Of a stretch of 45,797 bases of DNA, positions 1 to 45,797 are shown in pieces; within the stretch, counting starts at the first letter, position 1, and each line of letters begins with the position of its first letter. Source of the DNA: Alkalibacterium sp. (GTDB taxonomy: Bacteria; Bacillota; Bacilli; Lactobacillales; Carnobacteriaceae_A); assembly GCA_007692455.1 (NCBI GenBank), contig RECC01000057.1, positions 1 to 45,797 of the forward strand. Direction: 5' to 3'. The position numbers and the translations under genes were made by a program. The notes below the pieces were generated by a model. That model was given only the letters and a program-made list of their open reading frames with translations. It was not told the origin of the DNA and did not search any database.

Positions 1-70
1 GGCTATAGCCAAGCGGTAAGGCAGCGGGTTTTGATCCCGTCATTCCTAGGTTCGAATCCTAGTAGCCCAG
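1..70 (+). tRNA. tRNA-Gln (anticodon TTG), missing its first two bases
   Basis: The sequence folds as a tRNA. The anticodon stem GCGGG/CCCGT encloses a TTTTGAT loop with anticodon TTG (Gln). The T arm has the standard GGTTCGAAT sequence. The 3' acceptor strand TAGCCCA (63-69) plus discriminator G70 needs TGGGCTA at the 5' end, but the window starts at GGCTA, so two bases lie outside. CCA is not encoded. A terminator follows directly, so this is probably the last gene of a tRNA transcript. Confidence 0.93.
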
Positions 71-78
71 TCTCGAAA

Positions 79-112
79 AACTGTGTGGCATTATGCTGCA
101 CAGTTTTTTTTT
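79..112 (+). terminator. Terminator after tRNA-Gln
   Basis: AACTGTG (79-85) pairs with CACAGT (99-104), with partial pairing inside, followed by a run of nine T. It ends the tRNA transcript. Confidence 0.8.
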
Positions 113-213
113 GAAGTTTTTTAACTGTTGTTTTTTCTGTAAATTTCTGAATAATAAGAATGTGAGATTTTTGAATTTAATCACATTTGAAGACCGTGTG
201 CTTATTATTTATA

Positions 214-222
214 TGGTATACT
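214..222 (+). promoter_or_regulatory. Extended -10 promoter for cdaA
   Basis: TGGTATACT is an extended -10 element (TGn plus TATACT at 217-222), placed 37 nt before the cdaA start. No good -35 is visible at 17 bp, as expected for extended -10 promoters. It would drive cdaA-cdaR-glmM. Confidence 0.55.
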
Positions 223-258
223 AACACCGTGTATGTGCAGATTTTTGGAGGTGGCATA

Positions 259-1119
259 ATGCCAATAGATTTTTTAACAAACTACGACTGGTCGAGACTT
301 TTGGCCTGGCGAACAGCAGTTAATATTATAGATATACTAATTGTTGCTTTTTTTATGTATCAGCTTATGCGAATTGTGAGGGGGACCCGAGCGGTCGAGT
401 TGATGAAAGGCATTGGAGTTATCCTGTTACTTAAGGCATTCAGTGTAGTCTTTCAACTGTATACCACAGAATTCGTTGTGGATTTCGTAATTCAGTGGTC
501 AGCGCTGGCTTTGATAATTATTTTTCAGCCGGAATTGAGAAGAGGACTGGAACATTTGGGTCGGGGATCACTATTTGGTCGAAAACGGCGATCTAATCCG
601 AGCGAAGTGATTGTCGATAACTTATCGCACGCAATTCAGTATATGGGGAAAAGGCGAATTGGTGCCTTAATTTCTATTGAAATGGAAACAGGTTTAGATG
701 AATATATTGCCACTGGTATCCCATTAAATGCAGAGTTGACGTCTGAATTACTTATCAATATATTTATTCCGAACACCCCTCTTCATGATGGTGCTGTTAT
801 TATAAAAAATTATAAAATTGCAACGGCGGCCAGTTACCTTCCCTTATCGGAAAGTCCGGCTATTCCCAAGAAACTGGGAACCCGTCACAGAGCAGCAATC
901 GGTCTATCTGAAGTATCCGATGCAATAACCATCATTGTGTCTGAAGAAACTGGAGAAGTCAGCATTTCCAGACGCGGGAATTTGATCACTGACTTGACGC
1001 ACGATGATGTCATTAATTACCTTAATAAAGAACTTGTCGAGACTGAAAAGGAAAAAGAGACATTGGGACCGATTCAGGGATTTATCGAAGCGGTTCGGAA
1101 AGGAGTGTCCAGTAAGTGA
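259..1119 (+). CDS. cdaA: Diadenylate cyclase CdaA (membrane c-di-AMP synthase)
   Basis: Makes cyclic di-AMP from two ATP at the membrane. The ATG at 259 is chosen because GGAGGTGG lies 5 nt upstream; an in-frame ATG at 187 lies before the -10 element and has no ribosome site. The protein is 286 aa, close to the family length. The N-terminus has three membrane segments (about residues 20-40, 50-68 and 75-92). The DAC domain follows, with the DGA motif at 177-179 and GTRHRAA at 207-213, the two signature nucleotide-binding motifs. It overlaps cdaR by 4 nt and is followed by glmM, the conserved cdaA-cdaR-glmM order of Firmicutes. Confidence 0.96.
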   Translation: MPIDFLTNYDWSRLLAWRTAVNIIDILIVAFFMYQLMRIVRGTRAVELMKGIGVILLLKAFSVVFQLYTTEFVVDFVIQWSALALIIIFQPELRRGLEHLGRGSLFGRKRRSNPSEVIVDNLSHAIQYMGKRRIGALISIEMETGLDEYIATGIPLNAELTSELLINIFIPNTPLHDGAVIIKNYKIATAASYLPLSESPAIPKKLGTRHRAAIGLSEVSDAITIIVSEETGEVSISRRGNLITDLTHDDVINYLNKELVETEKEKETLGPIQGFIEAVRKGVSSK

Positions 1120-2138
1120 AATGGAATATGGATAATCCATGGATTACAAAATTAGTTGCACTGATTTTGGCTATCACACTTTTTTCATTTGTAGCTCTGG
1201 AAAATCAGTCACGCATTCGCTCCACAAGTCCTACAGACGGTGCGAGCATTACCAGTTCGGAAGTTATCACTAATTTGCCGATTGATATCAATATCGATAG
1301 AGATTTGTATTTTGTATCCGGCATTCCTGAAACCGCAACAATTCGACTTGAAGGTCCTCAGGCTGTTCTGACTCAGACGCTGGCTACTCAAAATTTTAAT
1401 ATTGCAACCCCGAACCTGAATGAGTTAGGGCCGGGAAGACATACCGTCAGGCTGGAAGCCGAAGGATTAAGCAGTCAACTGACTTACAGCATCATGCCGA
1501 CAGAACTGACACTTGAAATTGAAGAAAAAATTGTGGAAGAGCATGAAGTTAGAGTAGAATTCAATGAATTTGCACATTTGGCGGATGGCTTCAATGCAGA
1601 TTCGCCGGTACTCTCTGACGAGACGGTTACTATTTCTGGTGCTGCCTCAACTATGGAAATGATCAGTGACGTGATGGTTGTAGTGATGCCGGAGGGCAGT
1701 GATATTACCGACGATATTGAAATGACACTCAATGTTCTGGTTCTTGATGAAACAGGAGATCCATTAAATGTCAATATTGCTCCTCAACAGATTGATGTGG
1801 CCATACCTGTTCAGGGAACGCAGCGCACACTGCCGATGAACCTTGAAGAGACTGGTACACCTCATGAAGATTATGAATACCGACTGGAATTTGCTCAAGG
1901 GGAACCGGAAAACGTGACCTTGACGGGAGAATCTGATGTACTTGAAGAATTAGATAACTTTTCGGTAGGTGTAGATGTCTCTGGAATATCCGAGTCAACT
2001 ATACGCACCATACCGCTCAACCTTCAAGATGGTATATCGGAATCCAGTCCAAGTGAAGTAGATGTGCTCATTCGCGTTTCACCGGTTGAAAATGATGAAG
2101 ATCAAGACGCTGATAATGAAGATAGCGAATCAGAATAA
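1116..2138 (+). CDS. cdaR: CdaR (YbbR-domain regulator of CdaA)
   Basis: A 340-aa protein with one N-terminal membrane anchor (about residues 12-28), then repeated extracytoplasmic YbbR-type beta domains and a very acidic C-terminal tail. Known CdaR proteins bind CdaA and modulate c-di-AMP synthesis. The start is GTG at 1116, with AAAGGAGTG about 10 nt upstream; the GTGA overlap with the cdaA stop suggests translational coupling. Three to four YbbR units are expected; I can see the repeating pattern of short beta segments but did not delimit each unit. Confidence 0.9.
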   Translation: MKWNMDNPWITKLVALILAITLFSFVALENQSRIRSTSPTDGASITSSEVITNLPIDINIDRDLYFVSGIPETATIRLEGPQAVLTQTLATQNFNIATPNLNELGPGRHTVRLEAEGLSSQLTYSIMPTELTLEIEEKIVEEHEVRVEFNEFAHLADGFNADSPVLSDETVTISGAASTMEMISDVMVVVMPEGSDITDDIEMTLNVLVLDETGDPLNVNIAPQQIDVAIPVQGTQRTLPMNLEETGTPHEDYEYRLEFAQGEPENVTLTGESDVLEELDNFSVGVDVSGISESTIRTIPLNLQDGISESSPSEVDVLIRVSPVENDEDQDADNEDSESE

Positions 2139-2168
2139 GACTATATTTAGGAATAAGGAGACAATACA

Positions 2169-3527
2169 ATGGGAAAATATTTTGGAACAGATGGAGTCAG
2201 AGGTGTAGCAAATAAGGAGCTGACACCTGAACTAGCTTTTAAATTAGGACGTTTCGGAGGGTATGTATTATCACAGCACGCAGGAGAGGATCATCCTCGT
2301 GTGTTAGTAGGAAAAGATACGCGTATATCTGGAAAAATGCTTGAGTACTCTTTAATAGCAGGATTATTATCTGTCGGTGTAGAAGTCTTGAGACTTGGCG
2401 TAATCACTACACCAGGTGTATCTTATCTAACACGTCAACAGAACGCTGCAGCTGGTATCATGATATCTGCCTCGCATAATCCTGTAGCTGACAACGGCAT
2501 CAAATTCTTTGGTTCAGATGGTTTCAAACTATCTGATGATCAGGAAGCTGAAATTGAAGCGCTGATTGATAGAGATACAGATGATCTGCCTAGACCAAGT
2601 GCAGATGACATGGGAACAGCTGAAGAATATAAAGAAGGTATTCTCAAGTATATTCAGTTCTTGACTCAAACAATCTCTGGTGACTTATCCGGCATTCATG
2701 TTGCACTGGATGGTGCCAATGGCGCGGCAAGTCCTTTAATTAATCGCCTGTTTGCTGATCTGGATACCGACTTTGATGTGACCGGTGCGTCTCCAAACGG
2801 ACTGAATATCAACGAAGGTGTAGGCAGTACGCACCCTGAACATCTGGCTGAATTTGTCTTAGAAAAAGGCGCAGCAGTTGGGCTATCCTTTGATGGTGAC
2901 GGGGATCGTCTGATTGCAGTTGATGAACTCGGAAATATTGTAGATGGCGATAAAATACTGTACATCTGTGGGAAGTTCATGCATGACGAAGGCCGTCTGA
3001 AAAAGAATACCATTGTGTCTACTGTTATGAGTAACATCGGATTCTACAAGGCTCTCGAAGAGCATGACCTGCAGTCTGTAAAGACTAAAGTTGGAGATCG
3101 TTACGTGATGGAAGAAATGGTCAAGAATGGTTTTAACCTTGGTGGAGAACAGTCCGGCCACGTTATATTCCTTGATTACCATACAACTGGTGATGGCCTG
3201 CTGACAGGTATTCAGCTGCTGCACGTCATGAAAGCGACTGGGAAGAAACTGTCTGAATTAGCTGAAGAAGTATCGACTTATCCGCAGAAACTGGTTAACA
3301 TTCCAGTAACGGACAAATACAACGTTATGTCCAACCCTGCAATCAGCGAAGTGATTGAAACGGTTGAAAAGGAAATGGCTGGAAACGGACGTGTACTCGT
3401 TCGCCCAAGTGGTACGGAATCATTACTGCGTGTTATGGCAGAAGCGGCAACTGAAGAAGATGTAGAAGAATATGTTGAACGCATTGCCCGTGTCGTTCGA
3501 GAAGAACTGGGTACGGAAGAAGCGTAA
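2169..3527 (+). CDS. glmM: Phosphoglucosamine mutase GlmM
   Basis: Interconverts glucosamine-6-phosphate and glucosamine-1-phosphate for UDP-GlcNAc and peptidoglycan synthesis. The 452-aa length is typical. Visible motifs are FGTDGVRG at the N-terminus, the phosphoserine loop ISASHNP (99-105, catalytic Ser102), the metal loop DGDGDR (242-247) and RPSGTES near the C-terminus. AATAAGGAG precedes the ATG. It closes the cdaA-cdaR-glmM operon, where CdaR and GlmM proteins are known partners of CdaA in related bacteria. A terminator follows. Confidence 0.97.
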
Positions 3528-3531
3528 AGAT

Positions 3532-3574
3532 AAAACTACAGATACTCTTACAAATGAGCTATCTGTAGTTTTTT
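3532..3574 (+). terminator. Terminator of the cdaA-cdaR-glmM operon
   Basis: A perfect stem AACTACAGATA / TATCTGTAGTT with a 15-nt loop, followed by TTTTTT. Confidence 0.9.
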
Positions 3575-3601
3575 ACATAGTTTTAATTAAGGAGTGGTTT
3601 C

Positions 3602-4342
3602 ATGTCAGCATCAACTCAATTATCTATATCAGAAATTAAAAGAGAAGCCAAAGATCAGTTAAGCGGCCGCTGGAGAGAGGCCATTCTGCTGCATTTGATT
3701 CCTGTTGCCATTGCTGTGTTGTTTGCGGGAGGCATATACGGGTTGGATTTAATGTCGCTTACCCGACTGTATAATACTGGAGAGCAAGTGGATTTAGTTG
3801 TAAGCTTTCTGGTTACCTTCATCTCAATTGGGATATCCTTTACTTTGCTTGATATGGTTCGTTCAAGAGAGTTTGTTATCCAACCGCTTCAACATTCTGT
3901 TCAAATATTTTCAAAAAAATATTTTATTCCTATTTTTATCATTCAAATGCTGCAGGTCGTGTTCGTAACCTTATGGAGTTTTTTGTTTATCATTCCGGGA
4001 ATAATTAAGAGCTACTCATATAGTCAGGCTTTTTTCATCTATAAAGATCGGCGAAACAGCCAGCCTGAAGAGTTTCCGACCTCTTTAGAGTGCATTACAG
4101 AAAGTAGGGAAATGATGAATGGGCATAAGCTGGAATTGTTTGTCCTTCATCTCTCCTTCATTGGATGGCACCTATTAGAAGCCTTTACTCTGGGTATTGC
4201 GGCGCTATATGTTCGGCCATATCTTAATACAGCAGAAGCTGTCTTTTATAACAAACTGGCTAAAGAAGAGCATGCTCGTTACTCCCAATATAAGGAACAC
4301 GAGGCGGATACAGCGGATGAAGCTGATTTTGCTGACTTTTAA
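3602..4342 (+). CDS. DUF975-family integral membrane protein
   Basis: A 246-aa protein. The N-terminal pattern (SEIKREAKDQLSGRWREAIL) is typical of the DUF975 family: a charged amphipathic stretch followed by membrane helices. About four to five hydrophobic segments are visible (roughly 28-48, 64-84, 112-136 and 178-205). The C-terminus is acidic. AAGGAGTGG precedes the ATG. The family has no established function. It stands between two terminators, so it is probably a single-gene transcript. Confidence 0.75.
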   Translation: MSASTQLSISEIKREAKDQLSGRWREAILLHLIPVAIAVLFAGGIYGLDLMSLTRLYNTGEQVDLVVSFLVTFISIGISFTLLDMVRSREFVIQPLQHSVQIFSKKYFIPIFIIQMLQVVFVTLWSFLFIIPGIIKSYSYSQAFFIYKDRRNSQPEEFPTSLECITESREMMNGHKLELFVLHLSFIGWHLLEAFTLGIAALYVRPYLNTAEAVFYNKLAKEEHARYSQYKEHEADTADEADFADF

Positions 4343-4348
4343 AATAAC

Positions 4349-4382
4349 AAAAAAGCGAAACGCTCATGCGTCTCGCTTTTTA
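4349..4382. terminator. Bidirectional terminator between convergent genes
   Basis: AAAAAGCGA-A-ACGC / GCGT-C-TCGCTTTTT forms a stem with T-runs readable on both strands. It serves the DUF975 gene on + and the DUF456 gene on -. Confidence 0.9.
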
Positions 4383-4391
4383 TTATTCAGT

Positions 4392-4874
4392 TTAAAGCCA
4401 TATAGTTAAAAAGAACCAGATAATCATAATAAACTGAATGATTCCTTCTGCAACACGGCCGCTTAGAAAGCCAATGAGTGATCCGGCGGCAGCTTTTGAT
4501 GCTTCGCCGACTGTATTTTTCTGCCAGTACTCTACAATGAATACAGCGATAAAAGGCAGTAAAATTATCCCAAATGGAGGATACACAAAGGTACCGATTA
4601 TGATCGAAAAGGTCGCCACACGTTCCCCGAGCTTACTGCCTCCGAAGCGTTTAACAGCCATGGAACCGGCCAGAACATCCGCCAAAAGCAGAAGGATGGT
4701 TAAAGCTGCCATTGAGACCCAGAAAACCCAAGTCAAAGTAGAAGCGTTAATTAGAAAATGATAAAGTAAAAAGCCACCCCATATAGTCAAAACTGAAGGC
4801 AGGAAAGGAAAAAAGAGGCCAATGAAACTCAGTGCAAATAGTGTTAATATAATTAGCCATATTAGAACATCCAA
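4392..4874 (-). CDS. DUF456-family small membrane protein
   Basis: A 160-aa, strongly hydrophobic protein with about four to five membrane helices and glycine-rich turns, matching the DUF456 pattern (an N-terminal helix, a central VLAGSMAVKRFGGSK-type loop, and a glycine-rich C-terminal helix pair). The start is a TTG at 4874-4872: an in-frame stop lies just upstream, and AAGAAAGGTG (4894-4885) is 10 nt away. Function is unknown; a transport or envelope role is only a guess. It is convergent with the DUF975 gene. Confidence 0.75.
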   Translation of the reverse strand: MDVLIWLIILTLFALSFIGLFFPFLPSVLTIWGGFLLYHFLINASTLTWVFWVSMAALTILLLLADVLAGSMAVKRFGGSKLGERVATFSIIIGTFVYPPFGIILLPFIAVFIVEYWQKNTVGEASKAAAGSLIGFLSGRVAEGIIQFIMIIWFFLTIWL

Positions 4875-4972
4875 AGTTCAACAACACCTTTCTTGTAACG
4901 TGTTTATACTATCAGTATACTAAAGATTAAGTTTTTTAAAAAAGATAACGGCTAATGCTATAAAAAAAGTGT

Positions 4973-5002
4973 TTGACAAGCTCTCTCCATCCGTGCTAGT
5001 AT
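4973..5002 (+). promoter_or_regulatory. Promoter of the cysteine operon
   Basis: A perfect -35 TTGACA (4973-4978), an 18-bp spacer and TAGTAT (4997-5002). Transcription would start near 5009, leaving a leader of about 260 nt before mccA. Confidence 0.75.
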
Positions 5003-5046
5003 CAGAGAGAAATAAAGACAATAAAGTATTCAAGGAGTGCTGCAGT

Positions 5047-5163
5047 GTGATCAAGTCATTTTCAGAGAAGCAAATGGAGTGTTGCTGTACAAACGTACAG
5101 TTTATTTCTCATGCTCTCAAAAATGTTCTTGCCTATTCAGTGCCCGACTTAAAAACTGTCTAA
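5047..5163 (+). CDS. Predicted cysteine leader peptide (38 aa)
   Basis: A short ORF from GTG 5047 with AAGGAG at 5032-5037 (9 nt spacing), ending at TAA 5161-5163. Residues 12-14 are three consecutive cysteines (codons TGT TGC TGT, 5080-5088), a striking choice just upstream of cysteine-synthesis genes. The frame extends upstream to an ATG at 4969, but that ATG lies before the promoter and cannot be on this transcript. An internal ATG at 5074 (two codons before the cysteines) is a weaker alternative start. I interpret it as a sensing peptide whose translation reports Cys-tRNA supply, not as a functional protein. The role is inferred from position and RNA pairing. Confidence 0.7.
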   Translation: MIKSFSEKQMECCCTNVQFISHALKNVLAYSVPDLKTV

Positions 5164-5245
5164 TTAACTAGATTGACGGGTTGCTTTATTGATGAAGAAT
5201 AACTTTGCAGTGAGCGCATGAGGAGAAATCCTTGTGCGCTTTTTT
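5065..5245 (+). promoter_or_regulatory. Predicted ribosome-mediated cysteine attenuator
   Basis: Three competing structures are visible. (1) A pause hairpin: GAGAA (5065-5069) with TTCTC (5106-5110), and CTGTAC (5085-5090) with GTACAG (5095-5100). Its 5' arm contains the Cys codons. (2) An antiterminator: 5105-5118 pairs with 5212-5225 at 13 of 14 positions, two of them G-U. (3) A terminator using 5213-5224 as its 5' arm. A ribosome stalled at the Cys codons would leave 5105-5118 free to pair with the terminator arm, so transcription continues. With ample cysteine the hairpin and terminator form. No T-box sequence is seen. Confidence 0.7.
5213..5245 (+). terminator. Attenuator terminator before mccA
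   Basis: A 12-bp uninterrupted stem (5213-5224 with 5229-5240, two G-U pairs) closed by a GAAA tetraloop and followed by TTTTT. It lies between the leader ORF and mccA, inside the transcribed leader, which is what a regulated terminator requires. Confidence 0.9.
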
Positions 5246-5268
5246 AGTTGAAGAAAAATAGGAAAGGA

Positions 5269-7349
<2,081 letters not shown>

Positions 7350-7367
7350 TAGTATTAGGGAGATAAT

Positions 7368-7916
7368 ATGAAAGCATTCAGAGATTTCATTAAGACATAT
7401 AAAAAAAATGATCCCGCCGCAAGAACAACGCTGGAAATTGTACTGACATACCCTGGAGTATGGGCAGTAGGTTACCATAGGGTGGCCCATTATCTGTATC
7501 ATTACAATTTCAAGTTAGTGGCACGAATGCTTTCAATGTTTGCCCGCTGGCTGACCGGGATTGAAATCCATCCAGGCGCAACTGTGGGTAGACGGTTATT
7601 CATCGACCATGGCATGGGTGTCGTCATAGGTGAAACAGCAGTGATTGGCGACGATGTCATTATTTTCCACGGGGTCACATTAGGAGGCAGGGGAGATGAG
7701 ACAGGCAAGCGTCATCCCACTGTTGAGGATGGTGTGCTCCTATCTGCCCACGCTCAGATAATCGGTAACGTGACTATTGGTAAACAGGCAAAAATAGGAG
7801 CGAACGCTGTTGTATTAAACGATATTCCAGAAGGTGTCACAGCTGTCGGAATCCCGGCGAAAATTGTGAAAACCAGACAAGAAAATGAGCAGTCTTTACC
7901 TGCTGATGAGGAGTAA
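7368..7916 (+). CDS. cysE: Serine O-acetyltransferase CysE
   Basis: Acetylates serine with acetyl-CoA to give O-acetylserine, the acceptor used by MccA two genes upstream. The 182-aa protein has a short helical N-terminus and a C-terminal left-handed beta-helix of hexapeptide repeats, with FIDHGMGVVIGETAVIG around residues 75-91 and GGRGDETGKRHPT around 105-117. The long N-terminal domain of enterobacterial CysE is absent, as is usual in Firmicutes. GGGAG lies 7 nt before the ATG. Placing it in the same transcript makes the operon self-sufficient for its acetyl-serine substrate. Confidence 0.95.
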   Translation: MKAFRDFIKTYKKNDPAARTTLEIVLTYPGVWAVGYHRVAHYLYHYNFKLVARMLSMFARWLTGIEIHPGATVGRRLFIDHGMGVVIGETAVIGDDVIIFHGVTLGGRGDETGKRHPTVEDGVLLSAHAQIIGNVTIGKQAKIGANAVVLNDIPEGVTAVGIPAKIVKTRQENEQSLPADEE

Positions 7917-7920
7917 ACGT

Positions 7921-8562
7921 ATGGGAAGAGAATTTTTAACGGTCTTCAGGGATTGGGCTGAAGACTATGATGCTGTTGTATCAGGTGGGGACCAGCAGTA
8001 TCTTGATGTGTTTGAGAACTATGATGAAATTTTGGACAAAATAGTGTCATTATCAGGTGAATCAGTCATCGAGTTTGGTGTAGGGACCGGCAACTTAACC
8101 GGCAGGTTGATTTTAGCAGGTAAAGAGGTATGGGGTATTGAGCCGTCAATTGAAATGAGACGAGTGGCGGAAGAGAAGCTTCCTGCTCATGTAACAGTTG
8201 TGGATGGAGACATGCAGAGCTTTTCAGTACCGCCATATCGAGTGGATACTCTAGTCAGTTCATACGTGTTCCATCATTTAACGGATAATGAGAAGAAAAC
8301 TGTTTTGAAAGACTATGCGGCACTTTTGATAAACGGAGGTAAGATAGTTTTTGCCGATACGTTGTTTATTTCGGAAGAAGAAAAAGCTAAACTGATAGGC
8401 AGTTATCCTAATCAAGACTACCCTGATTTGATAGATGACTTGAACCGGGAGTATTATCCTTATATGTCAACGGTCTACGATGGACTTAAAGAGGCAGGTT
8501 TCAAGAAAATCGGTTTTAGTCAAATGAACAAGTTCGTTTGGATGATAGAAGCAGAAATCTAA
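7921..8562 (+). CDS. yrrT: YrrT-like SAM-dependent methyltransferase
   Basis: A class I methyltransferase of 213 aa with motif [11 protein letters not shown] (51-60) and the YrrT-type N-terminus MGREF...[10 protein letters not shown] 7921 is used because GAGGAG sits 8 nt upstream; an in-frame ATG at 7885 lacks a ribosome site and would overlap cysE. In B. subtilis, from memory, yrrT heads the mtnN-mccA-mccB operon, so this gene belongs with SAM recycling. Its methyl acceptor is not known to me. Confidence 0.85.
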
Positions 8563-8585
8563 TTACACTAAAGGAGAAGATAATT

Positions 8586-9056
8586 ATGACAGAGAAAACA
8601 ATGAACGTAGAAAGCTTTAATCTGGACCACACGAAAGTCAAAGCGCCCTATGTAAGGGTAGCGGACAGAAAATCTGGAAGTAATGGTGATCTGATTGTTA
8701 AGTACGATCTCCGTTTTTGCCAGCCGAATAAGGAACATATGGACTCAATGGCTCTGCATTCACTTGAGCATATGACAGCAGAACACATCCGCAATCATGC
8801 TGACTATGTAGTGGATTTCGGACCGATGGGCTGTCAGACAGGTTTTTACCTGACTGTTTTGAATCACGATAATTATGATGAGATTCTAAGTGTTATAGAA
8901 AAAACGATGGAGGATATTCTTGTAGCGGATGAAGTGCCGGCAAGCAATGAAAAACAATGCGGCTGGGCAGCTCATCACACCTTAGAAGGAGCAAAGGAAG
9001 TTGCTCAGAAGTTTCTGGATAAAAAAGATGAATGGTCTGTTGTGTTCGCAGACTAA
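8586..9056 (+). CDS. luxS: S-ribosylhomocysteine lyase LuxS
   Basis: Splits S-ribosylhomocysteine into homocysteine and DPD, the precursor of autoinducer-2. The 156-aa protein shows the metal site H58, H62 (HSLEH) and C125 (CGWAAHH), with catalytic E61 and C83 (MGCQTG). ATG 8586 follows AAGGAGAAG. Its homocysteine product is the substrate of MccA, so the operon forms a path from SAM by-product to cysteine. The Pfs/MtnN nucleosidase that makes S-ribosylhomocysteine is not in the window. Confidence 0.97.
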
Positions 9057-9075
9057 CGAATAGTTTGATAAAATG

Positions 9076-9111
9076 CCGTCCGAGTTCGCTATAGACTCAG
9101 GCGGTTTTTTT
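9076..9111 (+). terminator. Terminator of the cysteine/luxS operon
   Basis: CCGTC-c-GAGT / ACTC-a-GGCGG stem followed by seven T. Confidence 0.88.
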
Positions 9112-9180
9112 CTAGCTGATTTTAAACCTGAAGGTATGTTAATCTGGGGAATAGAACAGGGAAGGTATGACTTAACATGC

Positions 9181-9186
9181 TATAAT
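9181..9186 (+). promoter_or_regulatory. -10 element for the amidase gene
   Basis: A perfect TATAAT placed 30 nt before the ATG at 9216. No convincing -35 at 17 bp. Confidence 0.45.
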
Positions 9187-9215
9187 GAATGCAAACGAAA
9201 CAGGGGGAGAATGTA

Positions 9216-10520
9216 ATGAATAAAAAAGAGTTCGATTTGGAAAATCAGCTGCTATCTAAGTACAAGAAAGAAGAGACCGGTGATGGCATTTCGGGGGAAA
9301 GGCTAGCTTTCCGGCTTGGGGAGTTATCAAAAATTGGGCTCACGGATGATAATGGATCTAGACGTCCAGGGTTTTCTATTGAAGAAAAAGAAGCAAAGAA
9401 TAAAGTAATCGCATGGATGAAAGAAGCGGGTTTATCTGTAAGAACGGATGGCGCAGGAAATGTATTTGGCAGACTTGACGGGAAAAATCCGAATAAGCCT
9501 GTAATTATGAGCGGCTCGCATGTGGACACCGTTCCAAATGGCGGTCATTTTGACGGCGCATTGGGTGTTCTATCGTCTCTTGAAGTAGCCCAAGCTTGGA
9601 AGGATACCGGTTATATACCGGAGAAGCCCTTTGAAGTAGCGGTATTTACTGACGAAGAAGGCGCACGATTTAACGGCGGTTTGACCGGAAGTGAAGCCAT
9701 GATGGGCGACTCAGATATGGACGCGCTTTTGCAAAAGCGTGATTTTGATAATCGTCTGTTTGAAGAGGTTATAAAAGATGTTGGATTAAATGTGGAAGGC
9801 TTCAGTCAAGCCAAGCGCAGTCATTCAGAAATTGAGTCCTTTGTAGAAGTGCACATTGAACAGGGAAAGCGACTTGAACGAGAAAATTTACCTTGTGGTA
9901 TTGTAACGGGTATTGCCGGTCCTTACTGGCTGAAACTGACGTTCAAAGGGAAAGCAGGTCATGCAGGCAATACACCGATGAATGACCGTCAAGATGCTCT
10001 GGTCACAGCAGGGCAGTTTATTCACTTCATCAGTCACCTGCCTCAGAAAATAAGTGAGTCTGCCGTTGCAACGGTAGGCAATATCGAAGTGAAACCAAAC
10101 GGAACCAATGTCATTCCAGGGGAAGTCATTGTTTATGTGGACATTAGAGATATTTTCAAAGAGGACAGACAAAAACTGGTGGACAACATCAAACAGGCAG
10201 CAGAGGAATTAGCCAGACCAAGAGAGATAGAAGTCGTCTATGAAACGGTTCATGACGTTCTACCTGTTCCAGTAAAAGAAGCATTGCAGGAGAAGATGGC
10301 AGAAGCTGTGCGTGAGTCTGGGATCAAACCGTATTATCTGTCGAGTGGTGCCGGGCATGATGCAATGATTATCGGTCACCACCTTCCGTCTGCTCTCTTG
10401 TTTGTCAGAAGCAGAGAGGGCATCAGCCATAATCCGGAGGAATGGTCTGATTTAAATGACTGCATAAAGGCAGTTCAGATACTGAAAAAATATATTGAAA
10501 AACTACAGGTCAATGCATAG
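9216..10520 (+). CDS. M20-family amidase (N-carbamoyl-L-amino acid hydrolase / allantoate amidohydrolase type)
   Basis: A dinuclear metal amidase of 434 aa. Motifs: SGSHVDTVPNGG (H102), HFDGALGV (D113), FTDEEGARF (E147/E148), VHIEQG, and a C-terminal SGAGHDA metal-binding segment. These define the hydantoinase/carbamoylase branch of peptidase M20, which hydrolyses ureido or carbamoyl substrates; the exact substrate is not readable. ATG 9216 has AGGGGGA upstream; an in-frame ATG at 9189 is 3 nt from the -10 box and is not used. The TIM-barrel gene follows by 18 nt, probably in the same transcript. Confidence 0.88.
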   Translation: MNKKEFDLENQLLSKYKKEETGDGISGERLAFRLGELSKIGLTDDNGSRRPGFSIEEKEAKNKVIAWMKEAGLSVRTDGAGNVFGRLDGKNPNKPVIMSGSHVDTVPNGGHFDGALGVLSSLEVAQAWKDTGYIPEKPFEVAVFTDEEGARFNGGLTGSEAMMGDSDMDALLQKRDFDNRLFEEVIKDVGLNVEGFSQAKRSHSEIESFVEVHIEQGKRLERENLPCGIVTGIAGPYWLKLTFKGKAGHAGNTPMNDRQDALVTAGQFIHFISHLPQKISESAVATVGNIEVKPNGTNVIPGEVIVYVDIRDIFKEDRQKLVDNIKQAAEELARPREIEVVYETVHDVLPVPVKEALQEKMAEAVRESGIKPYYLSSGAGHDAMIIGHHLPSALLFVRSREGISHNPEEWSDLNDCIKAVQILKKYIEKLQVNA

Positions 10521-10538
10521 CAAAGATGAGGTGAAAAT

Positions 10539-11342
10539 TTGAAATCTATAGTCTACTCTACACTCCCATTTCTACATTTAACTCCTTTAAAAGCAGTAAA
10601 GGAATGTCTGGCTATCGGAGCAGACAAAGTCGAGGTCTTTATGGAAGGCCCTTCGTGGTCAAGGATGACTGATGAAATGAGGCGGGACCTGGCTGACGAG
10701 CTTCTTCAGCTGCCCTGTCAGTACAGTGTGCATCCTCCACAGTTTGATCTAAACCTAGCCAGCGACTGGCAGTCGGTTCGAGAAGCAGCCATTGAAGAAT
10801 ACAAAAAAGCCATTCATTTTGCCGGTTTAATAAATGCCTCCCATATAGTCATTGATCCGGGTTATAGGCACTTGCCTTTATCCAGTCTGAAGGAGGCGAG
10901 GGAGTCAGCTAAGCGTGGAATAGAATCATTGCTGACAGATGCCGAGCGCTGGAGTGTTCTTATCGGGATTGAGAACGGTCCAGTTACTCAGAAATTATTA
11001 TTCAATGAAGAAGAGTATGTGGCATTCGTTAAGTCTTTTAATCATCCGATGATTGGAGCGGTATTAGATACTGGCCATGCACGACTAGCAAAATGGGACA
11101 TCAGTGGAGTGATAGACAGGCTGGGGGTCAGTTTGCTAGCCGTTCATTTGAATGACACTAGCGGCCGGGTGGATAATCACCTGCCTTTAGGAAGTGGAGT
11201 CATTGAATGGAAAAAAGTCTTTCAGGCTCTGAAGTATCTGACCTATGAACCAGATTTAGTACTGGAACTGAATACTGAAACATCACCGGAGGCGCTTCGT
11301 GAAAGCAGTGACTATATTCAGTCCTTTATGAGAGAAAGATAG
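10539..11342 (+). CDS. Sugar-phosphate isomerase/epimerase-like TIM barrel (AP endonuclease 2 family)
   Basis: A 267-aa protein of the xylose isomerase-like TIM barrel family. Likely metal ligands appear in order: HPPQFD, GIENG, VLDTGHAR, HLNDTSG and LELN near the end. This pattern fits both sugar isomerases/epimerases and endonuclease IV relatives; the short length and lack of an obvious DNA-binding segment favour a small-molecule isomerase. It starts at TTG 10539 with GAGGTGA 5 nt upstream. It is probably cotranscribed with the M20 amidase, though a shared pathway is only inferred. Confidence 0.75.
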   Translation: MKSIVYSTLPFLHLTPLKAVKECLAIGADKVEVFMEGPSWSRMTDEMRRDLADELLQLPCQYSVHPPQFDLNLASDWQSVREAAIEEYKKAIHFAGLINASHIVIDPGYRHLPLSSLKEARESAKRGIESLLTDAERWSVLIGIENGPVTQKLLFNEEEYVAFVKSFNHPMIGAVLDTGHARLAKWDISGVIDRLGVSLLAVHLNDTSGRVDNHLPLGSGVIEWKKVFQALKYLTYEPDLVLELNTETSPEALRESSDYIQSFMRER

Positions 11343-11390
11343 AGTTGCGACTCAAGAAATTGTAGGATTTAGAAGCATGATAGACAAAAA

Positions 11391-11425
11391 AGACTCACAC
11401 CTTCCTGATAGAGAGGTGTGAGTCT
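11391..11425. terminator. Bidirectional terminator, mainly for the zinc protease gene
   Basis: A perfect 12-bp stem AGACTCACACCT / AGGTGTGAGTCT. The A-run on its left becomes a U-run for minus-strand transcripts; the + side has only a loose T-rich tail. Confidence 0.85.
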
Positions 11426-11442
11426 TAATTGTGTTTTGAAGA

Positions 11443-12153
11443 TTACCTGCGACGTCTGCCGCCTCCGCCAAAAATCAGGAAGAGTCTTAGAACAGTCAAG
11501 AAAGAAGCGATTGCAGCAGCTACATAAGTCAATGCTGCCGCGTTGAGTACTTTCTTGGCTTGTGGTATTTCTTCACGAGTTAGGAGCCCTTGTTCTTCCA
11601 ATACGCGAATGGCACGTTTGGAGGCATCAAACTCAACTGGTAAAGTGATGAGCTGAAACAGCAGTGTTAATGAAAACATCAGGATGCCGATATTAATTAG
11701 CGTTTCATTGTAGCTCATAAATACGCCGAGAAAGAGAATAGGAAAAGCTGCAGTCTGTCCAAAATGAGTAACAGGCACAAGAGCGGCACGTAGACGTAGT
11801 GGCCCGTAATTGTCTCTATCCTGCATGGCATGGCCTGCTTCATGTGCAGCAACACCGATGGCCGCTACAGATGTGGAATTACGAGTTGTATCGGACAAGC
11901 GCAGAACATTATCCTGAGAGTTATAATGATCAGTTAGATTACCTCTTATACCTTCAAGACGGACATTCTGTAATTGCGATGCATTTAAAATCTGTCGGCA
12001 CACATCAGATGCTGTGTAGCCTCTTTGACTTTTGACTTCACCGTATTTACTGTAAGTGGATTGTACATACATACTAGCGAATCCGGAAATTATCATACCT
12101 ATAATAATAAGGATCATTGTTGGATCCCAATAGAATGGGAAAAAAGGCATCAT
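11443..12153 (-). CDS. Membrane-anchored zinc metalloprotease (YugP type)
   Basis: A 236-aa protein with an N-terminal membrane segment (about 11-30), the zinc motif HEAGH at 104-108, further hydrophobic helices (about 123-165) and a C-terminal helix ending in a glycine- and arginine-rich tail (GGGGRRRR). This is the layout of the YugP/DUF neutral zinc metallopeptidase family. AAAGGAGGTC lies 4 nt before ATG 12153; a second ATG at 12150 is equally possible. Substrates are unknown. It is monocistronic, facing away from the gal operon. Confidence 0.85.
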   Translation of the reverse strand: MMPFFPFYWDPTMILIIIGMIISGFASMYVQSTYSKYGEVKSQRGYTASDVCRQILNASQLQNVRLEGIRGNLTDHYNSQDNVLRLSDTTRNSTSVAAIGVAAHEAGHAMQDRDNYGPLRLRAALVPVTHFGQTAAFPILFLGVFMSYNETLINIGILMFSLTLLFQLITLPVEFDASKRAIRVLEEQGLLTREEIPQAKKVLNAAALTYVAAAIASFLTVLRLFLIFGGGGRRRR

Positions 12154-12370
12154 GTTGACCTCCTTTAAACTTTCAATTTATTTTTAAAACCTTGTTGAAC
12201 CTTACTTAATTATATCATATTTTAGCACTTGGTAGGGTGGGAGCAGTTAAAATAACTATGTGTTATTTGTGAAAGTTATATGACGGCCACGCCCTGTGCT
12301 GACTGATTACGTTTGGCAGAAAATCAGCAGTAGCTAATATCTCTATTGTGAAATTGAAAGGGTATACAGC

Positions 12371-12415
12371 TTTAAGTAAAATTTTAGTAAAATTAATTGT
12401 TATTATTTACTAAAA
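12371..12415. promoter_or_regulatory. Probable GalR operators (three half-sites)
   Basis: TTTTAGTAAA (12382-12391) and TTTACTAAAA (12406-12415) form a perfect 10-bp inverted repeat with 14 nt between; TTTAAGTAAA (12371-12380) is a third, direct copy with one change. They flank and overlap the -35/spacer of the gal promoter, as a repressor site would. The likely ligand is the LacI-family GalR encoded at the end of the operon. Confidence 0.6.
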
Positions 12416-12425
12416 AATGTACAAT
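12397..12425 (+). promoter_or_regulatory. Promoter of the gal operon
   Basis: TTGTTA (12397-12402), 17-bp spacer, TACAAT (12420-12425), 32 nt before galK. The inverted-repeat operator lies on the spacer. Confidence 0.65.
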
Positions 12426-12457
12426 GAGAGTGACTAAATAAAAAAGGAGCGAGATAG

Positions 12458-13633
12458 ATGAAACGAAGCGAGCTGCTCAATGGGTTTGAGGATGTATTTG
12501 GCTATCCGGGTGAATCAGTCTTTTTCTCACCGGGCCGTATCAATTTAATAGGTGAACATACAGATTACAATGGCGGAAAAGTGTTTCCGTGTGCCATCAC
12601 TATGGGAACCTATGGTGTAGTCAAAAAACGGAATGATAATGAAGTACATGCTTTTTCGGGCAATTTTCCAGAAGTTGGCCTGCTGTCATTTTCTCTAAGC
12701 GACATTGAATATAAAAAAGAAGACAATTGGACGAATTATGTAAAAGGGATGATTAAGTATATTCAGGAAAAGACCCATCCACTGGAGCACGGCTTCGATT
12801 TATACATTTACGGGACTATTCCAAATGGTGCTTCACTGTCATCGTCAGCCTCTCTTGAACTTCTGACTGGAGTTATTGTGAAATCTCTTTATAATCTCTC
12901 AATCAGTCAGTTGGAGTTGGTTAAACTTGGTATGCGTACGGAAAATGAATTTCTGGGGCTGAATTCTGGAATCCTGGATCAGTTCGCTATCGGTATGGCT
13001 GAAAAAGGAAAAGCAATGCTTCTGGATACGAATACTCTTGAATTTGAGCAGGTCCCCGTGGATTTGCCGGAGCATAAGATAATTATCATGAATTCCATGA
13101 CCCGAAGAGAACTAGTTGATTCTGAATACAATACCAGACGCAGACAGTGTGAAGAAGCTCTTGCGCAGTTGCAGGAGGTTGTATCTGTAGACAGTTTGGG
13201 TGAACTGACAGAAGAAGCCTTTGAAGAGCACAAACAGGTTATTGATGATGAGGTCCTGATGCGACGTGCCCGCCACGCTGTATATGAAAGTATTCGTACA
13301 GAGAAAGCGGCACAGGCTTTAAAAGAAGGCGATTTAGAAACATTTGGACAGTATATGAACGATTCTCATGTGTCATTGCATGAAGATTACGAAGTGACAA
13401 TTAAAGAGACAAATTTACTGCCACATTTAGCTTGGGATCAAGAAGGAACAATTGGTGCCCGCATGACAGGTGGCGGTTTTGGCGGCTGCTGTATTGCTAT
13501 CGTCGAAAACGAACAAGTTGATTCCTTTATCAACAATGTGGGTGAGAGCTATGAAAAAGAAATAGGGCATCCAGCTGAATTTTATATTGCAGAAACTGAA
13601 GATGGTACAAAGGAATGGGTGGAAAATGATTAA
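12458..13633 (+). CDS. galK: Galactokinase
   Basis: Phosphorylates galactose to galactose-1-phosphate in the Leloir pathway. The 391 aa show the GHMP kinase marks: substrate motif PGRINLIGEHTDYNGG (about 25-40), the ATP loop GASLSSSASLE (about 125-135) and C-terminal GARMTGGGFGG. AAAAGGAG precedes the ATG. First gene of galK-galT-galM-galR; it overlaps galT by 8 nt. Confidence 0.97.
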   Translation: MKRSELLNGFEDVFGYPGESVFFSPGRINLIGEHTDYNGGKVFPCAITMGTYGVVKKRNDNEVHAFSGNFPEVGLLSFSLSDIEYKKEDNWTNYVKGMIKYIQEKTHPLEHGFDLYIYGTIPNGASLSSSASLELLTGVIVKSLYNLSISQLELVKLGMRTENEFLGLNSGILDQFAIGMAEKGKAMLLDTNTLEFEQVPVDLPEHKIIIMNSMTRRELVDSEYNTRRRQCEEALAQLQEVVSVDSLGELTEEAFEEHKQVIDDEVLMRRARHAVYESIRTEKAAQALKEGDLETFGQYMNDSHVSLHEDYEVTIKETNLLPHLAWDQEGTIGARMTGGGFGGCCIAIVENEQVDSFINNVGESYEKEIGHPAEFYIAETEDGTKEWVEND

Positions 13634-15128
13634 TCAGAAACAGAATGGAATTGAACAGACAATCATAGATTTTGTAGAAGCGACGGTGCAAAACGGCATG
13701 ATTGATTCCATTGACAGGATATATGTGACCAATAGGCTGGTTGAACTTCTTGGAAAAGAATCAATTAGCATGATGGAGCCTTCACAAGAATTACCGTCCT
13801 CACTTAATTTGCTTGATGAGTTTATTAACTACGCCATTGCAGAAAATCTGATTGAAGACCTGCCTTCTTCAAAGGATGTTTATGGGGCCAAACTAATGAA
13901 TATCATCACGCCTTTTCCTTCAGAAATCAATCAGAATTTTTGGGAAGCATACAAAAGTGGACCAAAAAAAGCCACTGATTTGTACTATGAATTAAGCAAG
14001 CAAACCAATTACATCAAAACACGTGAAATTGCCCAAAACATTGAGTACACACATGAAACAGAATACGGAGAACTTCAGATTACCATCAATTTATCCAAAC
14101 CCGAAAAGGATCCCAAAGAAATTGCGAAAGCTAGACAAAAAACGACACGTTATCCGGAGTGTGCACTCTGTATGGAGAACGAAGGGTATGAAGGACACCT
14201 GACCCACCCTGGCAGAGCAAATCACCGCATTATTCGTATGGATGTTAGCGGAGAAGAATGGGGATTTCAGTATTCTCCATATGCTTACTACAATGAACAT
14301 GCTATTTTTCTATCCCGTGAACACCGGGAGATGAACGTGGGTATTCAGGCAATTGAAAATTTACTTGATATATTAACGACACTGCCACATTATTTCGTAG
14401 GGTCCAATGCAGGTCTTCCTATTGTAGGAGGATCGATTCTGTCACATGATCATTATCAGGGTGGTCGTCACACATTTCCTTTGGAAGAGGCAGAAGAGGA
14501 ATATACTTTTAACTTAACAAACTATCCCAATATCAATGCAAGTATCATCAAGTGGCCAATGTCTGTCATTAGACTAACAGCTTCCGACAAAAAGGAATTA
14601 ACTCAGGCCGCAGACTTCGTTATGACTAGATGGGAAAAGTATTCTGATGAATCAGTTGGAATCTTTGCTGAAACAGGTGGGACACCTCACAATGCTGTTA
14701 CTCCGATTGCAAGAAGGAAAGGCAAAGACTTTGAGCTGGATTTAGTTTTACGAAACAACCGCACCTCTGAAGAATTTCCCGATGGTATTTTCCACCCGCA
14801 TCCTCCTGTTCAGCATATCAAGAAAGAGAATATTGGACTGATAGAAGTTATGGGGCTGGCCATTCTTCCGCCGCGACTTAAATCGGAGCTGCAGGAAGTA
14901 AGGAATTATTTACTGAAAAGAGCGAATGAGATTGATCCCATTCATTTGCAGTGGGCAGATGAAATAAAAGAAGCCCATGCAGTGACAGAAGAAACGGTAG
15001 AGTCAATTGTAGAGGAGGCCGTTGGAGAAGTCTTCCTTCAGGTCTTAAAGGATGCCGGTGTCTTTAAAAGAGACAGGGCAGGTATAAGAGCGTTTAAGAA
15101 GTTTATAAATGAATTAGCTGACGAATAG
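13626..15128 (+). CDS. galT: UDP-glucose-hexose-1-phosphate uridylyltransferase (class II GalT)
   Basis: Exchanges UMP between UDP-glucose and galactose-1-phosphate. The 500-aa length is that of the Firmicutes class II GalT family, longer than the enterobacterial class I enzyme (about 350 aa). Visible motifs include CALCMENEGYEG, AIFLSREHREM and GGSILSHDHYQGG, which holds the histidine-rich active region, and FAETGGTPHNAVTPIAR. ATG 13626 with AAAGGAATGGG upstream is used rather than an earlier in-frame ATG at 13587. The galE epimerase needed to close the cycle is not in this operon. Confidence 0.95.
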   Translation: MINQKQNGIEQTIIDFVEATVQNGMIDSIDRIYVTNRLVELLGKESISMMEPSQELPSSLNLLDEFINYAIAENLIEDLPSSKDVYGAKLMNIITPFPSEINQNFWEAYKSGPKKATDLYYELSKQTNYIKTREIAQNIEYTHETEYGELQITINLSKPEKDPKEIAKARQKTTRYPECALCMENEGYEGHLTHPGRANHRIIRMDVSGEEWGFQYSPYAYYNEHAIFLSREHREMNVGIQAIENLLDILTTLPHYFVGSNAGLPIVGGSILSHDHYQGGRHTFPLEEAEEEYTFNLTNYPNINASIIKWPMSVIRLTASDKKELTQAADFVMTRWEKYSDESVGIFAETGGTPHNAVTPIARRKGKDFELDLVLRNNRTSEEFPDGIFHPHPPVQHIKKENIGLIEVMGLAILPPRLKSELQEVRNYLLKRANEIDPIHLQWADEIKEAHAVTEETVESIVEEAVGEVFLQVLKDAGVFKRDRAGIRAFKKFINELADE

Positions 15129-15149
15129 AAAATTAGTGGAGGAATTGAG

Positions 15150-17230
<2,081 letters not shown>

Positions 17231-17284
17231 TATAGTGCATTAGTGTAACTGTTTATTCCAAATGGTCACAATAAGACATGACAA

Positions 17285-17324
17285 AAGCAGCACTCTCCAC
17301 TATAGACAGTGGTGAGGGCTGCTT
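17285..17324. terminator. Hairpin terminator between galR and the convergent epimerase gene
   Basis: AAGCAGCACTCTCCACT / AGTGGTGAGGGCTGCTT, a 17-position stem with two mismatches. A T-run follows only on the minus strand; on + the tail is weak. Confidence 0.7.
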
Positions 17325-17335
17325 CGTTATAGAAA

Positions 17336-18082
17336 TTAAAGCTTGTTCAGTTTCTCAAAGGCATTATCTTTAGGCTCATAACCCAATTTAACACGAGCGG
17401 AATCAATATCCAGCCGTGGGAAAGAGTTGTTTGAGATGCCGTTGACTAGCAGGAAAGGTTCTTCCAGTTCTGCCTTCAGACAGCAGTCAATCAGATGGTT
17501 CATGTCGCGTTCTGAGAAATACATAGCCATTCCCGAAAAGTCACTGTTCGGATCCAGTTCATCCCAGCTTGATGTATAGTCCCCTATTCGAATGCCAATT
17601 GATTCAATTCCTTTTTTGAATGCATAGTAACTACCTAATGCTTCAAGGTAGGCTTTTGATACACCATATAAATCATCCGGTCTGATTTGATCTGTTGTTT
17701 TAACCTGAACATTTTTAGGATAAGCATCACTGGCATGGATTGAGCTGGCGAAAATAATACGTTTTAAGGTTGGAGAATCCGCTGCTTTTTTGAATAAGTT
17801 CTGAGGAAGCACATAGTTCAAGTCCACCAGATCATCGTAAAAATCGGCTTCAGGATCAGGGTTTCCAGCTAACTGAATGACATATTCCACTCCCTCAAGA
17901 GCTTCATCCCATTTGTCCAATTTTGACAAGTCTGCTTCAACTATTTTAGCGCCTTCTTTTAATTCTTCTGGAAATTCAGAGAAATCAATATCAGCCAGTA
18001 CTAAATCATGTGTCGCTTTTAAATGCTTCGTTAAGTTGGTTCCTATTTCTCCTGTAGCACCGGTAATTAGCAGTTTACTCAT
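17336..18082 (-). CDS. NAD(P)-dependent epimerase/dehydratase family oxidoreductase
   Basis: A 248-aa short-chain (extended SDR) protein with the nucleotide motif GATGEIG (8-14) and the catalytic pair Y139/K143 in YGVSK. The size and the SSIHASD segment resemble small uronate dehydrogenase-like or UDP-hexose epimerase-like members; the substrate cannot be read. It is too short for a normal GalE (about 330 aa), so I do not call it the missing galE. AAAAGGAG lies 8 nt before the ATG. It stands alone on the minus strand. Confidence 0.8.
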   Translation of the reverse strand: MSKLLITGATGEIGTNLTKHLKATHDLVLADIDFSEFPEELKEGAKIVEADLSKLDKWDEALEGVEYVIQLAGNPDPEADFYDDLVDLNYVLPQNLFKKAADSPTLKRIIFASSIHASDAYPKNVQVKTTDQIRPDDLYGVSKAYLEALGSYYAFKKGIESIGIRIGDYTSSWDELDPNSDFSGMAMYFSERDMNHLIDCCLKAELEEPFLLVNGISNNSFPRLDIDSARVKLGYEPKDNAFEKLNKL

Positions 18083-18119
18083 GTAATAGCTCCTTTTAGT
18101 TAGATTTCTATAACAAAAT

Positions 18120-18149
18120 CCATCCCCAGATCAACAGGTCCAAGGATGG
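18120..18149 (-). terminator. Weak hairpin after the CsbD-like gene
   Basis: CCATCC and GGATGG pair across an 18-nt loop, followed on the minus strand by ATTTTG. A modest terminator candidate. Confidence 0.35.
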
Positions 18150-18183
18150 AAATAATACACTTTTTTGGCGTGACAGCTGTCAC

Positions 18184-18369
18184 TTAATCTCTGTCTTCTT
18201 TTGCTTCTCCTACTGCATCGTGTCCATGACCTTTAGCTTTCTGCGTTTTTCCTTCGGCTTTTTTCTTTTTATCGTCTGCTGCATCTCCATAGGAGTCTTT
18301 CATTTCGCCGACGGCCTTATCTTTTGCCCCTTTAGCTTTGTGTCTTAGGCTGTCCTTATTTTCACCCAC
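18184..18369 (-). CDS. CsbD-like small stress protein
   Basis: A 61-aa lysine-, glutamate- and alanine-rich hydrophilic protein with repeated KAKG/GEMKD/GEAKED units, typical of the CsbD family of general-stress proteins, which have no defined activity. I place the start at GTG 18369: AAAGGTGG (18384-18377) lies 7 nt upstream and the protein then begins MGENKDS, like other family members. An in-frame ATG at 18387 overlaps this ribosome site and is less likely. Confidence 0.75.
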   Translation of the reverse strand: MGENKDSLRHKAKGAKDKAVGEMKDSYGDAADDKKKKAEGKTQKAKGHGHDAVGEAKEDRD

Positions 18370-18536
18370 GTCAATTCCACCTTTCATATTTTTTTTGTCT
18401 TTGACTGTTCCCGTTTATTCTAAAATGAACAGTTTTAGAATTCAAAAGATACGCCCTGAACACTGCGGATTCGTTTCTCAATACAGGCAAAATATGCTAA
18501 ACTTATTTTAACTAGATTAGATTAAGGAGCAGTGAA

Positions 18537-19265
18537 ATGAAAATACTCGGAATCGATACGTCCAACCAGGTAATGTCGGTAGCACTGGCTGAAAATTCAC
18601 GGCTGATTGCTGAAAAAACAGTTAATGTGAAACGAAATCACAGCATTCAGCTGATGCCTGCAATAGAAGAACTGTTCAAAGAAGCTGAATGGCTGCCTAA
18701 AGAGCTGGACCGCATTGCGGTGGCTAAAGGACCTGGGTCATATACCGGCGTAAGAATCGGAGTAACCGTAGCTAAAACACTGGCATTCAGTCTATCATGC
18801 GACTTGGTTGGAATTTCAAGTCTTCAGGCATTAGCCGGAAACGGTGAACGTATCCCTGGGTCATACATCGTTCCGGTTTTTGATGCCAGAAGAGGGAATA
18901 TTTACACTGGCTTATATCAAGTAAAGGATAATAAAATTGTACCGGTAAATAAAGATACGCATATTTCAGTCAGCGAGTGGGCAGAGGGCTTGAAACGTCT
19001 GGGAGCACCGCTACAGCTGTTAGGCGAGGATCTTGAAAAGCACAGGGATGCAGTTAAGAAAATGCTCTCAGAATCGCTCATAGAGCTGCCTATGAGTCGT
19101 CAGTATACACGAGCAAGCATATTGACGGAATTGGCTCTTGATTTAGAGCCGGAACCCGTGCATACTTTTGAACCGAATTATATTCGCGTGGCAGAAGCTG
19201 AACAGAAATGGATGGAGGCTAATCCTGAACACATACAAGGGGGCGGGTGGATTGAAAAACTTTAA
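18537..19265 (+). CDS. tsaB: tRNA t6A biosynthesis protein TsaB
   Basis: Partner of TsaD and TsaE in making N6-threonylcarbamoyl-adenosine at position 37 of ANN-decoding tRNAs. The 242-aa ASKHA-fold protein begins MKILGIDTSNQ and has GPGSYTGVRIGV (about 65-76), the family hallmark. AAGGAGCAG precedes the ATG. It heads a cluster with two acetyltransferases and tsaD; tsaE, often adjacent, is absent here. Confidence 0.93.
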   Translation: MKILGIDTSNQVMSVALAENSRLIAEKTVNVKRNHSIQLMPAIEELFKEAEWLPKELDRIAVAKGPGSYTGVRIGVTVAKTLAFSLSCDLVGISSLQALAGNGERIPGSYIVPVFDARRGNIYTGLYQVKDNKIVPVNKDTHISVSEWAEGLKRLGAPLQLLGEDLEKHRDAVKKMLSESLIELPMSRQYTRASILTELALDLEPEPVHTFEPNYIRVAEAEQKWMEANPEHIQGGGWIEKL

Positions 19266-19848
19266 AGACTGGTTTTCAGATAAAGTAACGAGAACAACTG
19301 CGAAGTCATTTGTACCGCTGGCGGCCCGTGTGAAATTGGAACAGCCTTTTTATTCTATATCGGATGAGTGGTTTCTGACAGCTAAAATTGCACATGAAGA
19401 AGATACGGACAGTATACTGACAATTGAAAAGTTATGCTATGACGGTAAAACACCGTGGAATCGGTCAGCTATTTTACATGAAATCCGATTCAACAGAAAC
19501 GCCTTTTACATCGTCGTATACGATAACCAGCGACCTGTTGCCTTTGTCGGTTCATGGGTTATTGATAATGAAGCGCATATTACTAACATTGCGACGATTC
19601 CTGAGTATCAGAATAAGGGAATCGCCAGTTATCTCATGAAAGAGATTATTCAAGTAGCGGAAAAGGAACATATTAAAGAAGTAACCCTGGAAGTACGCGT
19701 ATCCAATAAAACCGCACAAAGTCTGTATAGAACACTGGGCTTTGAAGACGGACGTATTAAGCACGGGTATTATGCTAATGATCACGAGGATGCACTGGAA
19801 ATGAGATACCTCTTGCCGCAGTCAATTGAAGAACAGAAGGGGTATTGA
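19252..19848 (+). CDS. rimI: RimI-like GNAT acetyltransferase with N-terminal extension
   Basis: A GNAT of 198 aa. The fold core carries the acetyl-CoA loop in ATIPEYQNKGIASYLM and the SLYRTLGFEDG end motif. Homologs acetylate the N-terminal alanine of ribosomal protein S18. The start is inferred as TTG 19252 with AAGGGGG 8 nt upstream; it overlaps tsaB by 14 nt. About 50 extra residues precede the GNAT core compared with the next gene. Which of the two GNATs here is the true RimI cannot be told from sequence alone. Confidence 0.75.
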   Translation: MKNFKDWFSDKVTRTTAKSFVPLAARVKLEQPFYSISDEWFLTAKIAHEEDTDSILTIEKLCYDGKTPWNRSAILHEIRFNRNAFYIVVYDNQRPVAFVGSWVIDNEAHITNIATIPEYQNKGIASYLMKEIIQVAEKEHIKEVTLEVRVSNKTAQSLYRTLGFEDGRIKHGYYANDHEDALEMRYLLPQSIEEQKGY

Positions 19849-19852
19849 GTAA

Positions 19853-20338
19853 ATGACAGAAAAGAAACTCATGATCCGGGCTTATGTACCAGAAGAAGAA
19901 TTATATCGTGATTTTTTTGAATTAGCGACGCAGTCATTTGCTCACGGATCCCCGTGGACACTGCGACAGTATGCGGATACTCTAGCAGACACCCAGCTGA
20001 AGTTCTTTGTTGCTGAAACAGAAGATACTATTATAGGCTACGCTGGAGGAAAAGTTTTACTTGATGAAGCTGAAATATATTCAGTGGCTGTGGCACCTGA
20101 TTTCAAGAATAGGCAGTTAGCCACTCAATTAGTTAGAACATTCATCGAGTATTGTAAGAGTCAGGGAGTCGAAGTTATGTATCTGGAAGTTCGCCAGTCT
20201 AATGTACCTGCGCGTAATTTTTATAAAAAGTTAGGGTTTAAAGAAGTCGGTAAGCGACCAGAATACTACAGGCATCCGATTGAAGATGCTGTTTTAATGA
20301 AATGTACTATTGGAAAGTTGGAGCATTATGAGCAGTAA
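19853..20338 (+). CDS. rimI: RimI (ribosomal protein alanine acetyltransferase family)
   Basis: A 161-aa compact GNAT with [20 protein letters not shown] as the acetyl-CoA loop and [18 protein letters not shown] at the C-terminus, very close to the usual RimI pattern. It starts 4 nt after the previous GNAT and overlaps tsaD by 11 nt, so all four genes are one translation-coupled set. This copy, with the standard length and motif spacing, is the better RimI candidate. Confidence 0.88.
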
Positions 20339-21338
20339 ACTAATTTTAGCTATTGAAACAAGTTGTGATGAAACAAGTGCGGCAGTTATCGAAAATGGTA
20401 ATCGCATGTTATCTAATATTGTGGCGTCACAAGTAAAAAGTCATCAGCGTTTTGGCGGGGTTGTGCCGGAAATTGCGAGCAGGCATCATGTCGAACAGAT
20501 TACGCTGATTATTGAAGAGGCGATGAGGGAAGCGGATGTTACTTATGAAGAACTTGATGCGGTAGCTGTCACGGAAGGCCCTGGCCTGGTCGGTGCGCTG
20601 TTGATAGGAGTGAACGCTGCGAAAGCTGTTGCGTTTGCTCATCAGATTCCTCTAATTGCAGTGAATCACATTAAAGGTCATATCTTCGCCAACCAGCTCG
20701 TTAATGAGATGAAGTATCCGTTGCTGTCGTTAGTAGTCAGTGGGGGGCACACTGAACTGATTTACATGGATAATCCAGGTTCCTATGAAATTATCGGCGA
20801 GACCAGAGATGATGCAGCCGGAGAAGCTTATGACAAAATTGGCAGGGTAATCGGTGTGCCTTATCCGGGTGGGAAGCACATAGATGAAATGGCCCATAAA
20901 GGGAAAGATACTTATCATTTCCCACGTGCGATGATTAAGGAAGACAACTACGACTTCAGTTTCAGTGGCTTGAAGAGCGCATTCATCAATACTGTACACA
21001 ATGCAAAACAGAAAAATGAAGTGCTCAATGACGAGAACCTGGCAGCCAGCTTTCAGGCAGCTGTCGTTGATGTACTTGTAGACAAGACGATTCGTGCAGT
21101 GAAAGAAAAGCAGGCTAAACAGCTAGTCCTGGCCGGAGGGGTAGCTGCCAACAAAGGGTTGAGAGAGGCGCTGACTCAAGCCGTTAAAAATGAAGCTGAA
21201 GGAGTGGAACTGCTGATTCCACCTCTGGATTTATGCGGGGACAATGCAGCAATGATTGGTGCAGCAGCTTTTGTCCAGCTTGAAAAAGGTGAATTTGCAG
21301 ACTATACATTAAACGGAAGGCCCGGCTTGTCTGTATAA
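20328..21338 (+). CDS. tsaD: tRNA N6-adenosine threonylcarbamoyltransferase TsaD
   Basis: Transfers threonylcarbamoyl to A37 of tRNA. The 336-aa protein starts [15 protein letters not shown], has the metal pair H114/H118 in NHIKGH, and [14 protein letters not shown] plus LCGDNAAMI near the end. ATG 20328 is used (GGAAAGTTGGAG upstream) instead of an in-frame ATG at 20310. A long terminator follows. Confidence 0.97.
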
Positions 21339-21382
21339 GGATGAGCTTCAATCTACTAGGATTAATTCAGTTTATATAAAAG

Positions 21383-21430
21383 AACACGACCTTACTGTCA
21401 GCTTATATAGTGACAGTAGGGTCGTGTTTT
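21383..21430. terminator. Bidirectional terminator after tsaD
   Basis: AACACGAC-CTTACTGTCA pairs with TGACAGTAGG-GTCGTGTT across a 10-nt loop, with TTTT following; the left side is A-rich, so it can also serve the minus-strand lrp gene. Confidence 0.9.
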
Positions 21431-21441
21431 AATTGAAGTAC

Positions 21442-21888
21442 TTATTCGGTAGGGTCAGTTAATGTAATTCCACGAGCATGCACAGGGGTGGAAAAGACAA
21501 TTTGCGTATAGGTTTTCCCAAACTGCTGCAAATCATTGATGAAGTCATCCAGTTCTGTTGTAGTTGGAAATGCAACCTTAATCAGCATTGAAAATTCACC
21601 CGTCACACAGTTGCATTCAATGACATTTGGCTTCGTTTCGATATAGGGGTAAAATTCTTTTTTCTGGTTAGGACTTAAGTCTAACTGAATAAAGGCTTGA
21701 ATATGGTACCCTAACTTTTTCAAATTAACTCTCATTGTATAGTGTTCAATAAAGCCTTCTTTTTCAAGTTTGGAAATACGATTCGATATAGCGGGGGAGG
21801 AAAGAAACGTCTCGCTGGCTATTTCTTTCAGTGACACCCGGCTGTTTTCCTGTAAAATCTGTAGAATTTTTAAATCCATCTGATCCAT
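21442..21888 (-). CDS. Lrp/AsnC-family transcription regulator
   Basis: A 148-aa protein with an N-terminal winged helix-turn-helix (DLKILQILQENSRVSLKEIA, then SSPAISNRISKLEKEG) and a RAM ligand-sensing domain with the VIECNCVTGEFSMLIKV segment. ATG 21888 is chosen because AAGGTGG lies 9 nt upstream; earlier in-frame ATGs overlap or precede that site. The gene lies downstream of the ABC-F gene on the same strand and is probably cotranscribed. Its ligand (often an amino acid) and targets are unknown. Confidence 0.85.
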   Translation of the reverse strand: MDQMDLKILQILQENSRVSLKEIASETFLSSPAISNRISKLEKEGFIEHYTMRVNLKKLGYHIQAFIQLDLSPNQKKEFYPYIETKPNVIECNCVTGEFSMLIKVAFPTTTELDDFINDLQQFGKTYTQIVFSTPVHARGITLTDPTE

Positions 21889-21939
21889 CTGCTGCATCCA
21901 CCTTACTTTCTTCATTCTCATATCGCTTTTAACGAGTGA

Positions 21940-23904
21940 CTAATCATTGAGTAAAGAGTCCAATGCTTCTTGTTCCCTTTCCCATTCTTCAAGTAACGTT
22001 TCCTGGTTTCTTAAAAGTTCTTCATTTTCTTTTGATAACCGTTCAATGGCTTCTGAATCCGAAAATAATTCAGGGTTGCTTAACTGAGTTTGGACGTCAT
22101 GAATCGCTTTTTCTATTTCTTCGAGTTTTGCTTCAAGCGATTCGATGGAACGTGTCAGTTTTCGTTCTTCTTTCTGGCGTTCTTTACGTGCTTCGAAAGA
22201 AAGTTTTGTATCAGTAGCGTTTGTAGAACTGATTTCATTGAGCGAATCTGTTGAGCTGGACTGTTCATCAAGAGTTTTTAGAGCTTCCAGCTCAGCTTTT
22301 TTTTGAAGGTAGTAATCATAATCACCTAGATAGAGAACGGCACCTGCACTTGAAAGTTCAATGACCTTGGTGGCTAAGCGGTTAATAAAGTAGCGGTCAT
22401 GCGAGACGAAAAGCAGCGTGCCTTCATAATCAATCAGCGCATTTTCCAGAACTTCTTTTGAATCAATGTCCAAATGGTTAGTAGGTTCATCCAGCAGGAG
22501 GGTATTGTTTTTCTCCAAAGCCAGCTTAGCCAGAGCCACCCGTGCCTTTTCGCCTCCACTTAACGAACTGATGCGTTTGTCTGTATCTTCGCCACTGAAG
22601 AGAAAAGAACCAAGCAAAGTTCTGACGCTCTGTTCTGGAAGAAGTGGATGGTCATCCCATACCTCATCTAGTACTGTCTTTTTCTCATTTAATGTTTTCT
22701 GTTCCTGATCGTAGTAACCCAAATCCACTTTTGTGCCTAATTTAATTTCGCCTTCCAGCGGTGGTAAGAAGTTCATAAATGTCTTCAGTAAGGTTGTTTT
22801 GCCCACACCATTTGGTCCAACAATCGCGATGGAATCCTCTTTGCGAATATCCAGATTGATTGCTTGAGATACAGGCTTGTCATCATAGCCAATGGCCAAG
22901 TTGTCTGTCTGAAGAACAACCTGCCCAGAAGTTCGGTCTGTACTAAACTGAAAGTGAGCACTTTTTTCATCGTTTTGAGGCTTATCGACAGTATCCATTT
23001 TTTCAAGCTGTTTTCGTCTTGCCTGTGCACGTTTAGTCGTGGAAGCCCGGACAATATTTTTGTTTACGAAATCTTCGAGTTTTTCACGTTTCTTCTGCTG
23101 TTTTTCAAAAACTTTCCATTCCCGTTTGATTTGTTCAGCTTTTTGCTTCAGATAATTTGAATAGTTACCCGGGAAGTGACTAACGGAACCTCTGCTGACT
23201 TCATAAATGTCCTGCACCACTTTGTCCAGAAAGTATCGGTCATGCGAGACAATCAGAAGGGCTTTTGGATAGTTCTGTAGATAGGTTTCCAGCCAGGTAA
23301 GTGTATCAATGTCCAGATGGTTAGTCGGTTCGTCCAGAATGAGCAGATCTTTTTTCTCTAACAGCAACTTAGCCAGGGCCAGTCGTGTTTTTTGTCCACC
23401 AGACAAATTGGCGACCGGTGTATCATAATCTTCTTCGTAAAAACGAAAGCCATGCAGTACCGAGCGCATTTCGCTTTCAATTCCATAGCCGTTCATTTCT
23501 CTGAACTGCTGTTGCAGATAATCATATCGGTTAAGCAGTTCAGTATAATTGCTGGATGATTTATCTTGATTAACAGAACTCAACTGCTCTTCAATTTGAT
23601 GCATCTCCTGTTCCAGTTTTTTAACGGGTTCAGCCAGTTTAATGATCTCTTCCCATATGGTAAGAGACGATTCAAGACCTGTGTGCTGATCAAGATAGCC
23701 GACGGTGCATTCTTTTTTCTTGTGTATGGTTCCCGAATCGGGCTCTTCACGACCCGATAGTATATTAAGAAGAGTTGTTTTGCCAGCGCCGTTTCTTCCA
23801 ACCAATCCTATACGGGATTTATCTTTTATTTCAACGTTTACATTGTCAAATAACTTTTCAGCGCCAAAATAACGGGATATTTTCTGTGTTTGTAAAATTA
23901 TCAT
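21940..23904 (-). CDS. ABC-F family ATPase (ribosome-associated, YdiF type)
   Basis: A 654-aa protein with two ABC domains and no membrane segment. It has two Walker A motifs (GRNGAGKTT at about 37-45, GPNGVGKTT in domain 2), two signatures (LSGGQKTRLALAK, LSGGEKARVALAK), LILDEPTNHLDIDT and LLLDEPTNHLDIDS, a charged linker, and a C-terminal coiled coil rich in Glu and Lys (about 545-650). These define ABC-F proteins, which act on the ribosome, not in transport. Position next to rex matches YdiF of B. subtilis. Whether it gives antibiotic resistance cannot be inferred. Confidence 0.92.
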   Translation of the reverse strand: MIILQTQKISRYFGAEKLFDNVNVEIKDKSRIGLVGRNGAGKTTLLNILSGREEPDSGTIHKKKECTVGYLDQHTGLESSLTIWEEIIKLAEPVKKLEQEMHQIEEQLSSVNQDKSSSNYTELLNRYDYLQQQFREMNGYGIESEMRSVLHGFRFYEEDYDTPVANLSGGQKTRLALAKLLLEKKDLLILDEPTNHLDIDTLTWLETYLQNYPKALLIVSHDRYFLDKVVQDIYEVSRGSVSHFPGNYSNYLKQKAEQIKREWKVFEKQQKKREKLEDFVNKNIVRASTTKRAQARRKQLEKMDTVDKPQNDEKSAHFQFSTDRTSGQVVLQTDNLAIGYDDKPVSQAINLDIRKEDSIAIVGPNGVGKTTLLKTFMNFLPPLEGEIKLGTKVDLGYYDQEQKTLNEKKTVLDEVWDDHPLLPEQSVRTLLGSFLFSGEDTDKRISSLSGGEKARVALAKLALEKNNTLLLDEPTNHLDIDSKEVLENALIDYEGTLLFVSHDRYFINRLATKVIELSSAGAVLYLGDYDYYLQKKAELEALKTLDEQSSSTDSLNEISSTNATDTKLSFEARKERQKEERKLTRSIESLEAKLEEIEKAIHDVQTQLSNPELFSDSEAIERLSKENEELLRNQETLLEEWEREQEALDSLLND

Positions 23905-24134
23905 AATAGTCCTCGATTTCTATACTGGTTTCAATCTTAACTTATAGTTTATCATACAAAGAAGTTAAGACAAGAAGAATAAGAAGAGTTGTATTTGAGA
24001 ATACTTTCAGAGAAAATGATAACAACTTGCTTCACAAGAAAGTACATTGTTAGCAAACTTACCTAGTTGTTTCAAAAAGGATTGAAGAATATTTTAACTT
24101 TAGAGACGTTTTACCTTTATTTTGCCGGCTATAG

Positions 24135-24143
24135 TGGTATAAT
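24135..24143 (+). promoter_or_regulatory. Extended -10 promoter of rex
   Basis: TGGTATAAT, a full extended -10 with perfect TATAAT at 24138-24143. No good -35 is visible. The transcript would carry a leader of about 120 nt. Confidence 0.6.
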
Positions 24144-24165
24144 ATTATATGGTTAGAGAAAGATA

Positions 24166-24183
24166 GTTTGTGAATACACAAAC
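24166..24183. promoter_or_regulatory. Perfect inverted repeat downstream of the rex promoter
   Basis: GTTTGTG-AATA-CACAAAC. It contains the TTGTG/CACAA ends of Rex operators but with 4 nt between them; the known Rex consensus TTGTGAAnnnnTTCACAA has 8. It sits about 17-34 nt after the expected start site. It may be an operator or an RNA hairpin. Confidence 0.45.
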
Positions 24184-24267
24184 CAATAGAACCAGTTTCT
24201 TTTAGAATGATTCTTATTAAGAAGTAATAAGTGCCATTAATATCATAGATAGATGAGGAGAATAAAT

Positions 24268-24963
24268 ATGGCTGAAAAGAAAATACCGAAAGCGACAGCA
24301 AGAAGACTGCCGTTATATTATCGCTATCTACGTTTTTTATATGAAGCGGGTAAAGAAAGAGTGTCTTCAGCTAAGTTAAGTGAAGCAGTAAAAGTCGACA
24401 GCGCCACCATCAGACGAGATTTTTCGTATTTCGGAGCACTGGGTAAAAGAGGCTATGGATACGATGTAGAAGCCCTAATGAATTTTTTCAGTAAAACACT
24501 GAATCAGGATCGACTGACAAACGTCGCATTAATCGGAGTTGGTAACTTAGGTCAGGCTTTATTGAACTATAATTTCCGACGTAACAATAACATTCGTATC
24601 AGTGCCGGCTTTGACGTCAAGGATGAACTGATTGGTACTATTCATCAGGGTGTTCCCATTTATGCCATTGACGACATGGTCAATCAGCTGGATATGCAGC
24701 AGATAGATGTCGCTATTTTAACGGTTCCTTCTGAAATTGCACAGGAGATGGCGGATAAATTGGTAGAAGGCGGTGTAAAGGGAATCATGAACTTTACTCC
24801 CATCCGTGTAACGGTTCCTGAGCACATCAGAGTTCATAATGTCGATCTAACGAATGAACTGCAGACGTTAATCTACTTTATCAACTATTATCAGGACTTT
24901 GAAAATGACAAAGAATCAGCAAAAGTGGACAATCCACTAAACGATATGTTCTACAATGATTAA
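24268..24963 (+). CDS. rex: Redox-sensing transcriptional repressor Rex
   Basis: Senses the NADH/NAD+ ratio and represses fermentation and respiration genes when NADH is low. The 231 aa have an N-terminal winged helix ([20 protein letters not shown], about 37-56) and a Rossmann domain with GVGNLG (90-95). ATG 24268 follows GAGGAGAATAAAT; the in-frame ATG at 24253 overlaps that ribosome site. Its position beside the ABC-F gene and groESL matches the B. subtilis order. Confidence 0.95.
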
Positions 24964-24966
24964 AAA

Positions 24967-25000
24967 AATCCACTTTCCATAAAAATATGGGAAGTGGATT
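24967..25000. terminator. Terminator between rex and ydiK
   Basis: AATCCACTTTCCAT / ATGGGAAGTGGATT with one mismatch and a short A-rich loop, T-rich on the right and A-rich on the left; serves both convergent transcripts. Confidence 0.85.
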
Positions 25001-25003
25001 TCT

Positions 25004-25213
25004 TTATTCTTTTTTGTTTTTACTTTTTTTTATGCGATAAAAAGCTTCAGCCATACGGGTTCCCTGTACAAAATCCTTAGTCGCAAACAACGCAAACAGA
25101 TAGGAGAAAAAGCCCCAGCCACCTGATCCTACGGAGTCAATTGTAAAATAGAGGAATAAAAGAAAAAAGACAAACTTGAAGCCTATTTGAAACATTATCT
25201 GTTTTTCAGTCAT
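25004..25213 (-). CDS. ydiK: YdiK-like small membrane protein (DUF4305)
   Basis: A 69-aa protein with two hydrophobic helices (about 7-25 and 32-47) and a basic tail KKSKNKKE. Family and position (next to a CPBP protease and groES) match YdiK of B. subtilis. GAAAGGAAA precedes the ATG. Function unknown. It is probably cotranscribed with the upstream protease gene (29 nt gap). Confidence 0.75.
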   Translation of the reverse strand: MTEKQIMFQIGFKFVFFLLFLYFTIDSVGSGGWGFFSYLFALFATKDFVQGTRMAEAFYRIKKSKNKKE

Positions 25214-25242
25214 AGTATTTCCTTTCTGTGTTCAATTCTTTT

Positions 25243-25905
25243 TTATACAAGGTAGAGGTTTGCTAATACAGCAACGATGTTCATTAAACAATGAGCGATA
25301 ATCGGCGTCCAGATGTTTTTAGTTTTGAAGTAAAGCCAGGCAAACACGAGGCCCATTGATGAATAGACTAACAGTAAGCCGTCAAAGTGAATGAAGGCGA
25401 ACAGTAGTGAGCTGATAACCGCTGCACCAATACCACCGAGTTTGGCGTACATTAAGCCAAACAATGCTTTCCTAAAGACGAATTCTTCCATTATAGGACC
25501 TGCAATTCCAATGAGTAGAATAAAGAGCGGGTAGTTACGGACGACTTCGACTAAAAGGCGGGTATTTTCCGATTCAACGGGTGACCCCAGAAAATTCACT
25601 TCAATAATACTGGCGAAACTCTGGACTATTAAAGCAATGAATACACCTGTTAATCCCCAGGTCAGTATCGGCCGTTTGTTTGATTGAAAAGGTTGTTCGA
25701 ATTCAAACTGCATGTTTCTTCGTTTCTCTATGATAAACATTCCGATTGCACCTAGTGAAAAGAGGACCATTGAAGGAATGAGAAAGGCGATGGCATCCAT
25801 TGTGTCCGGTAAAAAAAGAGGAATGATGCCTGAGAGTATCTGAACAAGAAGAAATAATAGTATCATGTGTGTTGCAGCTTTTTTATTGTTTTCAAGTGAA
25901 GACAT
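25243..25905 (-). CDS. ydiL: CPBP-family intramembrane protease (YdiL type)
   Basis: A 220-aa polytopic protein with about six to seven membrane helices. The Abi/CPBP motifs are present: EExxxR as E140-E141-FVF-R145, then FIHFDG (H173) and IAHCLMN (H205). These residues form the glutamate/histidine active site of Rce1-like proteases. ATG 25905 has AAAAAGGATG upstream; the in-frame ATG at 25914 overlaps it. Substrate unknown; related proteins process peptides or membrane proteins. Confidence 0.85.
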   Translation of the reverse strand: MSSLENNKKAATHMILLFLLVQILSGIIPLFLPDTMDAIAFLIPSMVLFSLGAIGMFIIEKRRNMQFEFEQPFQSNKRPILTWGLTGVFIALIVQSFASIIEVNFLGSPVESENTRLLVEVVRNYPLFILLIGIAGPIMEEFVFRKALFGLMYAKLGGIGAAVISSLLFAFIHFDGLLLVYSSMGLVFAWLYFKTKNIWTPIIAHCLMNIVAVLANLYLV

Positions 25906-26008
25906 TGAGTTCATCCTTTTTCATAAATTTACATAATACTAGTAATTTAACACAAAAATGCTTCAAATTCCACAACGGGTAAAAATCTATAAAAATTTTA
26001 GATAGGGC

Positions 26009-26037
26009 TTGCAAGAATTGTGAGTTTTGAATATACT
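26009..26037 (+). promoter_or_regulatory. Vegetative promoter of groESL
   Basis: TTGCAA (26009-26014), 17-bp spacer, TATACT (26032-26037), immediately upstream of the CIRCE element. Confidence 0.8.
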
Positions 26038-26048
26038 AAGTATTGGAG

Positions 26049-26075
26049 TTAGCACTCGGAACAAGAGAGTGCTAA
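26049..26075. promoter_or_regulatory. CIRCE element (HrcA operator)
   Basis: TTAGCACTC, 9 nt, GAGTGCTAA: an exact match to the CIRCE consensus. It lies just after the -10, so HrcA would block early transcription of groESL; hrcA itself is not in the window. Confidence 0.98.
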
Positions 26076-26142
26076 CTCGCTTGACCGTCACTTTATAAGT
26101 GGCGTTAAATAAACTAATTAAACTATACGGAGGGATTACACC

Positions 26143-26427
26143 ATGTTAAAACCTTTAGGAAATCGAGTGCTTCTTGAAGTGAAGAAACAAGAAGAAAAAA
26201 CAGCAAGCGGACTGGTCTTGCCAGATTCTGCCAAAGAAAAACCTCAAACAGCTGTTGTTGTTGCAGTTGGCGAAGGAAGACTAATGGATAACGGTGGACA
26301 CGCAGCAATGCCAGTAGAAGTTGGAGACGAAGTACTGTTTGAAAAATATGCCGGTTCTGAAGTGAAGTACCAAGGAAAAGAATACCTGGTAGTAAAAGAC
26401 TCAGATCTTATTGCAATAGTAAATTAA
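26143..26427 (+). CDS. groES: Co-chaperonin GroES
   Basis: The 94-aa cap of the GroEL chamber. It begins LKPLGNRVLLEV and has the mobile-loop region EKTASGLVLPDSAKEKP. CGGAGGGA precedes the ATG. It is controlled by the CIRCE element and followed by groEL with a 42-nt gap that carries a strong ribosome site. Confidence 0.98.
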   Translation: MLKPLGNRVLLEVKKQEEKTASGLVLPDSAKEKPQTAVVVAVGEGRLMDNGGHAAMPVEVGDEVLFEKYAGSEVKYQGKEYLVVKDSDLIAIVN

Positions 26428-26439
26428 TCAGAATACTAA

Positions 26440-28095
<1,656 letters not shown>

Positions 28096-28130
28096 GAAAG
28101 CTTTTCACTTTAACTGAATAATAAAGCAAG

Positions 28131-28182
28131 CACCCTGAAAGCCGGTTGAGAAACAATTCAACTGGTAAATCAGGGTGTTTTT
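28131..28182 (+). terminator. Terminator of groESL
   Basis: CACCCTGA / TCAGGGTG with an inner CCGGTTGA / TTCAACTGG stem, then TTTTT. Confidence 0.9.
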
Positions 28183-28228
28183 CTCTATTTAAGACGAGTT
28201 GCAACGTTGTGTGCTGATTCTGATAAGT

Positions 28229-28384
28229 ATAGTGCGGATCCAGAATGGTGTTCAGTCATGTGTATGGACTATGTGGAGACATAGTGCGGACCCAGAGTGG
28301 TGTTCAGTCGTGAGTATGGACTATGTAAAGAGATAGTGGGGACCCAGAGTGGTAGCCAGTCATGAGTATGGACTATATTAGGAC
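28229..28384. repeat. Three tandem 52-bp repeats
   Basis: Units start at 28229, 28281 and 28333, each exactly 52 bp and beginning ATAGT; a fourth start (ATAGT at 28385) then diverges. Units differ at a handful of positions. Each junction holds an inverted repeat, ACTATGT-GGAG-ACATAGT at the first (28268-28285) and shorter ACTAT/ATAGT at the next two. The period is not a multiple of three, which argues against coding. Confidence 0.92.
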
Positions 28385-28500
28385 ATAGTACATACTCGCA
28401 GGAACACTTCAACCTGAGTAGTCACTATCAACAAAAAGAGTGATCACTCGCACGCCCAAGTCGCTAATCCACTGTGAAATATTGATTAGAGACCATTTGG

Positions 28501-28525
28501 AAAGGCTGCTCCGCGCAGCCTTTTT
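28501..28525 (+). terminator. Strong terminator of the repeat-containing intergenic region
   Basis: AAAGGCTGC-TCCGC-GCAGCCTTT with TTTTT. No gene lies directly upstream, so it implies a non-coding transcript or readthrough from groESL. Confidence 0.9.
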
Positions 28526-28624
28526 ACATATTCCAAATTATCTGATAAAAAAAGAGATTTACTTGGTAAATAATGAGAATCTCTGCTAGACTGTACTAAA
28601 ATTAAGAGGAACGGAGTGAAGGAC

Positions 28625-29407
28625 ATGAAAGTTAGTGGTATTCAACTTGATGTAATGTATAATCAGCCGAAAGAAAATTTCGAAAAAGTTCACTCCAGTA
28701 TTAATCAGTTAATGGAAAAAGAAAAACCAGATGTCATCTTATTACCCGAAATGTGGAATGTTTCATTTTTCCCAGACGAACTCGAAGGAGTTGCGGATTA
28801 TGAAGGGACTGAAACACGGGCTTTATTGAGTAGACTGGCAAAAGAGCATGCGGTTAACATTGTTGGAGGCTCAGTCGCGACGAAGTATGATGGGCACTTT
28901 TACAACACCAGCTATGTTTATAATCGGGAAGGGCAACTGGTTCATACCTATCACAAGGTGCATTTGTTTTCTCCGGCCAATGAACATGAAAAATTCAAGC
29001 GCGGAGATCACCTGGGTTTGGTGGAAATGGATGGTGTCAAGGTAGGCATAGCGACATGCTACGACTTGAGGTTTGTTGAGTGGATACGGCTCATGGCTCT
29101 TAAGGGCATGGAAGTTTTATTTGTACCGGCAGCCTGGCCGCACCCCCGCCTGCAAGTCTGGCAGACGTTACTGAAAGCCCGAGCGATTGAAAATCAGATT
29201 TATGTGGTCGGTGTAAACACCTGCGGAGCTACAGATGACCTCAAGTTTTGTGGTCACTCCGCTGTAATCAGTCCTTTAGGAAAAGTCATTACTGAATTAA
29301 ATGAAAGTGAGGAAACCTTTACGGAAAATCTGGATTTATCTAAACTCAAAGGTATCAGGAAAGATATTGGGGTTTTCAAAGATAGAAGACCGGAACTCTA
29401 TCATTAA
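28625..29407 (+). CDS. Nitrilase-superfamily amidase (omega-amidase-like)
   Basis: A carbon-nitrogen hydrolase of 260 aa with the catalytic triad E42 (LLPEMW), K111 (YHKVHLF) and C145 (ATCYDLRF). The short length and the Cys motif resemble omega-amidases (YafV/NIT2 type) that clear alpha-ketoglutaramate or ketosuccinamate made during methionine salvage and transamination; substrate is inferred. ATG 28625 has CGGAG 9 nt upstream; GTG 28616 overlaps that site. It appears monocistronic. Confidence 0.88.
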   Translation: MKVSGIQLDVMYNQPKENFEKVHSSINQLMEKEKPDVILLPEMWNVSFFPDELEGVADYEGTETRALLSRLAKEHAVNIVGGSVATKYDGHFYNTSYVYNREGQLVHTYHKVHLFSPANEHEKFKRGDHLGLVEMDGVKVGIATCYDLRFVEWIRLMALKGMEVLFVPAAWPHPRLQVWQTLLKARAIENQIYVVGVNTCGATDDLKFCGHSAVISPLGKVITELNESEETFTENLDLSKLKGIRKDIGVFKDRRPELYH

Positions 29408-29412
29408 ATAAA

Positions 29413-29450
29413 AGAGCTTTTCATACGACTTGCTGCGTATGAAAAGCTCT
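29413..29450. terminator. Bidirectional terminator between amidase and CAP-domain genes
   Basis: AGAGCTTTTCATACG / CGTATGAAAAGCTCT, a perfect 15-bp stem. The T-run is on the minus strand side (AAATAAAA at left). Confidence 0.85.
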
Positions 29451-29471
29451 CTGCTGTTATTATAGTCTAAA

Positions 29472-30143
29472 TTACCTTTGTGTACCGAACAACTGAGTGA
29501 TGTATAAAAATTCCTCATCGTAATGGACGCCTACGCCGATTTCTTCAAAGTCAGAACGAATCATATTTTCATAGTGTCCCTGGCTGTCGACCCATCCATT
29601 GAAGATGAGTTCAGCCATTTGTTCTTCCTGAAGGTGATAGGTGGCCATTCCTAAATTTTCGCCGGCCGTTTGGTAAGGGTAGTGTATACCTTCTTCATCA
29701 AAAACAGTAAAGGCATCTGTGCCATCTGGCCGCGTATGAGAAAACTGTTCTTCAGTTTCAATGGCACGGATAGTGGCGGCGGAACGCAGCATATCATTGG
29801 ATGCGACAGGTGGAACGTCGAGGTCTTCTCTCAACTCGTTCACCAGAACAATAACAGTTTCTTCTATTAAACTGACATCCAGTTTCTCGGCTTCCTCACT
29901 GGATACGTCAGGCGCTTCGACCGGTTCTTCATCCTCAGTGCCTTCAAAAAAAGATTCACTTAAAAATGGCAAATCATTTCCGTTCTGATTGAACTGCTCA
30001 ATATCAGCAGAAGTAGGGAAATAACTGACAATGGTTTCCATCCAGTTTCCGACAGTGGTACCTTGAAGAATACCGCTTGTACCAAGCCAGAAGCCAATCA
30101 GCAGGCTAAGCAGCAGGAAAAATAGTTTTCTTAAATATCTCAT
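29472..30143 (-). CDS. Membrane-anchored or secreted CAP-domain (SCP/PR1-like) protein
   Basis: A 223-aa protein with an N-terminal basic segment and hydrophobic helix (about 6-28, signal anchor), an acidic linker (50-90), and a CAP domain (about 95-220). The CAP cavity residues are visible: H136 (FSHTRPDG), E162 (GENLGM) and H190 (GHYENM). Such proteins in Firmicutes are surface-associated and of unclear activity; YkwD of Bacillus is a relative. AGAGAGGTAATT precedes the ATG. Confidence 0.85.
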   Translation of the reverse strand: MRYLRKLFFLLLSLLIGFWLGTSGILQGTTVGNWMETIVSYFPTSADIEQFNQNGNDLPFLSESFFEGTEDEEPVEAPDVSSEEAEKLDVSLIEETVIVLVNELREDLDVPPVASNDMLRSAATIRAIETEEQFSHTRPDGTDAFTVFDEEGIHYPYQTAGENLGMATYHLQEEQMAELIFNGWVDSQGHYENMIRSDFEEIGVGVHYDEEFLYITQLFGTQR

Positions 30144-30263
30144 GTTTAATTACCTCTCTTATCTAAAGGTATTGTATCAGAAAGTTATGAAAGTAAAAAG
30201 AAAAAGGATGTACATATTTGTGCATATCGGTATTCTTTACTTCAATTACATAGAAGCGTTATG

Positions 30264-30269
30264 TATAAT
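30264..30269 (+). promoter_or_regulatory. -10 element for the MATE gene
   Basis: Perfect TATAAT about 55 nt before the ATG, with TTCAAT at 17 bp upstream as a weak -35. Confidence 0.4.
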
Positions 30270-30323
30270 AGAGAAGTTAATTAGAATTCGAGATTAAACG
30301 GTATGATTAGAGGAGTAATAATC

Positions 30324-31733
30324 ATGAAAAATATGAAATCAGAAGAACTAGGAAAAATGCCCATGAATAAACTGGTGCTGACTCTTTCAGTGCCCATGAT
30401 GATTTCAATGTTCATTCAGTCACTTTACAATGTCGTCGACAGCATGTTTGTCGCTCAAATAAGTGAAGAAGCCTTAGCAGCACTTTCATTAGTCTTTCCG
30501 ATTCAGATGCTGATGGTTGCCATTGGTATAGGAACGGGAGTCGGCATGAATGCCGAACTGTCCAAGCGGCTAGGTGAGGGAAACAGAAAGCTGGCAAGTG
30601 CGGCAGCCAATAACGGAGTTTTTCTAACATTAATGCACTATGGTTTGTTTCTATTATTCGGTATGTTTTTAGTTCGTCCCTTTTTTGAAATGCAGACAGA
30701 TAATCCTGAGATTATCCGTTATGGGATGGAATACACAGTTCTCATCACGACCCTTTCGATAGGGAAGCTAATGCAGTTCACATATGAACGCATTCTTCAG
30801 TCTACTGGACGCACATTTTATACCATGATTACACAAGGTACAGGAGCCATCTTAAATATAATTCTGGATCCGATTCTTATTTTTGGCTTGTTAGGTGCAC
30901 CGGCATTAGGCGTAAGAGGAGCCGCCATAGCTACTATTATAGCGCAGGGGACGTCAGCTACGTTGGCTATTATCATTAATTCAAAAGTCAATAATGATAT
31001 CGATATGCAGTACCGCGGCTTCCGCCCGGACTGGGCAGTTATCAAACGGATTTACTCTGTTGGCGTGCCTTCAATGGTTATGACATCCATTACTTCTTTA
31101 GTTACTTTGCTGTTCAATAATATTCTTTTGCAGTTCACGTCAACAGCTACAGCTGTTTATGGCGTTTACATTCGTCTTCAAGGCTTTATCTTTATGCCTG
31201 TTTTTGGACTGAATAATGGCATGATTCCGATTGTATCCTATAACCTGGGGGCTAGAAATAAAGAAAGAATGACTTTGGCTATCAAAATCTGTCTGGCCTA
31301 TGGCGTAGGTATCATGCTGACCGGAACGGTGCTTTTCCAATTATTCCCAGAACAGCTTCTGTATTTATTTAATGCATCAGATGAAATGATGAATCTTGGA
31401 GTAGCAGCTCTGCGCACCATCAGCTTAAGTTTTGCCTTTGCAGGAGTAAGCATTATGCTGGGAACTGTCTTTCAGTCAGTCGGTAATCCGATGCTGGGTT
31501 TATGGGTACAAGTCATTCGCCAGCTGGTCGTTCTTGTTCCGGCAGCGTATGCTCTCTCGTTTACAGGAGATGTCAACATGGTTTGGTGGTCTAAGCTGAT
31601 ATCCGAAACCGTTGCGGTTATCTTCGCCTTGTTTGCCATGCGATATGTGTATGCGAAAAAAATCCAGCCTTTATCTGGGGCTGACACTGAGTTGTCTTCA
31701 AGAAAAATTGCGAAAGAAGGCTTCAGTAAATAA
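30324..31733 (+). CDS. MATE-family multidrug efflux transporter
   Basis: A 469-aa protein with about twelve membrane helices in two pseudo-symmetric halves, characteristic of MATE transporters (N-terminal LTLSVPMMISMFIQSLYNVVDSMFVAQ, then GVGMNAELSKRLGEG). It probably exports cationic drugs or metabolites using Na+ or H+. ATG 30324 follows GAGGAG; the in-frame ATG at 30303 has none. Substrate cannot be inferred. Confidence 0.9.
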   Translation: MKNMKSEELGKMPMNKLVLTLSVPMMISMFIQSLYNVVDSMFVAQISEEALAALSLVFPIQMLMVAIGIGTGVGMNAELSKRLGEGNRKLASAAANNGVFLTLMHYGLFLLFGMFLVRPFFEMQTDNPEIIRYGMEYTVLITTLSIGKLMQFTYERILQSTGRTFYTMITQGTGAILNIILDPILIFGLLGAPALGVRGAAIATIIAQGTSATLAIIINSKVNNDIDMQYRGFRPDWAVIKRIYSVGVPSMVMTSITSLVTLLFNNILLQFTSTATAVYGVYIRLQGFIFMPVFGLNNGMIPIVSYNLGARNKERMTLAIKICLAYGVGIMLTGTVLFQLFPEQLLYLFNASDEMMNLGVAALRTISLSFAFAGVSIMLGTVFQSVGNPMLGLWVQVIRQLVVLVPAAYALSFTGDVNMVWWSKLISETVAVIFALFAMRYVYAKKIQPLSGADTELSSRKIAKEGFSK

Positions 31734-31753
31734 AATCATCAAGGTTAGTCTTC

Positions 31754-31787
31754 AGCTCATCCTCTTCATCAGAGGGTGGGCTTTTTT
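31754..31787 (+). terminator. Terminator of the MATE gene
   Basis: AGCTCATCCTC / GAGGGTGGGCT, 11 pairs including two G-U, then TTTTTT. Confidence 0.88.
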
Positions 31788-31908
31788 ATGCTTAAAATCA
31801 GACAAGAGAAAGAGAAGTTTTAAAAACAGGAGGTGCTAATCAGTTGCCTTATAAATAAGTTCAAATAAGTTGACAGCAATTTGAAATTTAAAAAATTATG
31901 TATTCGGT

Positions 31909-31938
31909 TACAATAGAATTATAAAGAAAACGCTTACT
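31909..31938 (+). promoter_or_regulatory. Promoter -10 and catabolite response element of the PTS operon
   Basis: TACAAT (31909-31914) with AGAAAACGCTTACT (31925-31938) right behind it. The latter differs from the cre consensus (TGNAANCGNTNNCA style) only at its edges, so CcpA would block transcription when a preferred sugar is present. A TTGACA at 31870-31875 is too far for this -10 (33 bp); it may belong to another start with a poor -10. Confidence 0.6.
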
Positions 31939-31954
31939 AGAAAGGCGGATGGAA

Positions 31955-32392
31955 ATGTTAAGTTCTTATTTGAAATCAAAAACACAATTTGTTGAGGGAG
32001 TTGGAAGTTGGGAAGAGTCGATTGAATTGGCCTCCCAACCTTTAATTGAAAAAGATTATATTACAAGCAGCTATATCGATGAGATGATTGAAAATGTGAA
32101 AGTCAACGGCTCTTATATTGTTATCGTACCAGAGATAGCTATGCCACATGCATCGACAGATAAAGGGGTGTTGCGAACTGGAATGTCTTTTCTAAAATTG
32201 AATGAATCGGTCACGTTTCCTGGCGAACAGGAAGTGAAACTATTTTTTGTCTTGGCTGCGAATGATAGCACGACGCACTTGGAACTGCTCTCAGATCTTT
32301 CTTCTATTCTCATTGAAGAAGATTTCAGGGATAAGCTTAAAAGTGTGAATTCTGAAGAGGAACTTATCAGTTTACTGGAGTTGGTTGAATAA
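31955..32392 (+). CDS. PTS EIIA component, fructose/mannitol type
   Basis: A 145-aa EIIA of the mannitol/fructose superfamily with the phosphorylatable histidine H65 in IAMPHAS. It accepts phosphate from HPr and passes it to the EIIB domain of the next-but-one gene. ATG 31955 has AAAGGCGG 7 nt upstream; ATG 31949 is too close to it. First gene of the operon; it resembles E. coli CmtB in role. It is also similar to the C-terminal EIIA domain of the regulator downstream. Confidence 0.88.
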   Translation: MLSSYLKSKTQFVEGVGSWEESIELASQPLIEKDYITSSYIDEMIENVKVNGSYIVIVPEIAMPHASTDKGVLRTGMSFLKLNESVTFPGEQEVKLFFVLAANDSTTHLELLSDLSSILIEEDFRDKLKSVNSEEELISLLELVE

Positions 32393-32393
32393 T

Positions 32394-33128
32394 ATGGAAA
32401 CGATGCTGAACATCAACGGTTTCATGACAAAAGTCAGTTATTCGGAAAAGGAAATTCAAACACTTTTCTATCCCATCTTAAATGAATTGATAAAGAGACG
32501 AAAAGAAAAAAACGGTAGGTTGATTGTTTATTTGGCAGCACCACCTGGAACTGGTAAAACAACTTTGAGTCTATTTTTGAAAAAACTTTTCGATCAATTA
32601 GAAACACCCTATTCTTTTCAGGCTCTGTCAATTGATGGATTTCATTATGACAGAGACTATTTAACCTCACATTATATCACAAGAAACGGTACGGAAATCT
32701 TATTAAATAATGTGAAGGGCTCTCCAGAATCTTTCAATCTTGAAGCGCTGACAGATACCTTGAAAGACTTAAGAGACAAGCCAGTAAATTGGCCGATTTA
32801 TGACCGCATTATACACGATGTGAGTGAAGAGACAATTACAGCTGATGCGGACATTGTGCTTATAGAAGGGAACTGGTTGCTGCTGAATGAAGAAAAGTGG
32901 AACGAATTGGAAGACTATTGTGATATCAGCCTTTTTATAGAAGCAGACCAAGAAGTACTCAAGCAAAGGTTAATAAACAGAAAAATAAGAGGAGGTCTGA
33001 GTCCTGAAGAAGCAGAGATTTTTTACCGGGAAAGTGATGGGAAAAATGTTGAAAGAGTTTTAAGAAATCATTTTAATACAGATATTGTACTAAAGCTGAC
33101 ATCAAAAGAAGAACTAGTGAAAGGATGA
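32394..33128 (+). CDS. P-loop sugar/nucleoside kinase (YggC-like)
   Basis: A 244-aa kinase of the uridine kinase/phosphoribulokinase fold with Walker A APPGTGKTT (49-57), a likely catalytic DGFHYD acid segment, and a VLIEGNWLLL Walker B-type strand. From memory this matches YggC-type kinases that sit in E. coli beside CmtA/CmtB. In the operon it could phosphorylate the PTS product a second time; the substrate is unknown. ATG 32394 lies 1 nt after the EIIA stop, so translation is probably coupled; an in-frame TTG at 32385 is possible. Confidence 0.75.
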   Translation: METMLNINGFMTKVSYSEKEIQTLFYPILNELIKRRKEKNGRLIVYLAAPPGTGKTTLSLFLKKLFDQLETPYSFQALSIDGFHYDRDYLTSHYITRNGTEILLNNVKGSPESFNLEALTDTLKDLRDKPVNWPIYDRIIHDVSEETITADADIVLIEGNWLLLNEEKWNELEDYCDISLFIEADQEVLKQRLINRKIRGGLSPEEAEIFYRESDGKNVERVLRNHFNTDIVLKLTSKEELVKG

Positions 33129-33133
33129 TAAAC

Positions 33134-34588
33134 ATGCAAAGTGTACAAAGCGGAAAGCCAAAATCCTCTAACAGGGCTAAAGTTCAAGCGTTCGGAGGAT
33201 TTTTGACAAATATGGTTCTGCCGAACATAGGGGCATTCATTGCCTGGGGGATTTTAACGGCACTATTCATTCCTACCGGATGGATTCCTAATGAAAACCT
33301 GGAAACCATTGTCGGCCCGGCAATTACATTTTTACTGCCGCTTCTACTGGCACATACGGGTGGTAAAATGGTCGGTGGCCAGCGTGGAGCAGTTATGGGA
33401 ACCATCGGTGCAATTGGCCTGATTGTTGGATCTGAAATACCAATGTTCTTAGGCGCTATGGTTATCGGACCCTTCGGTGGCTGGTTAATTAAGAAATTTG
33501 ACAAGCTGATTGAAGACAAGATTCCAGCTGGCTTTGAGATGGTGGTAAACAACTTTTCAATTGGCATACTCGGCTTTCTGTTGATGCTGTTTTCTTTCCT
33601 GGTCATCGGACCGATAATCGTCGTGGCCAATAACTTTGTAACAGTGGCAATCGAAGCGCTAGTGGCGACAGGATTCCTTCCACTTCTGTCACTAATCAAT
33701 GAGCCGGCAAAAGTACTGTTCTTAAATAATGTTATTGACCAAGGTATTTACTACCCGTTAGGCCTTCAGGAAACACTGCAGGTCGGTCAATCCATTTACT
33801 TTACAGTTGCATCTAACCCTGGCCCTGGACTTGGACTTCTGCTGGCCTTTACTTTCTTTGGAAAGAGAACAGCCAGACGAACAGCACCTGGTGCTATAAT
33901 CATTCACTTCCTTGGGGGCATTCATGAACTGTACTTCCCGTTTGTTTTAATGAAACCTATTACTATTCTTGGAATGATAGCTGGAGGTATGTCCGGAATT
34001 ATGACTTTCCAGCTGTTCGGAGTAGGTCTGGTTGCAGGCCCTAGTCCGGGATCCATTTTTGCCTACCTGGCTCTTACACCTAGAGGGAATTTCTTGGGAA
34101 TTATCGCAGGCGTAACTGTAGCGACAATTGTTTCGTTCCTCGTGACTTCAGTTATCTTGAAAGCAGACAGAACAACAGAGGACGTATTTGAAGAGTCATT
34201 TGAAAAATCCAAGAGTATGAAGAGTGAAGGAAAAGCAGCATTTGCATCAGCAGGTACAGCAGTTTCAGAGACTCCTTCAGAAACTCCAGCACTATCAGCG
34301 AAACAAGTAAACAAAATCTCATTTGCCTGTGACGCGGGCTTAGGAAGCAGTGCACTTGGAGCAACGACGTTCAAGAAACGACTGCAAAAAGCAAATATTG
34401 ATCACATTGAAGTGAAAAATTACCGTATTGAAGATGTTCCAAAAGATGCTGATATCATAGTCGTTCATAAGAATCTGAGTGAACGTGCTCGCAGAACGCA
34501 TCCCGATACAGAAATTGTCACAATTGACAACTATATTGACGACGACAATCTTAAAAAACTACTTACTACTTTAGAAGAGGATGAATAA
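33134..34588 (+). CDS. PTS EIICB permease, mannitol type (CmtA-like)
   Basis: A 484-aa sugar permease with about eight membrane helices (20-345), the conserved mannitol-EIIC motif GGIHELYFPF (261-270), a serine- and glutamate-rich linker (about 350-390), and a C-terminal EIIB domain with the phosphocysteine C399 in SFACDAGLGSSALGA. It phosphorylates its hexitol-like substrate during uptake. No fused EIIA is present; that function is the separate first gene. ATG 33134 follows AAAGGATG by 7 nt. The exact sugar is not readable from sequence. Confidence 0.88.
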   Translation: MQSVQSGKPKSSNRAKVQAFGGFLTNMVLPNIGAFIAWGILTALFIPTGWIPNENLETIVGPAITFLLPLLLAHTGGKMVGGQRGAVMGTIGAIGLIVGSEIPMFLGAMVIGPFGGWLIKKFDKLIEDKIPAGFEMVVNNFSIGILGFLLMLFSFLVIGPIIVVANNFVTVAIEALVATGFLPLLSLINEPAKVLFLNNVIDQGIYYPLGLQETLQVGQSIYFTVASNPGPGLGLLLAFTFFGKRTARRTAPGAIIIHFLGGIHELYFPFVLMKPITILGMIAGGMSGIMTFQLFGVGLVAGPSPGSIFAYLALTPRGNFLGIIAGVTVATIVSFLVTSVILKADRTTEDVFEESFEKSKSMKSEGKAAFASAGTAVSETPSETPALSAKQVNKISFACDAGLGSSALGATTFKKRLQKANIDHIEVKNYRIEDVPKDADIIVVHKNLSERARRTHPDTEIVTIDNYIDDDNLKKLLTTLEEDE

Positions 34589-34589
34589 G

Positions 34590-35846
34590 ATGCAAACTAG
34601 AGCGGTAGCGTTATATGGAAAAGAAGATTTGCGGTTAAGAGAATTTGAATTGCCAGAAATTGGCGAGGAAGAATTACTTGTTGAGGTGGTCAGTGATACT
34701 GCCTGCCTATCCACCTTAAAAGCGACATTGCTGGCTGAAGATCATAAGAGAGTGCCTGAGAATATCAAGGATCATCCGATTATCATTGGGCACGAGTTCA
34801 GCGGTTATATCCGTAAAGTAGGCGATAAAATTAAGGATAACTTCAATGAAGGTGATAAATTCGTTCTGCAGCCGGCCATGGGGCTTGATAACGGTTACTC
34901 TGCAGGATACAGCTATGAGTTCTTCGGTGGGGATGCGACTTATACCATCATTCCGAAGGTTGCCATCGATTTGGGTTGTGTGCTGCCATATAAGAAAGAA
35001 TACTTTGCCAATGCCTCTCTGGCTGAACCGATGTCCTGCATCATTGGGGCTTTCAATGCGAATTTCCACACTAAACCTTATGTCTACTCGCACGATATGG
35101 GTGTCAAAGAAGGGGGGCAGGTGGCACTGCTTGGATGCGGTGGACCTATGGGCGTGGGTGCCCTTGACTACGCGATCAATGGTGGATTAGGTTTAAAGAA
35201 AGTAGTTGCCACTGAAGTGAGTCAAGAAAGACTGGATAGACTGAAAAAACTATTCCCACCTGAAGAAGCCAAAGAAAAAGGGGTGGAGCTAGTCTTTGTC
35301 AATGCCAATGATGTTGATGATCAGACTAAGCATTTGATGGACTTGTCTGATGGAAAAGGCTACGATGATATCTTTGTCTTTGCAGCAGTAGAGGCTCTGC
35401 TCCTTTTAGCAGATGCAATCGCAGGGAATGACGGCTGCATCAACTTTTTTGCCGGACCAACAGACAAGAACTTTTCAGTTCCGGTCAACATGTATAACAT
35501 TCATTACAATTCAGTGCATTATGTAGGAACGTCTGGTGGTTCAACGGATGATATGAGACAGTCACTGCAGCTGACTGAAGAAGGCAAAATCAACCCGTCA
35601 AAAATGATTACGCATATCGGCGGACTTGAATCTGTTCCAGATATGATTCTGGATATGAAGCATGCAACATCAGGAAAGAATGCCATTTATCCTCACATTT
35701 CTCTGGAGCTTACTTCTTTAGAAGAGTTTGAAGAAAAAGGCAGAGACAATCCGGTCTTCAAGGAAATTCACCAATTAATTGAAAAACATGATGGAATTTG
35801 GAACGAAGAAGCAGAAAGATACCTGCTGGAAAATCTTAAGAAATAA
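34590..35846 (+). CDS. Zinc-dependent sugar-phosphate dehydrogenase (YggP/SorE-like)
   Basis: A 418-aa medium-chain dehydrogenase with likely zinc ligands C39, H68 and E69 in IIGHEFSG and E146, plus the Rossmann loop LLGCGGPMGVGA (about 184-195). The stretch around QPAMGLDNGYSAGYSYEFFGG recalls E. coli YggP more than L-sorbose-1-phosphate reductase SorE, its other relative. It probably oxidises or reduces the phosphorylated sugar imported by the PTS. AGAGGATG precedes ATG 34590; the in-frame ATG at 34581 overlaps that site. Confidence 0.8.
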   Translation: MQTRAVALYGKEDLRLREFELPEIGEEELLVEVVSDTACLSTLKATLLAEDHKRVPENIKDHPIIIGHEFSGYIRKVGDKIKDNFNEGDKFVLQPAMGLDNGYSAGYSYEFFGGDATYTIIPKVAIDLGCVLPYKKEYFANASLAEPMSCIIGAFNANFHTKPYVYSHDMGVKEGGQVALLGCGGPMGVGALDYAINGGLGLKKVVATEVSQERLDRLKKLFPPEEAKEKGVELVFVNANDVDDQTKHLMDLSDGKGYDDIFVFAAVEALLLLADAIAGNDGCINFFAGPTDKNFSVPVNMYNIHYNSVHYVGTSGGSTDDMRQSLQLTEEGKINPSKMITHIGGLESVPDMILDMKHATSGKNAIYPHISLELTSLEEFEEKGRDNPVFKEIHQLIEKHDGIWNEEAERYLLENLKK

Positions 35847-35889
35847 AAGTGAAGTCAGATTCAAACTAATATGATAAAATGTATATAAA

Positions 35890-35942
35890 ATAACAGGCTT
35901 TATTATAAGTCGATTTAAAGGCTGTTATATCTATTTTTTTTA
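35890..35942 (+). terminator. Hairpin with T-run between dehydrogenase and regulator genes
   Basis: ATAACAG-g-CTTTA (35890-35902) pairs with TAAAG-g-CTGTTAT (35916-35928); T-rich tail to 35942. The T-run starts 4 nt after the stem and ends 3 nt before the ribosome site of the regulator, so it likely lowers, rather than abolishes, regulator expression from the operon. Confidence 0.6.
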
Positions 35943-35959
35943 AGAAAGGAGGAACTATT

Positions 35960-38002
35960 TTGCTGACTTTAAGAGAAGTGATGATTATGAATACAATTCT
36001 GAATGATGCGTCGGTCACAATAGAAAGTCTAGCAGAAAAGTTCAATTTGAGTAAACGAACCATTCGATATGATCTGGAAAATATCGAAGGCACTCTTTTC
36101 GAGCAAAAGGTTCTTCCTTCTTATATCAATGTAATGAAAGATTTGAACGAATCAAACCGACTGACTATTAAAGCTTTTTTAAAGAGTTTAAATTTGTCTT
36201 CAGTTAATTTATCTGCAGATGAACGGTATCTAATCGTGAAATACACACTCATTCTGCTGGGAAAGCTCAATATTACAAAACTGAGCAAGGAATTGCACGT
36301 TAGTCGAATGACAGTGAAAAATGATTATGATACAGTTTTGAAAGAGTTAAGACTGCTGGGTTTAGGCACCAAGCTTAATTATAAAGACGGGTTTAAGCTT
36401 ATAGGAGAGGAAGAAATCATTCGTGGTCTTCAATTGGAAATTCTCAATGACATTTCCAAGAGCCACTATTACAACGAACTGCTTTATTCCGATCTGAAGA
36501 GAAAAGTCTTTAAGGACTTTGATTTTGAGGGAATTGATTCATGTCTGTATGCACTGCAGAGAGAACTGGGGAATATCTTCTCGGACCAATCCTACACGAA
36601 CCTGAAAAATTTTATATCTATAGCACTGTTGAGAAATCGAGCAGGAAACACGTTACCAGAGGCAGAGAGACTCCTTTCTGAAACAGATGGTCATTATGAA
36701 TTGCTGACAGAAGTGAACACCGTAATAAAGAAGTATTACGCTAGCGAATTGAACTCAGCAGAATTGAATGAACTCCGCAGGCACATACTGAAAAGCAAGT
36801 ACATCAAAGCCTCAGATTATGCAAATGATTATTCAATTGAAATTGATCAGTTCGTTTTTAAACTAATATTCACATTCAGTCAGCACTATGGAGTGGATTT
36901 GTCAAAAGACGGTGAACTGTTTGAAGGATTAATAACTCATTTAAGGCCGCTGATACTTAATCAGCACACTTTGGGCTATGAACAGGATATAATGGAAGAA
37001 ATAAAATCAGAATTCAGTAATGTGTATGAGAATGTAGAAGGTTCTCTGGACATGCTTGATATCCCTTTTGCTGAAGAAATTATCAGGCATGAAGTGCCTT
37101 TCATAACTGTTCATTTTGCAGCAGCGCTTCAGAGAAATTCTCTGGAGACACAGATAAATAAAAGAATTTTAATCGTCTGTAGTCAGGGAATTGGTGTATC
37201 TAAGCTGCTGGAACAGAGGCTGACCAATTATTTTAATGCAGAAGTGATAGACGTGATTCCGTTCCACTATTTAGAACATTACCCTCGCATACAATCTGTT
37301 GATCTAATAGTGACAACCATAGGGATTGAAAAACCACCTATGGAATTGCCTGCCGTTAAAGTAAATGCAGTCCTGACCAGTCAGGACTTAAATAATCTTG
37401 AAAAAGAAGGTATCATCAGACGCAACAGGAAAATAGAGCTCTCCAAGTTGGTTGACCTCATTTCACCTAATCTAAAGACTTCTATAAATGATGAACTGGT
37501 TGAAGCATTGAAAAGTCACTTTGGTAGTTTTATAGTGGATGATCTATCCGGTAGCAAGCAAAATGACTCAAGACAGATTAAAAAAGAGTTTATACAGGTA
37601 GTGGAATCAGTTTCAAATTGGGAGGAAGCGATTCGAATAGCCCTGACTCCTTTAGAGGCAGACAATTACATTACTGAAAAGTATTGCAGTGAAGTGACGG
37701 AGGCGTTTAGAAAAAACGGAACCTATATGTTTATCGGGGAGGGCATAGCCTTACCACACGCTCGTTCCAATCATGTGATGCAAACAGGATTTAGTGTATT
37801 GCAACTGAAAAAACCTGTTAAGTATACGGATGAGTTATCAATTAAGCTGCTCATCTGTTTTTCGTCTGAGGACAATATGAATCATTTGGAAACATTAATC
37901 AGTTTAGTCGATCACATTAAGTCAGCATCATTTACAGAATCGCTTAAGACAGTCAATACAGCGGATGAACTGGCGGACCAATTGCTGTCAATGGAACTGT
38001 AG
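35960..38002 (+). CDS. PTS-controlled transcription activator (MtlR/BglG-type, HTH-PRD-EIIB-EIIA)
   Basis: A 680-aa regulator. Domains in order: HTH (about 20-40), second HTH (about 105-125), two PRDs (about 175-290 and 292-400), an EIIB-like domain with C407 (IVCSQGIG) and a C-terminal EIIA domain with H600 (IALPHARS). PRD2 has the expected histidines H327 (HLRP) and H385 (VHFAAAL); PRD1 shows no obvious one. This is the architecture of MtlR/ManR activators, whose activity depends on phosphorylation by the PTS. The start is TTG 35960 behind a perfect AAAGGAGG. It likely controls the upstream PTS operon. Confidence 0.87.
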   Translation: MLTLREVMIMNTILNDASVTIESLAEKFNLSKRTIRYDLENIEGTLFEQKVLPSYINVMKDLNESNRLTIKAFLKSLNLSSVNLSADERYLIVKYTLILLGKLNITKLSKELHVSRMTVKNDYDTVLKELRLLGLGTKLNYKDGFKLIGEEEIIRGLQLEILNDISKSHYYNELLYSDLKRKVFKDFDFEGIDSCLYALQRELGNIFSDQSYTNLKNFISIALLRNRAGNTLPEAERLLSETDGHYELLTEVNTVIKKYYASELNSAELNELRRHILKSKYIKASDYANDYSIEIDQFVFKLIFTFSQHYGVDLSKDGELFEGLITHLRPLILNQHTLGYEQDIMEEIKSEFSNVYENVEGSLDMLDIPFAEEIIRHEVPFITVHFAAALQRNSLETQINKRILIVCSQGIGVSKLLEQRLTNYFNAEVIDVIPFHYLEHYPRIQSVDLIVTTIGIEKPPMELPAVKVNAVLTSQDLNNLEKEGIIRRNRKIELSKLVDLISPNLKTSINDELVEALKSHFGSFIVDDLSGSKQNDSRQIKKEFIQVVESVSNWEEAIRIALTPLEADNYITEKYCSEVTEAFRKNGTYMFIGEGIALPHARSNHVMQTGFSVLQLKKPVKYTDELSIKLLICFSSEDNMNHLETLISLVDHIKSASFTESLKTVNTADELADQLLSMEL

Positions 38003-38086
38003 CCAGCTATAAAAAGTTTTCAGCAGTGTAATGTGAACTATTACCGGTAAACTGAAGGAATATCAAATGGGGATGTGGAGGAGATT

Positions 38087-38578
38087 ATGGATAGTTTGAA
38101 GATAAATTTTAATCAGCTTGACAGTATTATCAGCAATGTCATACGCAGAGAAATAGATTGTTTGACGGATGAACTGTACAAAGCAAGTCAGATTTACTAC
38201 ATCGCAGACAGCCAATTAAGCAGCGATATTGCACCACTGCTCACGAGCTTAACCAGCAGAGATGTAAAGGAAATGAAGAATCCAGAAGATATAACAGATG
38301 CAAGCTCAGTACTAATCTGCTTCAGTTTTGGTGAAATGGATGAAAAAAGGATTGAACAGATAAGAGCATTTAATAAGAAGGGTCGAACAGTCTTGATTAC
38401 TTCTGATTATGACAAAAGTGAACTTCTTCAGTGCCGGGAAACGATTGGAGTACACATTCCGACGGGGATAGAATCGGCCTTACAAAAAAAAGTGCTAATC
38501 AGGCAGGCACTGCATCTGATTCTGGATGACATAAATTTAAAAATTCAAAGCAAAGAAGCAAGCAAGCCTGTCATCTGA
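38087..38578 (+). CDS. Small SIS-like protein (DUF2529-like)
   Basis: A 163-aa protein with an N-terminal helical segment, then alternating strands and helices. The pattern SSVLICFSFGEMDEK followed by FNKKGRTVLITSDYDKSE resembles SIS (sugar isomerase) domain proteins of the DUF2529 kind. The usual SIS serine loop is not clear, so activity is uncertain. GGAGGAG precedes ATG 38087. It follows the regulator by 84 nt. It could isomerise or sense the phosphosugar of this operon, but this is inference. Confidence 0.5.
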   Translation: MDSLKINFNQLDSIISNVIRREIDCLTDELYKASQIYYIADSQLSSDIAPLLTSLTSRDVKEMKNPEDITDASSVLICFSFGEMDEKRIEQIRAFNKKGRTVLITSDYDKSELLQCRETIGVHIPTGIESALQKKVLIRQALHLILDDINLKIQSKEASKPVI

Positions 38579-38637
38579 TTTTTAATGCTGTATAGTCTCG
38601 CAGCAACTGCAGACTGATTCTCTATGGCTATTACACT

Positions 38638-38679
38638 AAAAAAAAGCTTCTCCTAAAAAAACGGAGAAGCTTTTTTTTT
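38638..38679. terminator. Bidirectional terminator
   Basis: AAAAAAAAGCTTCTCC / GGAGAAGC then nine T, with an A-rich loop. It ends the PTS cluster on + and the persulfide dioxygenase gene on -. Confidence 0.92.
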
Positions 38680-38717
38680 AGTGTATGAAGCTGGTAATCG
38701 AGGATACGGTTATTTCA

Positions 38718-40085
38718 TTAAATGCGTCCTCTTAAAGCCTCGTAGCCATCTTTGATATTGATAACATGCTTGAATCCTCTTTTTTCCAAAGCTCCCAAAG
38801 CTATTCCTGAACGGACGCCTGTCTCACAATGGACAAAGAGAGGTTCCTCGGCATCAAATGGAATGTCTTCTTCTAGAAGTTTTCCAAACAGGACTTGTTC
38901 GGTATTATCGAGGTGACCTTCGTCCCATTCCGATTTACTGCGGACATCAAGGATATCCGGAGATTTTTTCTTGTAAATTTCGATAAATTCATCGGTTTCA
39001 ATAGTTAGTGAAGAAACAGTGTCTTCAATCTCCTCAGCAGGGAGATAACCCTTCACCCGGTCATACCCAATTTGCTGTAGCTGTTTGGCTGCTTCGTCGG
39101 CATCTTCTTTTGAGCCGATGAAGGTGAGGTCTTCTTCGTAATTGACGAACCAGCCGACATAGCTGGAGAAAGTATCAGTCATAGGAATATTTATTGTTCC
39201 TTTAACGTGAGCAGACTGGAAGACTTCTTTTGGTCTTAAATCGATGACCAAATCTGTCAGTTGAGATGATGCTATCGGATAGACTCGGGTATCTTTAGCG
39301 AGCGGAATATTTTCTTTATTGATTTTTTTCATGTGAGAAAAGTAAGTTGGCGGTTCCGGCTGATCAGTTGTCAGCTCTTTTTTAAATGCTTGTTCATCTT
39401 CAATCTGATAAGCCCAATTATTCTTTTTTTCATAACCTAAGGTAGATACAGGAACTGCTCCTAGTGATTTTCCGCAGGCACTGCCGGCACCATGACCTGG
39501 CCAGATCTGCAGGTAATCGGGCAGGTCTTTTGATTTTTGAACAGATTTGAACATATCTTTTGCACCGGAATCAGTGGTACCTTCCATTTTAGCGGCTTCT
39601 TCCAGCAAATCAGGCCGTCCGACATCCCCGACAAACAGGAAGTCTCCGGTAAATATACCCATAGGCACACTGGACCCTCCTCCTTTATCTGTTAACAGAA
39701 AGGATATGCTTTCAGGAGTGTGACCGGGTGTAAAAATTACATCGAGCGTCACGTTTCCTACCTCAATAGTGTCTCCTTCGGTTAAATAAACAGTGTCATC
39801 CGGCATATTCTGATATTTCCAGTCGTCACCGCCTAAATCAGAGACATACAGCTTGGCACCCAGCTTGCGGTGAACATCTCTTAATCCTGAAGCGAAATCA
39901 GCATGAATATGTGTTTCTGCTGCGTGTGTAATTCTCAGTCCTTCATCTTCTGCAGCCTTGATATACTCGTCCAGCTCTCTCAGAGGATCAATGATAATGG
40001 CTTCTCCTGTCTGCTGACAGCCTACGAGATAAGCCATTTGAGCTAATGGTTTATCGAAAAATGACTTGAAATACATATAGTTCAA
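38718..40085 (-). CDS. Metallo-beta-lactamase/rhodanese fusion, persulfide dioxygenase (CstB-like)
   Basis: A 455-aa protein. The N-terminal MBL domain has THIHADF (H59, H61, D63), FTPGHT (H122) and IFTGD (D148), matching the persulfide dioxygenase metal site. A middle rhodanese-like domain (about 275-350) lacks an obvious active cysteine. The C-terminal rhodanese (about 365-455) has C420 in FVHCETGVRSG. C204 (GSACGK) is a further conserved-looking cysteine. This order and length match staphylococcal CstB, which oxidises persulfides to thiosulfate during sulfide detoxification. It starts from ATG 40085 behind AAAGGAG. It is an orphan here, without a CstR-type repressor. Confidence 0.85.
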   Translation of the reverse strand: MNYMYFKSFFDKPLAQMAYLVGCQQTGEAIIIDPLRELDEYIKAAEDEGLRITHAAETHIHADFASGLRDVHRKLGAKLYVSDLGGDDWKYQNMPDDTVYLTEGDTIEVGNVTLDVIFTPGHTPESISFLLTDKGGGSSVPMGIFTGDFLFVGDVGRPDLLEEAAKMEGTTDSGAKDMFKSVQKSKDLPDYLQIWPGHGAGSACGKSLGAVPVSTLGYEKKNNWAYQIEDEQAFKKELTTDQPEPPTYFSHMKKINKENIPLAKDTRVYPIASSQLTDLVIDLRPKEVFQSAHVKGTINIPMTDTFSSYVGWFVNYEEDLTFIGSKEDADEAAKQLQQIGYDRVKGYLPAEEIEDTVSSLTIETDEFIEIYKKKSPDILDVRSKSEWDEGHLDNTEQVLFGKLLEEDIPFDAEEPLFVHCETGVRSGIALGALEKRGFKHVINIKDGYEALRGRI

Positions 40086-40266
40086 CTCCTTTATAATTTA
40101 AAACAGTTGTCATAAATAAAGTGTAGCATCTTCAATCGAAAACGTTAATTGTTATGCCTTTTATTAATTCTTTAATGGCTTATAAATGCTTTTATACTCA
40201 GATGTTGGTAAACTGACTGTGTAGTCTCATGGTTTTTTCATTTTATTTTAAGAAAGGGAGAGTTTT

Positions 40267-40893
40267 ATGATACCGAAAATTATTCATTATGCTTGGTTTG
40301 GGGGCAATGAACTGGGGCCACTCGAACAGAAATGTCTAGATAGCTGGAAAAAGTACTGTCCAGACTGGGAAATAAAAAGGTGGGACGAATCTAATTTTGA
40401 TCCGAAAGATCATGGTATATATGCTGAGCAGGCTTACGAAAGAGAGGAATGGGCATTTGTTTCCGATGTTGCCAGGCTGCATGCACTGAAAGAATATGGC
40501 GGAGTATACTGTGATACAGATATGGAACTAATAAAGCCCATTGACAAGTTCAGAAAATACCCTGCTTTTTTCAGTTTTGAAATAGAAACAGAAATTTCCA
40601 CAGGAATTATTGGAGCCGAACCTCATCATCCATTTATTGAGGAGTTATATCGGGATTATGATGGAAGAGAGTTTATTTTGCCAGATGGGTCAAGGGATGA
40701 GAAGACGAATGTTATTCGCATAACTGAAATAATGACAGAGCGTGGCTTAAAACCTAATAATACACATCAGGAAGTGGAAGGATGCACTATTTTTCCGAGA
40801 GAATATTTTTCACCTAAAGATTACTGGACGAGAGAAATCGATTCAACCGATAATACGCACGGCATTCACCAGTTTACAGGCAGCTGGTTATAA
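40267..40893 (+). CDS. GT32-type glycosyltransferase
   Basis: A 208-aa sugar transferase. It starts IPKIIHYAWFGG, has SDVARLHALKEYGGVYCDTDME (66-87) with the DxD metal motif D83-T-D85, and ISTGIIGAEPHHPF; this is the OCH1-like GT32 pattern of bacterial capsule and polysaccharide genes. AAGAAAGGGAG precedes the ATG. It is a single gene with no polysaccharide cluster nearby, so donor and acceptor are unknown. Confidence 0.85.
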   Translation: MIPKIIHYAWFGGNELGPLEQKCLDSWKKYCPDWEIKRWDESNFDPKDHGIYAEQAYEREEWAFVSDVARLHALKEYGGVYCDTDMELIKPIDKFRKYPAFFSFEIETEISTGIIGAEPHHPFIEELYRDYDGREFILPDGSRDEKTNVIRITEIMTERGLKPNNTHQEVEGCTIFPREYFSPKDYWTREIDSTDNTHGIHQFTGSWL

Positions 40894-40906
40894 AACTGTA
40901 AACATA

Positions 40907-40945
40907 AAAAATCCAGGACAGCCTAATTGGTTGTTCTGGATTTTT
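40907..40945 (+). terminator. Terminator of the GT32 gene
   Basis: AAAATCCAGgaCAgCC / GGtTGttCTGGATTTT, a stem with small internal loops, and a T-run. Confidence 0.8.
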
Positions 40946-41000
40946 AGTGTCTGAAGGGAATTTAACCGCTCAAAAGGTGTAAAGTGATTGAGGCTTAGAG

Positions 41001-41006
41001 TATAAT
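41001..41006 (+). promoter_or_regulatory. -10 element for the amidohydrolase gene
   Basis: Perfect TATAAT 52 nt before the ATG; -35 region poor. Confidence 0.4.
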
Positions 41007-41057
41007 GAGTAAGGATTAGCCAGTAGATTTCTAGACAGTAAAAAGGTGGGTATATAA

Positions 41058-42674
41058 ATGAAGTGGTTTAAAAATGGTAAGATCTATAGTGAAACAGGAC
41101 AGTTTCATGACAGTATGCTTGTGGAAAAAGAACGTATAGTGAAAGTGGGCAGTTTAAAAGAGTGCCAGAAAGCTTTCATTGGAGATGACATTATTGACTT
41201 GGAAGGAAAAACAGTGATTCCGGGATTAATTGATTCCCATCTGCATTTTTTGATGACTGCAGAATATCTATCACTGCTGCCGATTACCGGTGTTACTTCG
41301 ATGAACGAGCTTCTCACACGGTGTGCAGACTACATAGAAAAAAACAAGCTGACTGATGCGGATGTTCTTTATTCTGAGGGCTGGAACCACACCCTATTTA
41401 CTGATGAGAAAAGAGTGCCGGACAGATATGATTTAGATAGAGCGTCGTCAACAGTTCCCATCGTGCTGGTTCGTGTCGACCGTCATGTGATGAGTCTGAA
41501 TACAGCTGCCCTGAAGTATTTCGGACTGACGAATCAGACGCGGGTAGACAGTGGTGGCGAACTGGAAGTGGATGAAGCAGGCAAACTGACCGGTGTACTT
41601 AAAGAAACAGCTCTTGATTTAGTAAAAGCAAAGCTGCCCGAGAAAAACAGAGAAGAAAAGAAGCGTCTGCTCATTCAGACGATGGCCTTGGCCAATCGCT
41701 ACGGTATTACTTCGATGCATACCAATGACGCTAAAGACAACCAAATTGAAGAAACACTTTCCTTATATGAAGAAATCGAGAGTAATCAGCAGTTAAGTGT
41801 CAGGTTTTATCACCAAATCTGGTTTAACGACGGTCAATTTCTCCCCTCATTTCTTTCAGGACCTTATTCCTTCCATAAAGGATCAGAGTGGAACAGAATA
41901 GGCCCGATTAAATATTTCATTGATGGAACGCTGGGTTCGAGAACCGCTGCGCTGTATGAACCCTATTCAGATGATGCATCTACTTGTGGCATCCATACGA
42001 AGTCGCAGGAGACTTTAAATAAAGAAGTCAAAATGGCGGTGGATAATGGCTTTCAGGTTATCACACACGGAATCGGTGACCGAGGAATTGAGATGATTCT
42101 CGATGCATATGATTATGCACTAGATGGTAGCGATAATGACTTGCGACTGGGAATCAATCACATGCAGATTACTAATTATGAACTTATTGACCGAGTAGCT
42201 GAAAGAGATTATTTAACTTATGTTCAGCCCCTTTTTCTTGAGGATGATTTACCGATTTTATATGACCGTATAGGCAAAGAACGTGCTGAGACTTCCTACT
42301 TATTCAACAGTATGAAAAAGAAAGGCGTTCATCAATCTTTCAGCAGCGACGCACCAATTGTATCATTCAATCCATTCGATACCATTCAATGTGCCGTTAC
42401 ACGGAACAGATTGACCAATCCTTTGCCTGTCGCTTTTCTGCCGGAGGAAGCAATGACCGTGGAAGAAGCGGTTGATGCCTATACATTTGAAGGCGCATAT
42501 GCCAGTTTCAAAGAAGACAAAAAAGGGCGGTTGAAAGAAGGGTATTTAGCTGACTTTGTCATCTTGAATGAGGATATCTTTACTATTAAAGAGAATACCA
42601 TCAGAAATGTGACTGTCTCAGCCACCTATGTAAATGGAGATGCCGTATACAAAGAGGAGGACTTAGGTATATGA
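41058..42674 (+). CDS. Amidohydrolase-family metal hydrolase (YtcJ-like)
   Basis: A 538-aa protein of the amidohydrolase superfamily with VIPGLIDSHLHF (54-64; metal ligands H61, H63), a TLGSRTAALYEPY segment after strand 5, an ITHGIGDRG histidine and the late aspartate in FSSDAPIVSFNPF. The size and motifs match YtcJ/LAF3-type enzymes, whose natural substrates are mostly unknown. AAAAAGGTGGG precedes the ATG. It overlaps the next gene by 4 nt. Confidence 0.85.
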   Translation: MKWFKNGKIYSETGQFHDSMLVEKERIVKVGSLKECQKAFIGDDIIDLEGKTVIPGLIDSHLHFLMTAEYLSLLPITGVTSMNELLTRCADYIEKNKLTDADVLYSEGWNHTLFTDEKRVPDRYDLDRASSTVPIVLVRVDRHVMSLNTAALKYFGLTNQTRVDSGGELEVDEAGKLTGVLKETALDLVKAKLPEKNREEKKRLLIQTMALANRYGITSMHTNDAKDNQIEETLSLYEEIESNQQLSVRFYHQIWFNDGQFLPSFLSGPYSFHKGSEWNRIGPIKYFIDGTLGSRTAALYEPYSDDASTCGIHTKSQETLNKEVKMAVDNGFQVITHGIGDRGIEMILDAYDYALDGSDNDLRLGINHMQITNYELIDRVAERDYLTYVQPLFLEDDLPILYDRIGKERAETSYLFNSMKKKGVHQSFSSDAPIVSFNPFDTIQCAVTRNRLTNPLPVAFLPEEAMTVEEAVDAYTFEGAYASFKEDKKGRLKEGYLADFVILNEDIFTIKENTIRNVTVSATYVNGDAVYKEEDLGI

Positions 42675-43582
42675 AAACAATAGTAACTAAAAATCGATTT
42701 AAAAACCTTCTTCTAATAGTAATTGGGGCTGTTCTGTATTCCGTAAGTGTGAATGTCTTTACTGTGCCTAACGGCTTATCTGAAGGCGGACTGACTGGTT
42801 TTTCACTTATCCTGTTTTACCTGATCGATATTCCCCCTTCCTATACAATATTTATAATTAATATTTTTATTCTGGCTATCGGTTATAAATTTTTGGATAA
42901 AAAGACGCTGCATTACACCCTTGTCGCCAACGGTATTATTTCAGTCATGCTGTTGCTGGTGACCCGCTATCAGTTTATTCCTGAAACGACACTGCTTGCA
43001 CCCATCGGGTCTGGTATTTTCATGGGAGCAGGTATAGGGCTGATTATGCTGGGTCACGGTACAACTGCAGGAAGCGATATTATTGCAAAACTCCTGGAAA
43101 AATATCTGGGTATCAACGTACCGACAGGCTTACTGCTAATTGATGTGTTTATAGTGGTCCCGTCAGTATTTATTATTGGACCTGAAAATGTGTTCTTGAC
43201 GCTGATTAATTTATTCATACAGAGTAAAGTGATAGATTTTATGCTGGAAGGTTTAAATCCAAGAAAATCTTTTTTTATTATTTCGGAAAAGTATTCGGAA
43301 ATTGCGGATGCAATTGAAAATCAGCTAGGGCGCGGCATTACTGTTCTAGATGGAAGAGGTTATTATACAAGAGAAAAGAAGAATATTTTGTATATTATCA
43401 TCAGCAGACGGGAAGTGCTGCCTGTCAAGCGTATTGTAGCTGCGATAGACCCCAATGCATTTATGACTATTTCTCATGTGCAGGAAGTCGCAGGTGAAGG
43501 CTTTACGTACTTGTCTCCTGAAGAACAAGCCGAACGGATTACCGAAGCAGAAGAAGAATGGGTAAAAGAGCAAAACAGTTGA
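42671..43582 (+). CDS. YitT-family membrane protein (DUF161 + DUF2179)
   Basis: A 303-aa protein with about six membrane helices in the first 200 residues (NGLSEGGLTGFSLIL and GHGTTAGSDIIAKLLEKYLG are family-typical), then a soluble C-terminal DUF2179 domain (about 205-290: GRGITVLDGRGYYTREKKNILY). The family is common in Firmicutes and has no settled function. GAGGAGG lies upstream, and the ATGA overlap with the amidohydrolase suggests translational coupling. Confidence 0.88.
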   Translation: MKTIVTKNRFKNLLLIVIGAVLYSVSVNVFTVPNGLSEGGLTGFSLILFYLIDIPPSYTIFIINIFILAIGYKFLDKKTLHYTLVANGIISVMLLLVTRYQFIPETTLLAPIGSGIFMGAGIGLIMLGHGTTAGSDIIAKLLEKYLGINVPTGLLLIDVFIVVPSVFIIGPENVFLTLINLFIQSKVIDFMLEGLNPRKSFFIISEKYSEIADAIENQLGRGITVLDGRGYYTREKKNILYIIISRREVLPVKRIVAAIDPNAFMTISHVQEVAGEGFTYLSPEEQAERITEAEEEWVKEQNS

Positions 43583-43607
43583 GGAGTGTCACTACTTACT
43601 TTATAAT
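43579..43607 (+). promoter_or_regulatory. Promoter of the fetAB-like operon
   Basis: TTGAGG (43579-43584, overlapping the yitT stop), exactly 17 bp, then a perfect TATAAT (43602-43607). Confidence 0.65.
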
Positions 43608-43626
43608 TATTATAAAATAATAATTA
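43604..43626. promoter_or_regulatory. AT-only inverted repeat over the fetAB promoter start
   Basis: TAATTATTAT-AAA-ATAATAATTA, a perfect 10-bp inverted repeat that overlaps the -10 and the expected start site, as a repressor operator would. The repressor is not in the window. Confidence 0.5.
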
Positions 43627-43647
43627 AAACAAATAAGGAGCGCAATC

Positions 43648-44301
43648 ATGAACAGACCACAAATAGCAGTATCAAATATCGTTTTCAAACCTGAAAATCA
43701 GGAAATATTGAAGGGCATCACTTTTTCAGTAAACAAGGGAGAGCGTATCATTATTACTGGCCCTTCCGGAGGAGGAAAAAGTACCCTTTTAAAAATCATT
43801 GCCAGCCTTGTTAATCCGACAGAAGGAATTGTCGAATACAATGGTGAAAATGTATTGAGTGGAGATATTCTTGCTTACCGGCAGAAAGTCAGTTATTTTT
43901 TCCAGAATGCCACGCTTTTTGATCAGACTGTTCGGGATAATGTTGCGTTTCCTTATAATATAAGAGATGAAGAGTTTGATGAGGCTAATTGTGTAAAGCT
44001 GCTTAAGAGGGTGAAACTTGATGAATCTTATCTGGATAAACCGATTAAAGAACTGTCCGGTGGCGAGAAACAGCGTATTGCACTGGTGAGAAATTTGCTT
44101 TATCGGCCTGAAGTGCTGCTTCTGGATGAAGTTACCAGCTCGCTCGATTCAGAAAACAAGGAAATTATCTATGCCATACTGGATGAATTGAACACTGAAA
44201 ATGATATCACCATACTTTCGGTTACCCACGATGAACGAGAAATTGCAAAGGCTGACAGGATGTTGACTATTGTTAACGGAGAATTGGAGGATTCACAATG
44301 A
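43648..44301 (+). CDS. fetA: ABC transporter ATPase, FetA/YbbL type
   Basis: A 217-aa ATPase with Walker A GPSGGGKST, Q-loop YFFQNATLF, signature LSGGEKQRIAL, and Walker B LLLDEVTSSLD (Val replaces the usual Pro after the catalytic Glu, as is common in this subfamily), then SVTHD. The permease downstream is of the FetB/UPF0014 family, so the pair resembles E. coli FetAB, linked to iron export and oxidative-stress tolerance. AAGGAGCG precedes the ATG; a 4-nt overlap joins it to the permease. Confidence 0.85.
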   Translation: MNRPQIAVSNIVFKPENQEILKGITFSVNKGERIIITGPSGGGKSTLLKIIASLVNPTEGIVEYNGENVLSGDILAYRQKVSYFFQNATLFDQTVRDNVAFPYNIRDEEFDEANCVKLLKRVKLDESYLDKPIKELSGGEKQRIALVRNLLYRPEVLLLDEVTSSLDSENKEIIYAILDELNTENDITILSVTHDEREIAKADRMLTIVNGELEDSQ

Positions 44302-45062
44302 CAGGTAATTTAGAGATAAGTAATTTTTCACTGCTGTTATCGACGGGCCTTTTGTTTATAGCGATTTTTGTTGATTACAAAGAAAAACTGAATCTGGGAA
44401 ATGATATCTTCATTGCAGGGCTTCGGGCAGTTATTCAATTGTTCCTGATTGGATATGTCTTGAGTTATGTGATACAGCTGGATAGTATGATTGTTACTTT
44501 TGCCATGGTCTTATTTATAGTCTTCAATGCAGGCTTTAATGCTCACCAGAGAAGTGAGGGAATTCCGAAATCACTCTTTATTTCACTTTCTGCCATTGGG
44601 ATAGGAACAGCTGTAACATTAAGTTTGCTTGTTTTTACGGGTGCGATAGATTGGGTCCCTTCTCAAATTGTCCCCATTACAGGTATGATTGCGAGTAATG
44701 CCATGATAGCTTTGGGGCTGACTTTCCAGACACTTAATTCCAAATTTGCAGATCAGAGACAACAGGTACTGGAAAAGCTGACACTTGGGGCAACCGAAAA
44801 ACAGGCATCGATGAGTATTATCAGAGAAAGCGTCAAAACCGGAATGAGTCCCTCCATTGACCGGACGAAGACGGTCGGTTTGGTTAGCCTGCCTGGAATG
44901 ATGTCAGGTCTTATTTTTGCCGGAGTGGATCCGACCGAAGCTATTCGTTATCAGATAGTTGTTATGTTCATGCTGATTGGAGTGACCAGTATTGCCAGCT
45001 TTATTGCCAGCTATCTGGCATACAGAGAATTTTTCAATAGTAATAAGCAATTGACGATATAA
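44298..45062 (+). CDS. fetB: ABC transporter permease, FetB/UPF0014 type
   Basis: A 254-aa membrane protein with about seven helices. FETB-family marks include GLRAVIQLFLIGYVL, PITGMIASNAMIALGLTF, and the cytosolic coupling segment LTLGATEKQASMSIIRESVKTGMSPSIDRTKTVGLVSLPGMMSG. It forms a transporter with the ATPase upstream. Metal exported is inferred from family members. Confidence 0.88.
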   Translation: MTGNLEISNFSLLLSTGLLFIAIFVDYKEKLNLGNDIFIAGLRAVIQLFLIGYVLSYVIQLDSMIVTFAMVLFIVFNAGFNAHQRSEGIPKSLFISLSAIGIGTAVTLSLLVFTGAIDWVPSQIVPITGMIASNAMIALGLTFQTLNSKFADQRQQVLEKLTLGATEKQASMSIIRESVKTGMSPSIDRTKTVGLVSLPGMMSGLIFAGVDPTEAIRYQIVVMFMLIGVTSIASFIASYLAYREFFNSNKQLTI

Positions 45063-45196
45063 TAGCGTTTAATTCTCTGTCACAACATAAATATATGAGA
45101 TAGTAATGAAATAGTCTCGTAAGATTGTGTAGTTAATAATACAGACTTACTAAAAACAAGTAACAGATAGCTCTAACCCCTTTTCTTTTAACTCGA

Positions 45197-45256
45197 GGAT
45201 GGTATGATACGTACAGTTATCCGGGCAATCCCTAGGATAAATAGTAAATACCATTC
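45197..45256 (+). other. Nested long hairpin upstream of the LysM gene, overlapping an extended -10
   Basis: GGATGGTAT (45197-45205) pairs with ATACCATTC (45248-45256); inside, TTATCC (45217-45222) pairs with GGATAA (45235-45240), and GGG/CCC (45223-45225 and 45230-45232) closes a CAAT loop. TGGTATGAT (45200-45208) is an extended -10, so the outer stem may be DNA-level while the inner hairpin would form the 5' end of the mRNA (start near 45215). Confidence 0.55.
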
Positions 45257-45291
45257 AGAAAAGAGTTAATTTTCGAAAAGGGGAATTTAAA

Positions 45292-45797
45292 TTGTTTATA
45301 CAAAAGAATAGATTAGTTAAAGCCGGAGTTACATTATCGGCAGCCGCGTTATTTATGTTAGCTAATGACTTTGAAGTCAGTGCCAGCGAATATACAAGCG
45401 CAAACTGGGAGCCGCGTACAGTTTCAGAAATCGAAAACGAAATTGCCGCGCAGAAAGACAACCAGCACAGTGACAAAGGCGTCACGAAGTATACTTTCCA
45501 GTGGGGAGATACACTTTGGGGTATTTCACAGGCCACAGATATTTCAGTTGATAAGTTAGTTCAAGTCAATGACATAGATAATCGTAGCCTGATACATGTC
45601 GATTCTACTATTTTCTTAAGCAGAGATGCTTCTGTTATTTCTGTACAGAATGGAGAAGAAGAAGTTGTCAGCTACGATGTATCTGACGATGAAGTAACTG
45701 AAACGGAAACACCTGACGAAGTAGAAGAATCTGCGAAGGAAGAAACTGAAGTTGAATCTTCTGAGCCAGCTGAAGAGGAAGCTGCTGTAGAAAGCGA
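45292..45797 (+). CDS. Secreted LysM-domain protein (5' part only)
   Basis: An open frame running off the window (168 codons seen). TTG 45292 has AAAAGGGG 8 nt upstream. The product starts with a signal peptide (basic QKNRLVK, hydrophobic core, cut probably after VSAS), then a short spacer and one LysM domain (about 66-109: YTFQWGDTLWGISQATDIS ... LVQVND), followed by a Glu-, Thr- and Val-rich acidic linker. LysM binds peptidoglycan; a catalytic or surface domain would be expected further on, but that part is not visible. Confidence 0.85.
   Translation, partial: MFIQKNRLVKAGVTLSAAALFMLANDFEVSASEYTSANWEPRTVSEIENEIAAQKDNQHSDKGVTKYTFQWGDTLWGISQATDISVDKLVQVNDIDNRSLIHVDSTIFLSRDASVISVQNGEEEVVSYDVSDDEVTETETPDEVEESAKEETEVESSEPAEEEAAVES

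Follow-up and report, generated by a model that had tools for sequence, protein, structure and literature searches.

A probable cysteine-responsive, ribosome-mediated attenuator upstream of a cysteine operon in Alkalibacterium, with likely relatives across the Lactobacillales

In the trp, his and leu attenuators of Enterobacteria, a leader open reading frame (ORF) with codons for the regulated amino acid precedes an intrinsic terminator, and the transcript can form 1:2, 2:3 and 3:4 pairings. Among Firmicutes, Rli60 of Listeria monocytogenes is described as a ribosome-mediated attenuator for branched-chain amino acids that was tested by mutation (PMC5864092), and histidine leader peptides have been proposed in Bacilli and other Firmicutes (PMC2965389, PMC9413887). 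Runs of Cys codons are known from the polycysteine upstream ORFs (uORFs) of Actinobacteria, which lie upstream of cys or cbs genes and, as far as the available description goes, have no conserved terminator hairpins (PMC1262725); a later study, judging from its title and from text that cites it, deals with leaderless ORFs and translation attenuation (Canestrari 2020). None of the matches listed in the open-access literature described a leader-peptide attenuator for cysteine in a Firmicute. In L. paracasei FAM18149, expression of the operon cysK2-ctl1-cysE2 was higher when cysteine was left out of the medium than when methionine was (log2 2.9 for cysE2), a comparison of two starvation media and not with cysteine excess (Wuthrich et al. 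2018, PMC6004538). The available parts of that paper report high coverage of the 5′-UTR, a Rho-independent terminator, no T-box, and premature termination by a mechanism “yet to be discovered”.

Here we analysed a stretch of 45,797 nt (the window) from Alkalibacterium sp., contig RECC01000057.1 of assembly GCA_007692455.1, which comprises 96 contigs and 2.05 Mb. Its positions 5009-5247 very probably constitute a cysteine-responsive, ribosome-mediated transcription attenuator, a reading to which we assign a probability of about 0.9. It builds on the following elements, of which the promoter, AAGGAG, GTG 5047, Cys codons 12-14 and terminator were already named in an initial annotation of this DNA and are all present in the sequence:

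4973-5002, forward strand: sigma-70-type promoter, TTGACA at 4973-4978, an 18-nt spacer and TAGTAT at 4997-5002 (sequence, and alignment with six other members of the genus).
5032-5037, forward strand: Shine-Dalgarno (SD) sequence AAGGAG of the leader ORF (sequence).
5047-5163, forward strand: leader ORF with GTG start at 5047, 38 codons, peptide MIKSFSEKQMECCCTNVQFISHALKNVLAYSVPDLKTV and TAA stop at 5161-5163 (sequence and family comparison).
5056-5072, forward strand: segment 1, partner of 5112-5126 (folding and structure counts in the family).
5080-5088, forward strand: three Cys codons, TGT TGC TGT, codons 12-14 (invariant in seven genus members).
5085-5100, forward strand: small hairpin CUGUAC/GUACAG over the last Cys codons, arms 5085-5090 and 5095-5100 (folding).
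5105-5126, forward strand: segment 2, with 5112-5126 as arm of the 1:2 hairpin and 5105-5119 as arm of the antiterminator (folding and comparison).
5211-5225, forward strand: segment 3, partner of 5105-5119 in the antiterminator or 5′ arm of the terminator (complementarity).
5213-5245, forward strand: intrinsic terminator with a 12-bp stem (5213-5224/5229-5240), a GAAA loop and a U-run to 5245 (sequence and folding).

Behind these elements follow five genes, whose order is the same in the window and in all ten relatives fetched:

5278-6213, forward strand: gene of the CBS/cysteine-synthase family (mccA-like), with a probable CTG start after AAAGGAG at 5263-5269; below the NCBIfam cysK cut-off.
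6210-7349, forward strand: mccB, cystathionine gamma-lyase/homocysteine desulfhydrase family; NF005810 above cut-off.
7368-7916, forward strand: cysE/epsC, serine O-acetyltransferase; NCBIfam model above cut-off.
7885-8562, forward strand: SAM-dependent methyltransferase ORF (yrrT-like), named yrrT in the initial annotation; no model above its cut-off.
8586-9056, forward strand: luxS, S-ribosylhomocysteine lyase; NF002604 above cut-off.

The CBS-like gene has an apparent CTG start in the window (5263-5280); the family relatives read carry ATG or TTG there.

With the enterobacterial attenuators the locus shares the leader ORF with codons for the regulated amino acid, the 1:2, 2:3 and 3:4 pairings and the intrinsic terminator; it differs in the amino acid, cysteine, and in that the ORF contains the whole of segment 2, whose distance to the stop is 15-43 nt in the genus. 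The likeness to Rli60, one of design and drawn from descriptions, consists of the Firmicute host, the leader peptide and the terminator/antiterminator pair, whereas Rli60 has branched-chain codons and ilv-leu genes (PMC5864092). Firmicute His leaders, as described, also combine a leader carrying an amino acid run with a terminator, but with His codons, in front of his or hisS genes and in other lineages (PMC2965389, PMC9413887). The actinobacterial uORFs have a Cys-codon run before cys or cbs genes in common with the window (PMC1262725), which appears to differ from them by an SD-led ORF and an intrinsic terminator. The leaderless ORF without terminator hairpin that characterizes the mycobacterial uORFs is not what we found, with an SD before the GTG and a terminator in the window. 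The cysK2-ctl1-cysE2 operon of L. paracasei resembles the window in its homologous first gene, its terminator and a Cys-Cys-Cys leader, the last of which was found in this analysis; it differs in having three genes and no luxS, and the accessible text of PMC6004538 mentions no leader peptide. We rate the mechanism as one of a known kind: the amino acid cysteine and the lineage, in combination with an intrinsic terminator, appear to be new, while the logic is the same.

Having both an SD and a start codon, the leader ORF is predicted to be translated. Its Cys run consists of codons for the amino acid that the operon makes, the intrinsic terminator lies between leader ORF and operon, and a mutually exclusive antiterminator uses the terminator arm, the last of these in all groups except the enterococcal-type one described below. 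We infer the following course of initiation, stalling, termination and readthrough in the cell. RNA polymerase would start near 5009, a 5′ end placed by means of the promoter, and a ribosome would begin the leader ORF at GTG 5047. If Cys-tRNA is scarce, the ribosome would stall at codons 12-14 with its footprint over most of segment 1 (5056-5072), and because most of segment 1 is then covered, segment 2 would be free to pair with segment 3 (5105-5119/5211-5225). This pairing would block the terminator, and the cysteine operon, with its genes for making cysteine from methionine, would be transcribed. With plentiful cysteine the ribosome would pass the Cys codons, segment 2 would be covered or refolded with segment 1, segment 3 would pair with segment 4, and transcription would end near 5245, leaving an RNA of ~240 nt.

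The initial annotation had pointed to complementarity between 5105-5118 and 5212-5225, which was borne out at the slightly larger extent of 5105-5119/5211-5225, where 14 of 15 positions pair, two of them as G-U, with one mismatch. It had also placed a competing hairpin at 5065-5110. Such a hairpin does enclose the Cys codons, but that extent is too small: the structure consists of the 5056-5072/5112-5126 stem plus the small hairpin 5085-5090/5095-5100. The leader of 242 nt folds with -72.6 kcal/mol (z -4.36), and none of 200 shuffled sequences was equally stable. The best duplex between the segment behind the Cys run and the terminator arm (RNAduplex) reached p 0.02 against shuffles in the window leader and p ≤ 0.05 in 20 of 68 leaders, a count whose rows include related leaders.

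Within the genus Alkalibacterium, 7 of 12 genomes, the window's included, have a close CBS orthologue, and in all seven a leader with GTG start and Cys codons 12-14 lies directly upstream of it; the other five (G001, G003, G006, G008, G011) are without close CBS gene and without leader. The TTGACA is invariant and the -10 element similar in an alignment with the six other genus members. The position of the pairing segment inside the leader ORF, which had been regarded as a deviation, turned out to be general in the genus and no oddity of the window: the stop follows 15-16 nt past segment 2 in four of the seven members and 40-43 nt past it in three. In Marinilactibacillus, four of five genomes carry the leader, with a TTG start and Cys from codon 12. 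The reading as a cysteine-responsive attenuator had been made to depend on conservation in relatives, and it withstood this comparison and was supported by it: leader ORF, Cys codons and terminator are kept in 11/11 genomes of the family that have a close CBS gene (seven Alkalibacterium, four Marinilactibacillus), and a Cys run with terminator is found in 70/81 genomes of the order. Six further loci from the genus and family searches (L026, L027, L032-L035) were judged by eye to be unrelated.

In the 11 family genomes, the GTG or TTG start stands at the same place. Behind the Cys run, the frame of Alkalibacterium MB6 and of the four Marinilactibacillus differs from the window type, and the RNA segment around CAUGC stays despite this frame change, which suggests that the leader peptide itself is not the conserved thing in the family. 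Across the 11 leaders, 91.3% of cells in the 1:2 hairpin, the small hairpin and the terminator are paired, and two-sided compensatory changes occur at four pairs, three in the 1:2 hairpin and one in the terminator (shuffle mean 1.1; 2/500 shuffles as high). Of the 14 pairs in the 1:2 hairpin, just 8-9 are present in the four Marinilactibacillus leaders. For the antiterminator, 89.1% of cells are paired, with no two-sided change among these 11 leaders. Of the alternative pairings originally proposed, both are thus largely kept, with two-sided changes in the 1:2 hairpin and terminator inside the family, and in the antiterminator only across lineages.

In about 400-840 nt of sequence before each of 150 CBS relatives, a set in which some occur twice, we looked for SD-led ORFs of ≤ 60 codons with three Cys in five codons. 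The first ORF scan matched in 61/150 regions vs 0-6 in ten Markov controls; two of the matches (L060, L086) were judged spurious, and the leader ORFs of L165 and L167 were assigned by hand. A close CBS gene occurs in 81 of 395 genomes of the order, and 70 of these 81 have a short consecutive-Cys ORF and an intrinsic terminator. Outside the window's family, a consecutive-Cys, SD-led ORF followed by a terminator was found in 59/70 genomes (CCC in 43/70), and a triple run of any residue other than Cys in 0-2 of the same 70 regions. The eleven misses comprise L146-L148 (one family), L194 with a single Cys, and L202-L208, which are the weakest CBS matches and probably paralogs. The last ~180 nt of L194 (genome G390) hold an enterococcal-like leader with the single Cys (VCWTMVRKK) in which a hairpin and a terminator-like stretch are kept. 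Altogether, 69 leader regions were scanned for a terminator; 68 have one, and the exception is a spurious leader.

Among 80 named loci, the Cys leader was found in 14/14 from Lactobacillales and in 0/66 from other groups, mostly Bacillaceae by title, with membership of the order assigned from the record titles and the Bacillota MAG L098 counted among the 66. The named and order-genome sets overlap in nine of the 14 (six family loci, L053, L112 and L119), and 14/14 and 70/81 are not independent. The positives spread over six families of the order (f1, which is the window's, f2, f3, f7, f8 and f9). Counted from the first SD-linked start, the Cys run begins at codon 10-15 in 74 of 76 leaders and at codon 12 in 36; these 76 are the 59 and 11 above plus two from Floricoccus, one from L. 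plantarum and three from plasmid records, with L053, L158 and L212 dropped as duplicates of L142, L112 and L157, and L060 as spurious. The records of L. rhamnosus KF7, L. fermentum DR9 and E. faecalis IDRL-9065 have the same leader design. In the E. faecalis record (L212:3274-3411), the Cys leader is annotated as hypothetical protein WP_002355203.1. A covariance model built on the leader (R1, E ≤ 0.05) matched only 13/395 genomes of the order, of which 11 are f1 members and two (L036, L037) look like coding sequence and were judged false; a second model of six pairs (R2) was set aside. The sequence model R1 misses the wider family, which the ORF-plus-terminator scan recovers. A record titled Helicobacter sp. 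NHP21005 (L077:2501-3415) encodes a CBS protein that shares 62% identity with that of the window, on a par with the Bacillaceae proteins; no Cys leader was found upstream of its gene, which is a possible case of transfer.

To compare the alternative pairing across lineages, we determined for each leader the score of the best helix, one mismatch being allowed, between the 50 nt behind the Cys run and its own terminator 5′ arm. Leaders were grouped by motif into f1 and f2, an enterococcal type (n=29; 28 from f3 and one from f8) and a group of Lactobacillaceae and others that takes in f3, f7, f8 and Floricoccus leaders. Over 35 deduplicated leaders, the own arm beats permuted arms with z 8.1 (0/5000). 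The signal is found in the Lactobacillaceae and others (z 6.0, 0/5000) and in the eight leaders of f1 and f2 (z 2.8, 16/5000); in the eight enterococcal-type leaders the own arm does no better than permuted ones (z -0.8). In the Lactobacillaceae and others, the helix begins 3-9 nt behind the Cys run in 16/19 deduplicated leaders vs 113/342 with swapped arms, and segments and arms of different sequence are complementary to each other, such as CACGUUUUCGAU/AUCGAAGGCGUG, CGCGUUUU/AAAACGCG, CGCGUUUUUGG/CUAAGGGCGCG, GUGUCAAUU/AAUUGACAC and UUGCAUCUUUUGCA/UGCAAAGGGUGCAG. An anchored comparison of 11 f1 with seven f2 leaders yielded two-sided changes (U-A/C-G and U-G/A-U/C-G), with 3/5000 permutations as good, related rows included. 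In the enterococcal type, the hairpins and terminator have six pairs with two-sided change (1/500 shuffles as high). In 27/28 leaders of this type, 6-7 of 7 positions match between a leader motif CUAUUAA and the terminator loop UUAAUAG; both are lost together in L157, the E. faecalis type. This candidate pairing is suggestive only, as its near invariance makes it uninformative.

The effect of the ribosome was modelled on a transcript ending at the terminator apex, which was folded with a ribosome footprint of 30 nt; this is a thermodynamic calculation that ignores folding rates. In this model, a stall masks segment 1 and favours the antiterminator: the window's terminator arm is held upstream with a probability of 0.90 if the ribosome occupies the first Cys codon, compared with 0.55 in the absence of a ribosome and 0.48 when it stands at the stop. 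When the ribosome slides along the leader, the value is 0.86-0.91 for A-site codons 3-16; beyond these it lies at 0.48-0.75, apart from codon 30, where it climbs to 0.88. The same step is seen in the family mean. The Cys codons are therefore predicted to be the last group before the switch and not the sole workable stall site; the model is not Cys-specific. Of 200 shuffled leaders, seven reach the real stalled value, two the real gain, and a single one combines a stalled value of 0.85 with a gain of 0.3. Mean values are 0.87 stalled, 0.69 at the stop and 0.58 free in f1, and 0.81, 0.64 and 0.47 in f2. With a stall at the first Cys codon, the stalled value exceeds the ribosome-free one in 10/11 f1 and 6/7 f2 leaders, in 16/29 other leaders, and in only 3/29 of the enterococcal type. 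A contrast of more than 0.05 between a third-Cys stall and the ribosome at the stop is absent in 7 of the 18 f1 and f2 leaders, one of them reversed; in the other 29 leaders, the third-Cys stall is lower than the at-stop value in 16 and higher in three.

CymR controls the corresponding pathway in Bacillus. The terminator might accordingly be real and control be exerted by something else, be it a CymR-like repressor at the promoter, Rho or an antisense RNA, with the attenuator weak or vestigial here. The L. paracasei operon does have a reported antisense RNA at its 3′ end (PMC6004538). Against this, every element is kept in the window leader, and its predicted stall contrast is among the larger ones of the family (0.90 vs 0.48-0.55); we consider this alternative very unlikely. 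A ribosome effect on translation, with the SD of the first gene being sequestered as reported for the mycobacterial Cys uORFs, might be argued from the M. smegmatis Cys genes, which are cited as being under translation attenuation. In the window, the 3′ hairpin has a U-run and ends 17 nt before the SD of the gene (5245 vs 5263), so that this SD would not be masked, and such a terminator is found in nearly every leader region scanned; control of translation in place of termination thus appears highly improbable.

Cysteine T-boxes are known in Firmicutes, including one at a transporter operon of L. paracasei (PMC6004538), and a T-box or a metabolite riboswitch could control the operon, with the Cys-rich ORF being incidental. 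At gathering score, however, Rfam found nothing in the leader, the only match in the window being a tRNA at 1-70, and under permissive settings the region 4950-5290 yielded three matches, all scoring far short of their gathering thresholds. Neither the window leader nor 40 related loci, 11 of them without Cys leader, had an Rfam match at gathering score or a match to the T-box covariance model, and according to the accessible part of the paper by Wuthrich et al., the L. paracasei operon has no T-box before it (PMC6004538). Considering also that Cys runs in these leaders are specific and widespread, we regard such an RNA element as exceedingly improbable. The idea that the attenuator replaced a T-box is likewise unsupported, as the 20 of the 66 non-Lactobacillales loci that were searched with Rfam were equally without match. 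CCC-x-CC patterns in the leaders of Marinilactibacillus and f2, and the protein annotation of the E. faecalis version, would suit a functional Cys-rich microprotein that binds metal or serves redox functions, the hairpin being only its terminator. It is mainly the Cys run and its position that are kept (codon 10-15 in 74/76), while the rest of the peptide varies; the RNA pairing covaries; and the change of frame after the Cys run led us to reject a functional microprotein. We give this explanation next to no probability.

Returning to the ribosome-mediated attenuator, the published RNA-Seq of L. paracasei would, by analogy, provide the best outside support for a response to cysteine (PMC6004538). 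Upstream of the operon on plasmid pFAM18149.25 we found an ORF preceded by an SD, MMSQSMFNAINCCCRTTRFWRCSAC (the start may also be the second Met), followed by the terminator for which PMC6004538 quotes a palindrome. This leader and operon lie between two insertion-sequence transposase genes (L209:1959-2888 and 6299-7086) on a plasmid typed as mobilizable, and therefore could move together. We consider it likely that reverse transsulfuration in Lactobacillales is under the control of an ancient, order-wide family of cysteine-responsive attenuators, in which an architecture of SD, Cys run near codon 12, closely following pairing segment and terminator has been retained while the pairing sequences were rewritten between lineages, and that this family constitutes the missing mechanism for the plasmid-borne cysK2-ctl1-cysE2 of cheese lactobacilli.

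The finding thereby offers a concrete and testable mechanism for the regulation in L. paracasei that had been left “yet to be discovered” (PMC6004538). Few leader-peptide attenuators are described in Firmicutes, and to these it adds one for cysteine, equipped with an intrinsic terminator. Since the Cys leader occurs in six families of the order and at none of the 66 other named loci, it should be possible to trace where it arose and which control came before it. Further leader peptides may hide among hypothetical-protein annotations such as WP_002355203.1. In the window's family, the operon includes luxS, and hence the enzyme of autoinducer-2 would be under cysteine control.
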